A stretch of DNA of 64,000 nt from the NCBI RefSeq assembly GCF_902459525.1, contig NZ_LR699166.1, positions 2,430,501 through 2,494,500 of the forward strand, given 5' to 3'. Below the pieces are notes generated by a model. The model was not told the origin of the DNA and made no database searches. It saw nothing but the letters and a program-made list of their open reading frames with translations. A program made the translations under genes and the position numbers. Below are positions 1 to 64,000 of the stretch, in pieces (the first letter of the stretch is position 1; every line of letters starts with the position of its first letter). Source of the DNA: Sideroxydans sp. CL21 (GTDB taxonomy: Bacteria > Pseudomonadota > Gammaproteobacteria > Burkholderiales > Gallionellaceae).

Positions 1-1
1 C

Positions 2-883
2 CCTGTGTTTTTCGTGGATGATGATACGGAAGCCGACCGCAAAGCCGAGGCGACCCTTGAAGCCATCGCCCGCGCCACCGGCTTCCGCGAGGTGAGTTTT
101 CAGTATGAACCCATTGCCGCGGCCTATCACTACGAACGCCAGATCGACCGCGAGGAACTGGTGCTGATCGCCGACATCGGCGGCGGAACCTCGGACTTTT
201 CACTGATCCGGCTCTCGCCGCAACGGGCTCGCGTCGCGGATCGGCGCGACGATCTGCTGGCCAACGGAGGCGTGCACATAGGCGGCACCAACTTCGACCA
301 GCAACTGAGTCTGGCCGGGGTGATGCCCCTGCTTGGCTATCGCAGCAAGCTCAAGCGGGGCCTGGAAATGCCCTCCAGCTACTACATGAACCTGGCCACC
401 TGGCACACCATCAATCAAACCTATACACGCCGGACGTGGGCCGACCTGCAGGAACTATATCTGGACACCCAGGCACCTGAAGCCCTGGACCGGCTGTTCA
501 AGCTGATCCGCGAACGCGCCGGCCATTGGCTGGCAATGCAAGTGGAGGAAGCCAAGATCGCCTTGTCCGCTGGCGATAGCGCCATCCTGCATCTGGATCG
601 GCTGGCACCGGATCTGCGCCACACGCTAACCCGTATCGAGTTCGAACAGGCTTCGACGCACTTGGTGGAGCGGATCGGGAGCACCCTGAGCGCTTTGCTG
701 GCAAAGGCCGATGTGCATTGCGAGAGAGTAGATACGGTGTTTTTCACGGGCGGCGCCAGCGGAGTGCCATTGCTGCGCGAACATATCGCCTCCCTGCTGC
801 CCCAAGCACGTCGCATAGAAGGAGACTTGTTCGGCAGTATCGGCACAGGCCTCGCGGTAGAGGCGCAACGCCGCTTCGGCTGA
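2..883 (+). CDS. Hsp70/actin-fold chaperone, YegD-like (5' end outside window)
   Basis: The reading frame is already open at the left edge, so this is the C-terminal two thirds of a longer protein. Visible Hsp70 ATPase-fold signatures are EPIAAAYHYE, the phosphate-2 loop ADIGGGTSDFSLIRL and, near the C-terminus, the adenosine motif FFTGGASGVPLL. There is no substrate-binding domain after the ATPase fold: the protein ends about 25 residues after the adenosine motif. That matches the short YegD group of Hsp70 homologues rather than DnaK or HscA. Clients are unknown for this group. The GTG at position 5 is internal and not a credible start. Confidence is high for the fold and moderate for the YegD assignment. 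Confidence 0.8.
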   Translation, partial: PVFFVDDDTEADRKAEATLEAIARATGFREVSFQYEPIAAAYHYERQIDREELVLIADIGGGTSDFSLIRLSPQRARVADRRDDLLANGGVHIGGTNFDQQLSLAGVMPLLGYRSKLKRGLEMPSSYYMNLATWHTINQTYTRRTWADLQELYLDTQAPEALDRLFKLIRERAGHWLAMQVEEAKIALSAGDSAILHLDRLAPDLRHTLTRIEFEQASTHLVERIGSTLSALLAKADVHCERVDTVFFTGGASGVPLLREHIASLLPQARRIEGDLFGSIGTGLAVEAQRRFG

Positions 884-1063
884 CGACACCAACCGGCGAC
901 TGCCTCTCGGCCGAAGTGACCCTGGTGGTTTTCTGAAATGCTCCTCGGCTGCGCCTGCCAGAAGGTCTGCTTCAATATTTGAACTCACAATTGCAAACCG
1001 TTTAGCTCCCTGGCGATCGTCAGTTTTGTGCCCCTATTTTGAATAACCCTGCAAACAACTGGC

Positions 1064-1092
1064 TTGACAATAGATAGTTAGCTACCTATTAT
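1064..1092 (+). promoter_or_regulatory. MarR-operon promoter with operator inside the spacer
   Basis: TTGACA (1064-1069) and TATTAT (1087-1092) are separated by exactly 17 bp, a near-consensus sigma-70 promoter. The spacer lies in a 22-bp imperfect palindrome at 1069-1090 (AATAG...CTATT, 18 of 22 positions symmetric, centre TAGTTAGCTA). A palindrome of this size between -35 and -10 is the usual layout for autoregulation by a MarR-family dimer. The regulator gene starts 33 bp downstream. Confidence 0.75.
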
Positions 1093-1124
1093 TGAATTAA
1101 CTCATTCATCTGTGGCCGCGTCCA

Positions 1125-1595
1125 ATGACAACAAATCGAAGGAAAAACGAACTCCAACTGACCAGCGACATCATCCGAGTAGCTCGTATTTATCGCAAAA
1201 AAGTCAGTCGCGCCCTCACTGCCTACGGCATATCAGATGCTCAGGCATTTCCTGTCCTGCATATCGCCCGATTTGGTGGTGGCATGCGCCAAAACATCCT
1301 TGCCGAAGAAATCGGCATGGAAGGCCCGTCCTTGGTGCGGCTACTCGATCAATTATGCGCAAATGGCTTGGTGGAGCGACGCGACGACAGCGGTGACCGG
1401 CGTGCCAAAACACTGCACCTGACCACAGCAGGCGAGGAACTGGCTGTATTGGTTGAGGATGCCCTGGGGAAAATTCGAAAACGCCTGCTGACATCGATCA
1501 GCGATGCCGACTTGAAAGCCACCCTGCGCGTTCTTGCGACATTGCACGCTGAACTGGAAAAGGAAAATATCCTGGTAATTGAGGATAAGAAATAA
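1125..1595 (+). CDS. MarR-family transcriptional regulator
   Basis: This 156-residue protein has the MarR winged-helix layout: an N-terminal dimerisation helix, a recognition region (residues about 60-90, NILAEEIGMEGPSLVRLLDQL) and the wing VERRDDSGDRRAKTLHLT with the DxRxK signature typical of the family. It is the first gene of an efflux operon and very probably represses it, binding the palindrome in its own promoter and releasing on binding an aromatic or phenolic ligand. The ligand is inference from MarR/SlyA relatives next to FUSC pumps. ATG at 1125 follows the promoter directly. Its end is 4 bp from the next start. Confidence 0.88.
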   Translation: MTTNRRKNELQLTSDIIRVARIYRKKVSRALTAYGISDAQAFPVLHIARFGGGMRQNILAEEIGMEGPSLVRLLDQLCANGLVERRDDSGDRRAKTLHLTTAGEELAVLVEDALGKIRKRLLTSISDADLKATLRVLATLHAELEKENILVIEDKK

Positions 1596-1599
1596 GTCC

Positions 1600-3627
1600 G
1601 TGTTTCAGATTAATTGGAAAAACCTGAATTTTTCGGCCGCCACTTTTGGCGCTGCCATGCTCGCGCTCTACTTGAGCATGTGCATCGATCTGCAGCAGCC
1701 CTATTGGGCAATGATGACGGTGTACATCGTCAGCCAGCCGCTCGCTGCCGCTGTGCGCTCAAAAGCCCTGCAGCGGCTGCTCGGTACGCTGCTCGGCGCA
1801 TGCGCGGCGGTGGTCATGGTGCAGAATTTGGTCAATACACCTGTTTTACTTAGCCTGGCGATGGCATTTTGGGTAGGCGGCTGTCTCGCAATTTCGTTGC
1901 TGGATCGTTCTCCGCGCAGCTACATCATGATGCTGGCGGGATATACGGCAGCCATTATCGGATTCTCCAGCGTCAACCAACCAGGCGAAATATTCACCCT
2001 GGCAGTCGCCAGGTCAGAAGAAATCGTACTCGGCATCATCTGCGCCACAGTCGTTCACAGCTTGTGGTTTCCCCGCCCGGTTAGTGAAGCTTTGCGCACC
2101 CGCATCCGGAACTGGCTGGGCGAAGCGGATCGCTGGGCTCTGGACATACTTCATAGCGACAATCCTGCTGCGTTGGTAAAAGATCGGGCACGTCTGGCCG
2201 CAGCAGCCAGCGAAATCCACATCATGGCCACGCACCTGCCGTTCGACACTTCGCACTTGCGCGAAACGACAGCTGTCGTGCATGCCCTCCATGACCGGAT
2301 ACTGATGTTGATCCCCATCCTTTCCAGCATGTCAGACAGACTGGCGGCAATGCGCAGCGAACGATCCAGCCTGGACGCCCAGAGCCTCGACGCCATCACG
2401 ATGGTTTCAGAGTGGATAAATGCGAAGAATTCGACTGGCACTTCAAGTCTTCTCATTGAAAAACTGGATTCGATGAGCGCAGCGACCAGCCGAAGCGACT
2501 GGTATTCGCTCAACCAGCTCGGCCTGTTCGCGCGACTGCAGGATCTTGTCAAGGCGCTGGATGAAGGACATGCACTTCTGGTCCATTTAAATGATGCACA
2601 ATCATCACTGCCACCTGCTCTCAGCGAAATCGTCGTCAAGGCCGACGAACGCCCAATGCATAGCGACCCGGGTCTCGCCCTGCTCTCGGGTGCAGCCGCC
2701 ACAATATCCATCCTGATTACCTGTGCGGTCTGGATCGATTTTGGCTGGACCGAAGGAGGCGCAAGCGCCATGCTCGCAGCCATACTCAGCTGCCTGTTTG
2801 CAGCCATGGATGACCCGACACCGGCCATGAAAACATTCGGTATTTCACTGCTCATCGCAGTTCCGCTTGCCGCCATCTATCTGTTCATTATTCTTCCAGC
2901 CATCGACAGCTTTCCGATGTTGGTAATAGCCTTGGCTCCAACCATGCTGACTGTAGGTGTGGTCATGCTTAACCCTCACAGGGCACTACTGTCATTAGTA
3001 ACACTGCTCAACTTTTGCAACGCCATGGCCATTCAGGAGCGTATGAGTACCGACTTCGCCAGATTCCTCAACCTCAATTTATCCATGTTCTTCGGCGTAT
3101 TCACTGCCATCTTTATCACCCGAACGTTACGATCGATGAGCACAGATGCCAGTGCCAGACGTCTTCTTCACCATACCTGGAAAAGCCTGGCGCAATTAGC
3201 CCATGGCAATAGCGAAGAAGAACCTGCGGCATTTGCTTCACACATGGTTGATCGCCTGGGTCTGCTAGTCCCGCGTCTTTCAGCAAGCAAGGACGAAGCG
3301 CTAAGTGGCATCGATGCACTCAATGAATTACGGGTCGGAATGGACCTGGTTGCGCTGCAAAACATCCGGGGCCAGCTACCAACACCTGAAAAAGCCCTTG
3401 TTGATCAACTCCTGCAAGCCATAGGCAAACACTATGCAGCCCGCACTGCCGGCGCTGCTGCCGATGACGGGCAACTTTTGCCAACTCTGGACCGCGCTTT
3501 GCACACCTTGTCATCCAGTCTCCCAGCCAGCGGCGTAAGGGCACTGACCGCCCTTGTCGGCTTGCGCCGCAATCTCTTTCCTCAAGCCAGGTTCGTCTCA
3601 CGCCTTGCCGGGGGTATTGCAAGATGA
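1600..3627 (+). CDS. FUSC-family inner-membrane efflux protein (AaeB-like)
   Basis: About 675 residues with two blocks of membrane helices (roughly residues 10-150 and 360-510), each followed by a soluble region. This is the duplicated architecture of the fusaric-acid/aromatic-acid exporter (FUSC, AaeB) family. The early motif QQPYWAMMTVYIVSQP is typical of the first FUSC block. It should act as the inner-membrane pump of the tripartite system encoded here. GTG at 1600 is chosen because GAGGA lies upstream at 1581 and the regulator ends at 1595. A TTG at 1579 in the same frame would overlap the regulator. The stop overlaps the next start by 4 bp, so translation is coupled. Confidence 0.85.
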   Translation: MFQINWKNLNFSAATFGAAMLALYLSMCIDLQQPYWAMMTVYIVSQPLAAAVRSKALQRLLGTLLGACAAVVMVQNLVNTPVLLSLAMAFWVGGCLAISLLDRSPRSYIMMLAGYTAAIIGFSSVNQPGEIFTLAVARSEEIVLGIICATVVHSLWFPRPVSEALRTRIRNWLGEADRWALDILHSDNPAALVKDRARLAAAASEIHIMATHLPFDTSHLRETTAVVHALHDRILMLIPILSSMSDRLAAMRSERSSLDAQSLDAITMVSEWINAKNSTGTSSLLIEKLDSMSAATSRSDWYSLNQLGLFARLQDLVKALDEGHALLVHLNDAQSSLPPALSEIVVKADERPMHSDPGLALLSGAAATISILITCAVWIDFGWTEGGASAMLAAILSCLFAAMDDPTPAMKTFGISLLIAVPLAAIYLFIILPAIDSFPMLVIALAPTMLTVGVVMLNPHRALLSLVTLLNFCNAMAIQERMSTDFARFLNLNLSMFFGVFTAIFITRTLRSMSTDASARRLLHHTWKSLAQLAHGNSEEEPAAFASHMVDRLGLLVPRLSASKDEALSGIDALNELRVGMDLVALQNIRGQLPTPEKALVDQLLQAIGKHYAARTAGAAADDGQLLPTLDRALHTLSSSLPASGVRALTALVGLRRNLFPQARFVSRLAGGIAR

Positions 3628-3830
3628 GCGATGCCGAAATCTTCGGGATTTATCTGAACTCCGAATTCGTCACCAGCGTAATCGCGCTGATTCTGACCTT
3701 TGCATTGCATCGCATCGTGGTTTTATTCGGATTGAATCGACGCGTATGGCATCAGGCACTGTTCGAAACTGCCTTGTTCGTCATCATCTGGGGCGTAGTG
3801 CTGAACTTTTCCACTTCTTCCATTTCATGA
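3624..3830 (+). CDS. DUF1656 small membrane protein (AaeX-like)
   Basis: A 68-residue protein with two hydrophobic segments (about 16-36 and 44-62) separated by the loop GLNRRVWHQALFE. DUF1656 proteins nearly always sit between a FUSC pump and an HlyD adaptor, as aaeX does between aaeA and aaeB relatives, and this copy fits. It overlaps both neighbours by 4 bp (ATGA at 3624 and at 3827). The function is unproven in the family; a structural subunit of the pump is the likely role. Confidence 0.82.
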   Translation: MSDAEIFGIYLNSEFVTSVIALILTFALHRIVVLFGLNRRVWHQALFETALFVIIWGVVLNFSTSSIS

Positions 3831-4729
3831 ATCTGCATATGTTCAAACCAAATTTAGACAAATTCGGCCGGGTTGCGGTCACGCTGATCCTCGTTGCCAT
3901 TGCTTTGTTTACCCTGCGAAAGATATGGATCTACTATCAAGTGGACCCTTGGACACCGGATGGTCGGGTACGGGCGGACATCGTCCAAATCGCGCCAGAT
4001 GTTTCGGGCATTGTCACCAACCTGTCCGTGACCAACGACCAGCAGGTTAAGCGCGGCCAAGTGTTATTCCAGATTGATCAAGAACGCTATACATTGGCGC
4101 TACGCGAAGCTGAAGCAGCCCTTGTCGCTCAACGCTCCAAGTTCAACCAGGCAAAGCGCGAAGCAAGGCGCGACCAGACTCTCGGTGATCTGGTGGCAAA
4201 AGAAAATCAGGAACAGGGCATATCCAGAGTTGAAGAAGCCGAAGCCGCCCTGTCCCAGGCCGTCATCAACCGCGACCTGGCTGCACTCAACTTGCAACGC
4301 ACCCGCGTTGTCGCACCTACCGATGGTACGCTTTCCGATCTCAGTCTGCGGGTGGGCAACTACGTCAGCGTTGGAAAACCCGTGATGGCATTGATCGATG
4401 CAAACTCGTTCCGCGTAGAAGGCTACTTCGAGGAAACCAAGCTCCAGCATATCGCTGTCGGTCAGGCTGCACGAGTGAAGCTGATGGGTAACCCAAAGCT
4501 TCTGCAAGGGCATGTGCAGAGCATCGCCGCCGGTATCGAAGACCGCGACCGTGCGTCCGGGAGCAACCTGTTGCCCAACGTCAACCCGACCTTCAGCTGG
4601 GTTCGCTTGGCACAGAGGGTGCCGGTGCGCATCGCCCTCGACAACCCGCACGAGGCTGCGCTGATTGCCGGACTCACAGCAACAGTAACAATTCTTCAGT
4701 CCAGCTCCGGCGAAGGCAAGCAACCATGA
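3827..4729 (+). CDS. HlyD-family periplasmic adaptor (membrane fusion protein)
   Basis: A 300-residue adaptor with one N-terminal membrane helix (about residues 15-34), then the lipoyl half GRVRADIVQIAPDVSGIV, an alpha-helical hairpin rich in Gln/Glu/Ala (about 95-175), the second lipoyl half VVAPTDGTLSDLSLRVGNYV and a beta-barrel domain. This is the AaeA/EmrA type that links an inner-membrane pump to an outer-membrane channel. The start ATG at 3827 overlaps the previous stop by 4 bp. A second ATG in frame at 3839 is a possible alternative. The stop overlaps the next gene by 4 bp. Confidence 0.87.
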   Translation: MNLHMFKPNLDKFGRVAVTLILVAIALFTLRKIWIYYQVDPWTPDGRVRADIVQIAPDVSGIVTNLSVTNDQQVKRGQVLFQIDQERYTLALREAEAALVAQRSKFNQAKREARRDQTLGDLVAKENQEQGISRVEEAEAALSQAVINRDLAALNLQRTRVVAPTDGTLSDLSLRVGNYVSVGKPVMALIDANSFRVEGYFEETKLQHIAVGQAARVKLMGNPKLLQGHVQSIAAGIEDRDRASGSNLLPNVNPTFSWVRLAQRVPVRIALDNPHEAALIAGLTATVTILQSSSGEGKQP

Positions 4730-6186
4730 ACGCAAGGATTCCGTTGGGGGGCACTCTGATCCTCATGCTCGCCGCCTGCACCAACGTAGGGCCGGATTAC
4801 GCCGTACCAGCGCAGGCGAAAATCAACGCGGCGAGTGCCCAGAAGCCATTTATGGGGGCAACCCAGAGCGATCCCGTTCGGGGTAATGCACCCAACGACT
4901 GGTGGAAACAGTATAACGATGAGCAATTGAACCATCTTGTCGAAGAAGCCCTGGCCGCGAATACCGACCTGCGCATTGCGGCTGCCAATCTCGCCCGCAG
5001 CGAAGCAGTGGTAATGGAGGTCAAAGGTGCTGCAGACGTTAAAGCGAGTGCTTCAGCTTCCGCTGTTCGCGCCCGCCAATCCGGCGAGGCGTTTCTCTTG
5101 CCAACCCCCATACCCGTAGAGAATCTGGGCGACGCCGGTGTCAATGTTTCCTACCAGGTTGACCTCGTGGGCGGGTTGAAACGCGCAGCCGAAGCAGCCA
5201 CAGCTGATGCTGAAGCAAGCCGGGCGGCACTCGATCTGGCGCGCATCAGTATCGTCGCCGATGTCGCCCTCGCCTACACAGAAACATGCGCTGCCGGACA
5301 GGAACTGGAGATTGCCCGGCACAGCCTCGATCTTCAGCAACAAAATCAGGATGCAGTCGCCCGTCTGGTTGCCGGAGGCCGCAGGACAGTAGTTGATCTG
5401 CCACGCGCCAACAAACTGGTCGATCAAACCCGATCCAGCATCCCCATCTACACCGCGCGCCAACGCATCGCCCTTTACCAGCTTGCCGTGCTTACCGGCC
5501 ACACACCGGGCGAATATCCACGCGAGATCGCCAGTTGCAAACAGTTGCCGAAATTATCCAGCGCTATTCCTGTGGGCGATGGTGCAGCGCTACTGCGCCG
5601 ACGTCCCGATGTTCGCCAGGCTGAACGCGCCCTTGCCGGAGCCACCGCCCGTATCGGCATAGCCACTGCGGCGCTCTATCCCAACATTACGCTCGGACTC
5701 TCGGACGGTGCCACAGGTATTCTTGAGCATATGGGACAGAAACAGACACAACGTTGGAGCATAGGCCCGCTGATCTCCTGGAGCATGCCGGGCAATCTGG
5801 AAAAAGCCCGTCTGCGCCAGGCTGACGCCAGTACCGATGCTGCTCTGGCCCACTTCGATGCCGTCGTCCTCAAAGCACTGCAGGAAGTCGAAAATACGCT
5901 TACCGTTCTGGCCCGCGACCTCGATCGCAACACCGCACTGCGCCAGGCACGAAATGAAACCGACGAAGCCAGCCGCGAAATACAAACGCTCTACCGGGCT
6001 GGTCGCCTGACCTACCTTGACGATCTCGACGCCCAGCGTAATCTTTCAACTGCCGAAGCCGACCTCGCAACCTCCGATGTGCAAGTGGCAATAGATCAGG
6101 TCAAATTATTTCTGGCACTTGGAGGGGGATGGGAAAAAGAGGTTTCTTCAGGGAGTCAGCCGAAACTAACTGACAATGATCGATAA
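4726..6186 (+). CDS. NodT-family outer-membrane efflux lipoprotein
   Basis: 486 residues. The N-terminus is a lipoprotein signal ending in the lipobox LAAC, so Cys would be acylated and anchored in the outer membrane. It continues with the family sequence VGPDYAVP and the WWKQYND motif, then two internally related TolC-type halves of long helices (about 70-270 and 290-470), the second with RRRPDVRQAERALAGATARIG in two parts of that run. It is the exit channel for the pump, adaptor and channel set in this operon. Nothing follows on this strand, so it is the last gene of the operon. Confidence 0.88.
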   Translation: MNARIPLGGTLILMLAACTNVGPDYAVPAQAKINAASAQKPFMGATQSDPVRGNAPNDWWKQYNDEQLNHLVEEALAANTDLRIAAANLARSEAVVMEVKGAADVKASASASAVRARQSGEAFLLPTPIPVENLGDAGVNVSYQVDLVGGLKRAAEAATADAEASRAALDLARISIVADVALAYTETCAAGQELEIARHSLDLQQQNQDAVARLVAGGRRTVVDLPRANKLVDQTRSSIPIYTARQRIALYQLAVLTGHTPGEYPREIASCKQLPKLSSAIPVGDGAALLRRRPDVRQAERALAGATARIGIATAALYPNITLGLSDGATGILEHMGQKQTQRWSIGPLISWSMPGNLEKARLRQADASTDAALAHFDAVVLKALQEVENTLTVLARDLDRNTALRQARNETDEASREIQTLYRAGRLTYLDDLDAQRNLSTAEADLATSDVQVAIDQVKLFLALGGGWEKEVSSGSQPKLTDNDR

Positions 6187-6198
6187 ATGAATGATGGT

Positions 6199-6258
6199 CT
6201 CAACCGTCTGTTTCTCGGCAAAAGAGACGATGGCAATTTTCTGAAAAAAACGGTTGAG
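6199..6258. repeat. 9-bp inverted repeat after the efflux operon
   Basis: CTCAACCGT at 6199-6207 is exactly complementary to ACGGTTGAG at 6250-6258, with a 42-nt loop. The stem is long-range and no T-run follows, so it is not a standard terminator. It lies between the convergent ends of the efflux operon and the defence operon and may still help stop transcription from either side. Confidence 0.3.
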
Positions 6259-6359
6259 CAGCTGGGTTTGATGTCTTCTATCGAATAGCAAACTCCGCCT
6301 TTACAACCGAAGCTGTCAGTTGGCTCTGTTGGCTCACGAAAAGCACAGTTACCAATTGT

Positions 6360-7217
6360 CTAAACGACCAATCTTGAAAGACCGGGATCGTTTCGGAAAA
6401 GCACACACCATTTGGCAACAGCCGACAATTCCGCAGCCGGATGAGTCATCTCGCGCACACGTGCCCGCACTTGGCGAAGTTTTTCCTTGGCTGCTGGATT
6501 ATTGCCCGTACCGCATCGCGCCTTGGCAGTGGTGAAGTCCGCAATCAATGTATCCACCTGCTGCCAGATCTTGCGGCGTGCCTCGGCTAGCGGCACATGC
6601 TCATTGAGCTTAAGCCGCTTGACCGTCTCATGGACACGCTCTTGGTCCCACGCAGAAATACCCGGCATCGGAATGACCTTCCCCTCTTCATCGAAGGCAA
6701 GCAGTGCCACATCGTCGTCGTCAATTGGGTCAAGCAGGTAATGCACTTCAGACTCCTCGCAGGGATGAGCGTAAGTCGAGCGCAATGATCCATCCTTCAG
6801 GGGAAACCAGCCGCCTTTCTTTCGATTACCGACATTGCCGCACAAACGGAAGTTCATGTAATCGAAAGCCAGCCACCAGTAGCCATCTCGCTCTGCGTCG
6901 CCAAGGGACTTGGCTTCTTTCTTTGGACGAAAGTGCTCCACGTCATAGTGAGAGTACAGTTCTCGCACTTCGGAAAACCAGCACTTCCCGGCGGATAATG
7001 CCTGTAGCCACTCTTTCAACGCGCCCCAGTGGGTACTGTTTGCATCAATAAGTGCGTTGCGCTCCTTGCTCTTCCCTGCCGCATCCAATGCGGCCAAGTC
7101 GATCTTCAATTGCTGGGATTTGGCAAACCATGCATCCCACTGCGCCTGTGTCCACGGGGTCCAACCGGGAATATTGGTGTCGGTTGGCAGCTTGTTTTCC
7201 AGATCGATCCAGATCAC
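6360..7217 (-). CDS. ptuB: HNH endonuclease, PtuB/TIGR02646-like (Septu partner)
   Basis: 285 residues. The key motif is YDVEHFRPKK (residues 91-100). The (D/V)EHFRPK core marks the TIGR02646/PtuB group of HNH nucleases found in Septu and in the effector of retron Ec78. A downstream NFRLCGN stretch (122-127) fits the second half of the HNH fold. It should be the nuclease arm of the defence pair with the ATPase encoded just upstream. It starts with GTG at 7217, overlapping the ATPase stop (GTGA), so the two are translationally coupled. The assignment rests on the motif and on the pairing. The anti-phage role is inference from characterised Septu systems. Confidence 0.82.
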   Translation of the reverse strand: MIWIDLENKLPTDTNIPGWTPWTQAQWDAWFAKSQQLKIDLAALDAAGKSKERNALIDANSTHWGALKEWLQALSAGKCWFSEVRELYSHYDVEHFRPKKEAKSLGDAERDGYWWLAFDYMNFRLCGNVGNRKKGGWFPLKDGSLRSTYAHPCEESEVHYLLDPIDDDDVALLAFDEEGKVIPMPGISAWDQERVHETVKRLKLNEHVPLAEARRKIWQQVDTLIADFTTAKARCGTGNNPAAKEKLRQVRARVREMTHPAAELSAVAKWCVLFRNDPGLSRLVV

Positions 7218-8836
7218 AGCTCATCCTCCTCGCGCAATATCTCATCAATGATTTGCGCCGCAATGGCGTCTTGCTCGATCTTCTCCTCTGCGGTCAGTAC
7301 TGGCTTTCTAAACTTGCGGTGCTGCGCCATCTTGCTCACAAATAGCGCATAGTCCGGATCGCGAAAATCGGCGGTGGAAAATCCCAAATCCGCCAACTCG
7401 GCGCTCAAACGGCTCAGTTCGGCATTTTCTTCGGCAGTGCGCGGTTGTTTTACAAACAACTCATTGCGACGGAACAGGCGGCGTTCGGTTTCAATGTCCA
7501 GTGTGGAAGATAGCCCGAACAGATCGCTCTTGAGCAGCCCTGTCACCCCCATCCCCTGCGGATTCTCATCCGGCACATGCACCACGGTGCGCTCACCATC
7601 GCGGCGCAGGATGTGCACCTGCTCGCGCTTGAGGCTGCCGACCATCAGCGGGTCGTGCGTGGTAATCAGGATTTGCGACTCACCTTGCACTAACGATCCC
7701 TTTTCCGGCTCCAGCACCTTTTCGATGTCGTCGAAGTAACGCAATTTCCAGATCGGATTCAGGTGCGTATCCGGCTCGTCGAGCAGGAACAGGCAATGGT
7801 CTTCGCGTGTGATGCGCATCAGCCCCAGCACGGTGAGCATCTGCAACTCGCCCTCGGAAAGCTGCTTGAACTCGATGGCATCGCCTTCCGCGTTGCGCTT
7901 GCGCACATTGATGCGCACTTCTTCCAGCAAGTCGCCGATGTAAGCCGCTTCTGCGTAGCGGAAGAAACGTTCGGGCGTACCCACCTCGCGCCCCAGCTCC
8001 TTCAGCTTCTCGTTACTGGGTACGAAGAGGTACAACAACTCCTGCTTTTCGGGACGGCGGCGGAAATCAATCGCCACCTGCCGGGTCTCCTGCATTGGCG
8101 CCCAAGCCACCTGCCAGAGCTTGTTCAGGAAGCCGCTGACTACTGTGCCGCGCGCCCACCAGAAACGCGCATCGCCCTCGATGTAATCGCGCTCTTCCAG
8201 TGCCCGCGCTGCATAAGGTTTTTTCAATACAAACAGCGCCGACTCAATGGACTCGATGTGCAGCATCTTCAGCAAGTCCTGGAACACCTTGTCATCCGAC
8301 AGCAGGCAAGCCAGCAACACCAACTGGCTGTGCCCACCCCGGCAGTAGAACAAGCGCCGCACCAGATCGTCATCGTCGGAGCGCAACAACTGCTTGTAAC
8401 GCTCCTGATGCGTGCGAAACAAACCCTCGATACGCTCGTTGCGTCCCGAGTAATAGGCGAACACATGCGAAGGCAAATATTCCCGCGCATGCTCAACCAG
8501 AAAACCTTGCGTGCGCTGCTCGCGGTCAATCCACACAAACGGCAAGCCTTGTTCCGCCGTGCGCGCCTCCAGCTTCACTTCATGGCCGCGCAGGCGGTAT
8601 TTCAGCGTGTAATCAAAAGCTGCGGGCTGGTTCAAATCGACATTGCGGAAAATTGTAATCAGCGCCTCGATCAAGTTGGACTTACCCGTGCCATTCTGGC
8701 CGATCAACGCATGGCTGCGGATAGGCTTGGCAGCCTCATCGGCTTGCCCCGGCATGGGTTCCAGTTGCGCCGCAAAATCCATCACCACATCGCGCAGGTT
8801 GCGAAAATGGGGAATTTCCAAATGAAGCAGTTGCAT
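7214..8836 (-). CDS. ptuA: AAA/ABC-type ATPase, PtuA-like (Septu)
   Basis: 540 residues with an SMC/OLD-like split ATPase: Walker A GQNGTGKS (46-53), signature LSEGE (326-330), Walker B LFLLDEPDTHLNP (349-361) and the switch THD (393-395). There is no TOPRIM domain after the ATPase, unlike OLD nucleases. The C-terminal 140 residues are charged and helical. Paired with the HNH protein it fits PtuA of Septu, where the ATPase holds the nuclease in check until phage infection. It begins 1 bp after the hsdS stop, so it is written as part of the hsd operon and not as a separate unit. Confidence 0.82.
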   Translation of the reverse strand: MQLLHLEIPHFRNLRDVVMDFAAQLEPMPGQADEAAKPIRSHALIGQNGTGKSNLIEALITIFRNVDLNQPAAFDYTLKYRLRGHEVKLEARTAEQGLPFVWIDREQRTQGFLVEHAREYLPSHVFAYYSGRNERIEGLFRTHQERYKQLLRSDDDDLVRRLFYCRGGHSQLVLLACLLSDDKVFQDLLKMLHIESIESALFVLKKPYAARALEERDYIEGDARFWWARGTVVSGFLNKLWQVAWAPMQETRQVAIDFRRRPEKQELLYLFVPSNEKLKELGREVGTPERFFRYAEAAYIGDLLEEVRINVRKRNAEGDAIEFKQLSEGELQMLTVLGLMRITREDHCLFLLDEPDTHLNPIWKLRYFDDIEKVLEPEKGSLVQGESQILITTHDPLMVGSLKREQVHILRRDGERTVVHVPDENPQGMGVTGLLKSDLFGLSSTLDIETERRLFRRNELFVKQPRTAEENAELSRLSAELADLGFSTADFRDPDYALFVSKMAQHRKFRKPVLTAEEKIEQDAIAAQIIDEILREEDEL

Positions 8837-8837
8837 C

Positions 8838-10766
8838 TCAGGCTTCCTCTTTCACGATGACTTTTGCTACCAGTTCCCCATCTGGATACCGCTTGGGGCC
8901 TGGAGGTGCATCTTTAGCCAAATCGTAGCTGGGGTCTTCAACCCAGCCGTGCGCCACCTCGGTTTTAAGTTGTGCGTAAAACGCATCAATCTCGCCGCCG
9001 AAGCGTTGCCACAAATCCTTGGCGGGCATCTCGCCGTTGTGTCGGGCGAGGAGAGTGGCCAGTGGCGCTTGGGCTTTGATGTCGGGGGCTTGCCCCAGGC
9101 GCACGAGAGCAATCAATTCGGTTTGCGGGGCTTTCATGGGTTCCTCTTGTTGGTCGGGGGTAATGCCAGTGATGCTGGCCATAGTCGCTCTTGCCAATAA
9201 TTCTGCCAGCCTGCATCCGCTAGCAAGTTGCTGAACCAAGCGATCACAGATCACTTGGTATTGCCGCAAGCTTTCAAGTATTTGAGTTCTCTCGGCTAGC
9301 GGAGGAATGGGAACCGAAACGCTGGCCACCTGAGTAAGGTTTAACCCAGGCTTGTCTCCATAGATGTAGCGCGATAACAAGTTTCTGCCGCCATTGGCAT
9401 TAATCATCCAGAAGTGAATGAATTCTGCCATGCTGCTGTCATGCAAACGAATAAGCGCAACGTGCTGACTCACGTATGCTTTGCGATTCAGGTTAGGCAC
9501 CGTAGCACACTTGCCAACATTCCCACCTGTAATAGTCAGAAGCAAGTCGCCTTCTCGTACCAATGTCCGTTTGCCTTCCGCTTTCTCGGGTAGAGAGACA
9601 AACGCAGGATTCTCGAACACCAATGCATCATGCCGAATATCTTGAGATCGAATGAATGAGTCACCCGATGAGGATATGTAGCTTTTCCATCCACGGGAGC
9701 CGCTCGTAATGTACTCAGACAGCTCGCTGAGCGTCTTCCAATCCCAGCCAATGGGCAGACTGGGCAAGTCCTCGTCTGCCGAAGCGGTGTTTATCTTTGC
9801 ACCCGGCAGAAGTATGCCTCTCATCGCCAAATCAAAAATAGCATCGCGAAGAACCATGACATCCTCCGGCGCATGAAACAGCCGCCCGAAGTTGTCTGCC
9901 AGACGCGACCATGCGGCTTGCAGTTCGTGCGGGCTGTTGGCAACGGCGACGGCTTGCAGGGTGGAGAGTCGTAGATTGTCTTGCAGCTTGCTTCGCGCTT
10001 GCTGCTGCGCTTCCAGCTTGTCGCACAAGGCCATCAGCTCATCAACTTTGGCGACGATGCGGGGTATTTCGTTCTTCGGCGGCAATGCAATTAAAATATT
10101 CGAAATCGAATCCTGATTGAGGGTATTGCCTTTGATTGCAGCCTTGTTTCCAGCAGAGAGATCAAAGCCGTTTAAACATTTGAAAAAATAATCCTTCAAG
10201 GCATCCGAAAATGGCTCAATTCTAATGATGGCTTCGTTGTGATAAGCATCTACGCCGAGCAAACAAAGCTTTCCAATGGTCAGCTTGAAGCTCATTAGCA
10301 AAGAACCGGCAGGAACGGGTGAACTCTTGAAAATCTCGTTTCTCGCTGCTTCAGACACGGTCTCACTGGAGACGCTCATTACCTGCCCATGTTGAAGATC
10401 GGCGATTGAAAACCAAGGGTATTCGCCCGTATTCCAGTACTTATTTTCTTTTCGTGGCGGTGTCCGCCCGGCTGAAAAATTACACAACTCGCCAAATCTG
10501 CACCACTGCCAGTTATTTGGAATTTGCCAAGACCCAAGGAAGTTTTCATTCCGAATTTTTCGATTGATTCGAATTTCGCCATCGTTACCCAACTTTTCTC
10601 GGTGTAATGCGATTTCGGCCAAGAATAGCGAGGCATCTTCACCCACAAGCTGATTTGTTAGTCGACCAGAAACGGCAAAGTGCAGTACAAGCTCCCGCAA
10701 CTTCGCCACGCCCCCCGGCGCATTGGCAATATGCCCAAACTCCGCCAAAAATTGCTGTGCGTCCAT
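8838..10766 (-). CDS. hsdS: Type I restriction specificity subunit HsdS
   Basis: 642 residues with two target-recognition domains. The first spans about 60-235, beginning with the WQWCRFGELCNF-type entry and ending in a conserved helix (LPPKNEIPRIVAKVDELMALCDKLE, split by the domain boundary). The second spans about 330-500, ending in IPPLAERTQILESL. The two helices form the spacer that fixes the gap in a bipartite DNA target. The C-terminal 120 residues form an extra domain beyond the normal HsdS end, starting near EEPMKAPQTELIALVRLGQ. The start shares one base with the stop of the DUF1016 gene (TGATG). The recognition sequence cannot be read from the protein. Confidence 0.9.
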   Translation of the reverse strand: MDAQQFLAEFGHIANAPGGVAKLRELVLHFAVSGRLTNQLVGEDASLFLAEIALHREKLGNDGEIRINRKIRNENFLGSWQIPNNWQWCRFGELCNFSAGRTPPRKENKYWNTGEYPWFSIADLQHGQVMSVSSETVSEAARNEIFKSSPVPAGSLLMSFKLTIGKLCLLGVDAYHNEAIIRIEPFSDALKDYFFKCLNGFDLSAGNKAAIKGNTLNQDSISNILIALPPKNEIPRIVAKVDELMALCDKLEAQQQARSKLQDNLRLSTLQAVAVANSPHELQAAWSRLADNFGRLFHAPEDVMVLRDAIFDLAMRGILLPGAKINTASADEDLPSLPIGWDWKTLSELSEYITSGSRGWKSYISSSGDSFIRSQDIRHDALVFENPAFVSLPEKAEGKRTLVREGDLLLTITGGNVGKCATVPNLNRKAYVSQHVALIRLHDSSMAEFIHFWMINANGGRNLLSRYIYGDKPGLNLTQVASVSVPIPPLAERTQILESLRQYQVICDRLVQQLASGCRLAELLARATMASITGITPDQQEEPMKAPQTELIALVRLGQAPDIKAQAPLATLLARHNGEMPAKDLWQRFGGEIDAFYAQLKTEVAHGWVEDPSYDLAKDAPPGPKRYPDGELVAKVIVKEEA

Positions 10767-11812
10767 CAGGCAGGCTCCTCATCGGCATGCCCATCGTCAG
10801 CCAGGGCTTGCTCGATTTGCTCGATGCTGGGCAGGCTGGTTTGCAGTTCTTCCGGGAGGGATTCGAGCAGTTTGTATTCGGCGATGCCCATGGGTTGCAT
10901 CTTGTCGCCCAAGGCATATTCGGCCACGACCTTGTTCTTGCTCTTGCACAGCAGCAGGCCGATGGTGGGGTTGTCCTGCTCGGCCTTGACCTGCCTGTCC
11001 ACGGCACTGAGGTAGAAGCTCAGTTGCCCGAGGTGCTCGGGCTTGAATTTGTCGGCCTTGAGTTCGATGACCACGTAGCAGCGCAGCTTGAGGTGATAGA
11101 ACAGCAGGTCAATAAAAAAATCGTCGCCGCCAACCTCCAGTTGTACCTGACGCCCGACGAAGGCGAAGCCGGCGCCCAGCTCCAGCAAGAACTGGGTGAT
11201 GTGCTGTACCAGCGCGGTCTCGATTTCCCGTTCCCCCGCTTCCTTGCCGATGGACAGAAAATCGAACAGATAGGGGTCTTTGAGCGATTGCCGCGCCAGA
11301 TCGGTTCCGGGGGCGGGCAAGCGCTCGGCAAAATTGGTCACGGCCTGTCCTTCCCGCTCCAGCAGGCGGGTTTCGATGTGTATTTCAAGCAGGGTGCGCG
11401 ACCAGCCATGGGCAACGGCGCGTTCGGCGTAGGCCAGCCGCCGTTTCGGCTCTTTCAGTTTGGTCAGCAGGACGAGGTTGTGGCCCCAGGGCAATTGTCC
11501 AACAGCCTGTTGGACAATTGCCCCGTCCGGCCAGGCATCGGCGAAGGCGCGCATGTACATCAGGTTGGCGCGGGAGAAGCCTTTCATGTCGGGAAAGGCG
11601 GCGCGCAGGTCTTGCGCCAACCGCTCGATCACTTTGGCACCCCATCCTTGCCGGGCCTGGCGCGCCAGGATGTCGCGCCCGATTTGCCAATACAGCAGAA
11701 CCAGTTCCCGGTTAACCGCCAGTGCGGCTCGCTGCTGGGCGTTGTGTATGCGGGTTTTAAGTTCGGCGAGCCAGTCAACATAGTCCGGCGGCAGCGGTGC
11801 AATATCAGGCAT
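10766..11812 (-). CDS. DUF1016/YhcG-type PDDEXK nuclease-family protein
   Basis: 348 residues. The N-terminal DUF1016_N region has the family hallmarks LLYWQIGRDIL and GWGAKVIERLAQDLRAAFP, then FSRANLMYMRAFA. The C-terminal half holds the PDDEXK-type core with FFIDLLFYHLKLRCYVVIEL (D then ExK as IELKADKFKP). YhcG-type proteins are predicted nucleases often found inside type I R-M operons. The start ATG at 11812 is chosen because an open frame farther upstream lies wholly inside hsdM, and this start gives an 8-bp overlap with the hsdM stop. Its role in the complex is not established. Confidence 0.85.
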   Translation of the reverse strand: MPDIAPLPPDYVDWLAELKTRIHNAQQRAALAVNRELVLLYWQIGRDILARQARQGWGAKVIERLAQDLRAAFPDMKGFSRANLMYMRAFADAWPDGAIVQQAVGQLPWGHNLVLLTKLKEPKRRLAYAERAVAHGWSRTLLEIHIETRLLEREGQAVTNFAERLPAPGTDLARQSLKDPYLFDFLSIGKEAGEREIETALVQHITQFLLELGAGFAFVGRQVQLEVGGDDFFIDLLFYHLKLRCYVVIELKADKFKPEHLGQLSFYLSAVDRQVKAEQDNPTIGLLLCKSKNKVVAEYALGDKMQPMGIAEYKLLESLPEELQTSLPSIEQIEQALADDGHADEEPA

Positions 11813-13589
11813 CCGTCGCCTCCACACCGGTGAAATGATGCGCCAGCGCCGCAGCCAGTTCGCTCTTGAGCAGGTTTTCGGTTTCCTCGATTTCGCCCAG
11901 CAGTTTTTTGTATTTTTCCAGCAGCAAGTCGGGGTCGTGGATTTCGTCCTGTGGCGCGCGCGGATTCGGTTGGTCCAGATTGAAGATGGGCCAGTAGAGT
12001 CGGTCGCCTGCGGCCTTGGCGTCGCGGGCTTGCAGGCGCAGCGGTTCGACCTGCGCGCGCAGGTCGGCAATTTGGGTTTCGGTCTTTTCGCGGCAGATGA
12101 CATCCTGCGTGCCCACCAAACTCTTGCGCAGGTCCGAGGCTTCGCTTTCCAGCTTGGCGGCGGCGTTGTTCAGTTCTTCGGCGCGTTGCCAGTGCGGTGC
12201 AGCAGCGGCTTCGGCCTTTTCTCGCTCGATCTTGAATTCATATTTCCAGGCCCGTTCGTTTTCCTCGCGGTCGGCAAAGCCGTTTTCCTCATTGCCCCAC
12301 CACGCTTGAATCGATGCGAATTCCTCGAAACGGATCGGCTTGGTTTTGGAATAGCTCTTGTAGCCCGCCGGGTAGGGATGTTCGTAGAACCAGATGGTGT
12401 CGGTGTGGAAATGTTCGGTACCGTCGTCCACCACTGCGCCCTTGGTGAAGAACAGCAGGTTGGTCTTGATGGTGGTGTAAGGCGCGAATACGCCCTTGGG
12501 CAGTCGGACGATGGTGTGCAGTTTGCAGTCGCGCAGCAGCAATTTTTTCAGCGTGTTTTTAATGCCGTCGCCAAACAGGAAACCATCAGGCAGCACCACG
12601 GCGGCGCGTCCGTTTTCTTTCAGCAATTTTTTGACGATGAGCGCCATGAACATGTCGGCAGTTTCACGGGTGCGCAAGTCGGCGGGATAGTCGCTGCCGA
12701 CACCATCGTCTTCAAAGCCGCCGAAGGGCGGGTTGGTGATGATGCAATTGACTTTATCGGCGCCCCATTCGTTCCAGGGGATGCCCAAGGTGTTACGGCG
12801 CTCAATCTGATAAGGGTTGTCGATGCCGTGCAGCAGCATGTTGGTAGTGCATAGCAGGTGCGGCAGTTGTTTCTTTTCGATGCCGTGGATCAGTTCCTCT
12901 ATGGCTCGTTTATCGGCGGCTGAGGAGTGATTGTCCAACTGGTTGCGAAAATGGTCGATGGCGGCGGTCAGGAAGCCGCCGGTGCCACAGGCCGGGTCCA
13001 TCACCGTTTCGCGTTTATCCAAACGCGGATTGACGCGATCAGCCATAAAAGCGGTGATGGCGCGGGGTGTGTAGAACTCGCCTGCATTGCCAGCACCGCG
13101 CAGGTCGTTGAGCAGTTGCTCATAAACATCTCCGAGTTGGGCGCGTTCCTTAAAGTCGTCGAAATGGATGGCGTCTTCCAGCTTTTCGATCACAGCCAGC
13201 AACTGCGGACCGGATTTCATGTAGTTGTTGGAGTCTTCAAAGACCTGCTTGATGACCTTGTGCGCAGAGCTCTTGCTGGGATCTATTCTTTCTTTCAGCT
13301 CGGCGAACAGTTCGTTATTGACGAAACCGATGATTTCAGTCGGCGTCTTCTGCGGTGCTTTCTTTCCGTCTTTGCCGGGCACGTAGGCGGCCCAGTTGCG
13401 CCAGCGAAAGCGCTCGGGCAAGGGCGATTGATAGGCGGCGTTGTCGTCTTCCCATTCTTTTTCGCGCTGGTCGAAAACTTTGAGGAACAGCATCCAGGTG
13501 AGCTGGCCGAGTCGTTGGGCATCGCCATCTACGCCGTCGTCCTTGCGCATGATGTCCTGAATGGATTTGATGGTGCTGCTGAGGTTCAT
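11805..13589 (-). CDS. hsdM: Type I DNA adenine methyltransferase subunit HsdM
   Basis: 594 residues. An N-terminal HsdM helical domain (1-150) is followed by the methyltransferase fold with the S-adenosylmethionine motif DPACGTGGF (198-206) and the catalytic NPPF (286-289), which marks it as an N6-adenine enzyme. The AGEFYTPRAI loop before motif I is typical. A coiled-coil-rich tail (about 460-594) precedes the end. It methylates host DNA with HsdS and forms the restriction complex with HsdR. It lies 17 bp downstream of hsdR. Confidence 0.93.
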   Translation of the reverse strand: MNLSSTIKSIQDIMRKDDGVDGDAQRLGQLTWMLFLKVFDQREKEWEDDNAAYQSPLPERFRWRNWAAYVPGKDGKKAPQKTPTEIIGFVNNELFAELKERIDPSKSSAHKVIKQVFEDSNNYMKSGPQLLAVIEKLEDAIHFDDFKERAQLGDVYEQLLNDLRGAGNAGEFYTPRAITAFMADRVNPRLDKRETVMDPACGTGGFLTAAIDHFRNQLDNHSSAADKRAIEELIHGIEKKQLPHLLCTTNMLLHGIDNPYQIERRNTLGIPWNEWGADKVNCIITNPPFGGFEDDGVGSDYPADLRTRETADMFMALIVKKLLKENGRAAVVLPDGFLFGDGIKNTLKKLLLRDCKLHTIVRLPKGVFAPYTTIKTNLLFFTKGAVVDDGTEHFHTDTIWFYEHPYPAGYKSYSKTKPIRFEEFASIQAWWGNEENGFADREENERAWKYEFKIEREKAEAAAAPHWQRAEELNNAAAKLESEASDLRKSLVGTQDVICREKTETQIADLRAQVEPLRLQARDAKAAGDRLYWPIFNLDQPNPRAPQDEIHDPDLLLEKYKKLLGEIEETENLLKSELAAALAHHFTGVEATDA

Positions 13590-13606
13590 ATTGTTTTGCT
13601 CTTGGG

Positions 13607-16081
13607 TCAGGCTTGTTTTTGATCCGGCGTGTCGTAGAGCGCTTGCTCCAGTTCATGCACGGCTTGGGTGTATTGCTCGACACCGCCAAAGATGCCGCGC
13701 CGTATTTGTGTCTTGCTGCCAAACTGGTCGAAGGGCGGCAGTTCCAGCACTTTGGCATCTTCGATGTCTTGCACGCCGTGGTCGGCGAATTTTTCGAGCA
13801 GGGCTTCAAGCACTGCGCGCGCTTGCTCGCCGTATTTGCCGAACACGTTGCGCTTTTTGACGTTGTTGGCGCGCTCACGGCGGGTGAGCGGCTTTTGGTC
13901 GAAGGCGACATGGGCAACGAGATCGAAGGCGTCCAGTTCGCTTCCATTGGCCACGGCTTGTTGCAGTATTTCCAGCGGTACGCCGTGTTCAGCCAGTACC
14001 TCCAACACAGCTTGTTTGCGTTCGGCAGTGTTCCAGCGGCGCAGGAAATCGGTGAGATTGCCGAACTCGGCTTGCAAGGCTTTCTTGATGCCGTCCTTGA
14101 GCAGGACGCGGTAGTCTTCGGTGATGAGCTTGCCGTCGGCATCGAGGTATTGCGAACGCTCCACCGCCAAGCGCACGTTCACGTCGCCGATGACATATTT
14201 GATTCGACCTTTTCCTCCGTCGCCACCTTCGTCATCGCCGGGTTCGGTATCGTCTCCTTCCGTGTCGCTTATGTCATAAGGTGTCGGTTCCGGCTCGTTG
14301 AATCCGGGCGGGTTGGTGATGTCCGGCGGTACGACTGGCTCATCGGGCTTGGGTTCGTAGATCACCACGGGTTCGCCATCAAAGTCCGGATCGGCAAACA
14401 GGCGCGTCGCGCCCTTGAAATCCATGATGGTGAAATAGAGCTTCTGGTAGTCCTCGCGCAGGCGGGTGCCGCGTCCGATGATTTGCTTGAACTCGGTCAT
14501 CGAGTTGATGTTTTGATCGAGCACGATGAGCTTGCAGGTCTTGGCATCTACGCCCGTGGTCAATAACTTGGATGTGGTGGCAATGACGGGATAAGGTTCG
14601 TCGTTGTCGATGAAGTAGGAGAGCTGCGCTTTGCCTTCGCTGTCGTCGCCGGTGATGCGCATAACGTAACGGCGATTGCTGGCCGCAGCGGGGATCAACT
14701 TGACCAGCTCCTGGCGCATGCGCTCCGCGTGGTCCTGGTCGTCGCAGAAGACGATGGTTTTTGCCATGGGGTCGGTGGCTTTGAGGTATTCCCAAATCTT
14801 GCTGGCAACAAGCTGGGTGCGCTTTTCCAAAACAAGATTGCGGTCAAAATCTTTGGTGTTGTACTGGCGTTGTTCAACCACTTGCCCGAGCTTGTCGATC
14901 TTGCCTTTTTCGGGGGTGTAGCCCAGCGCATCGACATCGGTAGCGATGCGAATGACTTTGTAGGGAGCAAGGAAGCCGTCCTCGATACCTTGCTTGAGCG
15001 AATAGGTGTAGATGGGTTCGCCGAAATACTTGTAGTTGAATTCGGGATCTTCAATGACCCGCACTTGCTTTTTCTTATCAAACTGCGTCTTCTCTTTGGG
15101 CGTGGCAGTCAGACCCAGATGGGTGGCGCTGCTGAAGTAGTCGAGCACTTCGCGCCAGGCGGAATCTTCGGCGGCGCTGCCGCGATGGCATTCGTCAATG
15201 ACGACCAGATCGAAGAAGTCTTCCGGAAACTGCCGGTAAATTTGCTTCCACTCTTCCTTGCCGGTCACAGCCTGGTAAAGCGCCAGATATATCTCGTAGT
15301 TTTTCTTGACCTCGCGATTGGTGACCTTGTGCATCACTTCGCCAAAGGGGGCAAAGTCCTGCTGTATGGTTTGGTCAACCAGAATGTTGCGATCAGCCAG
15401 AAACAGGATGCGTTTTTTGGATTTTGCTTTCCACAGTCGCCAGATGATCTGGAACGCGGTATAGGTCTTTCCGGTGCCGGTCGCCATGACCAGCAGCACG
15501 CGTTGCTGCCCCTTGGCGATGGCTTCAATGGCGCGGTTAATCGCCACGCGCTGGTAATAGCGCGGCTCGCGACCGCTACCGTCCGTGTGATATGGTTGCT
15601 CGATGAGTTGAACGGCGGCGGGGGCTGCTAACCCTTTCCACTGCTGATACAAGGGCCAGAGATCGGCCAGTGAGGGGAATTCGCCGAGTTGTAGCTCGCG
15701 CTCAACCGGCTGCGTCAGGCCGGTGCGGTCATGCAGCAGAAAGCCTTCGCCGTTGCTGCTGAGCGCAAAGGGGGCATCCAGCATTTCGGCATACAGCAAT
15801 GCCTGCGGCATGCCTTGTCCCACCTGAAATTTTGCCTGCTTGGCTTCGACTACCGCGATAGGAACGTTGGGGCTTGCGTAAAGCACAAAGTCGGCACGCT
15901 TCGGCCCGCCTTTGGCATCGGGATTCTTGATGCGCGCAGCCAATTTACCTCGCACCATGACGCGACCGTCTGTGAGCTGCACTTCCTCTCGAAATTGGTG
16001 CTGTTGCCACCCCGCTTGCTGAATAGCCGGAGTAATGAACTTGGTACAGATGTCGCGCTCTGATAAGTCCCGTTTATCCAT
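13607..16081 (-). CDS. hsdR: Type I restriction endonuclease subunit HsdR (EcoEI-like)
   Basis: 824 residues. The N-terminal nuclease core shows RADFVLY (D64) followed by VVEAKQAK (E79, K81), i.e. D-ExK. The motor has Walker A MATGTGKT (199-206), DECHRGSA (296 onward), a GLTATP motif and, in the second RecA-like domain, QIIGRGTRLREDYQ. The C-terminal part matches the EcoEI-R C-terminal helical region. All catalytic motifs are present, so the subunit looks functional. It is the first gene of a six-gene minus-strand operon, with hsdM 17 bp behind it. ATG at 16081 has no strong ribosome site. Confidence 0.92.
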   Translation of the reverse strand: MDKRDLSERDICTKFITPAIQQAGWQQHQFREEVQLTDGRVMVRGKLAARIKNPDAKGGPKRADFVLYASPNVPIAVVEAKQAKFQVGQGMPQALLYAEMLDAPFALSSNGEGFLLHDRTGLTQPVERELQLGEFPSLADLWPLYQQWKGLAAPAAVQLIEQPYHTDGSGREPRYYQRVAINRAIEAIAKGQQRVLLVMATGTGKTYTAFQIIWRLWKAKSKKRILFLADRNILVDQTIQQDFAPFGEVMHKVTNREVKKNYEIYLALYQAVTGKEEWKQIYRQFPEDFFDLVVIDECHRGSAAEDSAWREVLDYFSSATHLGLTATPKEKTQFDKKKQVRVIEDPEFNYKYFGEPIYTYSLKQGIEDGFLAPYKVIRIATDVDALGYTPEKGKIDKLGQVVEQRQYNTKDFDRNLVLEKRTQLVASKIWEYLKATDPMAKTIVFCDDQDHAERMRQELVKLIPAAASNRRYVMRITGDDSEGKAQLSYFIDNDEPYPVIATTSKLLTTGVDAKTCKLIVLDQNINSMTEFKQIIGRGTRLREDYQKLYFTIMDFKGATRLFADPDFDGEPVVIYEPKPDEPVVPPDITNPPGFNEPEPTPYDISDTEGDDTEPGDDEGGDGGKGRIKYVIGDVNVRLAVERSQYLDADGKLITEDYRVLLKDGIKKALQAEFGNLTDFLRRWNTAERKQAVLEVLAEHGVPLEILQQAVANGSELDAFDLVAHVAFDQKPLTRRERANNVKKRNVFGKYGEQARAVLEALLEKFADHGVQDIEDAKVLELPPFDQFGSKTQIRRGIFGGVEQYTQAVHELEQALYDTPDQKQA

Positions 16082-16163
16082 GTATGGTTTGTCGGCAGCA
16101 TGCAGACCGTGGATTGTTCTTGAGAACGGAGTTTACCATTCACTTGATACACAAGGATAACTA

Positions 16164-16183
16164 GTGATAACACTGATTATCAC
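16164..16183 (-). promoter_or_regulatory. Inverted repeat upstream of hsdR
   Basis: GTGATAA (16164-16170) and TTATCAC (16177-16183) form a perfect 7-bp inverted repeat with a 6-bp centre, 83 bp upstream of the hsdR start. A further GATAAC half-like copy lies at 16156-16161. A palindrome at this distance could be a repressor site controlling the defence operon. I do not see a convincing -35/-10 pair. The next 290 bases (16184-16473) contain no credible gene. Confidence 0.35.
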
Positions 16184-16473
16184 TTACTGGTTTGATCTTG
16201 ATGGTGGAAATTTATGACCGAAAGGATTTTAGTGTTTGTCCTAATAAGTTGGGAGCGGACCTCGCAGCAGGCCGCGCCGACTTCATTTTCAGGAAATCAC
16301 CTGCGTTCGCTCAGGCCGAGGAGTGAGCCCTCCTTGAAATACTCTTGACGGTCTGCTTCGGTCGATTTGAAACGATCATCACAATTCCAAATCAACCACC
16401 AAATACGATCTGGTTTCAGCTTGAATTTCATCTAAAAATTCATTATCAACCGCTGATTACGGATACCCCATAG

Positions 16474-16510
16474 AAAATGAGCACAGCGACCTGATCGCTG
16501 TGCTCATTTT
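16474..16510 (-). terminator. Strong rho-independent terminator behind the amt operon
   Basis: A perfect 16-bp inverted repeat (AAAATGAGCACAGCGA at 16474-16489, complement at 16495-16510) with a 5-nt loop. The stem carries A and T runs on its two outer arms, so it can act in both directions. On the minus strand it begins 3 bp after the stop of the 43-residue gene, which supports that small gene as a real transcribed unit. Confidence 0.88.
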
Positions 16511-16512
16511 TA

Positions 16513-16644
16513 TCAATGCCCGTGAGTCAGTATTTTTTCTCCACTGTCTTTCGGGAAATACTTTTTCTTGTGCAAGTAGATTAGAGTTCCAAGAAATCCA
16601 AACACCCAAACCCACAGCAAGACCAACCCGACATAACCACTCAT
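16513..16644 (-). CDS. 43-residue single-pass membrane protein downstream of amt
   Basis: A very short gene with good translation signals: GGAG seven bases before ATG at 16644, a TGA stop at 16513, and a strong terminator directly behind it. The product begins MSGYVGLVLLWVWVFGFLG, forms one hydrophobic helix of about 22 residues (4-25) and continues with a basic turn HKKKYFPKD and a polar tail ending THGH. It is on the same strand as the ammonium transporter and 130 bp behind it, so it probably shares the transcript. I do not recognise a family. Its position is where a PII gene (glnK) is often paired with amtB. Confidence 0.7.
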   Translation of the reverse strand: MSGYVGLVLLWVWVFGFLGTLIYLHKKKYFPKDSGEKILTHGH

Positions 16645-16774
16645 TGTTTATCTCCATATTTCCCAATTAATAAAGGTAGTCGATTTCTCAATATCCAGTT
16701 GAAACTGACTAGCTTATCCCGACAGACTTAATTACAACCCGACAGACTTTATTGTTTCCCATCATCACCAATAC

Positions 16775-17977
16775 TTACCAACCCGACTCGCGCTCCGCCG
16801 TGGCGGTGATCTTGTGGATACTCAGGTCGGCACCGTTGAATTCCTCTTCCTGAGTGAGACGGATGCCGATGGTTTTTTTCAGCACGCCATACACGACAAA
16901 ACCGCCGATCAATGCGATGGCTATTCCAAGAATGGTGCCGATGAGTTGCGACATGATGCTCACCCCGCCGATTCCGCCCAGTGCTTTTGCACCAAAGATA
17001 CCTGCAGCGATGCCGCCCCATGCGCCGCAAAGCCCATGCAATGGCCATACACCGAGTACGTCGTCGATCTTCCAGCGGTTCTGTGTGAGAGTGAACATCC
17101 AGACAAACAATCCACCTGCCACACCGCCGGTGATTAAAGCACCAAGAGGGTGCATCAAATCGGAACCCGCGCACACCGCCACCAGCCCTGCGAGTGGGCC
17201 GTTATGCACAAAGCCCGGGTCGTTTCTGCCAGCCCACAAGGCGACCAGTGTGCCGCCAACCATTGCCATCAGGGAATTCACGGCGACCAGGCCGCTGATC
17301 TTGTCTATGGTCTGTGCCGACATGACATTGAAGCCGAACCAGCCCACAGTCAGCACCCATGCACCGAGCGCCAGAAAGGGAATGCTGGAAGGAGGATGAG
17401 CGGAGATGCGGCCATCCTTGTTGTAACGCCCATGGCGCGAACCGAGCATCAGCACGGCTGCCAAGCCTATCCAGCCGCCGACGGCATGCACGACCACTGA
17501 CCCTGCGAAATCGTGGAATTCCGCACCGAAGCTGGCATTCAACCAATTTTGAACACCGAAGCGATGGTTCCAGGCGATGCCTTCAAAGAAGGGGTAGACG
17601 AAGCCGACCAGCACGAAAGTAGCGGCGAGCATGGGATTGAAACGCGCTCGCTCGGCCACGCCGCCGGATACGATGGCTGGAATGGCAGCTGCGAATGTGA
17701 GCAGGAAGAAAAACTTGACCAGCTCATACCCGTTCTTCTGGGCCAGTTCTTCCGCACCCGAAAAAAAATTGACACCGTAAGCTATGCTGTAACCGATAAA
17801 GAAATACGCCAGTGTCGAAATGGCGAAATCGGAAAGTATCTTCACCAATGCGTTGACCTGATTCTTTTTCCGTACGGTACCGAGTTCCAGAAATGCGAAC
17901 CCAGCGTGCATTGCCAGCACCATTATCGCGCCCAACAAGATAAATAATGCATCCGTTCCGACCTTCAGGTTTTCCAT
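16775..17977 (-). CDS. amtB: Ammonium transporter, Amt/MEP/Rh family
   Basis: About 400 residues and eleven hydrophobic segments. The twin pore histidines lie in VVVHAVGGW and PLHGLCGAWGG. The signature DFAGSVVVH is the Amt family motif. It conducts ammonium/ammonia across the inner membrane. Like several non-enteric Amt proteins it has no long signal peptide. Two ATGs lie in tandem (17980 and 17977); GGAGAG sits 5 bases before the second, which I prefer, and a TTG at 17998 is less likely. There is no glnK next to it. The upstream sigma-54 promoter and NtrC boxes make it nitrogen-regulated. Confidence 0.93.
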   Translation of the reverse strand: MENLKVGTDALFILLGAIMVLAMHAGFAFLELGTVRKKNQVNALVKILSDFAISTLAYFFIGYSIAYGVNFFSGAEELAQKNGYELVKFFFLLTFAAAIPAIVSGGVAERARFNPMLAATFVLVGFVYPFFEGIAWNHRFGVQNWLNASFGAEFHDFAGSVVVHAVGGWIGLAAVLMLGSRHGRYNKDGRISAHPPSSIPFLALGAWVLTVGWFGFNVMSAQTIDKISGLVAVNSLMAMVGGTLVALWAGRNDPGFVHNGPLAGLVAVCAGSDLMHPLGALITGGVAGGLFVWMFTLTQNRWKIDDVLGVWPLHGLCGAWGGIAAGIFGAKALGGIGGVSIMSQLIGTILGIAIALIGGFVVYGVLKKTIGIRLTQEEEFNGADLSIHKITATAERESGW

Positions 17978-18012
17978 CATCTCTCCAAATAAGTGCAATC
18001 CGGAGGAACGCG

Positions 18013-18028
18013 AGCAAGCCTTGTGCCA
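18013..18028 (-). promoter_or_regulatory. Sigma-54 (-24/-12) promoter of amt
   Basis: On the minus strand the sequence reads TGGCACAAGGCTTGCT, an almost exact match to the sigma-54 consensus TGGCAC-N5-TTGCW with the GG and GC elements correctly spaced. It lies about 35 bp before the amt start codon. This promoter class needs an enhancer-binding activator, here most likely NtrC. Confidence 0.88.
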
Positions 18029-18091
18029 GACAAATCATATATTGATTTATATAGTTTTTTTATTTTTAAGTGAATATTCGAGGAAAATAAA

Positions 18092-18138
18092 TTCACCATC
18101 TTGGTGCCATTAAATTATTAATGCACCACATTGGCGCC
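18092..18138 (-). promoter_or_regulatory. Two NtrC-type enhancer boxes upstream of amt
   Basis: TTCACC-N5-GGTGCC (18092-18108) and TGCACC-N5-GGCGCC (18122-18138) both fit the NtrC dyad TGCACC-N5-GGTGCA with one or two changes each. Their centres are 30 bp apart (three helical turns, same face) and they lie about 65-125 bp upstream of the sigma-54 promoter, the standard enhancer geometry. Confidence 0.8.
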
Positions 18139-18141
18139 TTA

Positions 18142-18693
18142 CTATGGTGCAGGCCAGCACCCATTTAATGCTTTTTCCAGCCAGAACAGTCCGACGATCG
18201 TTTTGCTATCGGTGATCTTGCCTAGCCGTATCCACTCGATAGCTTCATCCAGGGAAAGTTCGAACACTTCAAGGAATTCCCCCTCGTCCAGCTTGCTGCC
18301 CACATGCTTCAATCCGCGCGCAAGAAAATACTCCATACGCTCGTCGGAATAGCCGATGCACGGCCAGGCTGTGGTGAGATGTATCCATTCGCTCGCCACG
18401 TAGCCGGTCTCTTCCAGCAGTTCGCGCTGGGCGGTGACGAGGATGTCTTCACCGCCGTCGATCTTGCCGGCGGGCAGTTCGATAAATTCGCGATGCAGGG
18501 GATAGCGAAACTGTCGCTCCATTACCAGATTGCCGTTATCCAGCATGGCAAGCATCGCCACGGCGCCGGGATGGGTGATGTACTCGCGCGAGCTCTTGCT
18601 GCCGTCCGGCAACAGCACAGTATCCTTGAGTACTTCAATGAAACCGCCGTTGTACATCACTTGGCTATCGAGTTGTTTCTCGGTCAGATCCAT
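18142..18693 (-). CDS. NUDIX hydrolase, ADP-ribose pyrophosphatase type
   Basis: 183 residues. The NUDIX box is complete: G-x5-E-x7-REL-x-EE-x-GY, seen as GKIDGGED followed by AQRELLEETGY. The upstream QFRYPLHREFIELPAGK and downstream PCIGYSDERMEYFLA fit the ADP-ribose/nucleoside-diphosphate-sugar pyrophosphatase branch (NudF-like). ATG at 18693 is chosen because AGGAG lies 8 bases before it; an ATG at 18699 is too close to that site. It lies directly behind nuoN on the same strand, an arrangement also common in other betaproteobacteria. Exact substrate is unknown. Confidence 0.86.
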   Translation of the reverse strand: MDLTEKQLDSQVMYNGGFIEVLKDTVLLPDGSKSSREYITHPGAVAMLAMLDNGNLVMERQFRYPLHREFIELPAGKIDGGEDILVTAQRELLEETGYVASEWIHLTTAWPCIGYSDERMEYFLARGLKHVGSKLDEGEFLEVFELSLDEAIEWIRLGKITDSKTIVGLFWLEKALNGCWPAP

Positions 18694-18711
18694 ATTCATT
18701 CTCCTCAAACG

Positions 18712-18737
18712 AACACTCCCGCCGTGGCGGGAGTGTT
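18712..18737 (-). terminator. Hairpin between nuoN and the NUDIX gene
   Basis: AACACTCCCGCC (18712-18723) and its exact complement (18726-18737) form a 12-bp GC-rich stem 20 bp after the nuoN stop. On the minus strand only a weak T-rich stretch follows, so read-through into the NUDIX gene, whose ribosome site begins about 10 bp later, is likely. It may act as an attenuating terminator or mRNA 3'-end stabiliser for the nuo transcript. Confidence 0.6.
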
Positions 18738-18757
18738 TATTCAAAACATGTTATCAA

Positions 18758-20206
18758 TCAGTGCAGCAACGATTGCTGCACCGAGACGGCACACACAGAC
18801 ATCAGTGTATTGGGTAGCATGCCAAGTGCCAGCACCGCCAATCCGTTGATGGAAATGAGCAGGCTGCTGTCCGGCTGGATGTAGAGTTTCTCGTGGCTCT
18901 CCGGCGCGTCGAAATACATCAGCTTGACGATACGCAGGTAGTAGAAGGCACCGATCAGCGAGAACAGCACAGCCATCACGACCAGCGGGAGATGTCCGGT
19001 CTGAACTGCCGCGTTCAGCACTGAGAACTTGGCGTAGAACCCGACCGTCGGCGGTACACCGGCCATGGAGAACATCAGCAGCAGCATCATGAACGCAAGC
19101 CACGGGCTGCGCTGGTTGAGTCCCTTGAAGTCGTTGAGATTGTCCGCCTCGAAACCTTCGCGCGACAACAGCATGATCATGCCGAAACCGCCCAGGCTCA
19201 TCAGCACATAGACCACAGCATAGAACATGGAGGAACCGTAACCTTCAAGCGTTCCGCTCAACACGCCGATGAGCAGGAAACCCATGTGGGCGATGGTCGA
19301 ATACGCGAACATGCGCTTGAGGTTGGTCTGCGCGATGGCGGTGATATTCCCCACGGCCATCGACAGCACGGCCAGGATCATCAACATCCCGGACCAGTCG
19401 ATCATCAGCGGTTGCAGCGCTTCTACCAGAAGGCGCATGATGAAAGCGAAGGCCGCCAGTTTGGGTGCGGAGCCGATGAACATCGTCATCGCGGTAGGCG
19501 CGCCCTGATATACATCGGGCACCCACATATGGAAGGGAACAGCGCCAATCTTGAACGCCAATCCTGCCACGATGAAGGCCAGGCCGAACACAAGCAGCGC
19601 CTTGTTCGCCGTGCCCTGGTGTATGACTTCGGCAATGCGGTTCACATCCAGCGAGCCGGTCGCGCCATAAAGCATGGACATGCCATAGAGCAGGAAACCG
19701 GAGGCCATCGCGCCGAGGATGAAGTATTTCATCGCCGATTCGGTGGCGACTGCCGAGTCGCGTTGCAAAGCAACCAGGGTATACAGGCTCAATGCAAGCA
19801 CTTCCAAACCGAGATACAGTGAGAGAAAGTTGCTGGCGGATATCATCACCATCATGCCCAGTGTGGCAAACAGGACCAGCGCCAGGAACTCGCCGGTGAA
19901 CAATCCGCGCGCCATCAGATAGCTGCGCGAATACACCAGCATCATGGAGACCGACAGGTAGGTCAGCAGCTTGAGTACGTCCGACATGAGATCATCCACG
20001 AACATATGGTGGAACATATGGACGATGCCGTCCTCATGCGTCGATACTGTGATCAGCGAGCAACCCAGCAAGGTGAGTTGCACCAGCAGGTAAGTGATTG
20101 TCTTGGTTTGATTCACGATGAACAGATCCGCGATGAGGATTGTGCACACCATCACAAGCAGGAATATCTCTGCGTAGGCCGGGGACAGGGAGGAGAGAAG
20201 ATTCAT
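18758..20206 (-). CDS. nuoN: NADH-quinone oxidoreductase subunit N
   Basis: 482 residues, about 14 membrane helices, an antiporter-like subunit of complex I. The proton-antiporter core is visible as [40 protein letters not shown] with the conserved Lys/His, and [16 protein letters not shown] in TM-helix order. It belongs to the membrane arm and takes part in proton translocation. It is the last nuo gene, 7 bp behind nuoM. Confidence 0.96.
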
Positions 20207-20213
20207 GTTTTCC

Positions 20214-21707
20214 TCAATTCAAAACTTTGGGAGTAGCCAGATGCACCAGCAGATCGTTCACCGTTGTATGCATGATGTCGGCGAACGGCAAGGGATACAA
20301 ACCCATGCCCAACACAGCGACCGTCAGCAAGACGAAGACGAGTTTCTCGCGCCCCCCGATGTCGCGCAGGTGTGCGACATGGTCGTTGGTAATGGCACCG
20401 AAAATCACGCGCTTGTACATCCATAGCGTATAGGCCGCGCCAAAGATCAGTGTGCTGGCCGCGAGGAAGGCATACCAGAAGTTGGCTTTCACCGCCCCCA
20501 TGATCACCATGAATTCACCCACGAATCCGCTGGTGCCCGGCAAACCGCTGTTGGCCATGGAAAACAGCATGAAGAATGCGGCGAATATCGGCATTTTCTT
20601 TGCGACACCACCGTAATCGACGATCTGGCGCGAGTGCACGCGGTCATACAACACGCCGATACACAGGAACAGCGCGCCCGCCACGAATCCGTGCGAGATC
20701 ATCTGCAACAATGCGCCTTCCATCCCGTAGGCATTGAAAATGAAAAAGCCCAGGGTAACGAAACCCATGTGCGAAATGGAAGAATAAGCAACCAGCTTCT
20801 TCATGTCCGACTGGGTGAGCGCAACCAGTCCGATATATACCACCGCAATCAGCGACAGCGTGATCATCACCGGTGCCAGATAGTGGCTGGCATCCGGCAC
20901 AATGGGCAGGGAGAAACGAATAAAGCCGTAAGCACCGACTTTCAGCATGATCGCTGCCAGCACGACGGAACCGCCGGTAGGTGCTTCAACGTGGGCATCC
21001 GGCAACCAGGTGTGTACCGGAAACATCGGCACTTTCACCGAGAACGCCATGAAGAAGGCGATGAATACCAGAATCTGTGCGGTCATCGATGGCATGGCCA
21101 TACGGTGGAAGTCCAGAATCTCGAAACTGCCGCCGGACTGATGGTACAGATAAAGCAAAGCAACCAGCATCAACAACGAGCCGAGCAAGGTGTAGAGAAA
21201 AAACTTGAGTGCGGCATACACGCGGTTAGGTCCGCCCCACACGCCGATGATGATGAACATCGGAATCAGCATCGCTTCCCAGAACACGTAGAACAGCATC
21301 GCATCCAGCGCGACGAACACGCCATTGACCAAACCGGACATGATCAGGAACGCCGCCATGTATTGCGACACGCGCTTTTCGATGACCTTCCAGCCGGCAA
21401 TTACTACCAGCGGCGTGAAAAAACTGTTGAGCAGAACGAACAATACCGAGATGCCGTCCACGCCAAGGTGGTAATGAATGTTGAAACGCGCGACCCAGTC
21501 TTTCATTTCGACGAACTGCATGTCACTGGTCATGCGGTCGAATCCGGTATATAGCGGGATCGTAATCAGGAAGCTCAGGATTGCGCCAACCAAAGCGATG
21601 GTACGCGCCATTTTTGCATTGCGGTCGTTGCCGGTAGCCAACACCAGCAAACCGAAAAGGATGGGCAACCAAATGGCAGCGCTTAACAGTGGATATCCGA
21701 AAATCAT
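20214..21707 (-). CDS. nuoM: NADH-quinone oxidoreductase subunit M
   Basis: 497 residues, about 14 membrane helices, the second antiporter-like subunit. Recognisable blocks are the conserved glutamate helix [39 protein letters not shown] and [16 protein letters not shown]. It lies between nuoL (32 bp) and nuoN (7 bp) in the usual order. Length and motifs are normal and there is no sign of damage. Confidence 0.96.
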
Positions 21708-21739
21708 GCTTGTTCCTTCAGCTCTTCTCTAGTGTTGCC

Positions 21740-23746
21740 TTATTCGAACCATGTCCGCACTGTCAGCAGTGCGGAAACGCCGATGATCATCCAGAATGCG
21801 TAGTGATAGACATAGCCGGTCTGGAAACCGCGTAGCACGCCGGAGAACATGCCAACCACTTTGGCCGAGCCGTTCACGAAGAATCCGTCGATCAGTTTCA
21901 CGTCGCCGAACTTCCACAACAGGCGGCTTGCACCGCGTGCGCCGCCCGCGAAGAACCAATCGTTGAAGATGTCGCAGTAGTATTTTTTGTCCAGCAACGT
22001 ATAAATTGCTGAAAACCTCTGCTTGATCGCCGCTGGAATATCGGGGCGCTTCAGATACATGAACCATGCGCTCCCTGCTCCCGCCAATGCAAGCCAGAAC
22101 GGCAAGGAAACCAGTGCATGCAGCGCCATGGCAAAAGCACCGTGGAACTCTTCACGCATCTCAACCAGCGCATGATGGTTGGAGCCGATATAGATGGCAT
22201 CAAGGAAATAATCGCCGAACAACATCGGTTCTATCGTGATGAAGCCGATCAATACGGACGGGATGGCAAGCAATATCAGCGGCAACGTCACTACCCACGA
22301 CGTTTCGTGCGGTTTTTGTCCCGGTGCCAGACCGTGATGTTCGTCGTGGCTATGGCTGTCATGACCATGATGTTCTTTGCCAAAACGCTCCTCGCCATGG
22401 AACACGAGGAAGTACATGCGGAAGGAATAGAAGGCAGTGACGAACACCCCCGCCACTACGGCAAAATAAGCAAATCCGGAACCGAACAAGGTCGACTTGC
22501 CGACTGCTTCGATGATGCTGTCCTTGGAATAAAAGCCGGAGAAGAACGGTGTCCCGATCAATGCCAATGAACCGATCAACGAAGTGATCCAGGTGATCGG
22601 CATGTATTTGCGCAGACCACCCATGTTGCGTATGTCCTGATCGTGGTGCATGGCCATGATGACCGAGCCTGCAGCCAGGAACAGCAGCGCCTTGAAGAAG
22701 GCGTGCGTCATCAGGTGGAATACAGCGGCGGAATACGCCGATGCACCGAGCGCCACAGTCATGTAACCGAGTTGCGAAAGGGTGGAGTATGCGACCACGC
22801 GTTTGATGTCGTTCTGGATGATGCCGAGAAAGCCCATGAACAGCGCGGTGATCGCGCCGATGATCATCACGAAGGACAAGGCCGTATCGGACAGCTCGAA
22901 CAGCGGCGACATGCGCGCCACCATGAAGATACCGGCGGTCACCATGGTCGCCGCGTGAATCAGGGCGGAGATCGGGGTCGGGCCTTCCATCGAATCGGGC
23001 AGCCACACATGCAAGGGAAACTGCGCGCTCTTGCCCATCGCGCCGATGAACAGCAGGATGCAGATTGCGGTCAGCAGCCCCACCGAGATACCGGGGATGG
23101 GCGCCATATCGTTGACATAATTGTGCGCATTGGCGAAGACGGACTGGTAGTCCAGCGTACCGAACACCCTCAGTACCAATCCGATGCCGAGCAGGAAACC
23201 GAAGTCGCCGACGCGGTTGACCAGGAACGCCTTCAGGTTGGCGTAGATCGCCGTGGGGCGTGTGTACCAGAAGCCGATCAGCAAATAGGACACCAGGCCC
23301 ACCGCTTCCCAGCCGAAGAACAGCTGCATGAAGTTGTTGGCCATCACCAGCATCAGCATGGAGAAGGTGAACAGCGAAATGTAGCTGAAGAAACGCTGGT
23401 AGCCGGCATCTTCTGCCATGTATCCGATGGTGTAGATGTGCACCATGAGCGAGACGAAGGTCACGACCAGCATCATCATCACGGTCAACCGGTCGATCAG
23501 GAATCCGACTTCGAAGCTGGTAATGTCGGAAGACATCCACTTGTACACCGTGCCGTTGAACAAGTGGCCTGCCATCACATCCTGGTAGATCGCCAGCGAG
23601 GCAAAGAATGACACGGCGACCAGCGCGATCGTGATCCGGTGAGACCACGCACGCCCCAGCACGTTGCCGAACAGTCCGGCAGCAAGGGCGCCGACCAGCG
23701 GGGCCAGGGGAACCAGTAAATATAGACTCTGCATTTCCATGCGCAT
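21740..23746 (-). CDS. nuoL: NADH-quinone oxidoreductase subunit L
   Basis: About 668 residues, the distal antiporter-like subunit with its long C-terminal lateral helix. Core motifs are FFGWEAVGLVSYLLIGFW, SAQFPLHVWLPDSMEGPTP and IKRVVAYSTLSQLGYM. A His/Asp-rich cytosolic loop lies around residue 465 (EHHGHDSHSHDEHHG). ATG at 23746 shares one base with the nuoK stop. ATGs at 23740 and 23734 in frame are alternatives, and AAAGG is spaced best for 23740. Confidence 0.95.
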   Translation of the reverse strand: MRMEMQSLYLLVPLAPLVGALAAGLFGNVLGRAWSHRITIALVAVSFFASLAIYQDVMAGHLFNGTVYKWMSSDITSFEVGFLIDRLTVMMMLVVTFVSLMVHIYTIGYMAEDAGYQRFFSYISLFTFSMLMLVMANNFMQLFFGWEAVGLVSYLLIGFWYTRPTAIYANLKAFLVNRVGDFGFLLGIGLVLRVFGTLDYQSVFANAHNYVNDMAPIPGISVGLLTAICILLFIGAMGKSAQFPLHVWLPDSMEGPTPISALIHAATMVTAGIFMVARMSPLFELSDTALSFVMIIGAITALFMGFLGIIQNDIKRVVAYSTLSQLGYMTVALGASAYSAAVFHLMTHAFFKALLFLAAGSVIMAMHHDQDIRNMGGLRKYMPITWITSLIGSLALIGTPFFSGFYSKDSIIEAVGKSTLFGSGFAYFAVVAGVFVTAFYSFRMYFLVFHGEERFGKEHHGHDSHSHDEHHGLAPGQKPHETSWVVTLPLILLAIPSVLIGFITIEPMLFGDYFLDAIYIGSNHHALVEMREEFHGAFAMALHALVSLPFWLALAGAGSAWFMYLKRPDIPAAIKQRFSAIYTLLDKKYYCDIFNDWFFAGGARGASRLLWKFGDVKLIDGFFVNGSAKVVGMFSGVLRGFQTGYVYHYAFWMIIGVSALLTVRTWFE

Positions 23747-24057
23747 CAACCTTTCAAGCTGCCGAGTTCATCCACATTGATAGTGTGCAGGTTACGGAAC
23801 AGCACCACCAGGATTGCCAGACCGATGGCCGCTTCTGCCGCCGCCACGGTGAGGATAAAGAATACGAACACCTGACCCGCCGGATCGTTCAGGTAATGGG
23901 AGAAGGCGATGAAATTGGTGTTCACCGCCAGCAACATCAACTCGATCGCCATCAGCAGCACGATCAGGTTCTTGCGGTTCAGGAAGATGCCAACCACGCT
24001 GATGGCGAACAGCACTGCGCTCAACACCAGATAATGCGACAGACCCAGATTCAACAT
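23746..24057 (-). CDS. nuoK: NADH-quinone oxidoreductase subunit K
   Basis: 103 residues with three membrane helices, the MrpC/NuoK fold. The two functional glutamates lie in the membrane segments [12 protein letters not shown] and [13 protein letters not shown]. It is part of the proton path next to NuoJ and NuoA. It lies 15 bp behind nuoJ and overlaps nuoL by one base. Confidence 0.96.
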
Positions 24058-24072
24058 ATTCCCCCCTTTGCT

Positions 24073-24723
24073 TTAATCTGCAGTATGGCCGTTCGGCAGC
24101 GCGGCCGAGCTTTTCTCCGTACCCGCTTTGTGTGCGGACGGTACGGAAACGATGCGCACTCGATCCTGCCTTCTAACCTTGATCTGCTCGCCGATGTTCT
24201 GCCTCTTGGTATCGCGACGTTTGCGCAAAGTCAGCGCGATCGCGGCGATCATCGCTATCAGCAAAAGCACCGCTGCCAGCTCGAAGGGATAGACATAATC
24301 GGTATAGATCAGACGGCCCAATTCTTTGGTATTGCTGTAATCGGCGGCATGTTTGACGGCGGTCATCCCGGCGGAGGTTTCTTTCGCTCCCAGCACCCAC
24401 ACCATCTGCACCCCGATCAGTCCCGCAAGCAAGAGTCCCACCGGCAGCCAGCGCCAGAAACCCAGGCGCAACTTCTCGATATTGATATCCAGCATCATCA
24501 CCACAAACAGGAACAACACCATCACCGCGCCGACATACACCAGCACCAGCGCAATGGCGAGGAACTCGGCCTCAAGCAACATCCAGATGCCCGCGCAGCT
24601 GATAAAGGCCAGCACCAGAAACAACACTGCATGCAGCGGGTTGCGCGAGGTGATCACGCGCAGCGCCGCGAAGACGGTCACGGCGGCAAACAGGTAGAAC
24701 AATGTCTCGACATTCATCATCAA
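24073..24723 (-). CDS. nuoJ: NADH-quinone oxidoreductase subunit J
   Basis: 216 residues with five membrane helices (to about residue 165) including VYVGAVMVLFLFVVMML, the conserved third helix of NuoJ. The C-terminal 50 residues are a charged cytosolic tail (KRRDTKRQNIGEQIKVRRQD) that is longer than in E. coli but usual for betaproteobacteria. It is separated from nuoI by 109 bp, the widest gap in the operon, which holds an inverted repeat. Confidence 0.95.
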   Translation of the reverse strand: MMMNVETLFYLFAAVTVFAALRVITSRNPLHAVLFLVLAFISCAGIWMLLEAEFLAIALVLVYVGAVMVLFLFVVMMLDINIEKLRLGFWRWLPVGLLLAGLIGVQMVWVLGAKETSAGMTAVKHAADYSNTKELGRLIYTDYVYPFELAAVLLLIAMIAAIALTLRKRRDTKRQNIGEQIKVRRQDRVRIVSVPSAHKAGTEKSSAALPNGHTAD

Positions 24724-24759
24724 TAAGCCCTTTAATGGTTCTGGGAAGGGGGAAGGGTA

Positions 24760-24820
24760 AAGGGAGAAGGGTGTGACCCCGGCACCACTTTGCGTCTTTC
24801 GTTTTTCACCCTTCTCCCTT
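24760..24820. repeat. 14-bp inverted repeat between nuoI and nuoJ
   Basis: AAGGGAGAAGGGTG (24760-24773) and its exact complement (24807-24820) face each other across 33 bp. The arms are purine/pyrimidine-pure, and further GGGAAGGG-type and CCCTTATCCC-type blocks extend on both sides. It fills most of the only wide gap in the nuo operon. It looks like a small inserted intergenic repeat and could also act as an mRNA processing hairpin. Confidence 0.6.
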
Positions 24821-24832
24821 CCCTCTTATCCC

Positions 24833-25321
24833 TTATCTGTATTTGGCATCGGCAGCCCGATCCTTGGCGATCTGCGCTTCATATTTGTCGCCCACTGCCA
24901 GCAGCATGGGCTTGGTGTAATACAGGTCGCCGCGCTTCTCGCCGTGGTACTCGTATATGCGCGTTTCGACGATCGCATCCACCGGGCAGGATTCTTCGCA
25001 GAAGCCGCAGAAAATGCATTTGACCAGGTCGATATCGTATTGCGTAGTGCGGCGCGTACCGTCTTCACGCTCGGCCACTTCAATCTTGATGGCAAGTGCC
25101 GGACATACGGCTTCGCACAGTTTGCAGCCGATGCAGCGCTCCTCGCCATTGGGATAGCGGCGTTGCGCGTGCAAACCGCGGAAGCGGAAACTTTGCGGCG
25201 TCTTTTCCTCCGGATACTCCACGGTGATATGGCGCGCGAAAAAATAATGCCCGGTCACCGAGAAACCCTTGAGGAACTCGAGCAGCAAAAAACTCTTGAA
25301 AAAATTAATGAGGTTTTTCAT
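24833..25321 (-). CDS. nuoI: NADH-quinone oxidoreductase subunit I
   Basis: 162 residues. Two 4Fe-4S ferredoxin motifs are intact: [16 protein letters not shown] and [16 protein letters not shown]. They carry clusters N6a and N6b that pass electrons from NuoG to NuoB. An amphipathic N-terminal helix anchors it at the membrane surface. It is 17 bp behind nuoH. Confidence 0.97.
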
Positions 25322-25338
25322 TTTCTATCCTCGCTTGC

Positions 25339-26439
25339 TTACCACAACCAATACGGCGTCTGCATCCACGCGGCCACCACGACCACCCAGACCAGCGTGA
25401 GGGGGATGAATACTTTCCAGCCCAGGCGCATCAGCTGGTCGTAGCGATAGCGCGGGAACGTCGCGCGGAACCACAGGAACATGAACATGAAGACGAACAT
25501 CTTGCCGATCATCCAGAACAAGCCGGGAATATGATCGGTGAACTCACCCAATACCGGCCAGTTATGGAACGGATTGAGCCAGCCGCCAAGGAACAATACG
25601 GTGGCCAACGCCGCGATCAATATCATGTTGGCGTATTCGGCCAGGAAGAAGATCGCAAAGCCCATGCCGGAATATTCCACGTGGAAACCGGCCACAATTT
25701 CGGACTCCCCTTCTGCCATGTCGAACGGTGCGCGGTTGGTCTCGGCCACACCCGCAATGAAATACACCACGAACATCGGGAACAGCGGAATGAAATACCA
25801 GTGGAACAGACCGTAGCCGCCGCCCTGCCCGCGCACGATATCACCCAGATTCATGCTCTGTGCAGCCAGCAACACACACACCAATGCAAAGCCCATGGCC
25901 AGCTCATACGAAACGATCTGTGCGGCGGAACGCAAGGCGCCGAGGAAGGCATATTTGGAGTTGGACGACCAACCGGCGATGATGATGCCGTACACGCCAA
26001 GCGAGGTCATCGTCAGCAGGTAGAGCAATCCCGCATTCACGTTCGCCAGAGTCAATTCATCGCCGAAAGGCACGACTGCCCATGCCGCCAGTGCAGTCGA
26101 AAGCGACAATACCGGCGCCAACAGGAACAGGAATTTGTTGGCGCGGGTCGGAATGATGATTTCCTTGCACAACAACTTGACGCCATCCGCAATCGGTTGC
26201 AACAGCCCCCACCAGCCCACACGGTTGGGGCCGGGCCGTACCTGCATGAAACCCAACACCTTGCGCTCGGCCAACGTGAAGTAAGCCACGCCGATCATGA
26301 CGGGCGCAACGATGGCGACTATCTTCACCACCGTCCATATCACCGGCCACACCGGCCCGATGTAGCTCCACAATACATCCCAGAGTCCGAACTGGTTCCA
26401 GAACCATTGAAAGAATTGCAGGATCTGGGCTTCCATCAT
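25339..26439 (-). CDS. nuoH: NADH-quinone oxidoreductase subunit H
   Basis: 366 residues, about eight to nine membrane helices, the subunit that builds the quinone chamber with NuoB and NuoD. The signature [20 protein letters not shown] (first loop) and [20 protein letters not shown] are both complete. The start overlaps the nuoG stop by 4 bp. Confidence 0.96.
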
Positions 26440-28742
26440 GCACGCTCCACGGTAATCGTTCCAAACATCGCACCCAGCGCCGCAGTCGCGGCGTGGCCCG
26501 CCGCCACACGCACCACGCCCCTGGGCAATTTATCGTCCGCAGCAGCCACCAGGTTTGCACTACCCAGCCCCTGGCTGATCTTGACGGTTGTACCGGCTTG
26601 TACGCCAAGTTTCTTCAGTTCGTCACTATGCAGCCATGCCTGCGGCATTGCAGCATCCGCAGTGGCTTGCAGGGGGGCGGAACGGCGCACGACGGCATCC
26701 GTCGCGTAGATCGGCACGTCGCTCACGCGCTGCAGGCCATTTGCGGCCGGTGCAACTTTGACCTCGACTCCGCCGATGGCATTGTTCAATTTGGCGGCAA
26801 CATCTATATCTTTCAGTGCTTCGTCGCGCACCGCTTCCGATGTGTCCTGATCGAAACCTTCCACCTTCAGCAGATTGCCCAGCACGCGCAACACCTTCCA
26901 CGCCGGACGCGCTTCGCCCAGCGGCTTGACTGCTCCCTTGAAACTTTGCACGCGGCCTTCGCTGCTGACAAAAGTGCCTGATGTCTCGGTGAACGGCGCG
27001 ATGGGCAGCAGCACGTCGGCGTATTCCGTTGCACGGTGCTTGTAGGCAGACAGCACGATCACGGTGTCGGCAGACTTGATAGCTCCGATGGCTTGTTGCG
27101 GGTCGGCACAATCCAGCTCCGGCTCCACGTTCAGCAATATATAAGCCTTGCGCGGTGATGCCAGCATGGAAGCCGCATTCAATCCTTTGGCGCCAGGCGT
27201 GGCTTGCGCCAGATATCCGCCGACGCTGTTCGCAGCTTCGCCGAGGAAACCGAACTTGCCGTTGCTCAGTGCCGCGATCTGTTGCGCCAATGCCTGCAGT
27301 TGTGCAGCTTGCGGATGCTGTTGCGCGAAATTGCCGAGGAATACAGCCACACGTTGGCCGCTGGCCAAACTCTTGGCAATCGCCCCCGCTTCTCCGCTCG
27401 CGCTCTGACCTTGCTTCTCTGCTGTTAGCGCCTTGGAAACCTGGGTCAACATTTCGACCATGGAATCCGGTGCAACGATGGTCCTGTTCGCCACCTTCAT
27501 TAACAGGTCGTCGTCGGCGGAATGAATGATATTGACTTGCGCACCCTTTTTCACGACCAGCCTTATACGGGCAGCCAGCAAGGGATGATCCTTGCGCAGG
27601 AAGCTGCCGACGATCAGGAAACGATCGGCGCGACTGACATCGGCGACAGACATGCCCAGCCAGGGCGCACCCTGCTGTTTGCCGTCGTTACTGAAATCGG
27701 ATTGGCGCAGGCGGAAATCCACGTTCTGGCTGCCTATGCCGCGCACGAGTTTTTGCAGCAGGTAGAGTTCTTCCAGTGTGGAGTTGGCTGTTGCCAGCGC
27801 CCCAACCTGCTCAGCCCCCGCTTCTTCTGAAATTTGACGCAAACCATTCGCCGCGTATTCCAGCGCGACTTGCCATTCCACTTCCAGCCACTTGCCATCC
27901 TGCTTGATCATCGGCTTGGTCAGGCGGTCACTGGTATTCAGGCCTTCATAGGCGAAACGATCCCTGTCCGACAGCCAGCATTCGTTGATGTCATCATTCT
28001 CGATGGGCAATACGCGCATGACGAGGTTGTTCTTGGTTTGCACCGCAAGTCCCGAACCAAGACTGTCATGCGCGCTCACAGAACGGCGGCGCGACAATTC
28101 CCAGGAACGCGCCTTGTAGCGGAACGGCTTGCTGGTCAATGCGCCAACCGGACACAGGTCGATCATGTTGCCGGACAATTCCGAATTCACGGCACCGGTG
28201 ACGAAGGACATGATCTCGGCGTGCTCGCCGCGGAACGCCTGCCCCAATTCCATCTGACCGCCGATCTCCTGACCGAAACGAACGCAACGGGTACAGTTGA
28301 TACAGCGGCTCATTTCTTCCGCCGACACCAGCGGGCCGATATCCTTGCTCAGCACCATGCGTTTTTCTTCGTGATAGCGGGAATGTCCGCCACCGTATCC
28401 AATCGACATGTCCTGCAGCGTGCACTCGCCGCCCTGGTCGCAGATCGGGCAATCCAGCGGATGATTTATCAGCAGGAATTCCATCACGCCTTTTTGCGCT
28501 TTCACTGCCTGCTCGGAATGTGTGAACACCTTCATGCCTTCGGCCACCGGTGTGGCACAGGCGGGTAACGGCTTCGGCGCCTTCTCCACTTGCACCAGGC
28601 ACATGCGGCAATTGGCAGCGATGGAAAGTTTCTTGTGGTAGCAGAAATGCGGGATGGTGATGCCGGCTGAATGCGCGGCCTCGATCACGGTCGAACCGTT
28701 TTCAGTCTGTATCTGCTTGCCGTCAATTTCAATATTGATCAT
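26436..28742 (-). CDS. nuoG: NADH-quinone oxidoreductase subunit G
   Basis: 768 residues. The N-terminal ferredoxin part has the 2Fe-2S set ([23 protein letters not shown]), a HxxxCxxC-type 4Fe-4S site ([14 protein letters not shown]) and a third cluster site ([14 protein letters not shown]). The rest is the molybdopterin-oxidoreductase-like domain, which is degenerate and without cofactor in complex I. It carries electrons from NuoF/E towards NuoI. It lies 20 bp behind nuoF. Confidence 0.96.
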
Positions 28743-28762
28743 TGCTCACCCGTCCGTCAGCC

Positions 28763-30028
28763 TTACACCAAGCAGCGTTTGTGTTCGATGTGATATTCGA
28801 ACTCTGCCCGATAATGTTTGAGGAAACCCTGCACCGGCCACGCCGCTGCATCACCCAATGCGCAAATCGTGCGCCCGGCGATGTTGCCGCACAAATCGAG
28901 CAGCAGATCCAGATCTTCCGGCCTGCCTTCGCCGTGTTCGATACGGTGGATGATGCGGTACAGCCAGCCGGTGCCTTCACGGCACGGTGTGCATTGACCG
29001 CAGGATTCTTCGTAATAGAAATAGGACAGGCGCTCCAGCGCCTTTACCATACAGGTGGTCTCGTCCATCACGATGATGGCGCCGGTCCCCAGATAGGAGC
29101 CCGCCTTTTGCACCGAGTCGAAATCCATGTTGAGATCCATCATGATCTCGGCCGGCAGCACCGGCATGGATGAACCGCCGGGAATCACCGCCTTCAACTT
29201 ATGCCCGTTACGCACCCCTCCGGCCATTTCAAGCAGTTTCTTGAATGGTGTGCCCAGCGGCACTTCGAAGTTGCCGGGCTTGTTAACATGGCCCGACACG
29301 GAGAATAGCTTGACGCCACCACTGTTGGTCACACCCAGACTGGCAAACTTTTGACCGCCTTCGCGAATGATGTAAGGAATGCTGGCAAAAGTTTCGGTAT
29401 TGTTGATGGTGGTCGGTTTGCCGTACAGGCCAAAACTGGCGGGGAAAGGCGGTTTGAAACGCGGCTGGCCTTTTTTCCCTTCCAGCGATTCGAGCAATGC
29501 CGTCTCTTCGCCGCAGACGTAGGCACCATAGCCCATGTGGTTGTGCAGATCGAACTCGAAATCGAAACCGAGGATATTTTTGCCCAGATAGCCCGCTTTG
29601 CGCGCTTCTTCGCAGGCGGCTTCCATGCGTTCGTAGGCTTCGAAGATTTCCCCGTGCACGTAGTTGTAACCGGTCTTCACGCCCATCGTGTAAGCAGCGA
29701 TGGCCATGCCTTCGATGAGTTGATGCGGGTTGTAGCGCAAGATATCGCGGTCTTTGCAGGTACCCGGCTCGCCTTCGTCCGAATTGCATACCAGATATTT
29801 TTCGCCCTCATAGTTGCGCGGCATGAAGCTCCACTTCAAACCGGTAGGGAAGCCCGCACCGCCGCGACCGCGCAGGCCGGAATTCTTCACTTCGGCAATG
29901 ATTGTTTCCGGCGCTATTTTTTCGGTCAGTATCTTGCGCAGCGCCTGATAACCGCCGACTTTGAGATAGTTCTCCAGCGTCCACGGCTGGTCGAAATGCA
30001 TCGTGGTGAGAATGATGGGTTCGCTCAT
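28763..30028 (-). CDS. nuoF: NADH-quinone oxidoreductase subunit F (NADH/FMN binding)
   Basis: 421 residues. The FMN/NADH site is seen as [16 protein letters not shown] and [20 protein letters not shown]. The C-terminal 4Fe-4S cluster (N3) is held by [12 protein letters not shown] plus a later Cys in [16 protein letters not shown]. It is the electron entry point of complex I. The start overlaps the nuoE stop by 4 bp. Confidence 0.97.
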
Positions 30029-30504
30029 TGCTTATCCAGTTCCGCCAGAATCTGGTCGATCTTCTCGCTGGTCAAACGACCGCACAGTTTCTTGTTGTTG
30101 ATGGTGAACATAGGCGCGTCCACACAGGCACCCATGCACTCTCCCTCGCGCAGACCGAATTTTCCGTCCGCAGTGATTTCACCGAGGCCGATGCCGAGCC
30201 TTTTGTTCAAATGCGCCAGCGTGTCGTCCGCGCCGCATAACTGGCACGACAGATTGGTACATACCGTCAGCGTGTACTTGCCCATCGGTTTGAGCAGATA
30301 CATGTGATAAAAAGTTGCCACTTCGTACACTGCCATCTGCGGCATACCCAGATAAACGGCAATGTCCGCCATGTCTTCGGGAGCAATCCAGTTTTTTTCA
30401 TCCTGCACGAAACGCAACGCAGCCATCACGGCTGACTGGCGCTGATCGGCAGGGTACTTTTTCAGCTCTTTGTCGATGAGCGTGGTGATCTGTTGGGATA
30501 ACAT
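30025..30504 (-). CDS. nuoE: NADH-quinone oxidoreductase subunit E
   Basis: 159 residues, thioredoxin-like 2Fe-2S protein (cluster N1a). The ligands are in [11 protein letters not shown] and [13 protein letters not shown]. It pairs with NuoF. The start shares one base with the nuoD stop (TGATG) and the end overlaps nuoF by 4 bp, so D-E-F are tightly coupled. Confidence 0.96.
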
Positions 30505-31757
30505 CAGCGGTCTATCTCCCCAAAAACGATGTCTTGCGTACCGATAATGGCCACCACATCGGCGATCATGTGCCCGCGCACCATCTCGTCCAAACCGGAC
30601 AGATGGGGGAACCCGGCCGACCGTATCTTCATGCGATAAGGTTTGTTCGCACCATCCGACACCATATAGATGCCGAACTCGCCTTTGGAATGCTCGACGG
30701 CGGCATACACTTCGCCCGCGGGCACATGAAAACCTTCGCTGAACAGCTTGAAATGGTGAATCAGTTCTTCCATGTTATTTTTCATGGATTCGCGTTTTGG
30801 CGGCGCGAACTTGAGATCATCCGTCATTACCAGCCCCGGATTCTTGCGCAGCCAATCGACACATTGCTTGATGATGCGGTTGCTTTGCCGCATTTCTTCA
30901 ACGCGCACCAGATAACGGTCGTAGCAATCGCCCTCGACACCCACAGGGATGTCGAAGTCGATACGGTCATAAACTTCGTAAGGCTGTTTTTTGCGCAGAT
31001 CCCACACCACTCCCGAACCGCGCAGCATCGGACCGGTAAAGCCCAGCGCCAGTGCACGTTCCGGCGACACGACACCGATACCCACCGTGCGCTGCTTCCA
31101 GATGCGGTTGTCGGTAAGCAGCGTCTCGTATTCGTCAATAAGGCCGGGGAAACGGTTGGTGAAGTCGTCCATGAAATCCAGCAAAGAACCCTGGCGGTTC
31201 TCGTTCATCTTCTTCACCGCTGCCGCATTGTGAATTTTGCTCGCCTGATATTGCGGCATGGAATCCGGCAGGTCGCGATATACACCACCCGGACGGTAGT
31301 AAGACGCATGCAAACGTGCGCCGGAAACCGCTTCGTAGGCATCCATCAAATCTTCGCGCTCGCGGAAGGTGTAAAACATCGGGGACATTGCGCCACAGTC
31401 GAGGGCGGAAGCGCCAAGCCACAACAGATGGTTCAGGATACGCGTGATTTCGTCGAACATGACGCGGATGTACTGCGCCCGGACCGGCACCTGAATGCCC
31501 GCCAGTTTCTCGATCGCCATCACATACGCATGCTCGTTGAGCATCATGGACACGTAGTCCAATCGATCCATGTAAGGAACAGACTGCAGGAAAGTCTTGT
31601 GCTCGGCCAGTTTCTCGGTCGCGCGGTGCAACAGACCGATGTGCGGGTCGGCACGTTCAATCACTTCGCCATCAAGCTCCAGTACCAGACGCAACACGCC
31701 GTGTGCGGCAGGATGCTGCGGACCGAAGTTCATGGTGTAGTTTTTTATCTCAGCCAT
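30504..31757 (-). CDS. nuoD: NADH-quinone oxidoreductase subunit D
   Basis: 417 residues, the 49-kDa subunit related to [NiFe]-hydrogenase large subunits. The opening [20 protein letters not shown] and [19 protein letters not shown] are canonical and carry the quinone-site His. It is separate from nuoC here (21 bp apart), unlike the nuoCD fusion of E. coli. Confidence 0.97.
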
Positions 31758-31778
31758 AACGTTGCCTTTTTTGTTCGG

Positions 31779-32408
31779 TTAGGAACGACCGTAATTCTCT
31801 TCGCGCATCGTGCGCGGCGTGATTTCGCGCGGCTCCACCGTCACCGGCTCATAAACCACGCGCTGCTGCGCGGCGTCGTAGCGCATCTCAACGGTGCCGG
31901 ATAACGGAAAGTCCTTGCGGAACGGGTTGCCGACAAAACCGTAATCGGTGAGGATGCGGCGCAGGTCGGGGTGTCCGACGAAGATGATGCCGAACAGGTC
32001 GAACGCCTCGCGCTCATACCAGTTGGCGGACGGCCATATTCCGGTAACTGAATTCAAAACCGGCATCGCGTCATCGTCCGCAAATACGCGGACGCGCAGA
32101 CGAATGTTGTGAGTGACTGACAGCAGGTGATAGACAGCAGCAAATCTGGCACCAACGCGCGGCGCATCGGGCAGATACCTGCCGTCCTCGCACAACTCGC
32201 TGCCATAGGTTGAATAGTCGATGCCGCATACATCGACCAGTGCTTCGAAACGCAGGTCGGCATCGTCGCGCAGGCGAGTGAAAACACCGAGCATATCTGC
32301 GGCATTAACCACCAGGGTAAGTTCGCTTAAATGCTCTACCAGGCTGACAACTTTGCCCGAGAAAGCCTCATTCAGATTTGCGGAAAGTATGTTCAGGTCG
32401 GTAGCCAT
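31779..32408 (-). CDS. nuoC: NADH-quinone oxidoreductase subunit C
   Basis: 209 residues, the 30-kDa peripheral subunit. The signature block is [20 protein letters not shown] followed by [21 protein letters not shown] short C-terminal tail with [18 protein letters not shown] closes the protein. It lies 6 bp behind nuoB. Confidence 0.96.
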
Positions 32409-32414
32409 ATCTTC

Positions 32415-32894
32415 CTATCGCGCAATGGTGTTGGTGCGTTTAATCTTGTTCTGCAGCTGGATAATGCCGTAGATCAGGGCCTCGGCAGTCGGCGGGCAAC
32501 CGGGAACGTAGATATCCACCGGAACGATGCGATCGCACCCGCGCACCACAGAATAGGAATAATGGTAATAACCACCACCGTTGGCACAGGAACCCATCGA
32601 TATCACATAACGAGGTTCGGCCATTTGGTCGTAGACTTTACGCAAGGCCGGTGCCATCTTGTTGCACAGCGTTCCAGCCACTATCATCAAGTCCGATTGC
32701 CTTGGACTTGGACGAAACACCTCGGCTCCAAAACGGGATAAGTCGTAACGGGGTGCAACGGCATGCATCATCTCCACCGCGCAGCAGGCCAAGCCAAAAG
32801 TCATCGGCCACAGCGAACCGGTACGCACATAGTTGATTACCGCATCGGCATTTGCCGTGATGAATCCTTTATTCAGAACGCCTTCTATTCCCAT
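32415..32894 (-). CDS. nuoB: NADH-quinone oxidoreductase subunit B
   Basis: 159 residues from ATG 32894. This start has AAGGAG seven bases before it; a GTG-type extension upstream lacks one. The N2 cluster ligands are in [20 protein letters not shown] and [13 protein letters not shown]2 is the last cluster before quinone. The start overlaps the end of nuoA by 10 bp. Confidence 0.96.
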
Positions 32895-33241
32895 TCCAAG
32901 GCTCCTTTCATCCATTCATAAATAAAGCCAACCACGAGGATAGCCAAAAAAATCATCATGGAAACAAAACCGAATGTTCCGATCTCTTTCAGCACGATCG
33001 CCCATGGGAAAAGAAAGGCGATTTCAAGATCGAACAGGATGAACAGGATGGCTACAAGATAAAAACGCACATCGAACTTCATGCGCGCGTCTTCGAATGC
33101 TTCGAAACCGCATTCATAGGGAGAGTTTTTTTTATCGTCAGGACGGTTAGGCCCGATCAGCCCACCCAATGCCAAAGGCAATACGCCTATCAAAAGCGCA
33201 ATAATTATGAACAGCAGAACCGGAAAATAATTTTCCAACAT
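32885..33241 (-). CDS. nuoA: NADH-quinone oxidoreductase subunit A
   Basis: 118 residues with three membrane helices. [20 protein letters not shown] is the family signature of the first loop. ATG at 33241 follows a good ribosome site (GGAGGGGA). The frame stays open for 80 codons upstream, but that part is basic, unrelated to NuoA and runs into the island boundary, so it is not coding. It is the first gene of the complex I operon. Confidence 0.95.
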
Positions 33242-33346
33242 ATCTTGAGTCCCCTCCTCAGTTGGCTCCTGATGCAGCTCAGAACAGAATGCTATTCTAG
33301 TCTTGTTTCTTATCAACCTTCGGCTTGCAGCCTCGGTTTTTCGTTT

Positions 33347-33369
33347 TGGTGCGGGGCAAGAAACTCGAA
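33347..33369 (+). repeat. Distal attachment repeat (copy of tRNA-Leu 3' end)
   Basis: This 23-bp block repeats the last 23 bases of tRNA-Leu (61551-61573) in the same orientation with two mismatches (AA for GG at 33361-33362). The shared perfect core is TGGTGCGGGGCAAG, which includes the complement of the CCA end. Direct repeats of a tRNA 3' end at both borders are the footprint of integration by a tRNA-targeting tyrosine integrase. Confidence 0.85.
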
Positions 33370-33962
33370 ATAATTTCCATGCCTCTGTTTTTATTATTTT
33401 TATTTTAATTCTTATGGGCCGTATTACCAACCATATGACCTTGACTGCCAGGCTACAAACGACATTCCATGACAACTCAATGCAACACAACTCAACCAGT
33501 CAATTGTATATCACCCGAGCACCTTCCCGCAAATGTGAGAGCAACGCTCTAATCCCAAAAGGCTAATCCCAAAGGGCAACACCAAAACCCCAAGCCGATT
33601 GCAAATTAAATCAGCACCCCCATCCGCTCACTTTCTCCACAACCCGCGCCAATGCTAGAAGTTAGAGAAACTGATCGCAAAGGTGCCTAGTTTGATGCAA
33701 AGCGAGCTGTAATCCGCATAGATACAGGATGTGTCGTGTATCTGAATGCATTAGCGATCAGTTTTGAGTGAAATGCTTGTTGGGCTGGAAGTGGTATGGA
33801 TGGCTCAAGGCACGATCATTGATCGCTGGTATTGTGAATCATCTTCCAAAATGGATTGTTTCATAAACAAACAAGCTGACCGTACAAAGTGATTGTTTGG
33901 CCTTGATTGCGACCGTCCGCTATACATCTGAAAACGGTCCTACAAAACCAGCATTTTGATGA

Positions 33963-34062
33963 GGCTCGAAGGTCGCTTGTTAACCCAAACCGGAAATAGC
34001 GCTTAACGAATTCGTTGCCGCAAAGCGGACACTCGCGAACTCACACATTCGACCCACTGCGG
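33963..34062 (+). repeat. 100-bp repeat, copy A (inverted partner at 59578-59677)
   Basis: Aligned by eye with the reverse complement of 59578-59677 it matches at about 90 of 100 positions. It contains CCAAACCGGAAATAGCGCTT and GCCGCAAAGCGGACA. Similarity stops sharply at both ends. It is non-coding. Related shorter units with the GCCGCNAAGCGGACA core occur at 39721-39736 and 40070-40086. Confidence 0.75.
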
Positions 34063-34347
34063 ACAGACGAGCTTCGATATTCGCTTCCCCAAACCCGACA
34101 TTCGCGAAGTAGCACTAACGACCCGAAGCAAAGTCTCGAAGCTGTAGCCACGTCCCAGCCGGTTCATCACCCGGATCAGGTTGTTAGCACACCAACACGA
34201 CAATCTGGTTACGTCAAAAACTAGTCTGGCCTGGTCTTATATCTAGGTCGAACGGCATATGGTCAGCTAAAAATTTGCGTGTAACGATTCGCCGCCTTCA
34301 ACTATGTTGATCGAACCAGCAGTCTTTTGACTGTACGAGGGGTAGCC

Positions 34348-37300
34348 ATGGGTTTTCTGTCACGCGATGATAAAAATATTGCCCTTGCAACGCGAGGCAT
34401 TGCCACACTTTTATTAATCATCGTGGCTTCGTTGATAACGGTGGTTAGTCCTGTGAGTGCGTCTACCATAGTGCCCGATAATTATATTTGGACAGGTTCA
34501 TGTTGTGGATCGAGTCAACCTCAGTACATACATAATCCGTGGGCATTGGTTAACTATTTTCTGACCACACCGCCACCTAATACTTGGCCAGGGTCTTATA
34601 CAAATTGCTCTCCAGCACCTACAGCAACTGGACAGACATGCTACGTGTATGGTTGGGGGAACACCCCAATTCTCTATACCAGTCAAGCCTTCTGTCCATC
34701 TGGATTCAATCCTGATCCAGCCAATCCCCAGCAATGCGTTATTTCTCCCAACACCCCCGATCCTGCTAAAAACACCGACAAACCTGACACATGCGCAGGC
34801 ACAAACCCCTGCAACGCGGGCACAGGCAACAAGTATCAGCGTGAATCAGACTATGTGGGTGTTGGGCCATATCCGTTGCAAATTGTGCGGACATACAATA
34901 GCGGCGGAACAATGCCATCAGCAGTAGGCATGACGGTATGGGGTAGCCAATGGCGTGGATACTATGATCACAGCATTGTGTATTCCAGTAACGGTACCAC
35001 CTTAAAAACCGCCATGCTCAAACGAGACGGAGGCAAACAGTATTACTTCAATCAGGCGATCGGCACCGCAACACCACCGCTGACCACCACTACATGGACG
35101 CCCGATGCCGACGTCGTAGGCAGCCTTGTCGAAATAGGAGTTGATGCTTCCGGAAATCCGACCAGTTGGGCCTACACCAACGAGAACGACGAGGTTGAGA
35201 CGTACGATGCAACGGGCAAGCTGGTAACGATCACCAACCGTATCGGCCTCACCCAGACGCTGACGTACAGCGATGGAACAGCGGGCCCCAACGGCAGTTA
35301 TGTGCTGATTGCAACAGGTGCTCCCACCACTGCCATCCTGTCTGCCGGATTCCTGATCCGCGTCACCGATCCGACAGGTCGCAGCCTGCAGTATGGTTAC
35401 GACGGTAGCGGTCGCGTGGTGAAGATGACCGATCCCTCGGGCGGCGTGTACCTCTATGCCTATAGCGGTTCCGCCTTGACCGACAACCTCACCGGCGTTA
35501 AGTACCCGGACGGCAAGGTGCGCACGTACCTGTACGGCGAAGTTGCGAACGTCTCCGCCACCCCGGCAGCCGGTGTCAGCTATGCCCACAGTCTGACCGG
35601 CATCCTGGACGAGAACGGCACCCGTTTTGCGTCTTGGACGTACGACGCCAACGGCCTTGCAACATCCTCTGAGCACGGCGCATTCGGCAGCGGCATCGAT
35701 CATGTTGGGCTGAGCTATGGCACACCGGATGCCAACGGCAATTCCACCACCAGCGTGACCGACCCCAGGGGCAATGTGCGCAGCTATGGCTTCAGCACCT
35801 TATTGGGTGTGGTCAAGAACACCGGCATCACCGGATCGCCCTGCGATGGCTGCTCCGCATCCTTTACCTATGATGTGAACGGTAACGTCGCCTCGCGTAC
35901 CGACTTCAACGGCAACAAGACGACCTATGTGTACGACCTGACGCGCAATCTGGAGACCAGCCGCACCGAAGCATCAGGATCAGCGGTAGCCCGAACCATC
36001 ACCACCCAATGGCACCCCACATTGCGCCTGCCCACCCAGATATCCGAGCCGGGCAGAACCACCGTCTATACCTACGATGCAACCACCCGTAACCTGCTCA
36101 CCAAGACGGTGACCGATAGCGCCAGCAGCAGGAGCCGCAGTTGGGCTTACACCTACACTACGGCAGCCGATACTACCCTGTCCAATCTGCTCAAGAACAT
36201 CAAAGGCCCGCGTACCGATGTGGCGAGCATTACGTCCTTCGGCTACTACCCCAACGGCGACCTCAAGACCATCACCGACGCGCTGGGGCACGTCACCACG
36301 ATCAACAGCGTGGATGGTGCCGGACGACCGCTATCCATCACCGATGCCAACGGCGTTATCACCGTCCTCACCTATTGGCCGCGCGGCTGGCTCAAGACTC
36401 GCACCGTCGGTGCCCTGACGACCAACTACACCTATGACGGCGTCGGCCAGCTCACGCGCGTGACCCTGCCGGATGCCAGCCACCTGGATTACACCTACGA
36501 TGCCGCGCACAGGCTGACCGACATCGCCGATATCAAGCTGGATCATATCCACTACACCCTGGACAACATGGGCAACCGCACCAAAGAGGATGCATACGAC
36601 GCCACCGGCAAGCTGTCCAAAACCCACAGCCGCGTGTTCGACGCCCTGAACCATCTGGCGCAGGACATCAGCGTCTATAACGCCACCACCAGCTACACTG
36701 CAACCTCAAGTTACGATGCCAACGGCAACCTCAAGCAGGTGGTGGATGCGAAGAACCATGCCACCCTCGTCGGCTACGATGCCCTGAACCGCATCAATCA
36801 AACTACCGATGCCGCACTCGACATCGGTAATTATGCGTATGACGCCGTGGATCAGCTCAATAACGTGAACGATCCCATGAACCTCAACACCCACTATGCG
36901 GTAAACACGCTGGGGGAAGAGACGCAACTGGCGAGCCCCGACAGCGGAACCACGAACCGCAGCTTCGACAGCGCGGGCAACGTTCTAGGTGCCACCGATG
37001 CGCGCGGCATCGCTGCCACCTACACGTACGATGCACTGAACCGGCCCTTGAGCGTCAGCTTCCCCACCACGGGTGAAAACGTCACCTACACATGGGATGC
37101 CGCCACGGGGTGCACCTATGGCATCGGACGTCTGTGCCAACTCACGGAAAACAACAGAACAACCACCTTCGCCTATGACAACCAGGGCAACCTGACCCAA
37201 CGAACCCGCACCGAGTTCGGTGTGAACATCGTCACCCATTACGCTTACGATGCCGCCAACCGCCAGATCACCGTCATTTCCCCCGGCGCCGAGACATTGA

Positions 37301-37632
37301 GCTTGACACGGGACAGCGCTGGCTACGTCCAGAAAGTGGACGACACCAGCGCCAGCGGCACCACCTCGATCACGGCCAACGTGCAGTACGACGGCACCGG
37401 TCAGGCTACCTCCGAATTGCTCGGCAACGGAATAACACAGTCCATGACTTACGACCTGTCCGGACAGGCCAATATCGAACCCGCACCCCCGGTTGCCGCT
37501 GCCGCAGCCAGTACCGATAACGATGTGCCGACATTGCCGGAATGGGGCAGCTACCTTCTTGGCAGCTTGCTCCTGCTGCAGGTGGTGCGCACACAGCGAC
37601 GGGTGCAACGCGGGACGGGGAGAACAGCATGA
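34348..37632 (+). CDS. RHS/YD-repeat protein ending in an IPTL-CTERM anchor
   Basis: 1094 residues from ATG 34348 (GAGGGG upstream). An N-terminal hydrophobic signal (about 12-36) ends in VSPVSA. A short Cys-rich lead region is followed by the RHS entry GTGNKYQRESDYVGVG, then over 600 residues of YD repeats (YTYDAL, YDALNR, GNLT and similar). The protein then ends with VPTLPEWGSYLLGSLLLL and a basic tail RTQRRVQRGTGR. That is the tripartite IPTL-CTERM sorting signal (IPTLxxWG, membrane helix, basic end) handled by exosortase H in other species. It lacks an RHS core end and a toxin tip, which are supplied by the next gene. The stop overlaps that gene by 4 bp. Confidence 0.85.
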   Translation: MGFLSRDDKNIALATRGIATLLLIIVASLITVVSPVSASTIVPDNYIWTGSCCGSSQPQYIHNPWALVNYFLTTPPPNTWPGSYTNCSPAPTATGQTCYVYGWGNTPILYTSQAFCPSGFNPDPANPQQCVISPNTPDPAKNTDKPDTCAGTNPCNAGTGNKYQRESDYVGVGPYPLQIVRTYNSGGTMPSAVGMTVWGSQWRGYYDHSIVYSSNGTTLKTAMLKRDGGKQYYFNQAIGTATPPLTTTTWTPDADVVGSLVEIGVDASGNPTSWAYTNENDEVETYDATGKLVTITNRIGLTQTLTYSDGTAGPNGSYVLIATGAPTTAILSAGFLIRVTDPTGRSLQYGYDGSGRVVKMTDPSGGVYLYAYSGSALTDNLTGVKYPDGKVRTYLYGEVANVSATPAAGVSYAHSLTGILDENGTRFASWTYDANGLATSSEHGAFGSGIDHVGLSYGTPDANGNSTTSVTDPRGNVRSYGFSTLLGVVKNTGITGSPCDGCSASFTYDVNGNVASRTDFNGNKTTYVYDLTRNLETSRTEASGSAVARTITTQWHPTLRLPTQISEPGRTTVYTYDATTRNLLTKTVTDSASSRSRSWAYTYTTAADTTLSNLLKNIKGPRTDVASITSFGYYPNGDLKTITDALGHVTTINSVDGAGRPLSITDANGVITVLTYWPRGWLKTRTVGALTTNYTYDGVGQLTRVTLPDASHLDYTYDAAHRLTDIADIKLDHIHYTLDNMGNRTKEDAYDATGKLSKTHSRVFDALNHLAQDISVYNATTSYTATSSYDANGNLKQVVDAKNHATLVGYDALNRINQTTDAALDIGNYAYDAVDQLNNVNDPMNLNTHYAVNTLGEETQLASPDSGTTNRSFDSAGNVLGATDARGIAATYTYDALNRPLSVSFPTTGENVTYTWDAATGCTYGIGRLCQLTENNRTTTFAYDNQGNLTQRTRTEFGVNIVTHYAYDAANRQITVISPGAETLSLTRDSAGYVQKVDDTSASGTTSITANVQYDGTGQATSELLGNGITQSMTYDLSGQANIEPAPPVAAAAASTDNDVPTLPEWGSYLLGSLLLLQVVRTQRRVQRGTGRTA

Positions 37633-38885
37633 GGCTTACGTTCACCATGCGTTTCGCACTGCGCCTGCTGGCTGTGGCGCTGCTGGCCGGACTGACGACT
37701 CCATTCGCCTTTGCCGACACCGCGTCGCTGGTGTACGACCCGGCAGGCAATGTAGCCAGCCGCACCACGGCACAGGGCACCACCACCTACACTTACGATG
37801 CAGCCGACCGTCTCATTGCCGAATCTGGTCCTGCCGGTAATTTCAACTACAGCTACGATGCCAACAGCGTCCGCCTCTCCGATTCAGGTGGCAGCTACAC
37901 CTACAGCACGACTTCCAACCGCCTGACGGCCCGCCACGGCAGGGCGGTCATCACCGACGCTGCAGGCAACATCACGTCAGACGGACTGGGTCACACCTAT
38001 GCCTACAACCAGGCCGGCAGGATGTCCGAGGCCAGGCTGAACGGGGTGCTGCTGGCAAGTTACGACTACGACTATCGGGGGCTGCGTAACCGCAAGGTAA
38101 CCACCGCTACGGCACCCCAGGGCGCGCAGACCATACTCTATGTTTACGACGAAGCCGGACACCTGCTCGAAGAACTCACTGCCACGGGTGCAGCCATCCG
38201 CACCTACGTCTGGCGCGACGACACGCCATTGGCACAGATCGAGCATATCCCGGCACGCCGGGTCATCTACTTCGAGGTGGATCATCTGAATACGCCACGG
38301 GTGGCGCGGGATCAGTCGGGTGTGGTGGTGTGGACATGGGTGAGCGATGCCTTTGGTGCAATTCAACCCAACCAGAACCCCTCGGGTGCTGGAGTCGTCA
38401 CGGTGAATCTGAGATTCCCCGGACAATACTATGATCAGGAAACGGGACTGTTCTACAATGGGCAGCGTTACTATGATCCGGGCATGGGGCAGTACACGCA
38501 GCCCGATCTGATCGGGCTGGCGGGGGGAAGTTTCTCCACCTATACCTATGCCGGCGGAAATCCGTTGAGGTGGTCTGATCCAAACGGAGAATGTCCATGG
38601 TGCTTGCCAGCGTTGGGAGCAGCAGCCACTTTCAATGGCCTAATGCATCTGCTCAATTCCGCATACAATTTCTACGCTGATTTGAGTTCACAGGCCACAT
38701 CGCAGAAGGCTTTAAGTTTGGCTCGATCCGCGTGTGATAGTTATCCAGCTGGTGGAGCATGTGGCGATCTTCCAAATTTACAGCAACAGGCTAATCAATG
38801 TACTGCGAACTCTATTAAAGCTGGGGCAAATATACCAGGCACGCTAACATCGCCAAAATTTCCAGCAACAACAATGCCGAAATAG
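37629..38885 (+). CDS. Second RHS protein with core domain and variable C-terminal tip
   Basis: 418 residues. ATG at 37629 overlaps the previous stop (ATGA). It has its own signal peptide (about 1-29, ending FAFA), a few YD repeats, the core FEVDHLNTPRVARDQSG and the closing motif GLFYNGQRYYDPGMGQYTQP then DPNG (317-320). The last 98 residues are unrelated to RHS and the DNA becomes clearly more AT-rich there, the usual sign of an exchangeable toxin tip. The tip begins with CPWCLPALGAAATFNGLMHLL and has six cysteines. I do not recognise a toxin family. Together with the first gene it looks like one RHS protein divided in two. Confidence 0.82.
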   Translation: MRLTFTMRFALRLLAVALLAGLTTPFAFADTASLVYDPAGNVASRTTAQGTTTYTYDAADRLIAESGPAGNFNYSYDANSVRLSDSGGSYTYSTTSNRLTARHGRAVITDAAGNITSDGLGHTYAYNQAGRMSEARLNGVLLASYDYDYRGLRNRKVTTATAPQGAQTILYVYDEAGHLLEELTATGAAIRTYVWRDDTPLAQIEHIPARRVIYFEVDHLNTPRVARDQSGVVVWTWVSDAFGAIQPNQNPSGAGVVTVNLRFPGQYYDQETGLFYNGQRYYDPGMGQYTQPDLIGLAGGSFSTYTYAGGNPLRWSDPNGECPWCLPALGAAATFNGLMHLLNSAYNFYADLSSQATSQKALSLARSACDSYPAGGACGDLPNLQQQANQCTANSIKAGANIPGTLTSPKFPATTMPK

Positions 38886-38894
38886 GAGTGCAAA

Positions 38895-39209
38895 ATGGCA
38901 AAAAAAAGTTTAGTAGTATTTTTCATCATATCGATCATTTTTCAACTTGCGATCACCGTTGGGCTTTATTTATTGGTCTACGTCAAACCAATCCCTGAGT
39001 TAATATCAACTGGAACAGAGATGCTTCAACAATATAATGCATCACCAAATTTGCCATCGGCTGGCACTAATTTGGTTCGATCATTTATGGTGGATACGCT
39101 ACAGTCTGAACGGGCAACAGCTACTTTGCTGTCAACTATCGCAACTACTTTACTGATTTGTGTTCTGGTACAAATTTCAGTGTTGATTACCCTATTCCGT
39201 AAAAGATGA
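38895..39209 (+). CDS. Small two-helix membrane protein, candidate immunity protein
   Basis: 104 residues. It has membrane helices at about 6-29 and 80-100 with a polar loop of 50 residues between them, so both ends should face the cytoplasm. AGGAG lies 5 bases before ATG 38895, and the gene starts 9 bp behind the RHS stop. A small AT-rich gene directly behind an RHS tip is the standard place for the cognate immunity gene. A membrane immunity protein suggests that the tip acts at the inner membrane. This is inference from position only; the sequence is not one I recognise. Confidence 0.6.
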   Translation: MAKKSLVVFFIISIIFQLAITVGLYLLVYVKPIPELISTGTEMLQQYNASPNLPSAGTNLVRSFMVDTLQSERATATLLSTIATTLLICVLVQISVLITLFRKR

Positions 39210-39296
39210 ATTCGCATCTATACCCATCCCTGTCCTTGTTGACGTTTTTTTATTGCATCTTTGCGATGGTGTAACGAAAAGAGATAAGGGAGTTAT

Positions 39297-39548
39297 ATGG
39301 CAAAAGATACGCGACCTGTTTTCGTTCCTGTTTCCGGCGTGGTGCATTCTGCGATTAGCCAGCGTCTTAGTGAGTTGTTCTATCGGTATCGTCAACTTCA
39401 TCAGATGTTGTCTGACGAAGTGTTTAACGCGGTGATGTTGAAGGGGATTGAAGCGTTGGAAAAGGACTCCAGTTCATTGACGTTCGAAACCGTCGATATC
39501 AATTCGATTAACACGGATCACATAAACGCGCCTGATTGGCAGCTATAA
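39297..39548 (+). CDS. Hypothetical 83-residue protein
   Basis: ATG at 39297 has AAGGGAG seven bases upstream. The product is soluble and mostly helical: VSGVVHSAISQRLSELFYRY, then QLHQMLSDEVFNAVMLKGIEA, then an acidic, Ser/Asn-rich tail. No signal peptide or membrane segment. I do not recognise it. It follows the RHS locus on the same strand with an 87-bp gap and may be an orphan accessory gene of that locus. Confidence 0.5.
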   Translation: MAKDTRPVFVPVSGVVHSAISQRLSELFYRYRQLHQMLSDEVFNAVMLKGIEALEKDSSSLTFETVDINSINTDHINAPDWQL

Positions 39549-40386
39549 GATGTTCGTTCTTAAATTCCGAAAAAGTAAGAAGCGGACGCTCCCCCAGACT
39601 GAACCACTATCCAATTCATAAAATTGCCACCGTCTGTAATGGACGAGGAAGTACTCATTGGCAGTGGCGGCATCGACCGTCCTCTTGGCATGCCGTTGAA
39701 CTGCATTTTGCCAAATTGCTCGCCGCTAAGCGGACATGTGTGAACGTCCCCTTGTGGCACGAAACCGAACTAGAAGTTATGAAATTGCTTGCCGGAAAGC
39801 TGCCGGTCGTGAAAGACGGCTTATGGCCGACTTGCGACTGTTTGTCTTTACTCACCTGTATGTCTCTTCTACGCACGGAAGCGGTCATCCCGAAGTCCGA
39901 ATCCTGCTATATAAGTACCGACAGTACAACTAAAAAGAATATATAGGCCGAATGGCATATTGTCCTTTGATGTGCAGTCATGTAGCGTGCGTCCCTTATG
40001 CGGAGCAAAGCAGACATGTGCCGATGGGATGTCCGAAGGACTCAAGTCGGCCAATTCGGGACAGTCGCGACTGTCTGCTTTGCGGCGATGAATACCTAAA
40101 ATAGAATTCCGCCTTGTGCCATCAGCGGAACTACGAATTGGAAAATTCAGTGTCCGTTCCCCGCACCGCTGCGGACCCTCGTGGTTTTCTGAATATGATT
40201 TTGTTTTAGTCTGCGGGAACCTCCTGACTATTTCGATTTCACACTTCTAACCCGAGTATAGTCATACAAGTTACCCGATCGCGGGCACTGCAGAACCGTC
40301 AATCGAGTTCGTTATCACTACAATTAGTAGTAAGCCCATCTAACTTCTCTGCCTAAATCGAAATATATTCGAATAGGCATTCAATA
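39549..40386. other. 0.84-kb repeat-rich non-coding region
   Basis: No credible gene. It contains several degenerate units with GCCGCTAAGCGGACATG (39722-39738), GCCGGAAAGCTGCCGG (39791-39806) and TCTGCTTTGCGGC (40074-40086, inverse orientation), related to the 100-bp repeats near both island ends. The motif GGCCGAATGGCATATTGTC (39946-39964) recalls the one at 34246. A 20-nt run at 40174-40193 recurs with one change at 918-937. The right part also serves as the region behind the convergent receptor gene. Confidence 0.5.
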
Positions 40387-42570
40387 TCAGAACTTGATCC
40401 CCAAAGTCACCCGCAATTGACGCGGCTCTCCCGGATGCACCGTGATCCCGCTCGGCACCACTGGACTCGTCGGTGATACCCGGTAATCCTGCTGATAGGC
40501 GATATCGTAATACTGGCGGTTGAACAGATTGAGTGCGTCCAGCGAGACTGCCATGCGCGGAGAAATCTCGCGCCGCACCCGCACATTGGTCACGATCGCC
40601 GAGGGCGCCGTCAGACTGCCATCCTGGGCGAGCGGATATTGCCCGATGTATCGGGTTTCGACTCCCACCATCCAGGGGCCAGCATCGCGGATCGCGGCCC
40701 TGAGCAGCGCAACCTTGCTCACCGCATTCGGAATCAGGTCCCCGGCGGCGCCGTTGTCATTCATGATTGCATAGCGCGCATGGGTCCAGGCAAGATCGGC
40801 ATCGACCAGCAGCCAGGAATTTGCAATCCAGTGGTTATTCCACTCCACCCCGGTGCGCTTGCTTGCGCCGTTCGGTGTCGTGCTGCCGATCGCAGAGTCG
40901 GCCGCATAGACGATCTCCGAATCGCTATCCAGACTCCAGAACGCAACCGAGCTCTGCAAGCCATCGAACATTTCGGTACGCATCCCGATCTCCCTACCTG
41001 CGCTTCCAACCAGAGCCGGCACCGCAGTCGCGGGCACGCCGGTAGTCGGGTCTACCCTGTCGATCACGCCACGCGCATCGTTGCTATGAAATCCCTTGCC
41101 AGCATTGAGGAACAATTCCGTCCGCTGCCAGGGGCCAAAGATCGCCGAGAACTTGGGCGAAGGACGGGTGCCCCCGGCTGAGCCCGAATTCTGCGGTTGC
41201 ACATACGAAGTCATGTCCATGGAAACGGTATCTTCGCGAAATCCAACCAGGGTGCGTATCCAGCTGGCCCAATAGGTCGTGTTTTGCAGATACAGGCCGG
41301 TCAGGGTCTCTCCAACCCGGTTGTTGCTTACTGCTGCAAAAGGTATGCGCGCCTGCGTGTTCTGCAGGCTGACGTTTATGTTGTCGTGGCGCAACTGCAG
41401 GCCCAGCTCTGTAAACGAATCGTGTTCCAGCAGACCATGGTTCCATCCCCTGACCGCCTGCCCGCCAACGATGTTCCGGTCTTCCGCCTGTTCGAACTGG
41501 TCGCCGGTCGCCGGACGCAATTCGAAGAAAGTGAAGTTCGACCAAAGCTGCAGATGGTAATGTTCGATGAAAGTGGACAACTTCGTATACCCCGCGGAAT
41601 CGCTGCTGCGCCATTCCCCGGAAACGATATCCCGGCTGGAATTTCCGCCGTCGGTGGGATCCAATGCCGAAAAGCGTCCCAGCTGCCCCGAAGCGATCAA
41701 CTCCAGCGGCACCTGGTCTGTCGAATTCCACTTCGCATCGTAATGGATCGCATCGAGCGACCATCCGTTTGTGGCACCGCCATCGCTGAGACGCAACAGA
41801 GCATTGGTCTTGTGCAGATCCTCGTTGACCGCCCACGGACCGTTGTTGCTCATGAGCTCCACTGCGCCGAGCAGGGTCGGGCCGGTTTTGTTGAGTGAAG
41901 ATGTATTCTGGGAATACTGACCTTGTGGCGCCAACACCGTCGACCCCGCCATAAGCACGCGCCGGTAGCCATAGGCTCCGAGAGTCATGTCCGCAAAATT
42001 GTGATCAAGACTGTTCCGGTATTTGATGTCTGCGGAACCGGCTGACGAAAAATCGCTGTTGTCGGCGAAATACGGGCCTTTGCGGTAATCGATGCGTTCC
42101 ACCAGCTCCGGGATCAGGAAATTCACGTCGGAATAGCCCTGACCATGGGCATTGGTGGGCATGTTCGTCGGCACACCGTCCACGTTGGTGGCGAAATCGG
42201 AGCCATGGTCCAGGTTATATCCGCGCAAAAAATACTGATTGGCCTTGCCGTCGCCGGAGTGCTGGGTGACCACCATACCGGGCACGGTCTCCAGCACCTC
42301 GCCCGGCCTGAGCAGAGGGATGTCCTGCAATAACTTACCGCGGACGACCCCTTGGGAAGCTGCATCGGAGGTTCCGACTGCATTGTCGTAATGCCCGGTG
42401 ACCGTCACCTCGGGCAATGTGTTTATCGTTTCAGAATTGGATAACGACTGCTCGTTATCTGACTGCGCATTCACTGCTGTATCAGCCAATGCTACGTTGA
42501 CATGCAAGCCAGCTGTAAAAATAGTCGCTATTACTGCAACCGAAATTAATTGATATGCTTTAAATTTCAT
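40387..42570 (-). CDS. TonB-dependent outer-membrane receptor (1)
   Basis: About 727 residues. A signal peptide (1-30, ending VALA) precedes a TonB box LPEVTVTG near residue 55. The plug domain carries RPGEVLETVPGMVVTQHSG and QYFLRGYNLDHGSDFATNVDG, followed by a 22-strand barrel ending in ...VTLGIKF with the terminal Phe typical of outer-membrane proteins. ATG at 42570 is preferred to a GTG at 42576. The ligand is not evident. Its neighbours suggest a metal complex. It is a single gene on the minus strand facing the RHS locus. Confidence 0.88.
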   Translation of the reverse strand: MKFKAYQLISVAVIATIFTAGLHVNVALADTAVNAQSDNEQSLSNSETINTLPEVTVTGHYDNAVGTSDAASQGVVRGKLLQDIPLLRPGEVLETVPGMVVTQHSGDGKANQYFLRGYNLDHGSDFATNVDGVPTNMPTNAHGQGYSDVNFLIPELVERIDYRKGPYFADNSDFSSAGSADIKYRNSLDHNFADMTLGAYGYRRVLMAGSTVLAPQGQYSQNTSSLNKTGPTLLGAVELMSNNGPWAVNEDLHKTNALLRLSDGGATNGWSLDAIHYDAKWNSTDQVPLELIASGQLGRFSALDPTDGGNSSRDIVSGEWRSSDSAGYTKLSTFIEHYHLQLWSNFTFFELRPATGDQFEQAEDRNIVGGQAVRGWNHGLLEHDSFTELGLQLRHDNINVSLQNTQARIPFAAVSNNRVGETLTGLYLQNTTYWASWIRTLVGFREDTVSMDMTSYVQPQNSGSAGGTRPSPKFSAIFGPWQRTELFLNAGKGFHSNDARGVIDRVDPTTGVPATAVPALVGSAGREIGMRTEMFDGLQSSVAFWSLDSDSEIVYAADSAIGSTTPNGASKRTGVEWNNHWIANSWLLVDADLAWTHARYAIMNDNGAAGDLIPNAVSKVALLRAAIRDAGPWMVGVETRYIGQYPLAQDGSLTAPSAIVTNVRVRREISPRMAVSLDALNLFNRQYYDIAYQQDYRVSPTSPVVPSGITVHPGEPRQLRVTLGIKF

Positions 42571-42645
42571 GGACACATTAATGCAAATACCATCACGATT
42601 TAGTTTGGCGAATTACAACTATCGAATTAATTAGCAATTCCAGGA

Positions 42646-42674
42646 TGTAAGAAGTTTCCTACATTCCTCTTACA
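42646..42674 (-). promoter_or_regulatory. Inverted repeat upstream of TonB receptor 1
   Basis: TGTAAGA (42646-42652) and TCTTACA (42668-42674) are exact complements 15 bp apart. An overlapping imperfect palindrome ATGTA...TACAT (42645-42664) shares the same stretch. It does not resemble a Fur box. It may be the operator for the receptor gene, but the regulator is unknown. Confidence 0.35.
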
Positions 42675-42972
42675 AGAACTGTGCCAGAAGCAAAAAAGCT
42701 TACGTCATGACCGAACGTTATGATGGAATATCCAGTAACCTGCTAAATATCAATAGTTAATTTAAGTGCAACGAAGTTTGCTAGTCCATGTCGCCATGAC
42801 GAAAAAGTAAAAATGGCTCTAATTTAAAGAACATTCAGTGGAAAAGAACTAACCACTTTAAAGAACATTTCCGATCTGCGATACCAGGCATAAGCCAAGT
42901 TTGGTGAGTGTTTGTTTTCAACAAATTTATTTAATCTCTGCGGGTACAATTTCCCCTTTCCTAGAGGCATAG

Positions 42973-43031
42973 GCTGGCCGAGAGCCAGCAGATTAAAGAG
43001 CGCAGAATACCCCGCAGCTTGCTGCGGGGTA
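42973..43031 (+). ncRNA. Candidate structured RNA or palindromic repeat with terminator-like end
   Basis: A 6-bp hairpin (GCTGGC at 42973-42978, GCCAGC at 42984-42989) is followed by a perfect 11-bp GC-rich hairpin (TACCCCGCAGC at 43008-43018, complement at 43021-43031) with a CTTTATTT tail. This could be the end of a small RNA or a mobile extragenic palindrome. I see no clear promoter beyond TACAAT at 42945-42950. Confidence 0.35.
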
Positions 43032-43202
43032 CTTTATTTGAAATGCAACTGTGGGGAACCGCCATTCGAAGTGCCAGATAAAATAAGTACAATCTTCACT
43101 CCGCCGCAAAACCATTCCGGTAGGTGACAACGATGCGGGTGTGTATTTACGATAGTGAGATGATGTCATCTTGAGTGAACTTAAATTCGGTCATTACACT
43201 CG

Positions 43203-44234
43203 TCAGAACATGTAGGTAATGCCTGCATTGCCCAGCCACTGAGGCACCAACTGGTTACCGTTAGAAAATCGGTATGCCGGAATATAAATTGAAGCGTTGG
43301 CCTGCAAGTGTCTGGTCAAGTTCACCATCACACCGGGTGCAATGTACAAATTCCTGTAGCCGCTATTCACGTTACCATAAATGGCGTCGCCCCCGCCTTG
43401 GTCGCTTCCTCGCCACTGGGCGTTCACCTGCAACATGGGAATCACCTTGGTTGTACCCGTCAATCCGTTATAGGTCACTCCTGCAGTAACATTGAGGCTG
43501 TCTCCGGGTTTGTATGACTGGTAGGTGTTCAGCGCGTGCCGATAAGTTCCCTGTGAAAACCAGCCAAACTCCTTGCCGATATATCCCATCTTGTAGCCGC
43601 CGAGCAGTAAATCAGTGGTCCCGGTTCCCGGCTCTGTATCGCGATCCAGCAAAGGCGATGCGGTAGTGGTACCCGTCGGCAATTTCAAGCCGAAGGTGAG
43701 CCCGCTGGACATGTCTGCATCAAACCCGGTGTACATTCCCATCACGCGGATATCGGAAAGTCTGCGGACATTCGCGTTCTCGATGCCGGGGGTCACGCCT
43801 GCAGCCGCATCGGTGACGCCCGGCGTGCCATTGGTGTCGGTGGTAAAGGATCTTTGCCAGAAAGGCACCATGGCCATGATTCCCCAATCCCTGTTGAACA
43901 TATGCTGCCCGTACAGATTGTAGTATTCGGTTTTTATCTGCTGATCCGGGTTAAGTGCGCCTGCCGCATTGCTTGAGCCGCTGTGGTTCTGGTTCTGATT
44001 CATGTATGCGTATTGCAAAGAAACCTGGTCGTTCATGCCGGACACCGGCAAGCCTGGCAGGCCGACATCAAAAATTCCGCATCCGCAAGCGCATGCAAAG
44101 ACTGGAGCGGGTACGAGCGCAGCTCCAAGGAAAGCCATGGAACGAAATTTGGAGAGCCCAAGCGCTATAGACAGTGCCGAACGAAATATTTTATGTAATG
44201 ATTTTGTTTTTGCGGTCACGCGAAATTGTTGCAT
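43203..44234 (-). CDS. Outer-membrane beta-barrel protein with Cys-rich N-terminal motif
   Basis: 343 residues; GGGGA lies upstream of ATG 44234. After a long signal region (to about residue 46) the mature protein begins with ACACGCGIFDVG, a CxCxC motif. The rest alternates polar and hydrophobic residues in beta-strand style and ends in AGITYMF with a C-terminal Phe, as for outer-membrane barrels. There are many Gly/Asn turns. The exposed N-terminal cysteines may bind a metal. I recognise the type (secreted barrel with CACGCG) but no defined function. It is divergent from the small secreted gene at 44514. Confidence 0.65.
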   Translation of the reverse strand: MQQFRVTAKTKSLHKIFRSALSIALGLSKFRSMAFLGAALVPAPVFACACGCGIFDVGLPGLPVSGMNDQVSLQYAYMNQNQNHSGSSNAAGALNPDQQIKTEYYNLYGQHMFNRDWGIMAMVPFWQRSFTTDTNGTPGVTDAAAGVTPGIENANVRRLSDIRVMGMYTGFDADMSSGLTFGLKLPTGTTTASPLLDRDTEPGTGTTDLLLGGYKMGYIGKEFGWFSQGTYRHALNTYQSYKPGDSLNVTAGVTYNGLTGTTKVIPMLQVNAQWRGSDQGGGDAIYGNVNSGYRNLYIAPGVMVNLTRHLQANASIYIPAYRFSNGNQLVPQWLGNAGITYMF

Positions 44235-44513
44235 TGTTTGGTCCCCTTTTTATTTATTTGAAAATTGTTGCTGCTGTGCCAATTCTTTGAGGCATAGGCA
44301 TTATAGGGACGCTTGTGTTGCTAGCCCTGCGACATATTGTCGCAGGGGAATTCTCATTTATCGATGGATAGAAGCTATACGACTCTGAATTGAATGATAA
44401 CTTTAATGATTGTCAGAAATTCTCCGCATAAAAATTCACAAATTAAAGATATTGGCCTTCTTACTGCTTTTTGAAACTCTTTCTTGCGATTACTTCTTCC
44501 CTTTGGTAAGGTG

Positions 44514-44843
44514 ATGGCCGCTATGAGGCTCTCCCGATTCTTTCTTCCCGTATTGTTTGCATTCGCCTTGCTGTCCGCGCAGCAGGTCGGTGCAGAGCAT
44601 GCATTGAGCCATGCGTTCGAAGAACAGTCGCAGAAAGACAAGCAAGCACCGCATTCTAATACCTGTGAAAAATGTGCAACCTATGCACAGCTTGGCAGCG
44701 CTCTCAGTGTTGGCCATTATGATTTTTCTTTGCCACAGGTATCTGATGAAGTTGTACTGCATTACACATCCACCTTCCACCACTTCAACAATCTGGTCGC
44801 CGATGCGCGCGGCCCGCCTGCTCCTCTCCAATATTTCGCCTAA
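44514..44843 (+). CDS. Small secreted CxxC protein (DUF2946-like)
   Basis: 109 residues from ATG 44514 (AAGG upstream; ATG 44523 is possible). A signal peptide ends near VGAEHA. The mature part has several His and the motif HSNTCEKCATYAQLGSAL, recalling DUF2946-type periplasmic proteins found near metal and TonB-receptor genes. It lies 63 bp before TonB receptor 2 on the same strand, so it is probably co-transcribed. A periplasmic metal-binding or accessory role is inference. Confidence 0.6.
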   Translation: MAAMRLSRFFLPVLFAFALLSAQQVGAEHALSHAFEEQSQKDKQAPHSNTCEKCATYAQLGSALSVGHYDFSLPQVSDEVVLHYTSTFHHFNNLVADARGPPAPLQYFA

Positions 44844-44906
44844 TCGCCGGTCCCTCATCCCTTGCGGATGACAGACTGCTTCTAGCAATATTTTTGGAGA
44901 AACACC

Positions 44907-47306
44907 ATGTTTAAGCGCACTCTATTGTGTGCGGCGCTATCTGCGCCGCTATGTGCCTATGCCGCAAATGAACAAGTGCCGGGCTCTGCAGCCGGGCAAG
45001 CTGAACAAACGACTAAAGCCGACAAGTTAAATGCCATCAAGGGACAGTTGCGTAATACCGGTGGGCAGCCTATAGCAGGGGCAAATATCACGCTCAAGTC
45101 TGCCACCGGAGAGGTCATTGGGAATACCACCAGCAATGATGAAGGAAATTTCAACTTTTCCGCCATTGCACCTGGCACATATGTCGTTTTGTCAGATAAA
45201 GCCGGTTACGAATACAACACGTCAAATGTCACGCTTCAAGCTGGGGTGGTAAGCACCATCATTACACTGGCAGCATCGCAAACACCGGAGATCAACATTA
45301 CAGTGGCGCGTTTGGACAATGCCCGCAACGGACTGTCGCCTGAAACTGGCGGCAGCATCTATCGCTTCGCACAAAAGGACATCCAAAATTTGCCGCAGGG
45401 AGACAGTACGCCACTGAACCAGGTTCTTCTTCAGGCTCCCGGCGTGGTCAATGATTCATATGGACAATTACATGTGCGCGGCGATCACGGCAACATGCAG
45501 TATCGCATCAACGGTGTGATACTTCCCGAAGGTATCAGCGGTTTCGGCCAGGCACTCGATACGCGCTTTGCGCAGAACATCAATCTGCTCACTGGCGCGT
45601 TACCCGCACAATACGGCTATCGCACGGCAGGGGTCGTCGAAATCAATACCAAGACCAACTTCGAGAGTGGTGGGCAATTCGATATGTACGGCGGTAGCAA
45701 CAATACCTTCAATCCCAGCGTGGAATATGGCGGTACCAAAGGCAATCTTTCCTATTTCGTCAGCGGCTCCTATCTGACAGACAACGTTGGTATTGAAAAT
45801 CCGACGTCGAGTCGCAATCCGATACACGATACAACGAAGCAAAGCAAAGAATTCGGCTATTTTTCCTACCTGCTGAATCCGGACACCAAAATGAGTGTCA
45901 TGTTCGGCAGTTATGATGGAAATTTCCAGATACCCAACAATCCCGGACAACAGCCGGATCCGAACAATCTGGGCATTTTGCCGCGACTCGGTTTGACGGG
46001 ATACAACTCCGCCTTGCTCAATGATCAACAACGCGAAGTAAATCGTTTCCTCGTATCATCGGTGCAAAGCTCGCTGAATGACAATATCGATTACCAGGTC
46101 TCGCTGTTTACGCGTTATTCCAGCACCCACTACATGCCCGATGTCGTCGGCAATTTAGCCTTTAATGGTGTGGCATCGGACGCTTTTCGCAGCAGCTCCA
46201 GCACCGGCATTCAGGCCGATGCCAGCGATCGCTTGAACGAGACGCACACGCTGCGCATGGGCTTGTTCGGCAGCAATGAAAATATCCAGAGCAACAACAC
46301 GTCCGCGGTATTCCCGGTCGACCCCTCGACCGGATTGGTTTCCGGGTCAGCTTACAACATCGTCGACAACAATCCCAAAAACGGCAACACACTGTTTGGC
46401 GCCTATCTGCAGGACGAATGGTCGGCAACCAAAAAATTGACCGTGAACTACGGCGCTCGATTTGACCAGGTCAACGCCTACGTCAATGAGCATCAACTGA
46501 GTCCGAGACTGGGCCTTGTTTACAAATACAGCGATCAAACCACTTTGCATACCGGATATTCGCGCTATTTCACACCACCGCCGACCGAGCTGGTTTCCAC
46601 CAGCACGCAGGCTTTGTTCCAGAACACGACGAATGCGGCACCCGGATTGAACTCATCGGTAAAATCGGAAAGGGCCAATTACTTCGATGCCGGTGTCACG
46701 CACCAGTTGACCGTAACCACCAGTTTGGGATTGGACAGCTTCTACAAGCAGACCCGGAACACCATAGACGAAGGGCAGTTCGGCCCGGCCTTGATCATGA
46801 CACCGTACAATTATGCGCAAGGCAGAATATACGGTGTTGAGTTGACCGGCAATTACAAGTCAGACAATCTTTCCGGCTATGCCAATCTGGCTCGCACTGT
46901 CAGCCAGGCCAAAGACATTATCTCAAGCCAGTACCTGTTTGATCAGGCCACGCTCAATTACGCGGCAAGCAACTGGGTAAATGTTGATCATGAGCAAGCA
47001 TTGACCATCTCGACCGGCGGCTCCTATCTTTTGTCGGGCACGCGCCTGAGCAGTGATGTGATATTCCAGAGCGGTTTGCGCAACGGCTTTGCCAACACGA
47101 CGAATCTGCCTTCCTATGCAATTGTCAATCTCGGTGCAAGCCGCAAGATCAGTCTCGACGCAACAGGTCCGGTGGAAATAAGACTCGTCATCAACAATTT
47201 GTTCGACAAGATCTACGAAATTCGCGACGGCTCCGGCATAGGGGTATTCGCTCCGCAGTATGGGCCACGGCTCGGCCTGTTTCTCGGCCTGACCAAGCAG
47301 CTCTAA
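44907..47306 (+). CDS. TonB-dependent outer-membrane receptor (2) with carboxypeptidase-regulatory-like domain
   Basis: 799 residues; TTGGAG lies before ATG 44907. A signal peptide (1-19) precedes a CarboxypepD_reg-like beta-sandwich (about 42-125: LRNTGGQPIAGANITLKSA, GNFNFSAIAPGTYVV). The TonB box region INITVARLDN and the plug (LHVRGDHGNMQYRINGVILP) follow, then the barrel ending LGLFLGLTKQL. Receptors of this class import large or scarce ligands using energy from TonB. The exbB-exbD-tonB genes begin 54 bp behind it, so this is a complete uptake unit. Confidence 0.88.
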   Translation: MFKRTLLCAALSAPLCAYAANEQVPGSAAGQAEQTTKADKLNAIKGQLRNTGGQPIAGANITLKSATGEVIGNTTSNDEGNFNFSAIAPGTYVVLSDKAGYEYNTSNVTLQAGVVSTIITLAASQTPEINITVARLDNARNGLSPETGGSIYRFAQKDIQNLPQGDSTPLNQVLLQAPGVVNDSYGQLHVRGDHGNMQYRINGVILPEGISGFGQALDTRFAQNINLLTGALPAQYGYRTAGVVEINTKTNFESGGQFDMYGGSNNTFNPSVEYGGTKGNLSYFVSGSYLTDNVGIENPTSSRNPIHDTTKQSKEFGYFSYLLNPDTKMSVMFGSYDGNFQIPNNPGQQPDPNNLGILPRLGLTGYNSALLNDQQREVNRFLVSSVQSSLNDNIDYQVSLFTRYSSTHYMPDVVGNLAFNGVASDAFRSSSSTGIQADASDRLNETHTLRMGLFGSNENIQSNNTSAVFPVDPSTGLVSGSAYNIVDNNPKNGNTLFGAYLQDEWSATKKLTVNYGARFDQVNAYVNEHQLSPRLGLVYKYSDQTTLHTGYSRYFTPPPTELVSTSTQALFQNTTNAAPGLNSSVKSERANYFDAGVTHQLTVTTSLGLDSFYKQTRNTIDEGQFGPALIMTPYNYAQGRIYGVELTGNYKSDNLSGYANLARTVSQAKDIISSQYLFDQATLNYAASNWVNVDHEQALTISTGGSYLLSGTRLSSDVIFQSGLRNGFANTTNLPSYAIVNLGASRKISLDATGPVEIRLVINNLFDKIYEIRDGSGIGVFAPQYGPRLGLFLGLTKQL

Positions 47307-47360
47307 TTTTTGCAATCAAGCACGGGTTATGCAGGGCATAACCATATAAAGGAGTCTCTC

Positions 47361-48005
47361 ATGCAGGAAATACAAGAAACACTACAAGCCATCAAATTCG
47401 GCGGTGTAATCATCTACCCTTTGTTGGCTTTGGCAGTTTTGGCACTGGTGATCATCATTGACAAGTTCTATCTGCATTGGCGCTACATCAGACTGCCGTC
47501 GTCGCTGTTCAACCTGATCGAAACATTCGGGTTCACTTGGGAAAAGCTGGATCAGGAACTATCTGCATTGACGCCTGGAAATTACTACTCAAGGTTCTCC
47601 CGTATCATCATAGACAACCGCGACAAGCCGATCTGGTGGCTGGAATCGCGCGCCAGCGATGAAGCGCAACTCATCGAAAAAGGGATGGGGCGCGGTCTAT
47701 GGGTTCTGGAAACCATTGTTACCGGCGCGCCGCTGCTGGGGCTGCTGGGAACCATCACCGGCATGATGCATTCATTCAATCTGATTGGCGGCGCTGGCCT
47801 CGTCGATCCCACCGGGGTCACCGGTGGTGTTGCGCAAGCGCTGATTGCCACCGCATTCGGTATCTTCATCGCCATCTTCGCGCTGTTCGGCTTCAACTTT
47901 TTGTCACGCCGCCAAGTGCAGGTGCTTGAAGAAATGGAGCGTCTCGGTACGCGCATGATAGACAATATCCGGCTGAGTCAGCACGAGGGAGGGGCCGAAA
48001 AATGA
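47361..48005 (+). CDS. exbB: ExbB/TolQ/MotA-family proton channel
   Basis: 214 residues from ATG 47361 (AAGGAG upstream). Three membrane helices: about 15-37, then the long pair around ETIVTGAPLLGLLGTITGMM and GVAQALIATAFGIFIAIFAL, the family signature. It forms the pentameric ring that energises TonB. The end overlaps exbD by 4 bp. Confidence 0.93.
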   Translation: MQEIQETLQAIKFGGVIIYPLLALAVLALVIIIDKFYLHWRYIRLPSSLFNLIETFGFTWEKLDQELSALTPGNYYSRFSRIIIDNRDKPIWWLESRASDEAQLIEKGMGRGLWVLETIVTGAPLLGLLGTITGMMHSFNLIGGAGLVDPTGVTGGVAQALIATAFGIFIAIFALFGFNFLSRRQVQVLEEMERLGTRMIDNIRLSQHEGGAEK

Positions 48006-48406
48006 AGATCAGAAAATCTCGCGAATACAAACGCGGACGCATCGAAATCATCCCGATGATCGACGTGATGTTCTTCCTGTTGGCCACTTTCATGCTGGCC
48101 TCGTTGTCCATGCAAAATCTCCATTCGCTGCCGGTCAATCTGCCTCAAGGACATGCTTCGCCAATACAGGCAAAAACGCCGGTTACTTTGACTATTCGAT
48201 CCGATAGCCAGATATTTTTGGATAAAACACAGGTTACACTGGATAACTTGGCAACCACACTGAAGACGATGCTGCCCAACACGGATGCCAGTATTATTGT
48301 CGCTGCGGACAGTAGTGCACCCAATGGCATCACCGTGCAGGCGATGCTCAAGGCCCGCGAAGCCGGAGCGCAACATTTCCTGATTGCGGTTAAACATGTC
48401 GACTGA
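48002..48406 (+). CDS. exbD: ExbD/TolR-family protein
   Basis: 134 residues. The single N-terminal membrane helix carries the proton-accepting Asp in IEIIPMIDVMFFLLATFML. The periplasmic domain (50-134) has the TolR-like fold. ATG overlaps the exbB stop by 4 bp, and the stop lies inside the tonB start region. Confidence 0.93.
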   Translation: MKIRKSREYKRGRIEIIPMIDVMFFLLATFMLASLSMQNLHSLPVNLPQGHASPIQAKTPVTLTIRSDSQIFLDKTQVTLDNLATTLKTMLPNTDASIIVAADSSAPNGITVQAMLKAREAGAQHFLIAVKHVD

Positions 48407-49052
48407 TGCATCGACATGGTTGGCGCAGGTGGATGTCGGTTCTCCATGGCATCGACTGTACTGGACACTCCCAATTTCGCTGCTGGCCTGCATAATCGCA
48501 TCCATCTTGTTTGTTTACTCTATGGTGCATTCGGTTAGCCGCACACCGGAACCGGTACCTGTTGATGCCGAATTGATAGAGCTTCCCGCTTCTGTACTTC
48601 TGAAGCCCCTATCCCGTCAGAATGCACCTGCACCTAAACAAGCTTTGCCGCCAAAACAAATTCAGCAGGCCATTTCACCTGTTCAGCAAGATCAGCCAAG
48701 CGTGAACCCTGCACCGACTGCACCACCACCTGCCGCACCAGCCACAACATCCCCGGCAATTAACAACACACCCGAGACAGATAGAAATCGTAGTGCTCAG
48801 GCAATAGCCAAACCATTACCGGCCATCCCAGATGACTTGCGGCAAGATGCCATGAATGAAGTAGCTACTGCTCGGTTTCACATTGCCGTCGACGGCAGCG
48901 TAACTGTTGAACTTGTTAAGCCGACGCAAAATCCGCGTCTGAACAGATTGCTTTTGGGGACACTGAAATTCTGGAAATTCAATCCGGCAACTATTGATGG
49001 AAAACCTGTGGCTTCGGTAGAGGTCATCGTAGTTAGGGTTCAAGTTAACTAG
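48396..49052 (+). CDS. tonB: TonB-family energy transducer
   Basis: 218 residues. It has one membrane helix (about 25-47) and a Pro/Gln/Ala-rich linker (about 70-130, with PAPTAPPPAAPATT). The C-terminal TonB domain includes ATARFHIAVDGSVTVELVKP and LGTLKFWKFNPATIDGKP. ATG at 48396 overlaps exbD by 11 bp. With receptor 2 upstream this forms a dedicated uptake cluster, separate from any housekeeping TonB. Confidence 0.9.
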   Translation: MSTDASTWLAQVDVGSPWHRLYWTLPISLLACIIASILFVYSMVHSVSRTPEPVPVDAELIELPASVLLKPLSRQNAPAPKQALPPKQIQQAISPVQQDQPSVNPAPTAPPPAAPATTSPAINNTPETDRNRSAQAIAKPLPAIPDDLRQDAMNEVATARFHIAVDGSVTVELVKPTQNPRLNRLLLGTLKFWKFNPATIDGKPVASVEVIVVRVQVN

Positions 49053-49074
49053 CTGATAAGTTGTCTACTTCGTA

Positions 49075-49332
49075 ATGAAAAACACATATCTTACGACTGC
49101 CTTTTCTAACGTTGTTAAGGTGCGAGACAAAGGGATCGGGATTCCAATGCAGGATTGCGCTCAGATTTTTGAGCGCTATCATCGTGGAAGTAATGTAAAG
49201 GGAATTACTGGGACCGGTATCGGGCTATACTTGGTCAAAATGGTGATATCACTTCATGGTGGGGATGTATCAGTTAGCAGCACAGAAGGACGGGGATCAG
49301 AATTTACCGTGCGGTTGCCGTTTGAAACGTAA
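49075..49332 (+). pseudogene. Histidine kinase remnant (C-terminal ATPase half only)
   Basis: 85 codons. After about 14 unrelated residues the sequence is a clear HATPase_c end: VRDKGIGIP (G1 box), IFERYHRG (F box), GTGIGLYLVKMVISLHGG (G2 box) and EGRGSEFTVRLPF. The sensor, HAMP, phosphoacceptor His and N box are absent, and no response regulator lies nearby. It is a truncated leftover of a sensor kinase gene. Confidence 0.75.
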
Positions 49333-49391
49333 ACAATTACATAGTAAGGATATTTTGAATTGGTGTTCCCTGAATGATATGGGAGGCGCAC

Positions 49392-49676
49392 ATGAAATAT
49401 TTACTTATAGCTGCTATAGCATTAGTACTTTCTGGTTGCACAACGAATAGATCCAATGTGGATCCGTGGGTAGGTCACAAAATTTCTGAAGTTGAATCAG
49501 AATTTGGTGTGCCAACATCGAGCTCTGATAGTGGTGATGGTCTGCGAGTTATCACATGGGAGTTTGCCAATCCAAGGCGAACAACAAATATTTGTCGCAA
49601 GTCGTTTACCGTGGATGGTGCGGGAATAATTTCTCGAAGTTCATTTAGTGGTTGTTCTTTCTATTTTTCTGAATAG
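49392..49676 (+). CDS. Small lipoprotein, unknown function
   Basis: 94 residues from ATG 49392 (GGGAGG upstream). The signal MKYLLIAAIALVLSGC ends in a perfect lipobox LSGC. The mature part has WVGHKISEVESEFGVP, a SmpA/OmlA-like opening, and two further Cys. It is AT-rich like the kinase remnant before it. No partner is evident. Confidence 0.65.
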   Translation: MKYLLIAAIALVLSGCTTNRSNVDPWVGHKISEVESEFGVPTSSSDSGDGLRVITWEFANPRRTTNICRKSFTVDGAGIISRSSFSGCSFYFSE

Positions 49677-49732
49677 GTATTTGGAATAAGAAAGTGGGGC
49701 CGATCTATTCAAATTGAAACGGTTGTATGAGC

Positions 49733-50995
49733 TCATGGCTGCAAGTGAACCTCTACGGAGATGTGGGACAGACCTTTGAATTGCCTTAGCATAGTATGGT
49801 AGAAAGATGCCCCACGCTGAGGTTCGTGTGTGATTACGGAAACTACAGCACCAAGGTGCCCTGGGCCAAGCCGCCACACATGCAAATCAACCAATTTGTC
49901 GCCAGCCGTTTCGACTGCGCCCCGCACCTTGTTTGCCATCGAGTCGCCAGGACTGATGTCGACCAGAATCGCGCCGGTATCGCGAATCAACCCAAAAGAC
50001 CAGTTTGCGATCACGAATGCACCAATGATACCAGCGAGTGGATCCATCCATACCCAGCCAAAAGTCTTTGCCGAGATCAAACCGATAATTACCAGTACCG
50101 AAACTGCCGCATCGGCGATAACGTGAAAGTAAGCAGCGCGCATATTATGGTCGCGAGCGTCAATACCATAGTCGTCATGCACATGGCCATGTTCTTCAAA
50201 AGTTAAGCTATGTTCTCCAACCGGAAGCATTACCACCGCCCTGAACGCGTGCGGCTCGGGTATTGCCGTTGTTGATTCCAGGAAGTCCGTTGACCTGGCA
50301 AACTTGAACACCTGGAATTTTCCGTTTGGTCGAATAGTTGTGACTGTCACATCTTGTGCCGACAATTCCACACCTTCAAAAAGCGCGCGTATCCGAAAAA
50401 CAGGTGGTACGCCATCTTCGAAAATAGACAGCGCGTAAACCCCAGAGCCTGCTTTGATGTGCTGCACTTCTTCCTTGTGCTCATGGCCGACAAGTTCATT
50501 GTGCCCATGGCTGTGACCATGCCCATGGTGATCGCCGCCGTTTAACAACCATGCACTGGCAATATTGACCAGCAAACCGACCGCCGCAATAGGAATCGCC
50601 TCGCCGAAGTGAATGGGCACAGGTGACAGAAAGCGAGCAATAGCTTCATACCCAATCAGCAACGCGATCATCGCCAGGATGATCGCGCTAGTGAATCCTG
50701 CCAGATCGCCCAACTTGCCGGTTCCAAAGACAAAGCGTGGATCGTTGGCGTGCTTTCTGGCATAGGTATAGGCAAGTGCTGCAATCAACATCGCACCGGC
50801 ATGGGTGGACATATGCAAACCGTCTGCCACCAAGGCAAGTGAACCAAATAGTTTGCCCCCGACAATCTCAACGATCATCATCAAACTACAAAGAGCTATT
50901 ACCGCCCAGGTCTTGCGTTCGTTCTTGTCATGGCCTTCCCCTAAAAAGACGTGGTCATGACCAATACCAAACGGGGCATCATAAAATCTATTCAT
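49733..50995 (-). CDS. dmeF: CDF-family cation efflux protein, DmeF-like
   Basis: About 420 residues; ATG 50995 is preferred to a start 24 bases earlier. The cation diffusion facilitator core shows ADGLHMSTHAGAM and, in the second half, HVIADAAVSVLVIIG with the paired His/Asp metal site. A His-rich cytosolic loop (GGDHHGHGHSHGHNELVGHE) is followed by an inserted soluble segment of about 100 residues, the long form known from DmeF cobalt/nickel exporters. It lies 54 bp behind the csoR-type regulator on the same strand. Substrate is inferred as Co/Ni by family. Confidence 0.85.
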   Translation of the reverse strand: MNRFYDAPFGIGHDHVFLGEGHDKNERKTWAVIALCSLMMIVEIVGGKLFGSLALVADGLHMSTHAGAMLIAALAYTYARKHANDPRFVFGTGKLGDLAGFTSAIILAMIALLIGYEAIARFLSPVPIHFGEAIPIAAVGLLVNIASAWLLNGGDHHGHGHSHGHNELVGHEHKEEVQHIKAGSGVYALSIFEDGVPPVFRIRALFEGVELSAQDVTVTTIRPNGKFQVFKFARSTDFLESTTAIPEPHAFRAVVMLPVGEHSLTFEEHGHVHDDYGIDARDHNMRAAYFHVIADAAVSVLVIIGLISAKTFGWVWMDPLAGIIGAFVIANWSFGLIRDTGAILVDISPGDSMANKVRGAVETAGDKLVDLHVWRLGPGHLGAVVSVITHEPQRGASFYHTMLRQFKGLSHISVEVHLQP

Positions 50996-51049
50996 TGTGA
51001 ACTCACTTGAAATGACCAAACAATGTCGACCAGCTTCGCTGACTGTCTT

Positions 51050-51319
51050 CTAAAGGTACTTGGTGATTTCCTTGAACTCGCGAATGGTGTTGTTTGCGCC
51101 GCGAGTCCCTTTGCGAACGGAGTTTTCAAGGCAGTGATCGATGTGGTCATGAACCAGGGTTTTCTTGGCGCTGCTGATCGCTTTTTCGACGGCTTGCAGC
51201 TGTTGTGCAATGTCAAGACAGCCGCGATCTTCCTCCAGCATTGTAAGAATACTGTTCAGGTGGCCTTGGGCTCGTTTGAGCCGTTTGATTACTTCGGGGT
51301 GGGTGGCGTGTGTTGTCAT
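51050..51319 (-). CDS. CsoR/RcnR-family metal-sensing repressor
   Basis: 89 residues, all-helical, with the family pattern HPEVIKRLKRAQGHLNSIL and RGCLDIAQQLQAVEKAI. Candidate metal ligands are Cys34, His59 and Cys63, with His57/His62 close by. That spacing equals the Cys-His-Cys set of CsoR, although the N-terminal His residues and the DmeF neighbour fit RcnR/DmeR-type Co/Ni sensing. It probably represses itself and dmeF through the operator at 51333-51351. The start is only a few bases from the predicted transcription start. Confidence 0.87.
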   Translation of the reverse strand: MTTHATHPEVIKRLKRAQGHLNSILTMLEEDRGCLDIAQQLQAVEKAISSAKKTLVHDHIDHCLENSVRKGTRGANNTIREFKEITKYL

Positions 51320-51328
51320 AGTTTTTGT

Positions 51329-51357
51329 ATCCTATCCTACGGGGGGGGATATGGCAA
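51329..51357 (-). promoter_or_regulatory. csoR-dmeF promoter with G-tract operator
   Basis: On the minus strand TTGCCA (complement of 51352-51357) and TAGGAT (complement of 51329-51334) are 17 bp apart. The spacer contains a 19-bp element at 51333-51351 (plus strand TATCC-TAC-G8-GATA), i.e. TATCC/GGATA inverted ends around an eight-G tract. This is the type of site bound by CsoR/RcnR proteins. The csoR ATG follows within about 10 bases, so the mRNA may be nearly leaderless. Confidence 0.78.
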
Positions 51358-51391
51358 TACAGTAAATGCTGAAAAAATATGTGGAAAATTG

Positions 51392-51419
51392 TTGACAATG
51401 ATTTCAAATGCCATAAAAT
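51392..51419 (+). promoter_or_regulatory. Promoter of the NRMT-1 leader
   Basis: TTGACA (51392-51397) and TAAAAT (51414-51419) are 16 bp apart, a strong sigma-70 match. Transcription would start near 51426, about 600 bases before the transporter gene, and diverge from the csoR promoter. Confidence 0.7.
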
Positions 51420-51425
51420 GCGGCC

Positions 51426-52027
51426 CATCTCATTTCCTCAGGGAGGCATCATGGATAGTGGCCCTAGTAGCTTAAACCGCGTTAGCTAATCAGCAAATTC
51501 GCAGGCCCTGTCTTTGACTCCCGCCGCCGTCTCGCTGATTTAGCGGGACGGTGCCCCAGCAGCAAATCCCTATAACCCGCACATGCGGGTTGCTCTGAGC
51601 ACCTCCACCGGATTGTTGTAATCCGCCGTGTTGTCTTGTGTCGTCGCAGCGTTGCTGCGTAGCGATGTTTGGCTTGTGCACTGATTCCGATCAGGCATCA
51701 ACACGGCATATCGATAATGCATTGTTTGTCCGCTTTGCGTGGCAAACGCATTTATGCGAGGTGCAATCATGATCATCAAAACTTTCTTTACTAAAGTAAT
51801 GCTTCATTTCATCAATGGTATCCGTCGGGCTTCTGCCCGGCTTGTCCACGTGTACAACGTCGGCAAGGTTGTCTTTGCCTGCAACAGCCACTTGGCTACG
51901 CCTGCGGGCAGCAGCATATATGGCGTGTTGATATCCAGCGATACCGCTCGGCAATGGCTGTGACAACGCAATCGGAGGCGGCCATTGGCCGCCTCTTGGG
52001 AATAGCGCAATCTTTAGGAATACACTC
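51426..52027 (+). promoter_or_regulatory. Long structured 5' leader of the NRMT-1 gene
   Basis: Between the promoter and the transporter lies a row of hairpins: 51527-51551 (10-bp stem CCGTCTCGCT with one G-U pair), 51574-51591 (8 bp, AACCCGCA), 51609-51625 (CGGATT/AATCCG), 51645-51659 (CGCAGC/GCTGCG), 51681-51694 (CTGAT/ATCAG) and 51975-51995 (9 bp, GAGGCGGCC). A small ORF (51769-51963) lies before the last hairpin. The array looks like a cis-regulatory leader. It does not match the M-box or yybP-ykoY consensus as I know them. Metal sensing is inference. Confidence 0.6.
51769..51963 (+). CDS. 64-residue ORF in the NRMT-1 leader
   Basis: ATG at 51769 has GAGGTG four bases upstream. The product begins MIIKTFFTKVMLHFINGIRR, an amphipathic basic N-terminus, continues with LVHVYNVGKVVFACNSHL and ends ARQWL, 12 bp before the last hairpin of the leader. 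It could be a regulatory leader peptide or a small membrane-associated protein. I do not recognise it. It is distinct from E. coli MntS and MgtL by eye. Confidence 0.45.
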   Translation: MIIKTFFTKVMLHFINGIRRASARLVHVYNVGKVVFACNSHLATPAGSSIYGVLISSDTARQWL

Positions 52028-53689
52028 ATGACAATAGTTAAACAAACTGCCGTGCTTGATAGCGCACATATTGGCGACATCCGGGGCGCCTTGGGCACGA
52101 TTCGCCACGGTGATGTAGGCCCCAGGAACGGACTGTGGCATCGCATCAAGACACTGCTGGCGATTATTGGACCGGGCATCATCGTGATGGTCGGCGACAA
52201 CGATGCCGGCGCCTTCGGTACTTATTCCCAGGCTGGACAGAACTACGGCACGAGCCTGCTCTGGGTGCTCGCCTTGCTGATTCCGGTTCTTTACGTGAAT
52301 CAGGAAATGGTCTTGCGCCTCGGTGCGGTCACCGGCGTCGGCCACGCCCGGCTTATTCTCGAACGTTTTGGCAAATTCTGGGGTGCGTTCAGCGTCATCG
52401 ACTTATTCATCCTTAACGCACTGACCATCGTCACCGAGTTTATAGGTATCAGTCTTGGCCTAGGGTTTCTCGGTGTCTCTAAGTTCGCCGGGATCGCCAT
52501 CGCGGCCGTGCTGATCATCATTGCAGCAGGAACGGGTGACTTTCGTCGCTTCGAACGCATTTCACTGATTTTGGTAGTTGGTAGCCTGTTGTTGGTGCCG
52601 ATCTTCATCATGGTGCACCCGGCAATGCCCCAGGTTGTCCATGACTTCGTGATACCTCAAATGCCGAAGGAGGCCAAACTCAGTGACATCATGCTGCTGA
52701 TCATTGCCATTATCGGAACGACGGTCGCGCCCTGGCAACTTTTCTTCCAGCAAAGCTATGTGATCGACAAGCGAATCACGCCACGTTTCATCAAATACGG
52801 CCGCATTGACCTGTGGTTAGGCATCATTATCGTGATCGTTGGCGCGGCAGCCATGATCGCGTTTACTGCGGAGATTTTTGCCGGTCGTCCGGAGTTCGGC
52901 AATTTCACGGATGCCGGCGGTATTGCGACGGGTCTTGCCACTTACCACAGCAAACTGATGGGAACCTTGTTCGCCGTTGCACTGATTGATGCCTGTATTA
53001 TTGGCGCCGCGGCGGTTTCGCTGTCAACAGCCTATGCCATCGGCGACGTACTGTCGCTGAAGCATTCTCTCCATCGCAAGCCGTCCGAGGCCAAGGGTTT
53101 CTACGCGGTCTATGTGGCGCTGATCGTGGTTGCAGTGGCATTGGTGGTTATGCCGGGTGTACCCCTTGGCCTCCTGACCAACGCTGTGCAAACGCTGGCT
53201 GGAATATTGTTGCCAAGTGCGTCGGTATTTTTACTCCTGCTGTGCAACGACAAAGAAGTGCTTGGCCCTTGGGTCAATAGCAAAAGCACCAACCTCTTCA
53301 CTGCCATTGTGTGCGGTATTCTCGTGCTCCTGTCGTTAATTCTGACGGCTTCCATGGTGTTCCCGGATATTTCTGGCGATTCGATCATGCTGATTCTCGC
53401 CGGCGGCGGCATTACTGGCCTGCTGATCGCGATCGGCATGTGGGCTCTGCGCATATACAAGGCGGCTGAACGCCGAGAATTCGAAGCTGAACCTTCAGTG
53501 ACTTATGCTGCCAAGGATGCCATCAACTGGCGGATGCCGCCGCTGAATGAACTGAAACCGCCTCAATTATCGTTCACGACGCGAGTCTGGCTGGGAATAT
53601 TGCGCGCTTATCTGGTGATAGCTACTGTCATGGTCGCCTACAAGGTCATCCAACTGGCATTTGGACACGCTCAAATTTATAAATATTAG
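52028..53689 (+). CDS. NRAMP-related magnesium-type transporter (NRMT 1)
   Basis: 553 residues, LeuT/NRAMP fold with about 12 helices. In helix 1 the canonical DPGN is replaced by DNDAG (57-61). In helix 6 the metal-binding Met is replaced by Ala, seen as TTVAPWQLFFQQ (A234-P-W). These two changes mark the NRMT branch, reported to move Mg2+ and Mn2+ rather than soft transition metals. After helix 11 a soluble linker of about 40 residues leads to a last helix TTRVWLGILRAYLVIATVMV. That last part matches a separate small gene behind NRMT 2. The N-terminal 35 residues are an extra cytosolic arm. Substrate is by family. Confidence 0.8.
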   Translation: MTIVKQTAVLDSAHIGDIRGALGTIRHGDVGPRNGLWHRIKTLLAIIGPGIIVMVGDNDAGAFGTYSQAGQNYGTSLLWVLALLIPVLYVNQEMVLRLGAVTGVGHARLILERFGKFWGAFSVIDLFILNALTIVTEFIGISLGLGFLGVSKFAGIAIAAVLIIIAAGTGDFRRFERISLILVVGSLLLVPIFIMVHPAMPQVVHDFVIPQMPKEAKLSDIMLLIIAIIGTTVAPWQLFFQQSYVIDKRITPRFIKYGRIDLWLGIIIVIVGAAAMIAFTAEIFAGRPEFGNFTDAGGIATGLATYHSKLMGTLFAVALIDACIIGAAAVSLSTAYAIGDVLSLKHSLHRKPSEAKGFYAVYVALIVVAVALVVMPGVPLGLLTNAVQTLAGILLPSASVFLLLLCNDKEVLGPWVNSKSTNLFTAIVCGILVLLSLILTASMVFPDISGDSIMLILAGGGITGLLIAIGMWALRIYKAAERREFEAEPSVTYAAKDAINWRMPPLNELKPPQLSFTTRVWLGILRAYLVIATVMVAYKVIQLAFGHAQIYKY

Positions 53690-53699
53690 AGAATTCACC

Positions 53700-55331
53700 A
53701 TGAGCAAAATCCGCTGGAATCTTAATCCTCGTGCCTGCATCGCAGGCGAGAGGAAGAAAAGCGACGTGGCTATTCAGCGAATCGTTGCAAATAAAGTTCA
53801 AGCAACAATAGTGAATGTTGCAATATTAACGCAACATTATTTTCATATTATCTTGGCTATGTTTGATTCGAAAATGGTGCCTGCCAGGCAGCGACTCCCC
53901 GGGCACCGTAATACTTCCTTGGCAAAGCAATTCATATTCGTTTTGCTGTCTGGAGCTTTTTTCTGTGTTCCCCATACGGTGATTGCTGAAACAGGGGCGC
54001 AAGACACAACCTCATCGAATATCGATTTAGCTGCAATCGAAGTCTCTCCGCCCGCTAAAAATTTGACAGATAACCTGCCACTGGCACCAAAAGGATGGGG
54101 GGTTTATGGCCAATTCACCGGAGTCAGCCAAACGCACCCGGGATTCTCGTCGCCTTATCAAGGCCAAAACAGTTTGAGTTCGGGTGCCGCGAGTACTGAA
54201 ACGACCGATGTGACGGTATTTGCGGGGATGCGTCTCTGGAATGGTGGGGAGCTTTGGATGAATCCGGAAGTCGACCAGGGGTTTGGCTTCAACAATACCC
54301 TTGGAATGGCCGGTTTTCCAAGTGGTGAGTCATACAAGGTTGGGGCAAATACCCCCTACCTTCGCCTGCCTCGGCTGTTTTACCGGCAGACCGTCAATCT
54401 GGGTGGAAAAGAGCAAACCGTCGCGCCAGGGGCCAACCAGATAGGTGGAACCCAAACTGCTGACAACATTATCATGACGCTCGGCAAGTTTTCCGTGGTA
54501 GACATTTTCGATACCAATTCCTATGCACATGACCCACGAGCCGATTTTATGAACTGGTCGATCGTGGAGTCGGGCGCTTTCGACTATGCGGCCGATGCTT
54601 GGGGCTTTGCCAAAGGTGTTTCCCTCGAATGGACGCAATCCTGGTGGACTTTGCGTAGCGGATTCTTCGATCTGTCCACGATCCCGAATACAACGATTTT
54701 GGATCAATCATTCAGGCAACATGAATGGGTCGGCGAAGCCGAGGAGAGACATCAACTGTGGGAGCATCCGGGCAAACTGAAGCTATTGTACTTTGTCAAC
54801 CAAGGGGACTTTGGAAATTATGCAGATGCAGTGCAACTCGCACAAAGAACAGGCAGCACGCCGAATACTTCCCTAGTCCGGCGCTACAGTTCGCGCCCTG
54901 GAGGCGCTGTCAATCTGGAACAGGAAGTCTCTGCCAATATGGGATTGTTTGCCAGAGCAAGCATGAATGACGGCAGCAAGGAAGCTGATGAATTCTCCGA
55001 GATCAACCAGTCAGTCACTGCAGGGCTATCCTTGAAAGGTGACCAATGGGGGCGTCACGACGATACGTTCGGCTGGGCCGCCGTAGTCAATGGAATTTCA
55101 AGCGATGCGCGCAGTTATTTTGCAGCCGGGGGTATGGGGATATTGATTGGTGATGGACGGCTTCCGCATTACGGCTCGGAGAAGATCATGGAAACTTATT
55201 ATTCCTATGCCGTGCATGCGTTTGAGCACCTGATGCTCACATTGAACTACCAGTACGTTGTTAATCCAGCCTATAACCAAGACCGGGGTCCGGTATCGAT
55301 TATTGGTGCCCGTGTGCATATGGAGTTTTAA
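53700..55331 (+). CDS. OprB-like outer-membrane porin
   Basis: 543 residues if it starts at ATG 53700, 10 bp behind NRMT 1. The carbohydrate-selective porin pattern is seen in WGVYGQFTGVSQTHPGFSSP and YQGQNSLSSG, then ELWMNPEVDQGFGFNNTLG, and it ends GARVHMEF with a terminal Phe. The signal peptide lies at about residues 77-98 (FIFVLLSGAFFCVPHTVIAE), far from the N-terminus. The first 55-70 codons, which include a hairpin at 53728-53750, may therefore be an untranslated leader; ATG 53859 or 53874 would then be the start, though neither has a ribosome site. A pathway for ions or small solutes is the likely role. Confidence 0.72.
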   Translation: MSKIRWNLNPRACIAGERKKSDVAIQRIVANKVQATIVNVAILTQHYFHIILAMFDSKMVPARQRLPGHRNTSLAKQFIFVLLSGAFFCVPHTVIAETGAQDTTSSNIDLAAIEVSPPAKNLTDNLPLAPKGWGVYGQFTGVSQTHPGFSSPYQGQNSLSSGAASTETTDVTVFAGMRLWNGGELWMNPEVDQGFGFNNTLGMAGFPSGESYKVGANTPYLRLPRLFYRQTVNLGGKEQTVAPGANQIGGTQTADNIIMTLGKFSVVDIFDTNSYAHDPRADFMNWSIVESGAFDYAADAWGFAKGVSLEWTQSWWTLRSGFFDLSTIPNTTILDQSFRQHEWVGEAEERHQLWEHPGKLKLLYFVNQGDFGNYADAVQLAQRTGSTPNTSLVRRYSSRPGGAVNLEQEVSANMGLFARASMNDGSKEADEFSEINQSVTAGLSLKGDQWGRHDDTFGWAAVVNGISSDARSYFAAGGMGILIGDGRLPHYGSEKIMETYYSYAVHAFEHLMLTLNYQYVVNPAYNQDRGPVSIIGARVHMEF

Positions 55332-55372
55332 CTTCGAAATGTTAATCGTTATGAGTCTGAAGGGCATTCCCT

Positions 55373-55870
55373 ATGCATATGGCTAAAATAATTTTGGCTA
55401 CGGCGATCATTCTTTCATTCATTAGGTTCGCCGTTGCAGAAGAATCCACACCCTCTTCAACTTCACTTGATTTCAATACTATTGTGATTGAAGTATTGGG
55501 AGAGGTTCCGGGCTTAACTCAGGAACAATTGGTCAGCTATTTGATCAAGAAAATGCAAGCTGCAACCGATACTCATTGGCATTCTGTTGCGGTGAAACCG
55601 GGAGAGGCAGATTCACCCAACCGTGTGGTTTGGACTTTCAAGACATTGCGAAAAGTAGTCTGGAAGGGAGGATCCCATAAAGGGTTTCAGTCGCCCGCAC
55701 ATTCGGAGACTTATCTCAGGGCAGAGGCAAAACTATATTTTATGGGAGTCTACCAGATGACCATGGATACGCACCCCTCGGTCAGTAGTGACGACTATCA
55801 GTTTTTATCAGAAATGGCACACAACGCAGCCCATGCCATGTTCGTCGAAAACAAACCAGATATTCAATGA
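55373..55870 (+). CDS. Secreted protein of unknown function between porin and NRMT 2
   Basis: 165 residues with two close starts (ATG 55373 and 55379). A signal peptide ends RFAVA-EES. The mature protein is mixed alpha/beta with WHSVAVKPGEADSPNRVVWTFK in two parts of that run, several His, and HNAAHAMFVE at the end. No cysteines and no membrane helix. It should be periplasmic. I do not recognise a family. Its place between the porin and the second transporter suggests a part in the same uptake route. Confidence 0.6.
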   Translation: MHMAKIILATAIILSFIRFAVAEESTPSSTSLDFNTIVIEVLGEVPGLTQEQLVSYLIKKMQAATDTHWHSVAVKPGEADSPNRVVWTFKTLRKVVWKGGSHKGFQSPAHSETYLRAEAKLYFMGVYQMTMDTHPSVSSDDYQFLSEMAHNAAHAMFVENKPDIQ

Positions 55871-56188
55871 AGATGCCGCTTTCGCTACAACGGGAGCCAA
55901 ATATTGATGCAACCAGATTTGGTAGACATTTATGCCGTGCACTTCCGCGTAGAGCTTAAGCAATTAGAGATACTAAATGAGCCAAACTTTCCGTAATTCT
56001 GGCGAAAACATTACCCATTCATGCCGTTGTGACTGGCAATAATTCAGTGACTTAAGCATGGAAGCGATAAATCAAATCAATGCCTCATAACTCGACACAC
56101 TTGTCAGCATGACGACCGCATTTGTGCTCGGAAGTGTTATACCCTTCTAATTAAGGATCGATACAAGCACCCTCACATTGGGACCAAT
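55871..56188. other. 318-bp spacer before NRMT 2
   Basis: No gene and no clear promoter. Unlike the leader of NRMT 1 it shows no run of hairpins, so the two transporters seem to be controlled differently, or this one is read from upstream. Confidence 0.4.
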
Positions 56189-57457
56189 ATGGACATATTT
56201 TCCAAACTTTACTACTTGTTCCGAAAGTACCTGAAAGCGATTCAGATCTATCTGGTCATCGCTGGACCGGGGCTTGTGGTCATGATTGCCGACAATGATG
56301 CCGGAGGAATTACGACCTATGCGGCCACCGGTGCAAAGTATGGCTACAACCTGATCTGGTTTTTGTTGATCCTGATCCCGGTCGCCTACTACGTTCAGGA
56401 AATGACGGTGCGCTTGGGTGTGGTCACCAAGCGGGGGCATGCTGAAGCGATTTTTGACGGCTTCGGTGCTTTTTGGGGTTGGTTCTCGCTGATCGACCTG
56501 ATGATTCTGGATTGGTTGACCTTGGTCACCGAATTTGTCGGAATGACTTCGGCCCTGCACATCTTCGGAGTGCCAGCCTGGCTGACGGTGATCGGTGTTG
56601 TAGCCTTGATGGGAATGATCATGCTGAATGGTCGTTACTGGACATGGGAAAAAATTACCATGGGGTTCTGCGCCCTGAACCTGATTTACATTCCGGGTGC
56701 ATTCATGGTCAACCCGTCGGTTTCGGACATCCTCGGCAACGGCCTGATTCCCAACTTTCCGGGAGGATTCAACGGCGAGCTGTTTTTCATACTGATGGCC
56801 AATATCGGTACCACCATCGCGCCCTGGATGCTGTTCTTCCAGCAAAGTGCCGTGGTCGATAAAGGCATGCAGGAAAAAGATATTCCCTGGGGCAAATTCG
56901 ATACCTTATTGGGAGCAATATTAACGGTCGTGGTGGCGATATTCATCGTCATTGTCACTGGAACCGTCTTAAAAGGCATCGATATCGATGACGCATCCCA
57001 AGCTGCCCAGCAATTGATGCACACCAATCACTATGTTGGCGCTTTCATGGCCATCGGCCTGTTTGACGCGGGTTTGCTCGGTGCGCTCTGCATTTCGCTG
57101 GCAAGTTCATGGGCTTTCGGCGAAATCTTCGGTTGGGCGCATACCTTAAACACAAAAATCAAGGAGTCCCCTTGGTTCTATGCCAGTTACTTTTTTACTT
57201 TGGCAACTGCGGGACTGGTAGTACTGATTCCCGGAGCACCTCTGGTATTGATTACACTATTCGTTCAAGTGGTAGCCGTGACTTTGCTCCCTGCCGCCCT
57301 GGTGTTCCTGATTCTGCTGCTGAATGACAAAAAACACATGGGAGAGTATGCCAATACATTGAGTCAGAATTTGATTGGCGGCTTTATCGTCATCTCCATT
57401 GTGATTCTGTCCACACTATATGGTGTCAGCGTGATGTTCCCTAACCTGTTCCATTAA
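56189..57457 (+). CDS. NRAMP-related magnesium-type transporter (NRMT 2)
   Basis: 422 residues and about 11 helices. Helix 1 has DNDAGG (35-40) and helix 6 GTTIAPWMLFFQQS (A211-P-W), the NRMT signature with the soft-metal Met missing. It is about 130 residues shorter than NRMT 1: it lacks the N-terminal arm and stops after helix 11 (YGVSVMFPNLFH). The missing last helix appears to be encoded by the next gene, 14 bp downstream. Substrate Mg2+/Mn2+ is inferred from the family and from the MgtE-N protein behind it. Confidence 0.82.
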   Translation: MDIFSKLYYLFRKYLKAIQIYLVIAGPGLVVMIADNDAGGITTYAATGAKYGYNLIWFLLILIPVAYYVQEMTVRLGVVTKRGHAEAIFDGFGAFWGWFSLIDLMILDWLTLVTEFVGMTSALHIFGVPAWLTVIGVVALMGMIMLNGRYWTWEKITMGFCALNLIYIPGAFMVNPSVSDILGNGLIPNFPGGFNGELFFILMANIGTTIAPWMLFFQQSAVVDKGMQEKDIPWGKFDTLLGAILTVVVAIFIVIVTGTVLKGIDIDDASQAAQQLMHTNHYVGAFMAIGLFDAGLLGALCISLASSWAFGEIFGWAHTLNTKIKESPWFYASYFFTLATAGLVVLIPGAPLVLITLFVQVVAVTLLPAALVFLILLLNDKKHMGEYANTLSQNLIGGFIVISIVILSTLYGVSVMFPNLFH

Positions 57458-57471
57458 ACGGAGAATCGAGT

Positions 57472-57645
57472 ATGTTATTAAGTATTCGCCGCTTCTCAGC
57501 AAAAATACGCGAAATCAATCACCGATACAGCAAGCCGCATATCGAAATGTCACTTGGCGTCAAGATATCGCTGATGGCTCTGCGGATTTACCTTTTTGTC
57601 CTGGTAGGTTTAATCCTTTATAAATTTATCCTGATGCTGAACTGA
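57472..57645 (+). CDS. 57-residue membrane protein, detached last helix of an NRMT transporter
   Basis: ATG 57472 has GGAGA seven bases upstream; TGA ends at 57645. The N-terminal half is basic and cytosolic (RRFSAKIREINHRYSKPH); the C-terminal half is one helix, LRIYLFVLVGLILYKFILML. Aligned with the end of NRMT 1, the KP-x(8-12)-VW/IS-LxxLRxYLxxxxxxxxYKxI pattern is shared. I infer that it is the final helix of NRMT 2 made as a separate subunit. It lies between the transporter and the MgtE-N gene with gaps of 14 and 11 bp. Confidence 0.72.
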   Translation: MLLSIRRFSAKIREINHRYSKPHIEMSLGVKISLMALRIYLFVLVGLILYKFILMLN

Positions 57646-57656
57646 GGAATAACCAA

Positions 57657-58913
57657 ATGGCCGCTGTACTGGAGCACAAATTCTTTCTGAGTGAAATTAT
57701 CGGACGCAAGGTCTATCTGAAATCAACGTTAGAGCAGATCGGACGTTTGACAGACATGGTGATGATTGAAACAGGCAAGCTTCCCGAAGTTAGTCATTTC
57801 GTCGTCAGTCGGCCATTTGGCTATCCTTCATTGTTAATGCCGCTGAACAAGCTGACGCTGATTTCAAAAACTGAGATCGTATTTGACGTTAGCGGCCTTA
57901 TCGAGTGTACACGCGAGCCGCCTGAGGGCTCAATCCTGCTTCGCGCGCATATCCTCGACAAGAAGATTCTTGACATGGACGAACACGAGGTTGAGGTTAT
58001 CTATGACATCAGCCTCGATTTTCAGGGAAGCAAGTTGTATGTCAGCGAAGTCGATATCAGCAGACGACGTGTATTACGCAGGATGGGTCTGGGATGGCTG
58101 GCTGACTGGTTATCCGAGCAAAGGAAAGAAGATACGATGATCTCCTGGCTGTATGTCCAGCAGTTGCCGGAGGGAATTGATGCTTTCAAAGGTCATGTCA
58201 AACTCAGCATTCTCAAGGAAAATATCAGCGATATTCATCCGGTCGATTTGGCAGACATTCTCGAAGAGTTGGATGGTGATCAACGCATTGCGGTATTTAA
58301 TGAGATTGAGCCGGAACAAGCCTCCGAAACTTTGGAAGAAGTGGAGCCTAGGGTTCTACGAGAACTGATCCGAGCGATGAGTAAACGCCAGGCGGCAACA
58401 TTGATCAATGCCAGGAGTCCGGCGCAAGCAGCCGCCATTCTGGCAGCACTACCTTCGGCCGAAGCCGATGAACTGCTTCAATTGATCGATAAGGATCGCG
58501 CCACCAAGGTGCAGAATATCATCGACCACCATGATGAAAATATCCTTCTATTCTCCACACAGAAATTCATAAAAATGCCTGAGACTACACAGGTCGAAGA
58601 GGTAATGACGGACTTTCGGAAGATCGCTCGCGATATGGATGTGATCATGTATGTGTATGCCACAGATGAGCTGGACAGATTAAAGGGAGTTGTCGATTTG
58701 CGGGAACTGATTGCCGCCGAACCTGACCAGTCAATCGGCGAGATCATGACCGACAACATCATCAGCTTGAACCCCAACGATACATTACGCGATGCGATAG
58801 AAATGTTCGACCGCTATAGTTTTCGTGCCATTCCTGTCACAGACGATCAAGACAAACTATTGGCTGTAACTTCTTTTAGAGATATTCGCGGTATAGAGCC
58901 ACGATTGAGTTAG
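57657..58913 (+). CDS. Cytosolic MgtE-N/CBS magnesium-sensor-like protein with PRC-barrel
   Basis: 418 residues without membrane helices. Residues 8-155 resemble two PRC-barrel units (IIGRKVYLKSTLEQIGRLTD, KILDMDEHEVEVIYDISL). Residues 185-300 form the MgtE N-terminal superhelix (HPVDLADILEELDGDQRIAV, EPRVLRELIRAMSKRQAATL). Residues 305-418 are two CBS units (GVVDLRELIAAEPDQSIGEI, RAIPVTDDQDKLLAVTSFRD). In MgtE these last two parts bind Mg2+ and gate the pore; here they exist without any channel and follow an NRMT transporter. A role as its Mg-responsive regulator is inference, well supported by domains and spacing. Confidence 0.82.
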   Translation: MAAVLEHKFFLSEIIGRKVYLKSTLEQIGRLTDMVMIETGKLPEVSHFVVSRPFGYPSLLMPLNKLTLISKTEIVFDVSGLIECTREPPEGSILLRAHILDKKILDMDEHEVEVIYDISLDFQGSKLYVSEVDISRRRVLRRMGLGWLADWLSEQRKEDTMISWLYVQQLPEGIDAFKGHVKLSILKENISDIHPVDLADILEELDGDQRIAVFNEIEPEQASETLEEVEPRVLRELIRAMSKRQAATLINARSPAQAAAILAALPSAEADELLQLIDKDRATKVQNIIDHHDENILLFSTQKFIKMPETTQVEEVMTDFRKIARDMDVIMYVYATDELDRLKGVVDLRELIAAEPDQSIGEIMTDNIISLNPNDTLRDAIEMFDRYSFRAIPVTDDQDKLLAVTSFRDIRGIEPRLS

Positions 58914-58923
58914 GAGCTAGGTG

Positions 58924-59244
58924 ATGTCGAGTACGCTTGAAAAGCTTCAACTTATGATTGTCGAGCTATTTGGAATACGGCTAACAGAAATCGAATTGGA
59001 CATTCCTTTGCAATATGTTGGAATGGATGCTTCCAATCTGGAAGAATTGCGAATTTTCATTGAAGAAAACTACACAATTGATATGTCCGTAGTTGAAGAA
59101 GAACACCACGAAGTAGACATCGATATGCCAGCACAAAATCTGAAGGATCTAACCCTGCGACAGATTGCTAGTTGGGTAGATGCTTGGATCAATCGAGATG
59201 AAATGCATCCTCGACATCATGTTAGATGCGCGAAACCATCTTAA
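58924..59244 (+). CDS. Acyl-carrier-protein-like protein without the carrier serine
   Basis: 106 residues; GGAG lies seven bases before ATG 58924, and the gene begins 10 bp behind the MgtE-N gene. The helix pattern LEKLQLMIVELFGIRLTEIE, LDIPLQYVGMDASNLEELRIFI, LKDLTLRQIASWVDAWI follows acyl carrier proteins closely. At the site of the phosphopantetheine serine (GxDSL) it has GMDAS; with ungapped alignment the Ser position is Ala and a Ser comes one residue later. It may be a scaffold and not a carrier. An acidic loop EEEHHEVDID is inserted before the last helix. Confidence 0.6.
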   Translation: MSSTLEKLQLMIVELFGIRLTEIELDIPLQYVGMDASNLEELRIFIEENYTIDMSVVEEEHHEVDIDMPAQNLKDLTLRQIASWVDAWINRDEMHPRHHVRCAKPS

Positions 59245-59809
59245 GACAAGAGCCTTTGATTGGAAAAGTTACTCGCAAATTGTAGATGCAAAATTAGTCT
59301 CCGCCCATTCAGCATCAATCGGTTCTCTGTATCAGAAGAATGCCAAAGAGTTCTGCGAATTTGTGCCATCGAGCATCACAATGATGAGATCAAGTCGCTT
59401 CTGACCTAGGAAGGGTTCGGTTGCAGAAGAGAATATCAGCATTGCACATTCACTACCAGATAGTAGGGGCGTCACTGACTGCATTGGGTCAACGGACCTT
59501 CAGGCTCACAAATTTTCATCGAATTGAACGTTTCCTAATGGCGTAGAGCAGTCGCTCAGAGGTTCCACGTTGAGGGTCCGGAGTGGGTCGAATGTGTGAG
59601 TTCGCCTATGTCCGCTTTGCGGCAACGAATTCTTTAAGCGCTATTTCCGGTTTGGGTTAGGAAGAGACCTTCAAGCACCCGCAAAGCACTGAATTTATAT
59701 GACGGCTTTCGGTGGTGAACCGGACATCCCTGCAGCCCAAACAGGTATCTTTTTCAGCAAGTCCCGTGGATGCTGGATGCGGGTTTTAATTGATAGCATG
59801 TGCGATCAG
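59245..59809. other. 0.57-kb non-coding spacer before the integrase
   Basis: No credible gene. It contains copy B of the 100-bp repeat (59578-59677) and nothing else that I can identify. The integrase and the metal operon end towards each other here. Confidence 0.5.
59578..59677 (-). repeat. 100-bp repeat, copy B (inverted partner at 33963-34062)
   Basis: This is the reverse complement of copy A with about 10 differences in 100 bases. Both copies stop sharply at the same points. The two lie about 0.6 and 1.9 kb inside the island borders, facing each other. Confidence 0.75.
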
Positions 59810-61018
59810 TTATGCACTCTTTGGTTCTTTTGACTCAAAATGTAGATAATCAGCCCAAAGTTGCATGGCTTTGTGTCGTTCTTCGAGATACATCAAATGA
59901 GGTTTATCGAGGTAAGCGGCTTCGATCTTGTCTTTTTCGATATGACTAAGTTGCACTTCGATGATATGGGGCGGGAACTTGCCCTTGTCTTTTAGCCATG
60001 TTGATGCGACCGTACGTACACCGTGGGGCACGATACCTAACTTGTGTACGCGAAAGGCTAAAGAGAGTGCATCGCGACAGAATGCATCTTCTCTCTGGTT
60101 TGATGGAAACAGCCATGGAGTGTTTCCAGTCACTTCCTTCAGCTCTATAAGGAGCTCGATTGCCTGGCTTGCCAACGGAACGATATGCAACCTTTTCATT
60201 TTCATTCGTACTGCCGGAACTTCCCATTCTTTTTTTTCAAAATCGAACTCATCCCATCGCGCACCCATGGTCTCAGAGCCACGTAGCCAGACAAGGAATT
60301 GAAGCTTCATCGCCGAGCGCATGATAAACTTTTCGTAGGTTTCAATAGATTGGAAAGAGGCTTGTATGCTGTCCGGGATCTGCTTTGGTTTTGGAGCAAC
60401 CTTGTGAAGCACGCCCTGCATATCGATCATCGTGTACGGCGGACGCTTACCACCTTGGATCGCATATCTGATGATCATGGTGACAAGATCCATGCACTTC
60501 TTCGCCAAGCTGTTTGATCGCTTATCAATCTTGCGCAGGAGCGGAACGACCTCGGGAGCGTGAATGTCTTTGATGTCTCGATGCCCAAGAGCGGGGTAAA
60601 GATCGTTCTTAAGGCACTCCAGATATTTCTTGACAGTCGCTTCAGCAATCACAGACTTTTTCCATGAAACGAAATTCTCAGCAACCATTTTGAAGGTATT
60701 AACCTCAGGTACGACCTCAGGAGACACTGGATTTATACCTTGGCGAATCTTGGCAGCCATTCTTGCGGCAATTTCTCTCGCCTCACCCAGAGTTGTTTTG
60801 GGGTATGGAGAAGCACCTGGTAATGCTGCCCGGGTATCTTTGCCATTGAACAAATATTTCATCCGCCAAAGTTTCGCTCCGTTTGGCTGAACCAATAAAT
60901 GCAGTCCGGTCACTTTTCCATCAAAGAGCGCTTTTGACGTGACTTTCCCATCTGCGGCAACCTTGGGTGATGCGTTTCGAATCTTGACGTCTGACAAAAT
61001 GGGAATAATTTTGGGCAT
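59810..61018 (-). CDS. int: Tyrosine-type site-specific integrase (P4 type)
   Basis: 402 residues. The N-terminal DUF4102 arm-binding domain (about 1-95) shows KALFDGKVTGLHLLVQPNGA and LGEAREIAARMAAKIRQGI. The catalytic domain carries Arg in WLRGSETMGARW, HGVR (box II, HxxR), the LSH motif and the nucleophile Tyr in KIEAAYLDK. All catalytic residues are visible, so it is likely active. This class typically targets tRNA 3' ends, and tRNA-Leu is 533 bp upstream of its start. An inverted repeat at 61023-61048 overlaps its leader. Confidence 0.9.
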   Translation of the reverse strand: MPKIIPILSDVKIRNASPKVAADGKVTSKALFDGKVTGLHLLVQPNGAKLWRMKYLFNGKDTRAALPGASPYPKTTLGEAREIAARMAAKIRQGINPVSPEVVPEVNTFKMVAENFVSWKKSVIAEATVKKYLECLKNDLYPALGHRDIKDIHAPEVVPLLRKIDKRSNSLAKKCMDLVTMIIRYAIQGGKRPPYTMIDMQGVLHKVAPKPKQIPDSIQASFQSIETYEKFIMRSAMKLQFLVWLRGSETMGARWDEFDFEKKEWEVPAVRMKMKRLHIVPLASQAIELLIELKEVTGNTPWLFPSNQREDAFCRDALSLAFRVHKLGIVPHGVRTVASTWLKDKGKFPPHIIEVQLSHIEKDKIEAAYLDKPHLMYLEERHKAMQLWADYLHFESKEPKSA

Positions 61019-61550
61019 TTTTTGGTAATACGGATTAACCTATTACCATCAGTGTTGCAAAAAAACCATTGGCATGTCAATTCTGGAGGTGACAACTCAA
61101 GTCATTTTATGTCAACGCAACTTATTGATTATATTTATTACAAACTTTCCATAGATCGAGTAGGAGACGGGTCACCCCCGCCGCCCTCTCACAACACCGG
61201 ACGTACGGATTGCGCATTCGTCTTATGGTTCCACTTTTGCACGATTACGCAATGGGATTTATTTTTATAAAAATGAATAGTGCATGCCTGATAAAAATGG
61301 CTTGCAATCAATAACTTTTATGGATTTATTGTTTTTTGTACTTTTATGGTAACACGGCTGATCGTACTACCATCAGTGTTACCATAAAGCGTCTGGCTGG
61401 AGACAAACGATGCCAGATAAGAAGAAATAAAAATTACATTAACTAACTGATATTATTTGATTTTTTTGATATAGTAATATTTACTGATATCGTTGACACG
61501 CATTTTCCAGAGACTTTTAAATCTCTTTATAATCAAATACTTACAAATTA
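61019..61550. other. Integrase-att spacer with candidate arm-type sites
   Basis: This 0.53-kb AT-rich spacer has no gene. It contains TGGTAATA-N10-TATTACCA (61023-61048) next to the integrase start and a 13-bp inverted repeat TTTATGGTAACAC / GTGTTACCATAAA (61343-61355, 61376-61388). TACCATCAGTGTT occurs in both places (61044-61056, 61368-61380). Repeated short sites between int and the att core are expected for integrase arm binding or for an excisionase. Confidence 0.6.
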
Positions 61551-61637
61551 TGGTGCGGGGCAAGGGACTCGAACCCTCACGTCCTTACGGACACAGCCAC
61601 CTCAAGGCTGCGCGTCTACCAATTCCGCCAACTCCGC
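61551..61637 (-). tRNA. tRNA-Leu (anticodon GAG)
   Basis: 87 bases including the encoded CCA. The anticodon stem CAGCC/GGCTG holds the loop TTGAGGT (anticodon GAG), the variable arm is GTCC-GTAA-GGAC, and the T-loop TTCGAGT is standard. The acceptor stem pairs GCGGAGT with GCCCCGC and has one A-C mismatch at position 5-68 and a final U-G pair. The 3' end is the integration site of the island; the last 23 bases are repeated at 33347. Confidence 0.93.
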
Positions 61638-61656
61638 ATGTTGCTTATTATTTTTA

Positions 61657-62004
61657 TTATTTTGGTATTTGTTGCGATTTTGAATCGCTTGTTTCAGCAG
61701 CTGCCGACGCAGGCATAGACTGCTGCTGCAGCTTTTGCACGTCAACTTTATCCAGCACGCTCTGCTCTTTGGAAGGACGCGAATATATATAAGTCAACGA
61801 AAGACTGGTGATGAAGAATATCGTCGCCGCTATCGCCGTGCTACGACTCAGAAAATTGGCTGAACCACTAGACCCGAACAAACTCCCTGCGGACCCGGAG
61901 CCGAACGCCGCTCCCATATCCGCCCCCTTGCCGTGCTGGATCAATACCAAACCGATCAACACAACTGCGGTTATCACATGCACTACCCAAACTAAATTTT
62001 CCAC
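61657..62004 (-). CDS. secG: Preprotein translocase subunit SecG
   Basis: 115 residues: helix 1 (about 3-22), the Gly-rich loop [19 protein letters not shown], helix 2 (about 52-72), then a Gln/Ser-rich cytosolic tail. It supports SecYE-SecA in protein export. It lies 30 bp behind tpiA and just ahead of tRNA-Leu, the usual betaproteobacterial order. Confidence 0.95.
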
Positions 62005-62034
62005 AAACCACTCCGAAACGAATCAATCACTTAC

Positions 62035-62787
62035 CTACTGACCTGCGCGGCAGATCCCCAAAAACTCTTCGGCGACCAATGCTGCTCCACCGATCAATCC
62101 GCCATCTATATCTGCCATGGCAAACAACGCCGGCGCATTAGCCGCCTTGACGCTACCGCCGTACAGTATAACCAATCCTTCAGCCACATGCGCATCATGT
62201 CCGGCAACACGCTGACGAATGAAGGCATGCACAGCCTGCGCTTGTTCCTGCGATGCCGTCTTTCCGGTACCAATCGCCCACACCGGCTCGTACGCTACAA
62301 CCGCCTTGCCAAAAGCCTGCACTCCGACCAATGCAATCACCGCATCCAACTGTTCAGCGACAACTGATTCTGTCTCGCCACCCTCGCGCTGTTCCAGTGT
62401 TTCGCCCATGCAAAGTATGGGAATCAGGCCTGCGCTTTGCGCTGCCGCGAACTTTTCCGCCACCAGTCGACTAGTCTCGCCGTAAATGTTGCGTCGCTCT
62501 GAATGCCCTACTATTACATAAGTGCATCCAAAATCCGCGAGCATGGAAGCGGACACTTCGCCGGTAAATGCGCCCTTTTCGAGTTGGTGCACATCTTGCG
62601 CACCCCACTTCACCGCCGAAGCAGCCAATTCCTGCTTAAGTTGCGCCAGATAGGGGAAAGGAGCGCAGACCGCAATATCCACACGTGACAATTGTACGGC
62701 ACCGCTCTTGATGGCGGACAGCAGCGACTCGTTCTGAGCCAGTGACCCATGCATTTTCCAATTTCCAACAACCAGTTTACGACGCAT
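62035..62787 (-). CDS. tpiA: Triosephosphate isomerase
   Basis: 250 residues, the normal length. Active-site parts are GNWKMHG (Lys), VGHSERR (His), VAYEPVWAIGTGK (Glu) and LYGGSVK. It interconverts dihydroxyacetone phosphate and glyceraldehyde-3-phosphate in glycolysis/gluconeogenesis. ATG 62787 is chosen over an upstream ATG at 62850 that would add 21 residues not found in the family. Confidence 0.96.
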   Translation of the reverse strand: MRRKLVVGNWKMHGSLAQNESLLSAIKSGAVQLSRVDIAVCAPFPYLAQLKQELAASAVKWGAQDVHQLEKGAFTGEVSASMLADFGCTYVIVGHSERRNIYGETSRLVAEKFAAAQSAGLIPILCMGETLEQREGGETESVVAEQLDAVIALVGVQAFGKAVVAYEPVWAIGTGKTASQEQAQAVHAFIRQRVAGHDAHVAEGLVILYGGSVKAANAPALFAMADIDGGLIGGAALVAEEFLGICRAGQ

Positions 62788-62919
62788 CAGGATCAATTTC
62801 CGCCTTTGACTGAAGGCGGCGATAGTACCGATGAAAACAAAAATGGTCAATCCAAGCGCATCCCAACCGCCAAAACCCGCATATCCTCCTCCAGCATCAA
62901 CCCCTCGCTGATTGTTACA

Positions 62920-62955
62920 CTGTGTAATAATTGTGTAACAAACTCACCTTAAGAT
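62920..62955 (+). promoter_or_regulatory. Pho-box-like promoter of pstS
   Basis: CTGTGTAATAATTGTGTAACA (in two parts: CTGTGTAATAA at 62920-62930 and TTGTGTAACA at 62931-62940) gives two TGTGTAA repeats 11 bp apart, the phase of PhoB half-sites. A -10-like TAAGAT follows at 62950-62955 with 9 bp between, the distance used at PhoB-dependent promoters that lack a -35. TGTTACAC/GTGTAACA (62913-62940) also forms an inverted repeat. Confidence 0.6.
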
Positions 62956-63015
62956 GCATCCCGCTACAAACAACAAGCGCAACGAGTAATCCTTATAATT
63001 GGGAGAAAAACTGAA

Positions 63016-64000
63016 ATGAGCAAACTGAACCGTCTTCTAAGCAGCATCGGGCTGTCCGCTGCATTGCTGTCTGCTGGTGCGGCTTACGCTGGCGACATCA
63101 CTGGCGCGGGCGCCACTTTCCCCTACCCGATCTACGCCAAATGGGCTGAAGCCTACAAGGCTCAAACCGACGTGGGCATGAACTATCAGTCTATCGGTTC
63201 CGGTGGCGGCATCAAGCAGATCCAAGCCAAGACAGTGGACTTTGGCGCAACCGATGCGCCGTTAAATGAAACTGAATTGGCTGCTTCCGGTTTGACCCAG
63301 TTCCCCGCCGTGATGGGTGGCGTGGTGCCAGTCGTCAACATCAATGGTATCGAGGCAGGCAAGCTGAAACTGGACGGTAAAGTATTGGCCGATATCTTCC
63401 AGGGCAAGATCACAAAATGGAGTGATCCGCGCATTGCAGCAGATAACGCAGGTATTGCCTTGCCGAATGAGGACATCACCGTGGTACACCGTGCCGATGG
63501 TTCCGGCACCACTTTCATCTTCACCACTTACCTTTCGCAAGTCAGTGCAGACTGGAATAAAAGCATAGGTGCGGATAAAGCTGTGGCATGGCCTGTTGGT
63601 ACCGGCGGCAAGGGCAACGAAGGCGTCGCTTCTTACGTCCAGCGCATCAAGAATTCCATCGGTTATGTGGAATACGCCTACGCCCTGCAAAACAAGATGG
63701 CCTTTACGCAAATGAAGAACCGCGATGGCCAGTTTGTCAAACCCGACGACAGCAGCTTCAAAGCCGCTGCAGCCAATGCAAAGTGGGATGCCAACAAAGG
63801 TTTCTATGAAATCCTGACCAACGAACCGGGCAAGGACAGCTGGCCCATCACTGGCGCCACCTTCATCCTCGTCTACAAGACTGCGGAAAAAGCAGACAAT
63901 GCCAAGGAAGTGCTGAAGTTCTTCGATTGGGCATTTACCAACGGCGACAAGCTGGCTTCGGATCTGGACTACGTACCGCTCCCGGCCAATCTGAAAAAGA
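63016..64000 (+). CDS. pstS: Phosphate ABC transporter substrate-binding protein PstS (3' end outside window)
   Basis: At least 328 residues, still open at the right edge. The signal peptide ends AAYA-GDITG. The phosphate-site motifs are ITGAGATFPYPIYAKW, SIGSGGGIKQI, DFGATDAPL and HRADGSGTTF. GGGAG lies upstream of ATG 63016. It captures phosphate in the periplasm for PstCAB. It faces away from tpiA. Confidence 0.95.
   Translation, partial: MSKLNRLLSSIGLSAALLSAGAAYAGDITGAGATFPYPIYAKWAEAYKAQTDVGMNYQSIGSGGGIKQIQAKTVDFGATDAPLNETELAASGLTQFPAVMGGVVPVVNINGIEAGKLKLDGKVLADIFQGKITKWSDPRIAADNAGIALPNEDITVVHRADGSGTTFIFTTYLSQVSADWNKSIGADKAVAWPVGTGGKGNEGVASYVQRIKNSIGYVEYAYALQNKMAFTQMKNRDGQFVKPDDSSFKAAAANAKWDANKGFYEILTNEPGKDSWPITGATFILVYKTAEKADNAKEVLKFFDWAFTNGDKLASDLDYVPLPANLKK

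Follow-up and report, generated by a model that had tools for sequence, protein, structure and literature searches.

The NRMT locus and its small gene

In the window, that is, the whole 64-kb stretch of DNA that was analysed, positions 52028-58913 hold, in this order, genes for the transporter NRMT1, an OprB-type porin, a 165-aa protein, the transporter NRMT2, a 57-aa open reading frame (ORF), and a 418-aa sensor. NRMT1 (52028..53689, + strand) is a fused-type transporter of 553 aa (Pfam Nramp, 2.5e-78), while NRMT2 (56189..57457, +) is composed of 422 aa (Pfam Nramp, 5e-75). The small gene (57472..57645, +) begins with an ATG at 57472, ends with a stop codon at 57643-57645, and encodes a single-pass protein, the free helix unit of this locus. 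A probable ribosome-binding site, GGAGA (57460..57464, +), lies 7 nt ahead of the ATG; 14 nt separate the gene from the NRMT2 stop codon and 11 nt from the next gene. The first-pass annotation had placed a 57-residue gene with a ribosome site directly behind NRMT2, and its coordinates proved to be correct. The membrane helix of the small protein, delimited by hydropathy and conservation, spans approx. residues 30-52 (57559..57627, +) and includes arginine 38 (Arg38; 57583-57585). The protein matches no Pfam or NCBIfam model at E values up to 1; it represents a short protein family that is absent from the copies of these databases that were searched.

The third gene of the group (57657..58913, +) encodes an MgtE-like sensor of 418 aa in which PRC-barrel, MgtE_N, and CBS domains are recognized by Pfam, and the protein matches the N and CBS domains of MgtE in the PDB (6e-24). 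In its MgtE_N and CBS domains, it resembles the cytoplasmic N-CBS part of MgtE (2yvy, 2yvx); unlike MgtE, however, it stands alone as a protein, has a PRC-barrel match, and lacks the MgtE membrane domain (PF01769 is not among the nine Pfam families found for it at E values up to 1).

Occurrence and conservation of the small gene

Relatives of NRMT2 were sought in one genome per species across 84,980 species; 169 stretches were confirmed, and the best 80 were kept. Among these best 80 of 169, a small ORF lies directly behind the NRMT2 gene in 79 (tblastn), and in the sole exception (L049) the contig stops inside the NRMT gene. Small ORFs behind related NRMT genes, for which the first-pass annotation had proposed a search, are thus the rule at these loci. 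The 80 loci come from taxa including Betaproteobacteria, Gammaproteobacteria, Magnetococcales, Chlorobiaceae, and Phyllobacteriaceae; the three closest NRMT2 matches are labelled Proteobacteria or Gallionella.

In 75 aligned small proteins, eight residues are invariant: I15, P22, L34, L37, R38, Y40, L41, and V45. Across 28 relatives of equal length, pN/pS has a mean of 0.33 and a maximum of 0.52, and the differences at the three codon positions number 490/305/893. The conservation of the free helix follows an alpha-helical periodicity that is matched by none of 5000 shuffles, whereas the periodicity of the fused helix described below is reached by 51 of 5000. A ribosome-site pattern precedes 65 of the 75 small genes, although this pattern is loose and the count is not relied on. 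The 57-codon ORF is a real gene that evolves as a protein.

Within a sample of 369 genomes of the class, the small gene is rare. A single-sequence search gave matches at E ≤ 1 in 46 genomes and the 75-row profile gave matches at E ≤ 0.01 in 11, the own genome being included in both counts. The other matches were ascribed to chance: they cover only part of the sequence, many are interrupted by stop codons, and their best E values are 0.0126 (single sequence) and 0.00138 (profile). The helix profile has no match among solved structures at E values up to 10.

It had also been claimed that such tiny genes are usually missed by annotation. This holds for the form of the gene found behind NRMT2 (type A), which is not in the gene tables of two of two plasmid records, the PLSDB tables being themselves incomplete; it does not hold for the longer type-B genes described below, which are annotated as hypothetical proteins in all three named records. 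The two plasmid records (L135, at 5283-5453, and L149) are large conjugative plasmids of Citrobacter freundii and Serratia marcescens, each with an A-type triplet whose 56-aa helix gene is missing from the table. Plasmid A-type triplets lie near genes for P-type ATPases and ArsR or winged-helix regulators. The presence of the triplet on conjugative plasmids means that its transfer from one lineage to another is possible.

Homology to the last helix of NRMT1

As the first-pass annotation stated, NRMT1 ends with a final helix. This C-terminal stretch (KPPQLSF...LRAYL...YKVIQL) contains an invariant LRxYL motif whose arginine, Arg526, is encoded at 53603-53605, and the fused helix unit as a whole covers approx. 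residues 513-546 (53564..53665, +), as delimited by BLASTP, hhalign, conservation, and position. Compared pairwise, the small protein and the NRMT1 tail are only weakly similar (BLASTP: 31% over 29 aa, E 0.008). When the own genome (one contig, 3.77 Mb) is searched with the single 57-aa sequence, only the ORF is listed, without the NRMT1 tail.

By profile, the similarity far exceeds what chance would give. For the fused form, 21 long-tail NRMT1-type carriers from plasmids and genomes were aligned. When the 75-row profile of the small protein is compared with the fused tail by hhalign, the profile alignment that had been proposed as a check is significant (score 40.4, E 1.4e-7, probability 94). 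In the control comparisons, the tail window scores 41.5, whereas NRMT1 windows off the tail do not exceed 12.2, NRMT2 windows stay at or below 12.5, and the reversed profile reaches 11.3; none of 200 block shuffles reaches 40, the maximum being 26.6. The reverse approach gives a similar picture. A model was built from 19 fused tails, excluding both the 64-kb window and L122, a near relative of it. Applied to the 80 loci with their 15,938 six-frame ORFs, it ranks the 79 small ORFs (four of them identified by coordinates) and one NRMT1 (L035) ahead of all the rest; the weakest small ORF has an E value of 0.14 and the first unrelated match one of 0.16. In the window, the same model ranks NRMT1 first and the 57-aa ORF second of 1,435 six-frame ORFs (E 1.2e-5), and the third ORF follows at E 0.026. 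At the level of sequence profiles, the homology between the small protein and the last helix of NRMT1 can be regarded as secure.

Topology of the fused and free forms

Hydropathy distinguishes 13 hydrophobic segments in NRMT1, 11 in NRMT2, and one in the small protein. NRMT2 does stop before the final helix, as had been noted; however, NRMT1 has two helices that NRMT2 lacks, the one that matches the small protein and an additional TM12 (approx. residues 453-471; 53384..53440, +), which is also present in the alignment of 21 fused sequences. This TM12, overlooked by the first-pass annotation, makes the fusion topologically possible. Nramps begin inside, and an 11-helix Nramp ends outside. The first 33 residues of the small protein contain seven K/R and two D/E, so the protein should start inside. 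A helix that starts inside cannot directly continue a carrier that ends outside: either it is made as its own chain or the carrier gains one more crossing first, and TM12 is just such a crossing in the fused clade. As the helix would join only after this additional crossing, the fused carrier has two helices more than the free-type carrier rather than one.

EcoDMT and human DMT1/NRAMP1 are 12-helix Nramps. Like them, NRMT1 extends at its C-terminus beyond TM11, though by two segments. An AlphaFold model of NRMT1 is weak (pLDDT 59.6, pTM 0.60); in its structural alignment, some rows place the end of NRMT1 in the C-terminal part of the 12-helix Nramps. The predicted model of a read-through chain of NRMT2 and the helix is unusable (pLDDT 49.5, pTM 0.50).

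Further free types and the carrier tree

Three further free types of the helix gene, described here for the first time, were found. Type B comprises helix genes of 65-98 aa behind NRMT-like genes (L126, L127, L136 from A. caldus, L137 from Acidiphilium, and L154). In type C (L165, L166), helix genes of 63-64 aa overlap the NRMT stop codon by 4 nt and are followed by a sensor gene. Type D (L167, L168) consists of helix genes with an ambiguous start codon behind NRMT-like genes. Since a model built with types B, C, and D would be circular evidence for them, these types were assessed with leave-out models on a set without L154; these recover types C and D and three of the four type-B proteins tested, but not L137. 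In particular, a model of types A and F only finds L167 (2.7e-5), L168 (1.9e-4), L165 (2.7e-4), L127 (0.0017), L126 (0.0025), L166 (0.0027), and L136 (0.011), and does not find L137. With fused tails only, the E values are 1.8e-4 for L135 and L149, 0.002 for L168 and L167, 0.0023 for L127, 0.017 for L126, and 0.19 for L136, and L165 (E 4.8), L166, and L137 are not recovered. In 14 helix-less loci, the helix model finds nothing below E 0.2 among 1,409 ORFs; in five further helix-less loci, it finds nothing below that value among 657 ORFs.

The carriers were placed in a tree of 72 selected tips, in which type A is represented by 21 carriers rather than by all 80 loci. All 51 helix-bearing carriers are monophyletic (support 0.965), with no helix-less carrier inside their clade, and this clade splits into a fused branch (21/21) and a free branch (30/30), each with a support of 1.0. 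The helix and this group of carriers have been inherited together. Profile homology, genomic position, and the tree agree in supporting the first-pass view that the two neighbouring transporters have the same unit, attached in NRMT1 and separate in NRMT2.

The ion sites vary within the clade. NRMT2 carries DAGG / TTIA, which fits the DxxG / TxxA(T) signature described for NRMTs (PMC8806188). NRMT1, with DAGA / TTVA, departs from this signature, having DxxA in place of the DxxG of known NRMTs; among the fused carriers, 16 of 21 have DAGA and 5 of 21 DAGG. Both type-D carriers deviate as well, with DGPS / ATVT in the alignment. DAGA in most fused carriers and DGPS / ATVT in type D may shift metal preference. 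Among the helix-less carriers, only L150 and EleNRMT have DxxG-TxxA, and the placement of EleNRMT in the 72-tip tree has a support of 0.065. With so few helix-less carriers of this signature, and with type D lacking it, the contrast between NRMTs with and without the helix rests on few helix-less NRMTs. EleNRMT has 11 membrane-spanning segments, according to the available portions of PMC8806188; an NRMT can thus exist without such a helix.

Acidic residues of the carrier and the helix arginine

Twelve alignment columns are acidic in at least 90% of the fused and type-A carriers, and at only two of these, 103 and 293, is the acid absent from all 26 helix-less comparison carriers (15 helix-less tips, 6 outgroup Nramps, and 5 further carriers). 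Column 103, in TM3, corresponds to Asp103 of NRMT2 (56495..56497, +) and is Asp in all 51 helix-bearing carriers of the tree set. Column 293, in TM8, corresponds to Asp293 (57065..57067, +) and in the same 51 carriers is acidic in 47, Asn in two, and Thr in the two of type C. In the wider set, it is Asp in 73 and Asn in 3 of 76 type-A carriers, Asp in 20 and Asn in 1 of 21 fused carriers, and Glu in 5/5 of type B and 2/2 of type D. Of the 12 columns, column 380 is mostly gap in the helix-less carriers, and 293 alone loses its acid in type C.

Type C, the one type with Thr at position 293, is also the only one in which the LRxY arginine of the helix is missing (2 sequences). In L165 and L166 this arginine is replaced, and the protein is otherwise similar. 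The four carriers with Asn at 293 (3/76 of type A, 1/21 fused) keep the helix arginine. The pattern suggests, as one correlated loss in one lineage, that the helix arginine may track the acid in TM8. Mutual information within type A (75 sequences, Neff 26.6) points to no clear site; R38 is invariant there, so the pair lies outside the reach of this method.

The sensor gene

A relative of the sensor is found in 78 of the 80 NRMT2 loci (best 80 of 169); the contigs of L034 and L049, the two exceptions, stop before it. Elsewhere, the association is looser. In a survey of adjacent genes, for which the flanks of genome loci mostly extend about 1.3-1.6 kb, the sensor lies beside the helix in types A and C (2/2) and in 6 of 20 fused loci, while no adjacent sensor is seen in 14 of 20 fused loci or in types B and D (0/7). 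Conversely, L150 has a sensor without a detectable helix. A clear stand-alone sensor is present in 2 of 13 genomes with a helix-bearing carrier, namely the own genome (G000) and G474. In G482 and G656, a strong MgtE_N match and an MgtE membrane domain share one frame, judging by frame length and contig. Weak MgtE_N matches occur above the curated cut-off in G629, G805, and G828 and below it in G007 and G656; these lie in frames of 240-349 aa, which we take to encode other proteins such as FliG. The helix is therefore also found in genomes without a clear stand-alone MgtE_N partner, which is a new observation. In the own genome, the MgtE membrane domain (PF01769, 6e-27) is also encoded, in an ORF apart from the sensor gene (G000:C1:975583-975969, - strand), and MgtE_N has no second match.

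An MgtE_N neighbour of NrmT genes is already known: it was reported by Shin (2014; PMC4072509), where, in the portions available, feedback control is speculated on and an A. capsulatum relative is regarded as more likely a Mn carrier. As far as those portions go, the described NRMT/NrmT proteins (C. acetobutylicum Ca_c0685, EleNRMT 7qia) resemble NRMT2 in their Nramp fold, DxxG-TxxA site, and MgtE_N neighbour; what the available portions of PMC4072509 and PMC8806188 do not describe is a small membrane gene such as the one studied here. Titles and abstract openings among the literature matches listed contain no single-helix gene beside an Nramp, which is not proof of novelty.

A probable two-part transporter and alternative explanations

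Judged from sequence comparison, NRMT2 and the small protein likely form, as the first-pass annotation had proposed, a two-part transporter, in which the helix may have a regulatory or assembly role; this is the best reading of the data. The small gene probably encodes a single-pass inner-membrane subunit of NRMT2, the detached counterpart of TM13 of NRMT1. The small protein would insert with its basic N-terminus in the cytoplasm, and its helix would pack on the 11-helix carrier, probably near TM3 and TM8. There, the invariant R38 may pair with D293, the TM8 acid specific to helix-bearing carriers, and the helix could complete and stabilise the carrier, acting in its assembly or gating. The MgtE_N-CBS protein of this operon would probably be a separate, optional cytosolic metal-sensing module.

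Accessory single-pass subunits are of a known kind, though the natural experiment offered by the fused and free forms is unusually clean. A precedent is MgtS, which, according to the available portions of PMC5803215, packs against TM5 of GkApcT, a carrier of the LeuT fold, with its N-terminus on the cytoplasmic side; the proposed helix would likewise belong to a tiny single-pass protein that starts inside and packs on a carrier of this fold. MgtS, however, is an E. coli protein on a foreign carrier, whereas the helix studied here is encoded beside the carrier, is conserved, and forms part of the carrier chain in the sister clade. Moreover, the melting temperature of GkApcT is unchanged without MgtS (58 versus 57 °C; same source), so packing alone need not mean function.

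Three other explanations have to be weighed. The similarity of the two helices might reflect convergence of hydrophobic segments with a chance LRxYL, the role of the small gene being unrelated. The marginal pairwise BLAST result (E 0.008) and the ease with which membrane helices mislead would allow this, but the profile scores of 40-41 for the last helix against at most 12.5 for NRMT windows off the tail, the shuffles (0/200), the placing of 79 small ORFs first by the fused-tail model, and the recovery of types C, D, and three of four type-B proteins by leave-out models make it very improbable. Alternatively, the main task of the helix might be to bring the MgtE_N-CBS protein to the carrier, as a membrane anchor or adaptor. 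In types A (78/80 loci) and C (2/2), the gene behind the helix gene is that of the sensor, and the basic N-terminal part of type A (KIREINxRY), which would face the cytoplasm, is well conserved. However, with a clear stand-alone sensor in only 2 of 13 helix-carrier genomes (the own genome and G474), no adjacent sensor in types B and D (0/7), and a sensor without a detectable helix in L150, this explanation is unlikely, and the helix is probably not a mere anchor of the sensor.

The remaining alternative takes the helix for an independent regulator of carrier turnover or activity, like MgtS or MgtR, and not for a constitutive subunit. MgtR is a small protein that acts on Mg transporters. A separate gene would permit a separate stoichiometry, and stabilisation of MgtA by MgtS is described in the available portions of PMC5803215. 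On the other hand, fusion in the sister clade implies a fixed 1:1 stoichiometry there, and the operon position is tight (14 nt, and in type C a 4-nt overlap with the NRMT stop codon). The own genome shows no second copy, as far as can be said from a search too blunt to list even the NRMT1 tail. Such a regulator is thus rather improbable, and the subunit reading is preferred.

Within the helix-bearing branch, a carrier expressed from the large gene alone would be missing a part that has been retained during evolution, either in cis or in trans, and such expression may fail or mislead for this reason. The natural occurrence of both fused and free forms provides a ready system for studying the addition of a helix under topology constraints. 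A bolder version can be put forward tentatively, and we consider it more doubtful than not: the whole clade might be obligately two-piece, with the helix supplied in trans (free) or in cis via the added TM12 (fused) and held by an intramembrane Arg-Asp/Glu pair, the A and C assemblies being read by the separate MgtE_N-CBS sensor. If true, this would be a three-component, metal-gated LeuT-fold transporter built from parts that are fused in other families.

Other features of the neighbourhood

Several other genes of the window surround the two transporters. The OprB-type porin (53700-55331, +) lies between NRMT1 and NRMT2 and has a relative in 8 of 80 loci, in 7 of them upstream of NRMT2 (tblastn). 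It is followed by the 165-aa protein (55373-55870, +), which has no Pfam or NCBIfam match and is present in 1/80 loci. Behind the sensor gene, a 107-aa protein (58921-59244, +) with a sub-threshold acyl-carrier match (Pfam E 0.059) is likewise found in 1/80 loci. No Rfam family other than a tRNA reaches its gathering score between 48000 and 62000, and no magnesium riboswitch was seen in that interval. The tRNA gene (Rfam) lies at 61554-61637 (-), and close to it an ORF at 59810-61018 (-) resembles, by eye, a P4-type tyrosine integrase; the metal-transport cluster may lie at the end of an integrated island. Divergent to NRMT1, a cation-efflux (CDF) gene and a metal-sensitive repressor (PF02583, 6e-23) occupy 49733-51319 (-). 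In several plasmids, repressor, cadR, CDF, MgtC, or porin genes flank helix-bearing NRMTs, and such metal-related flanking genes hint at substrates other than Mg.
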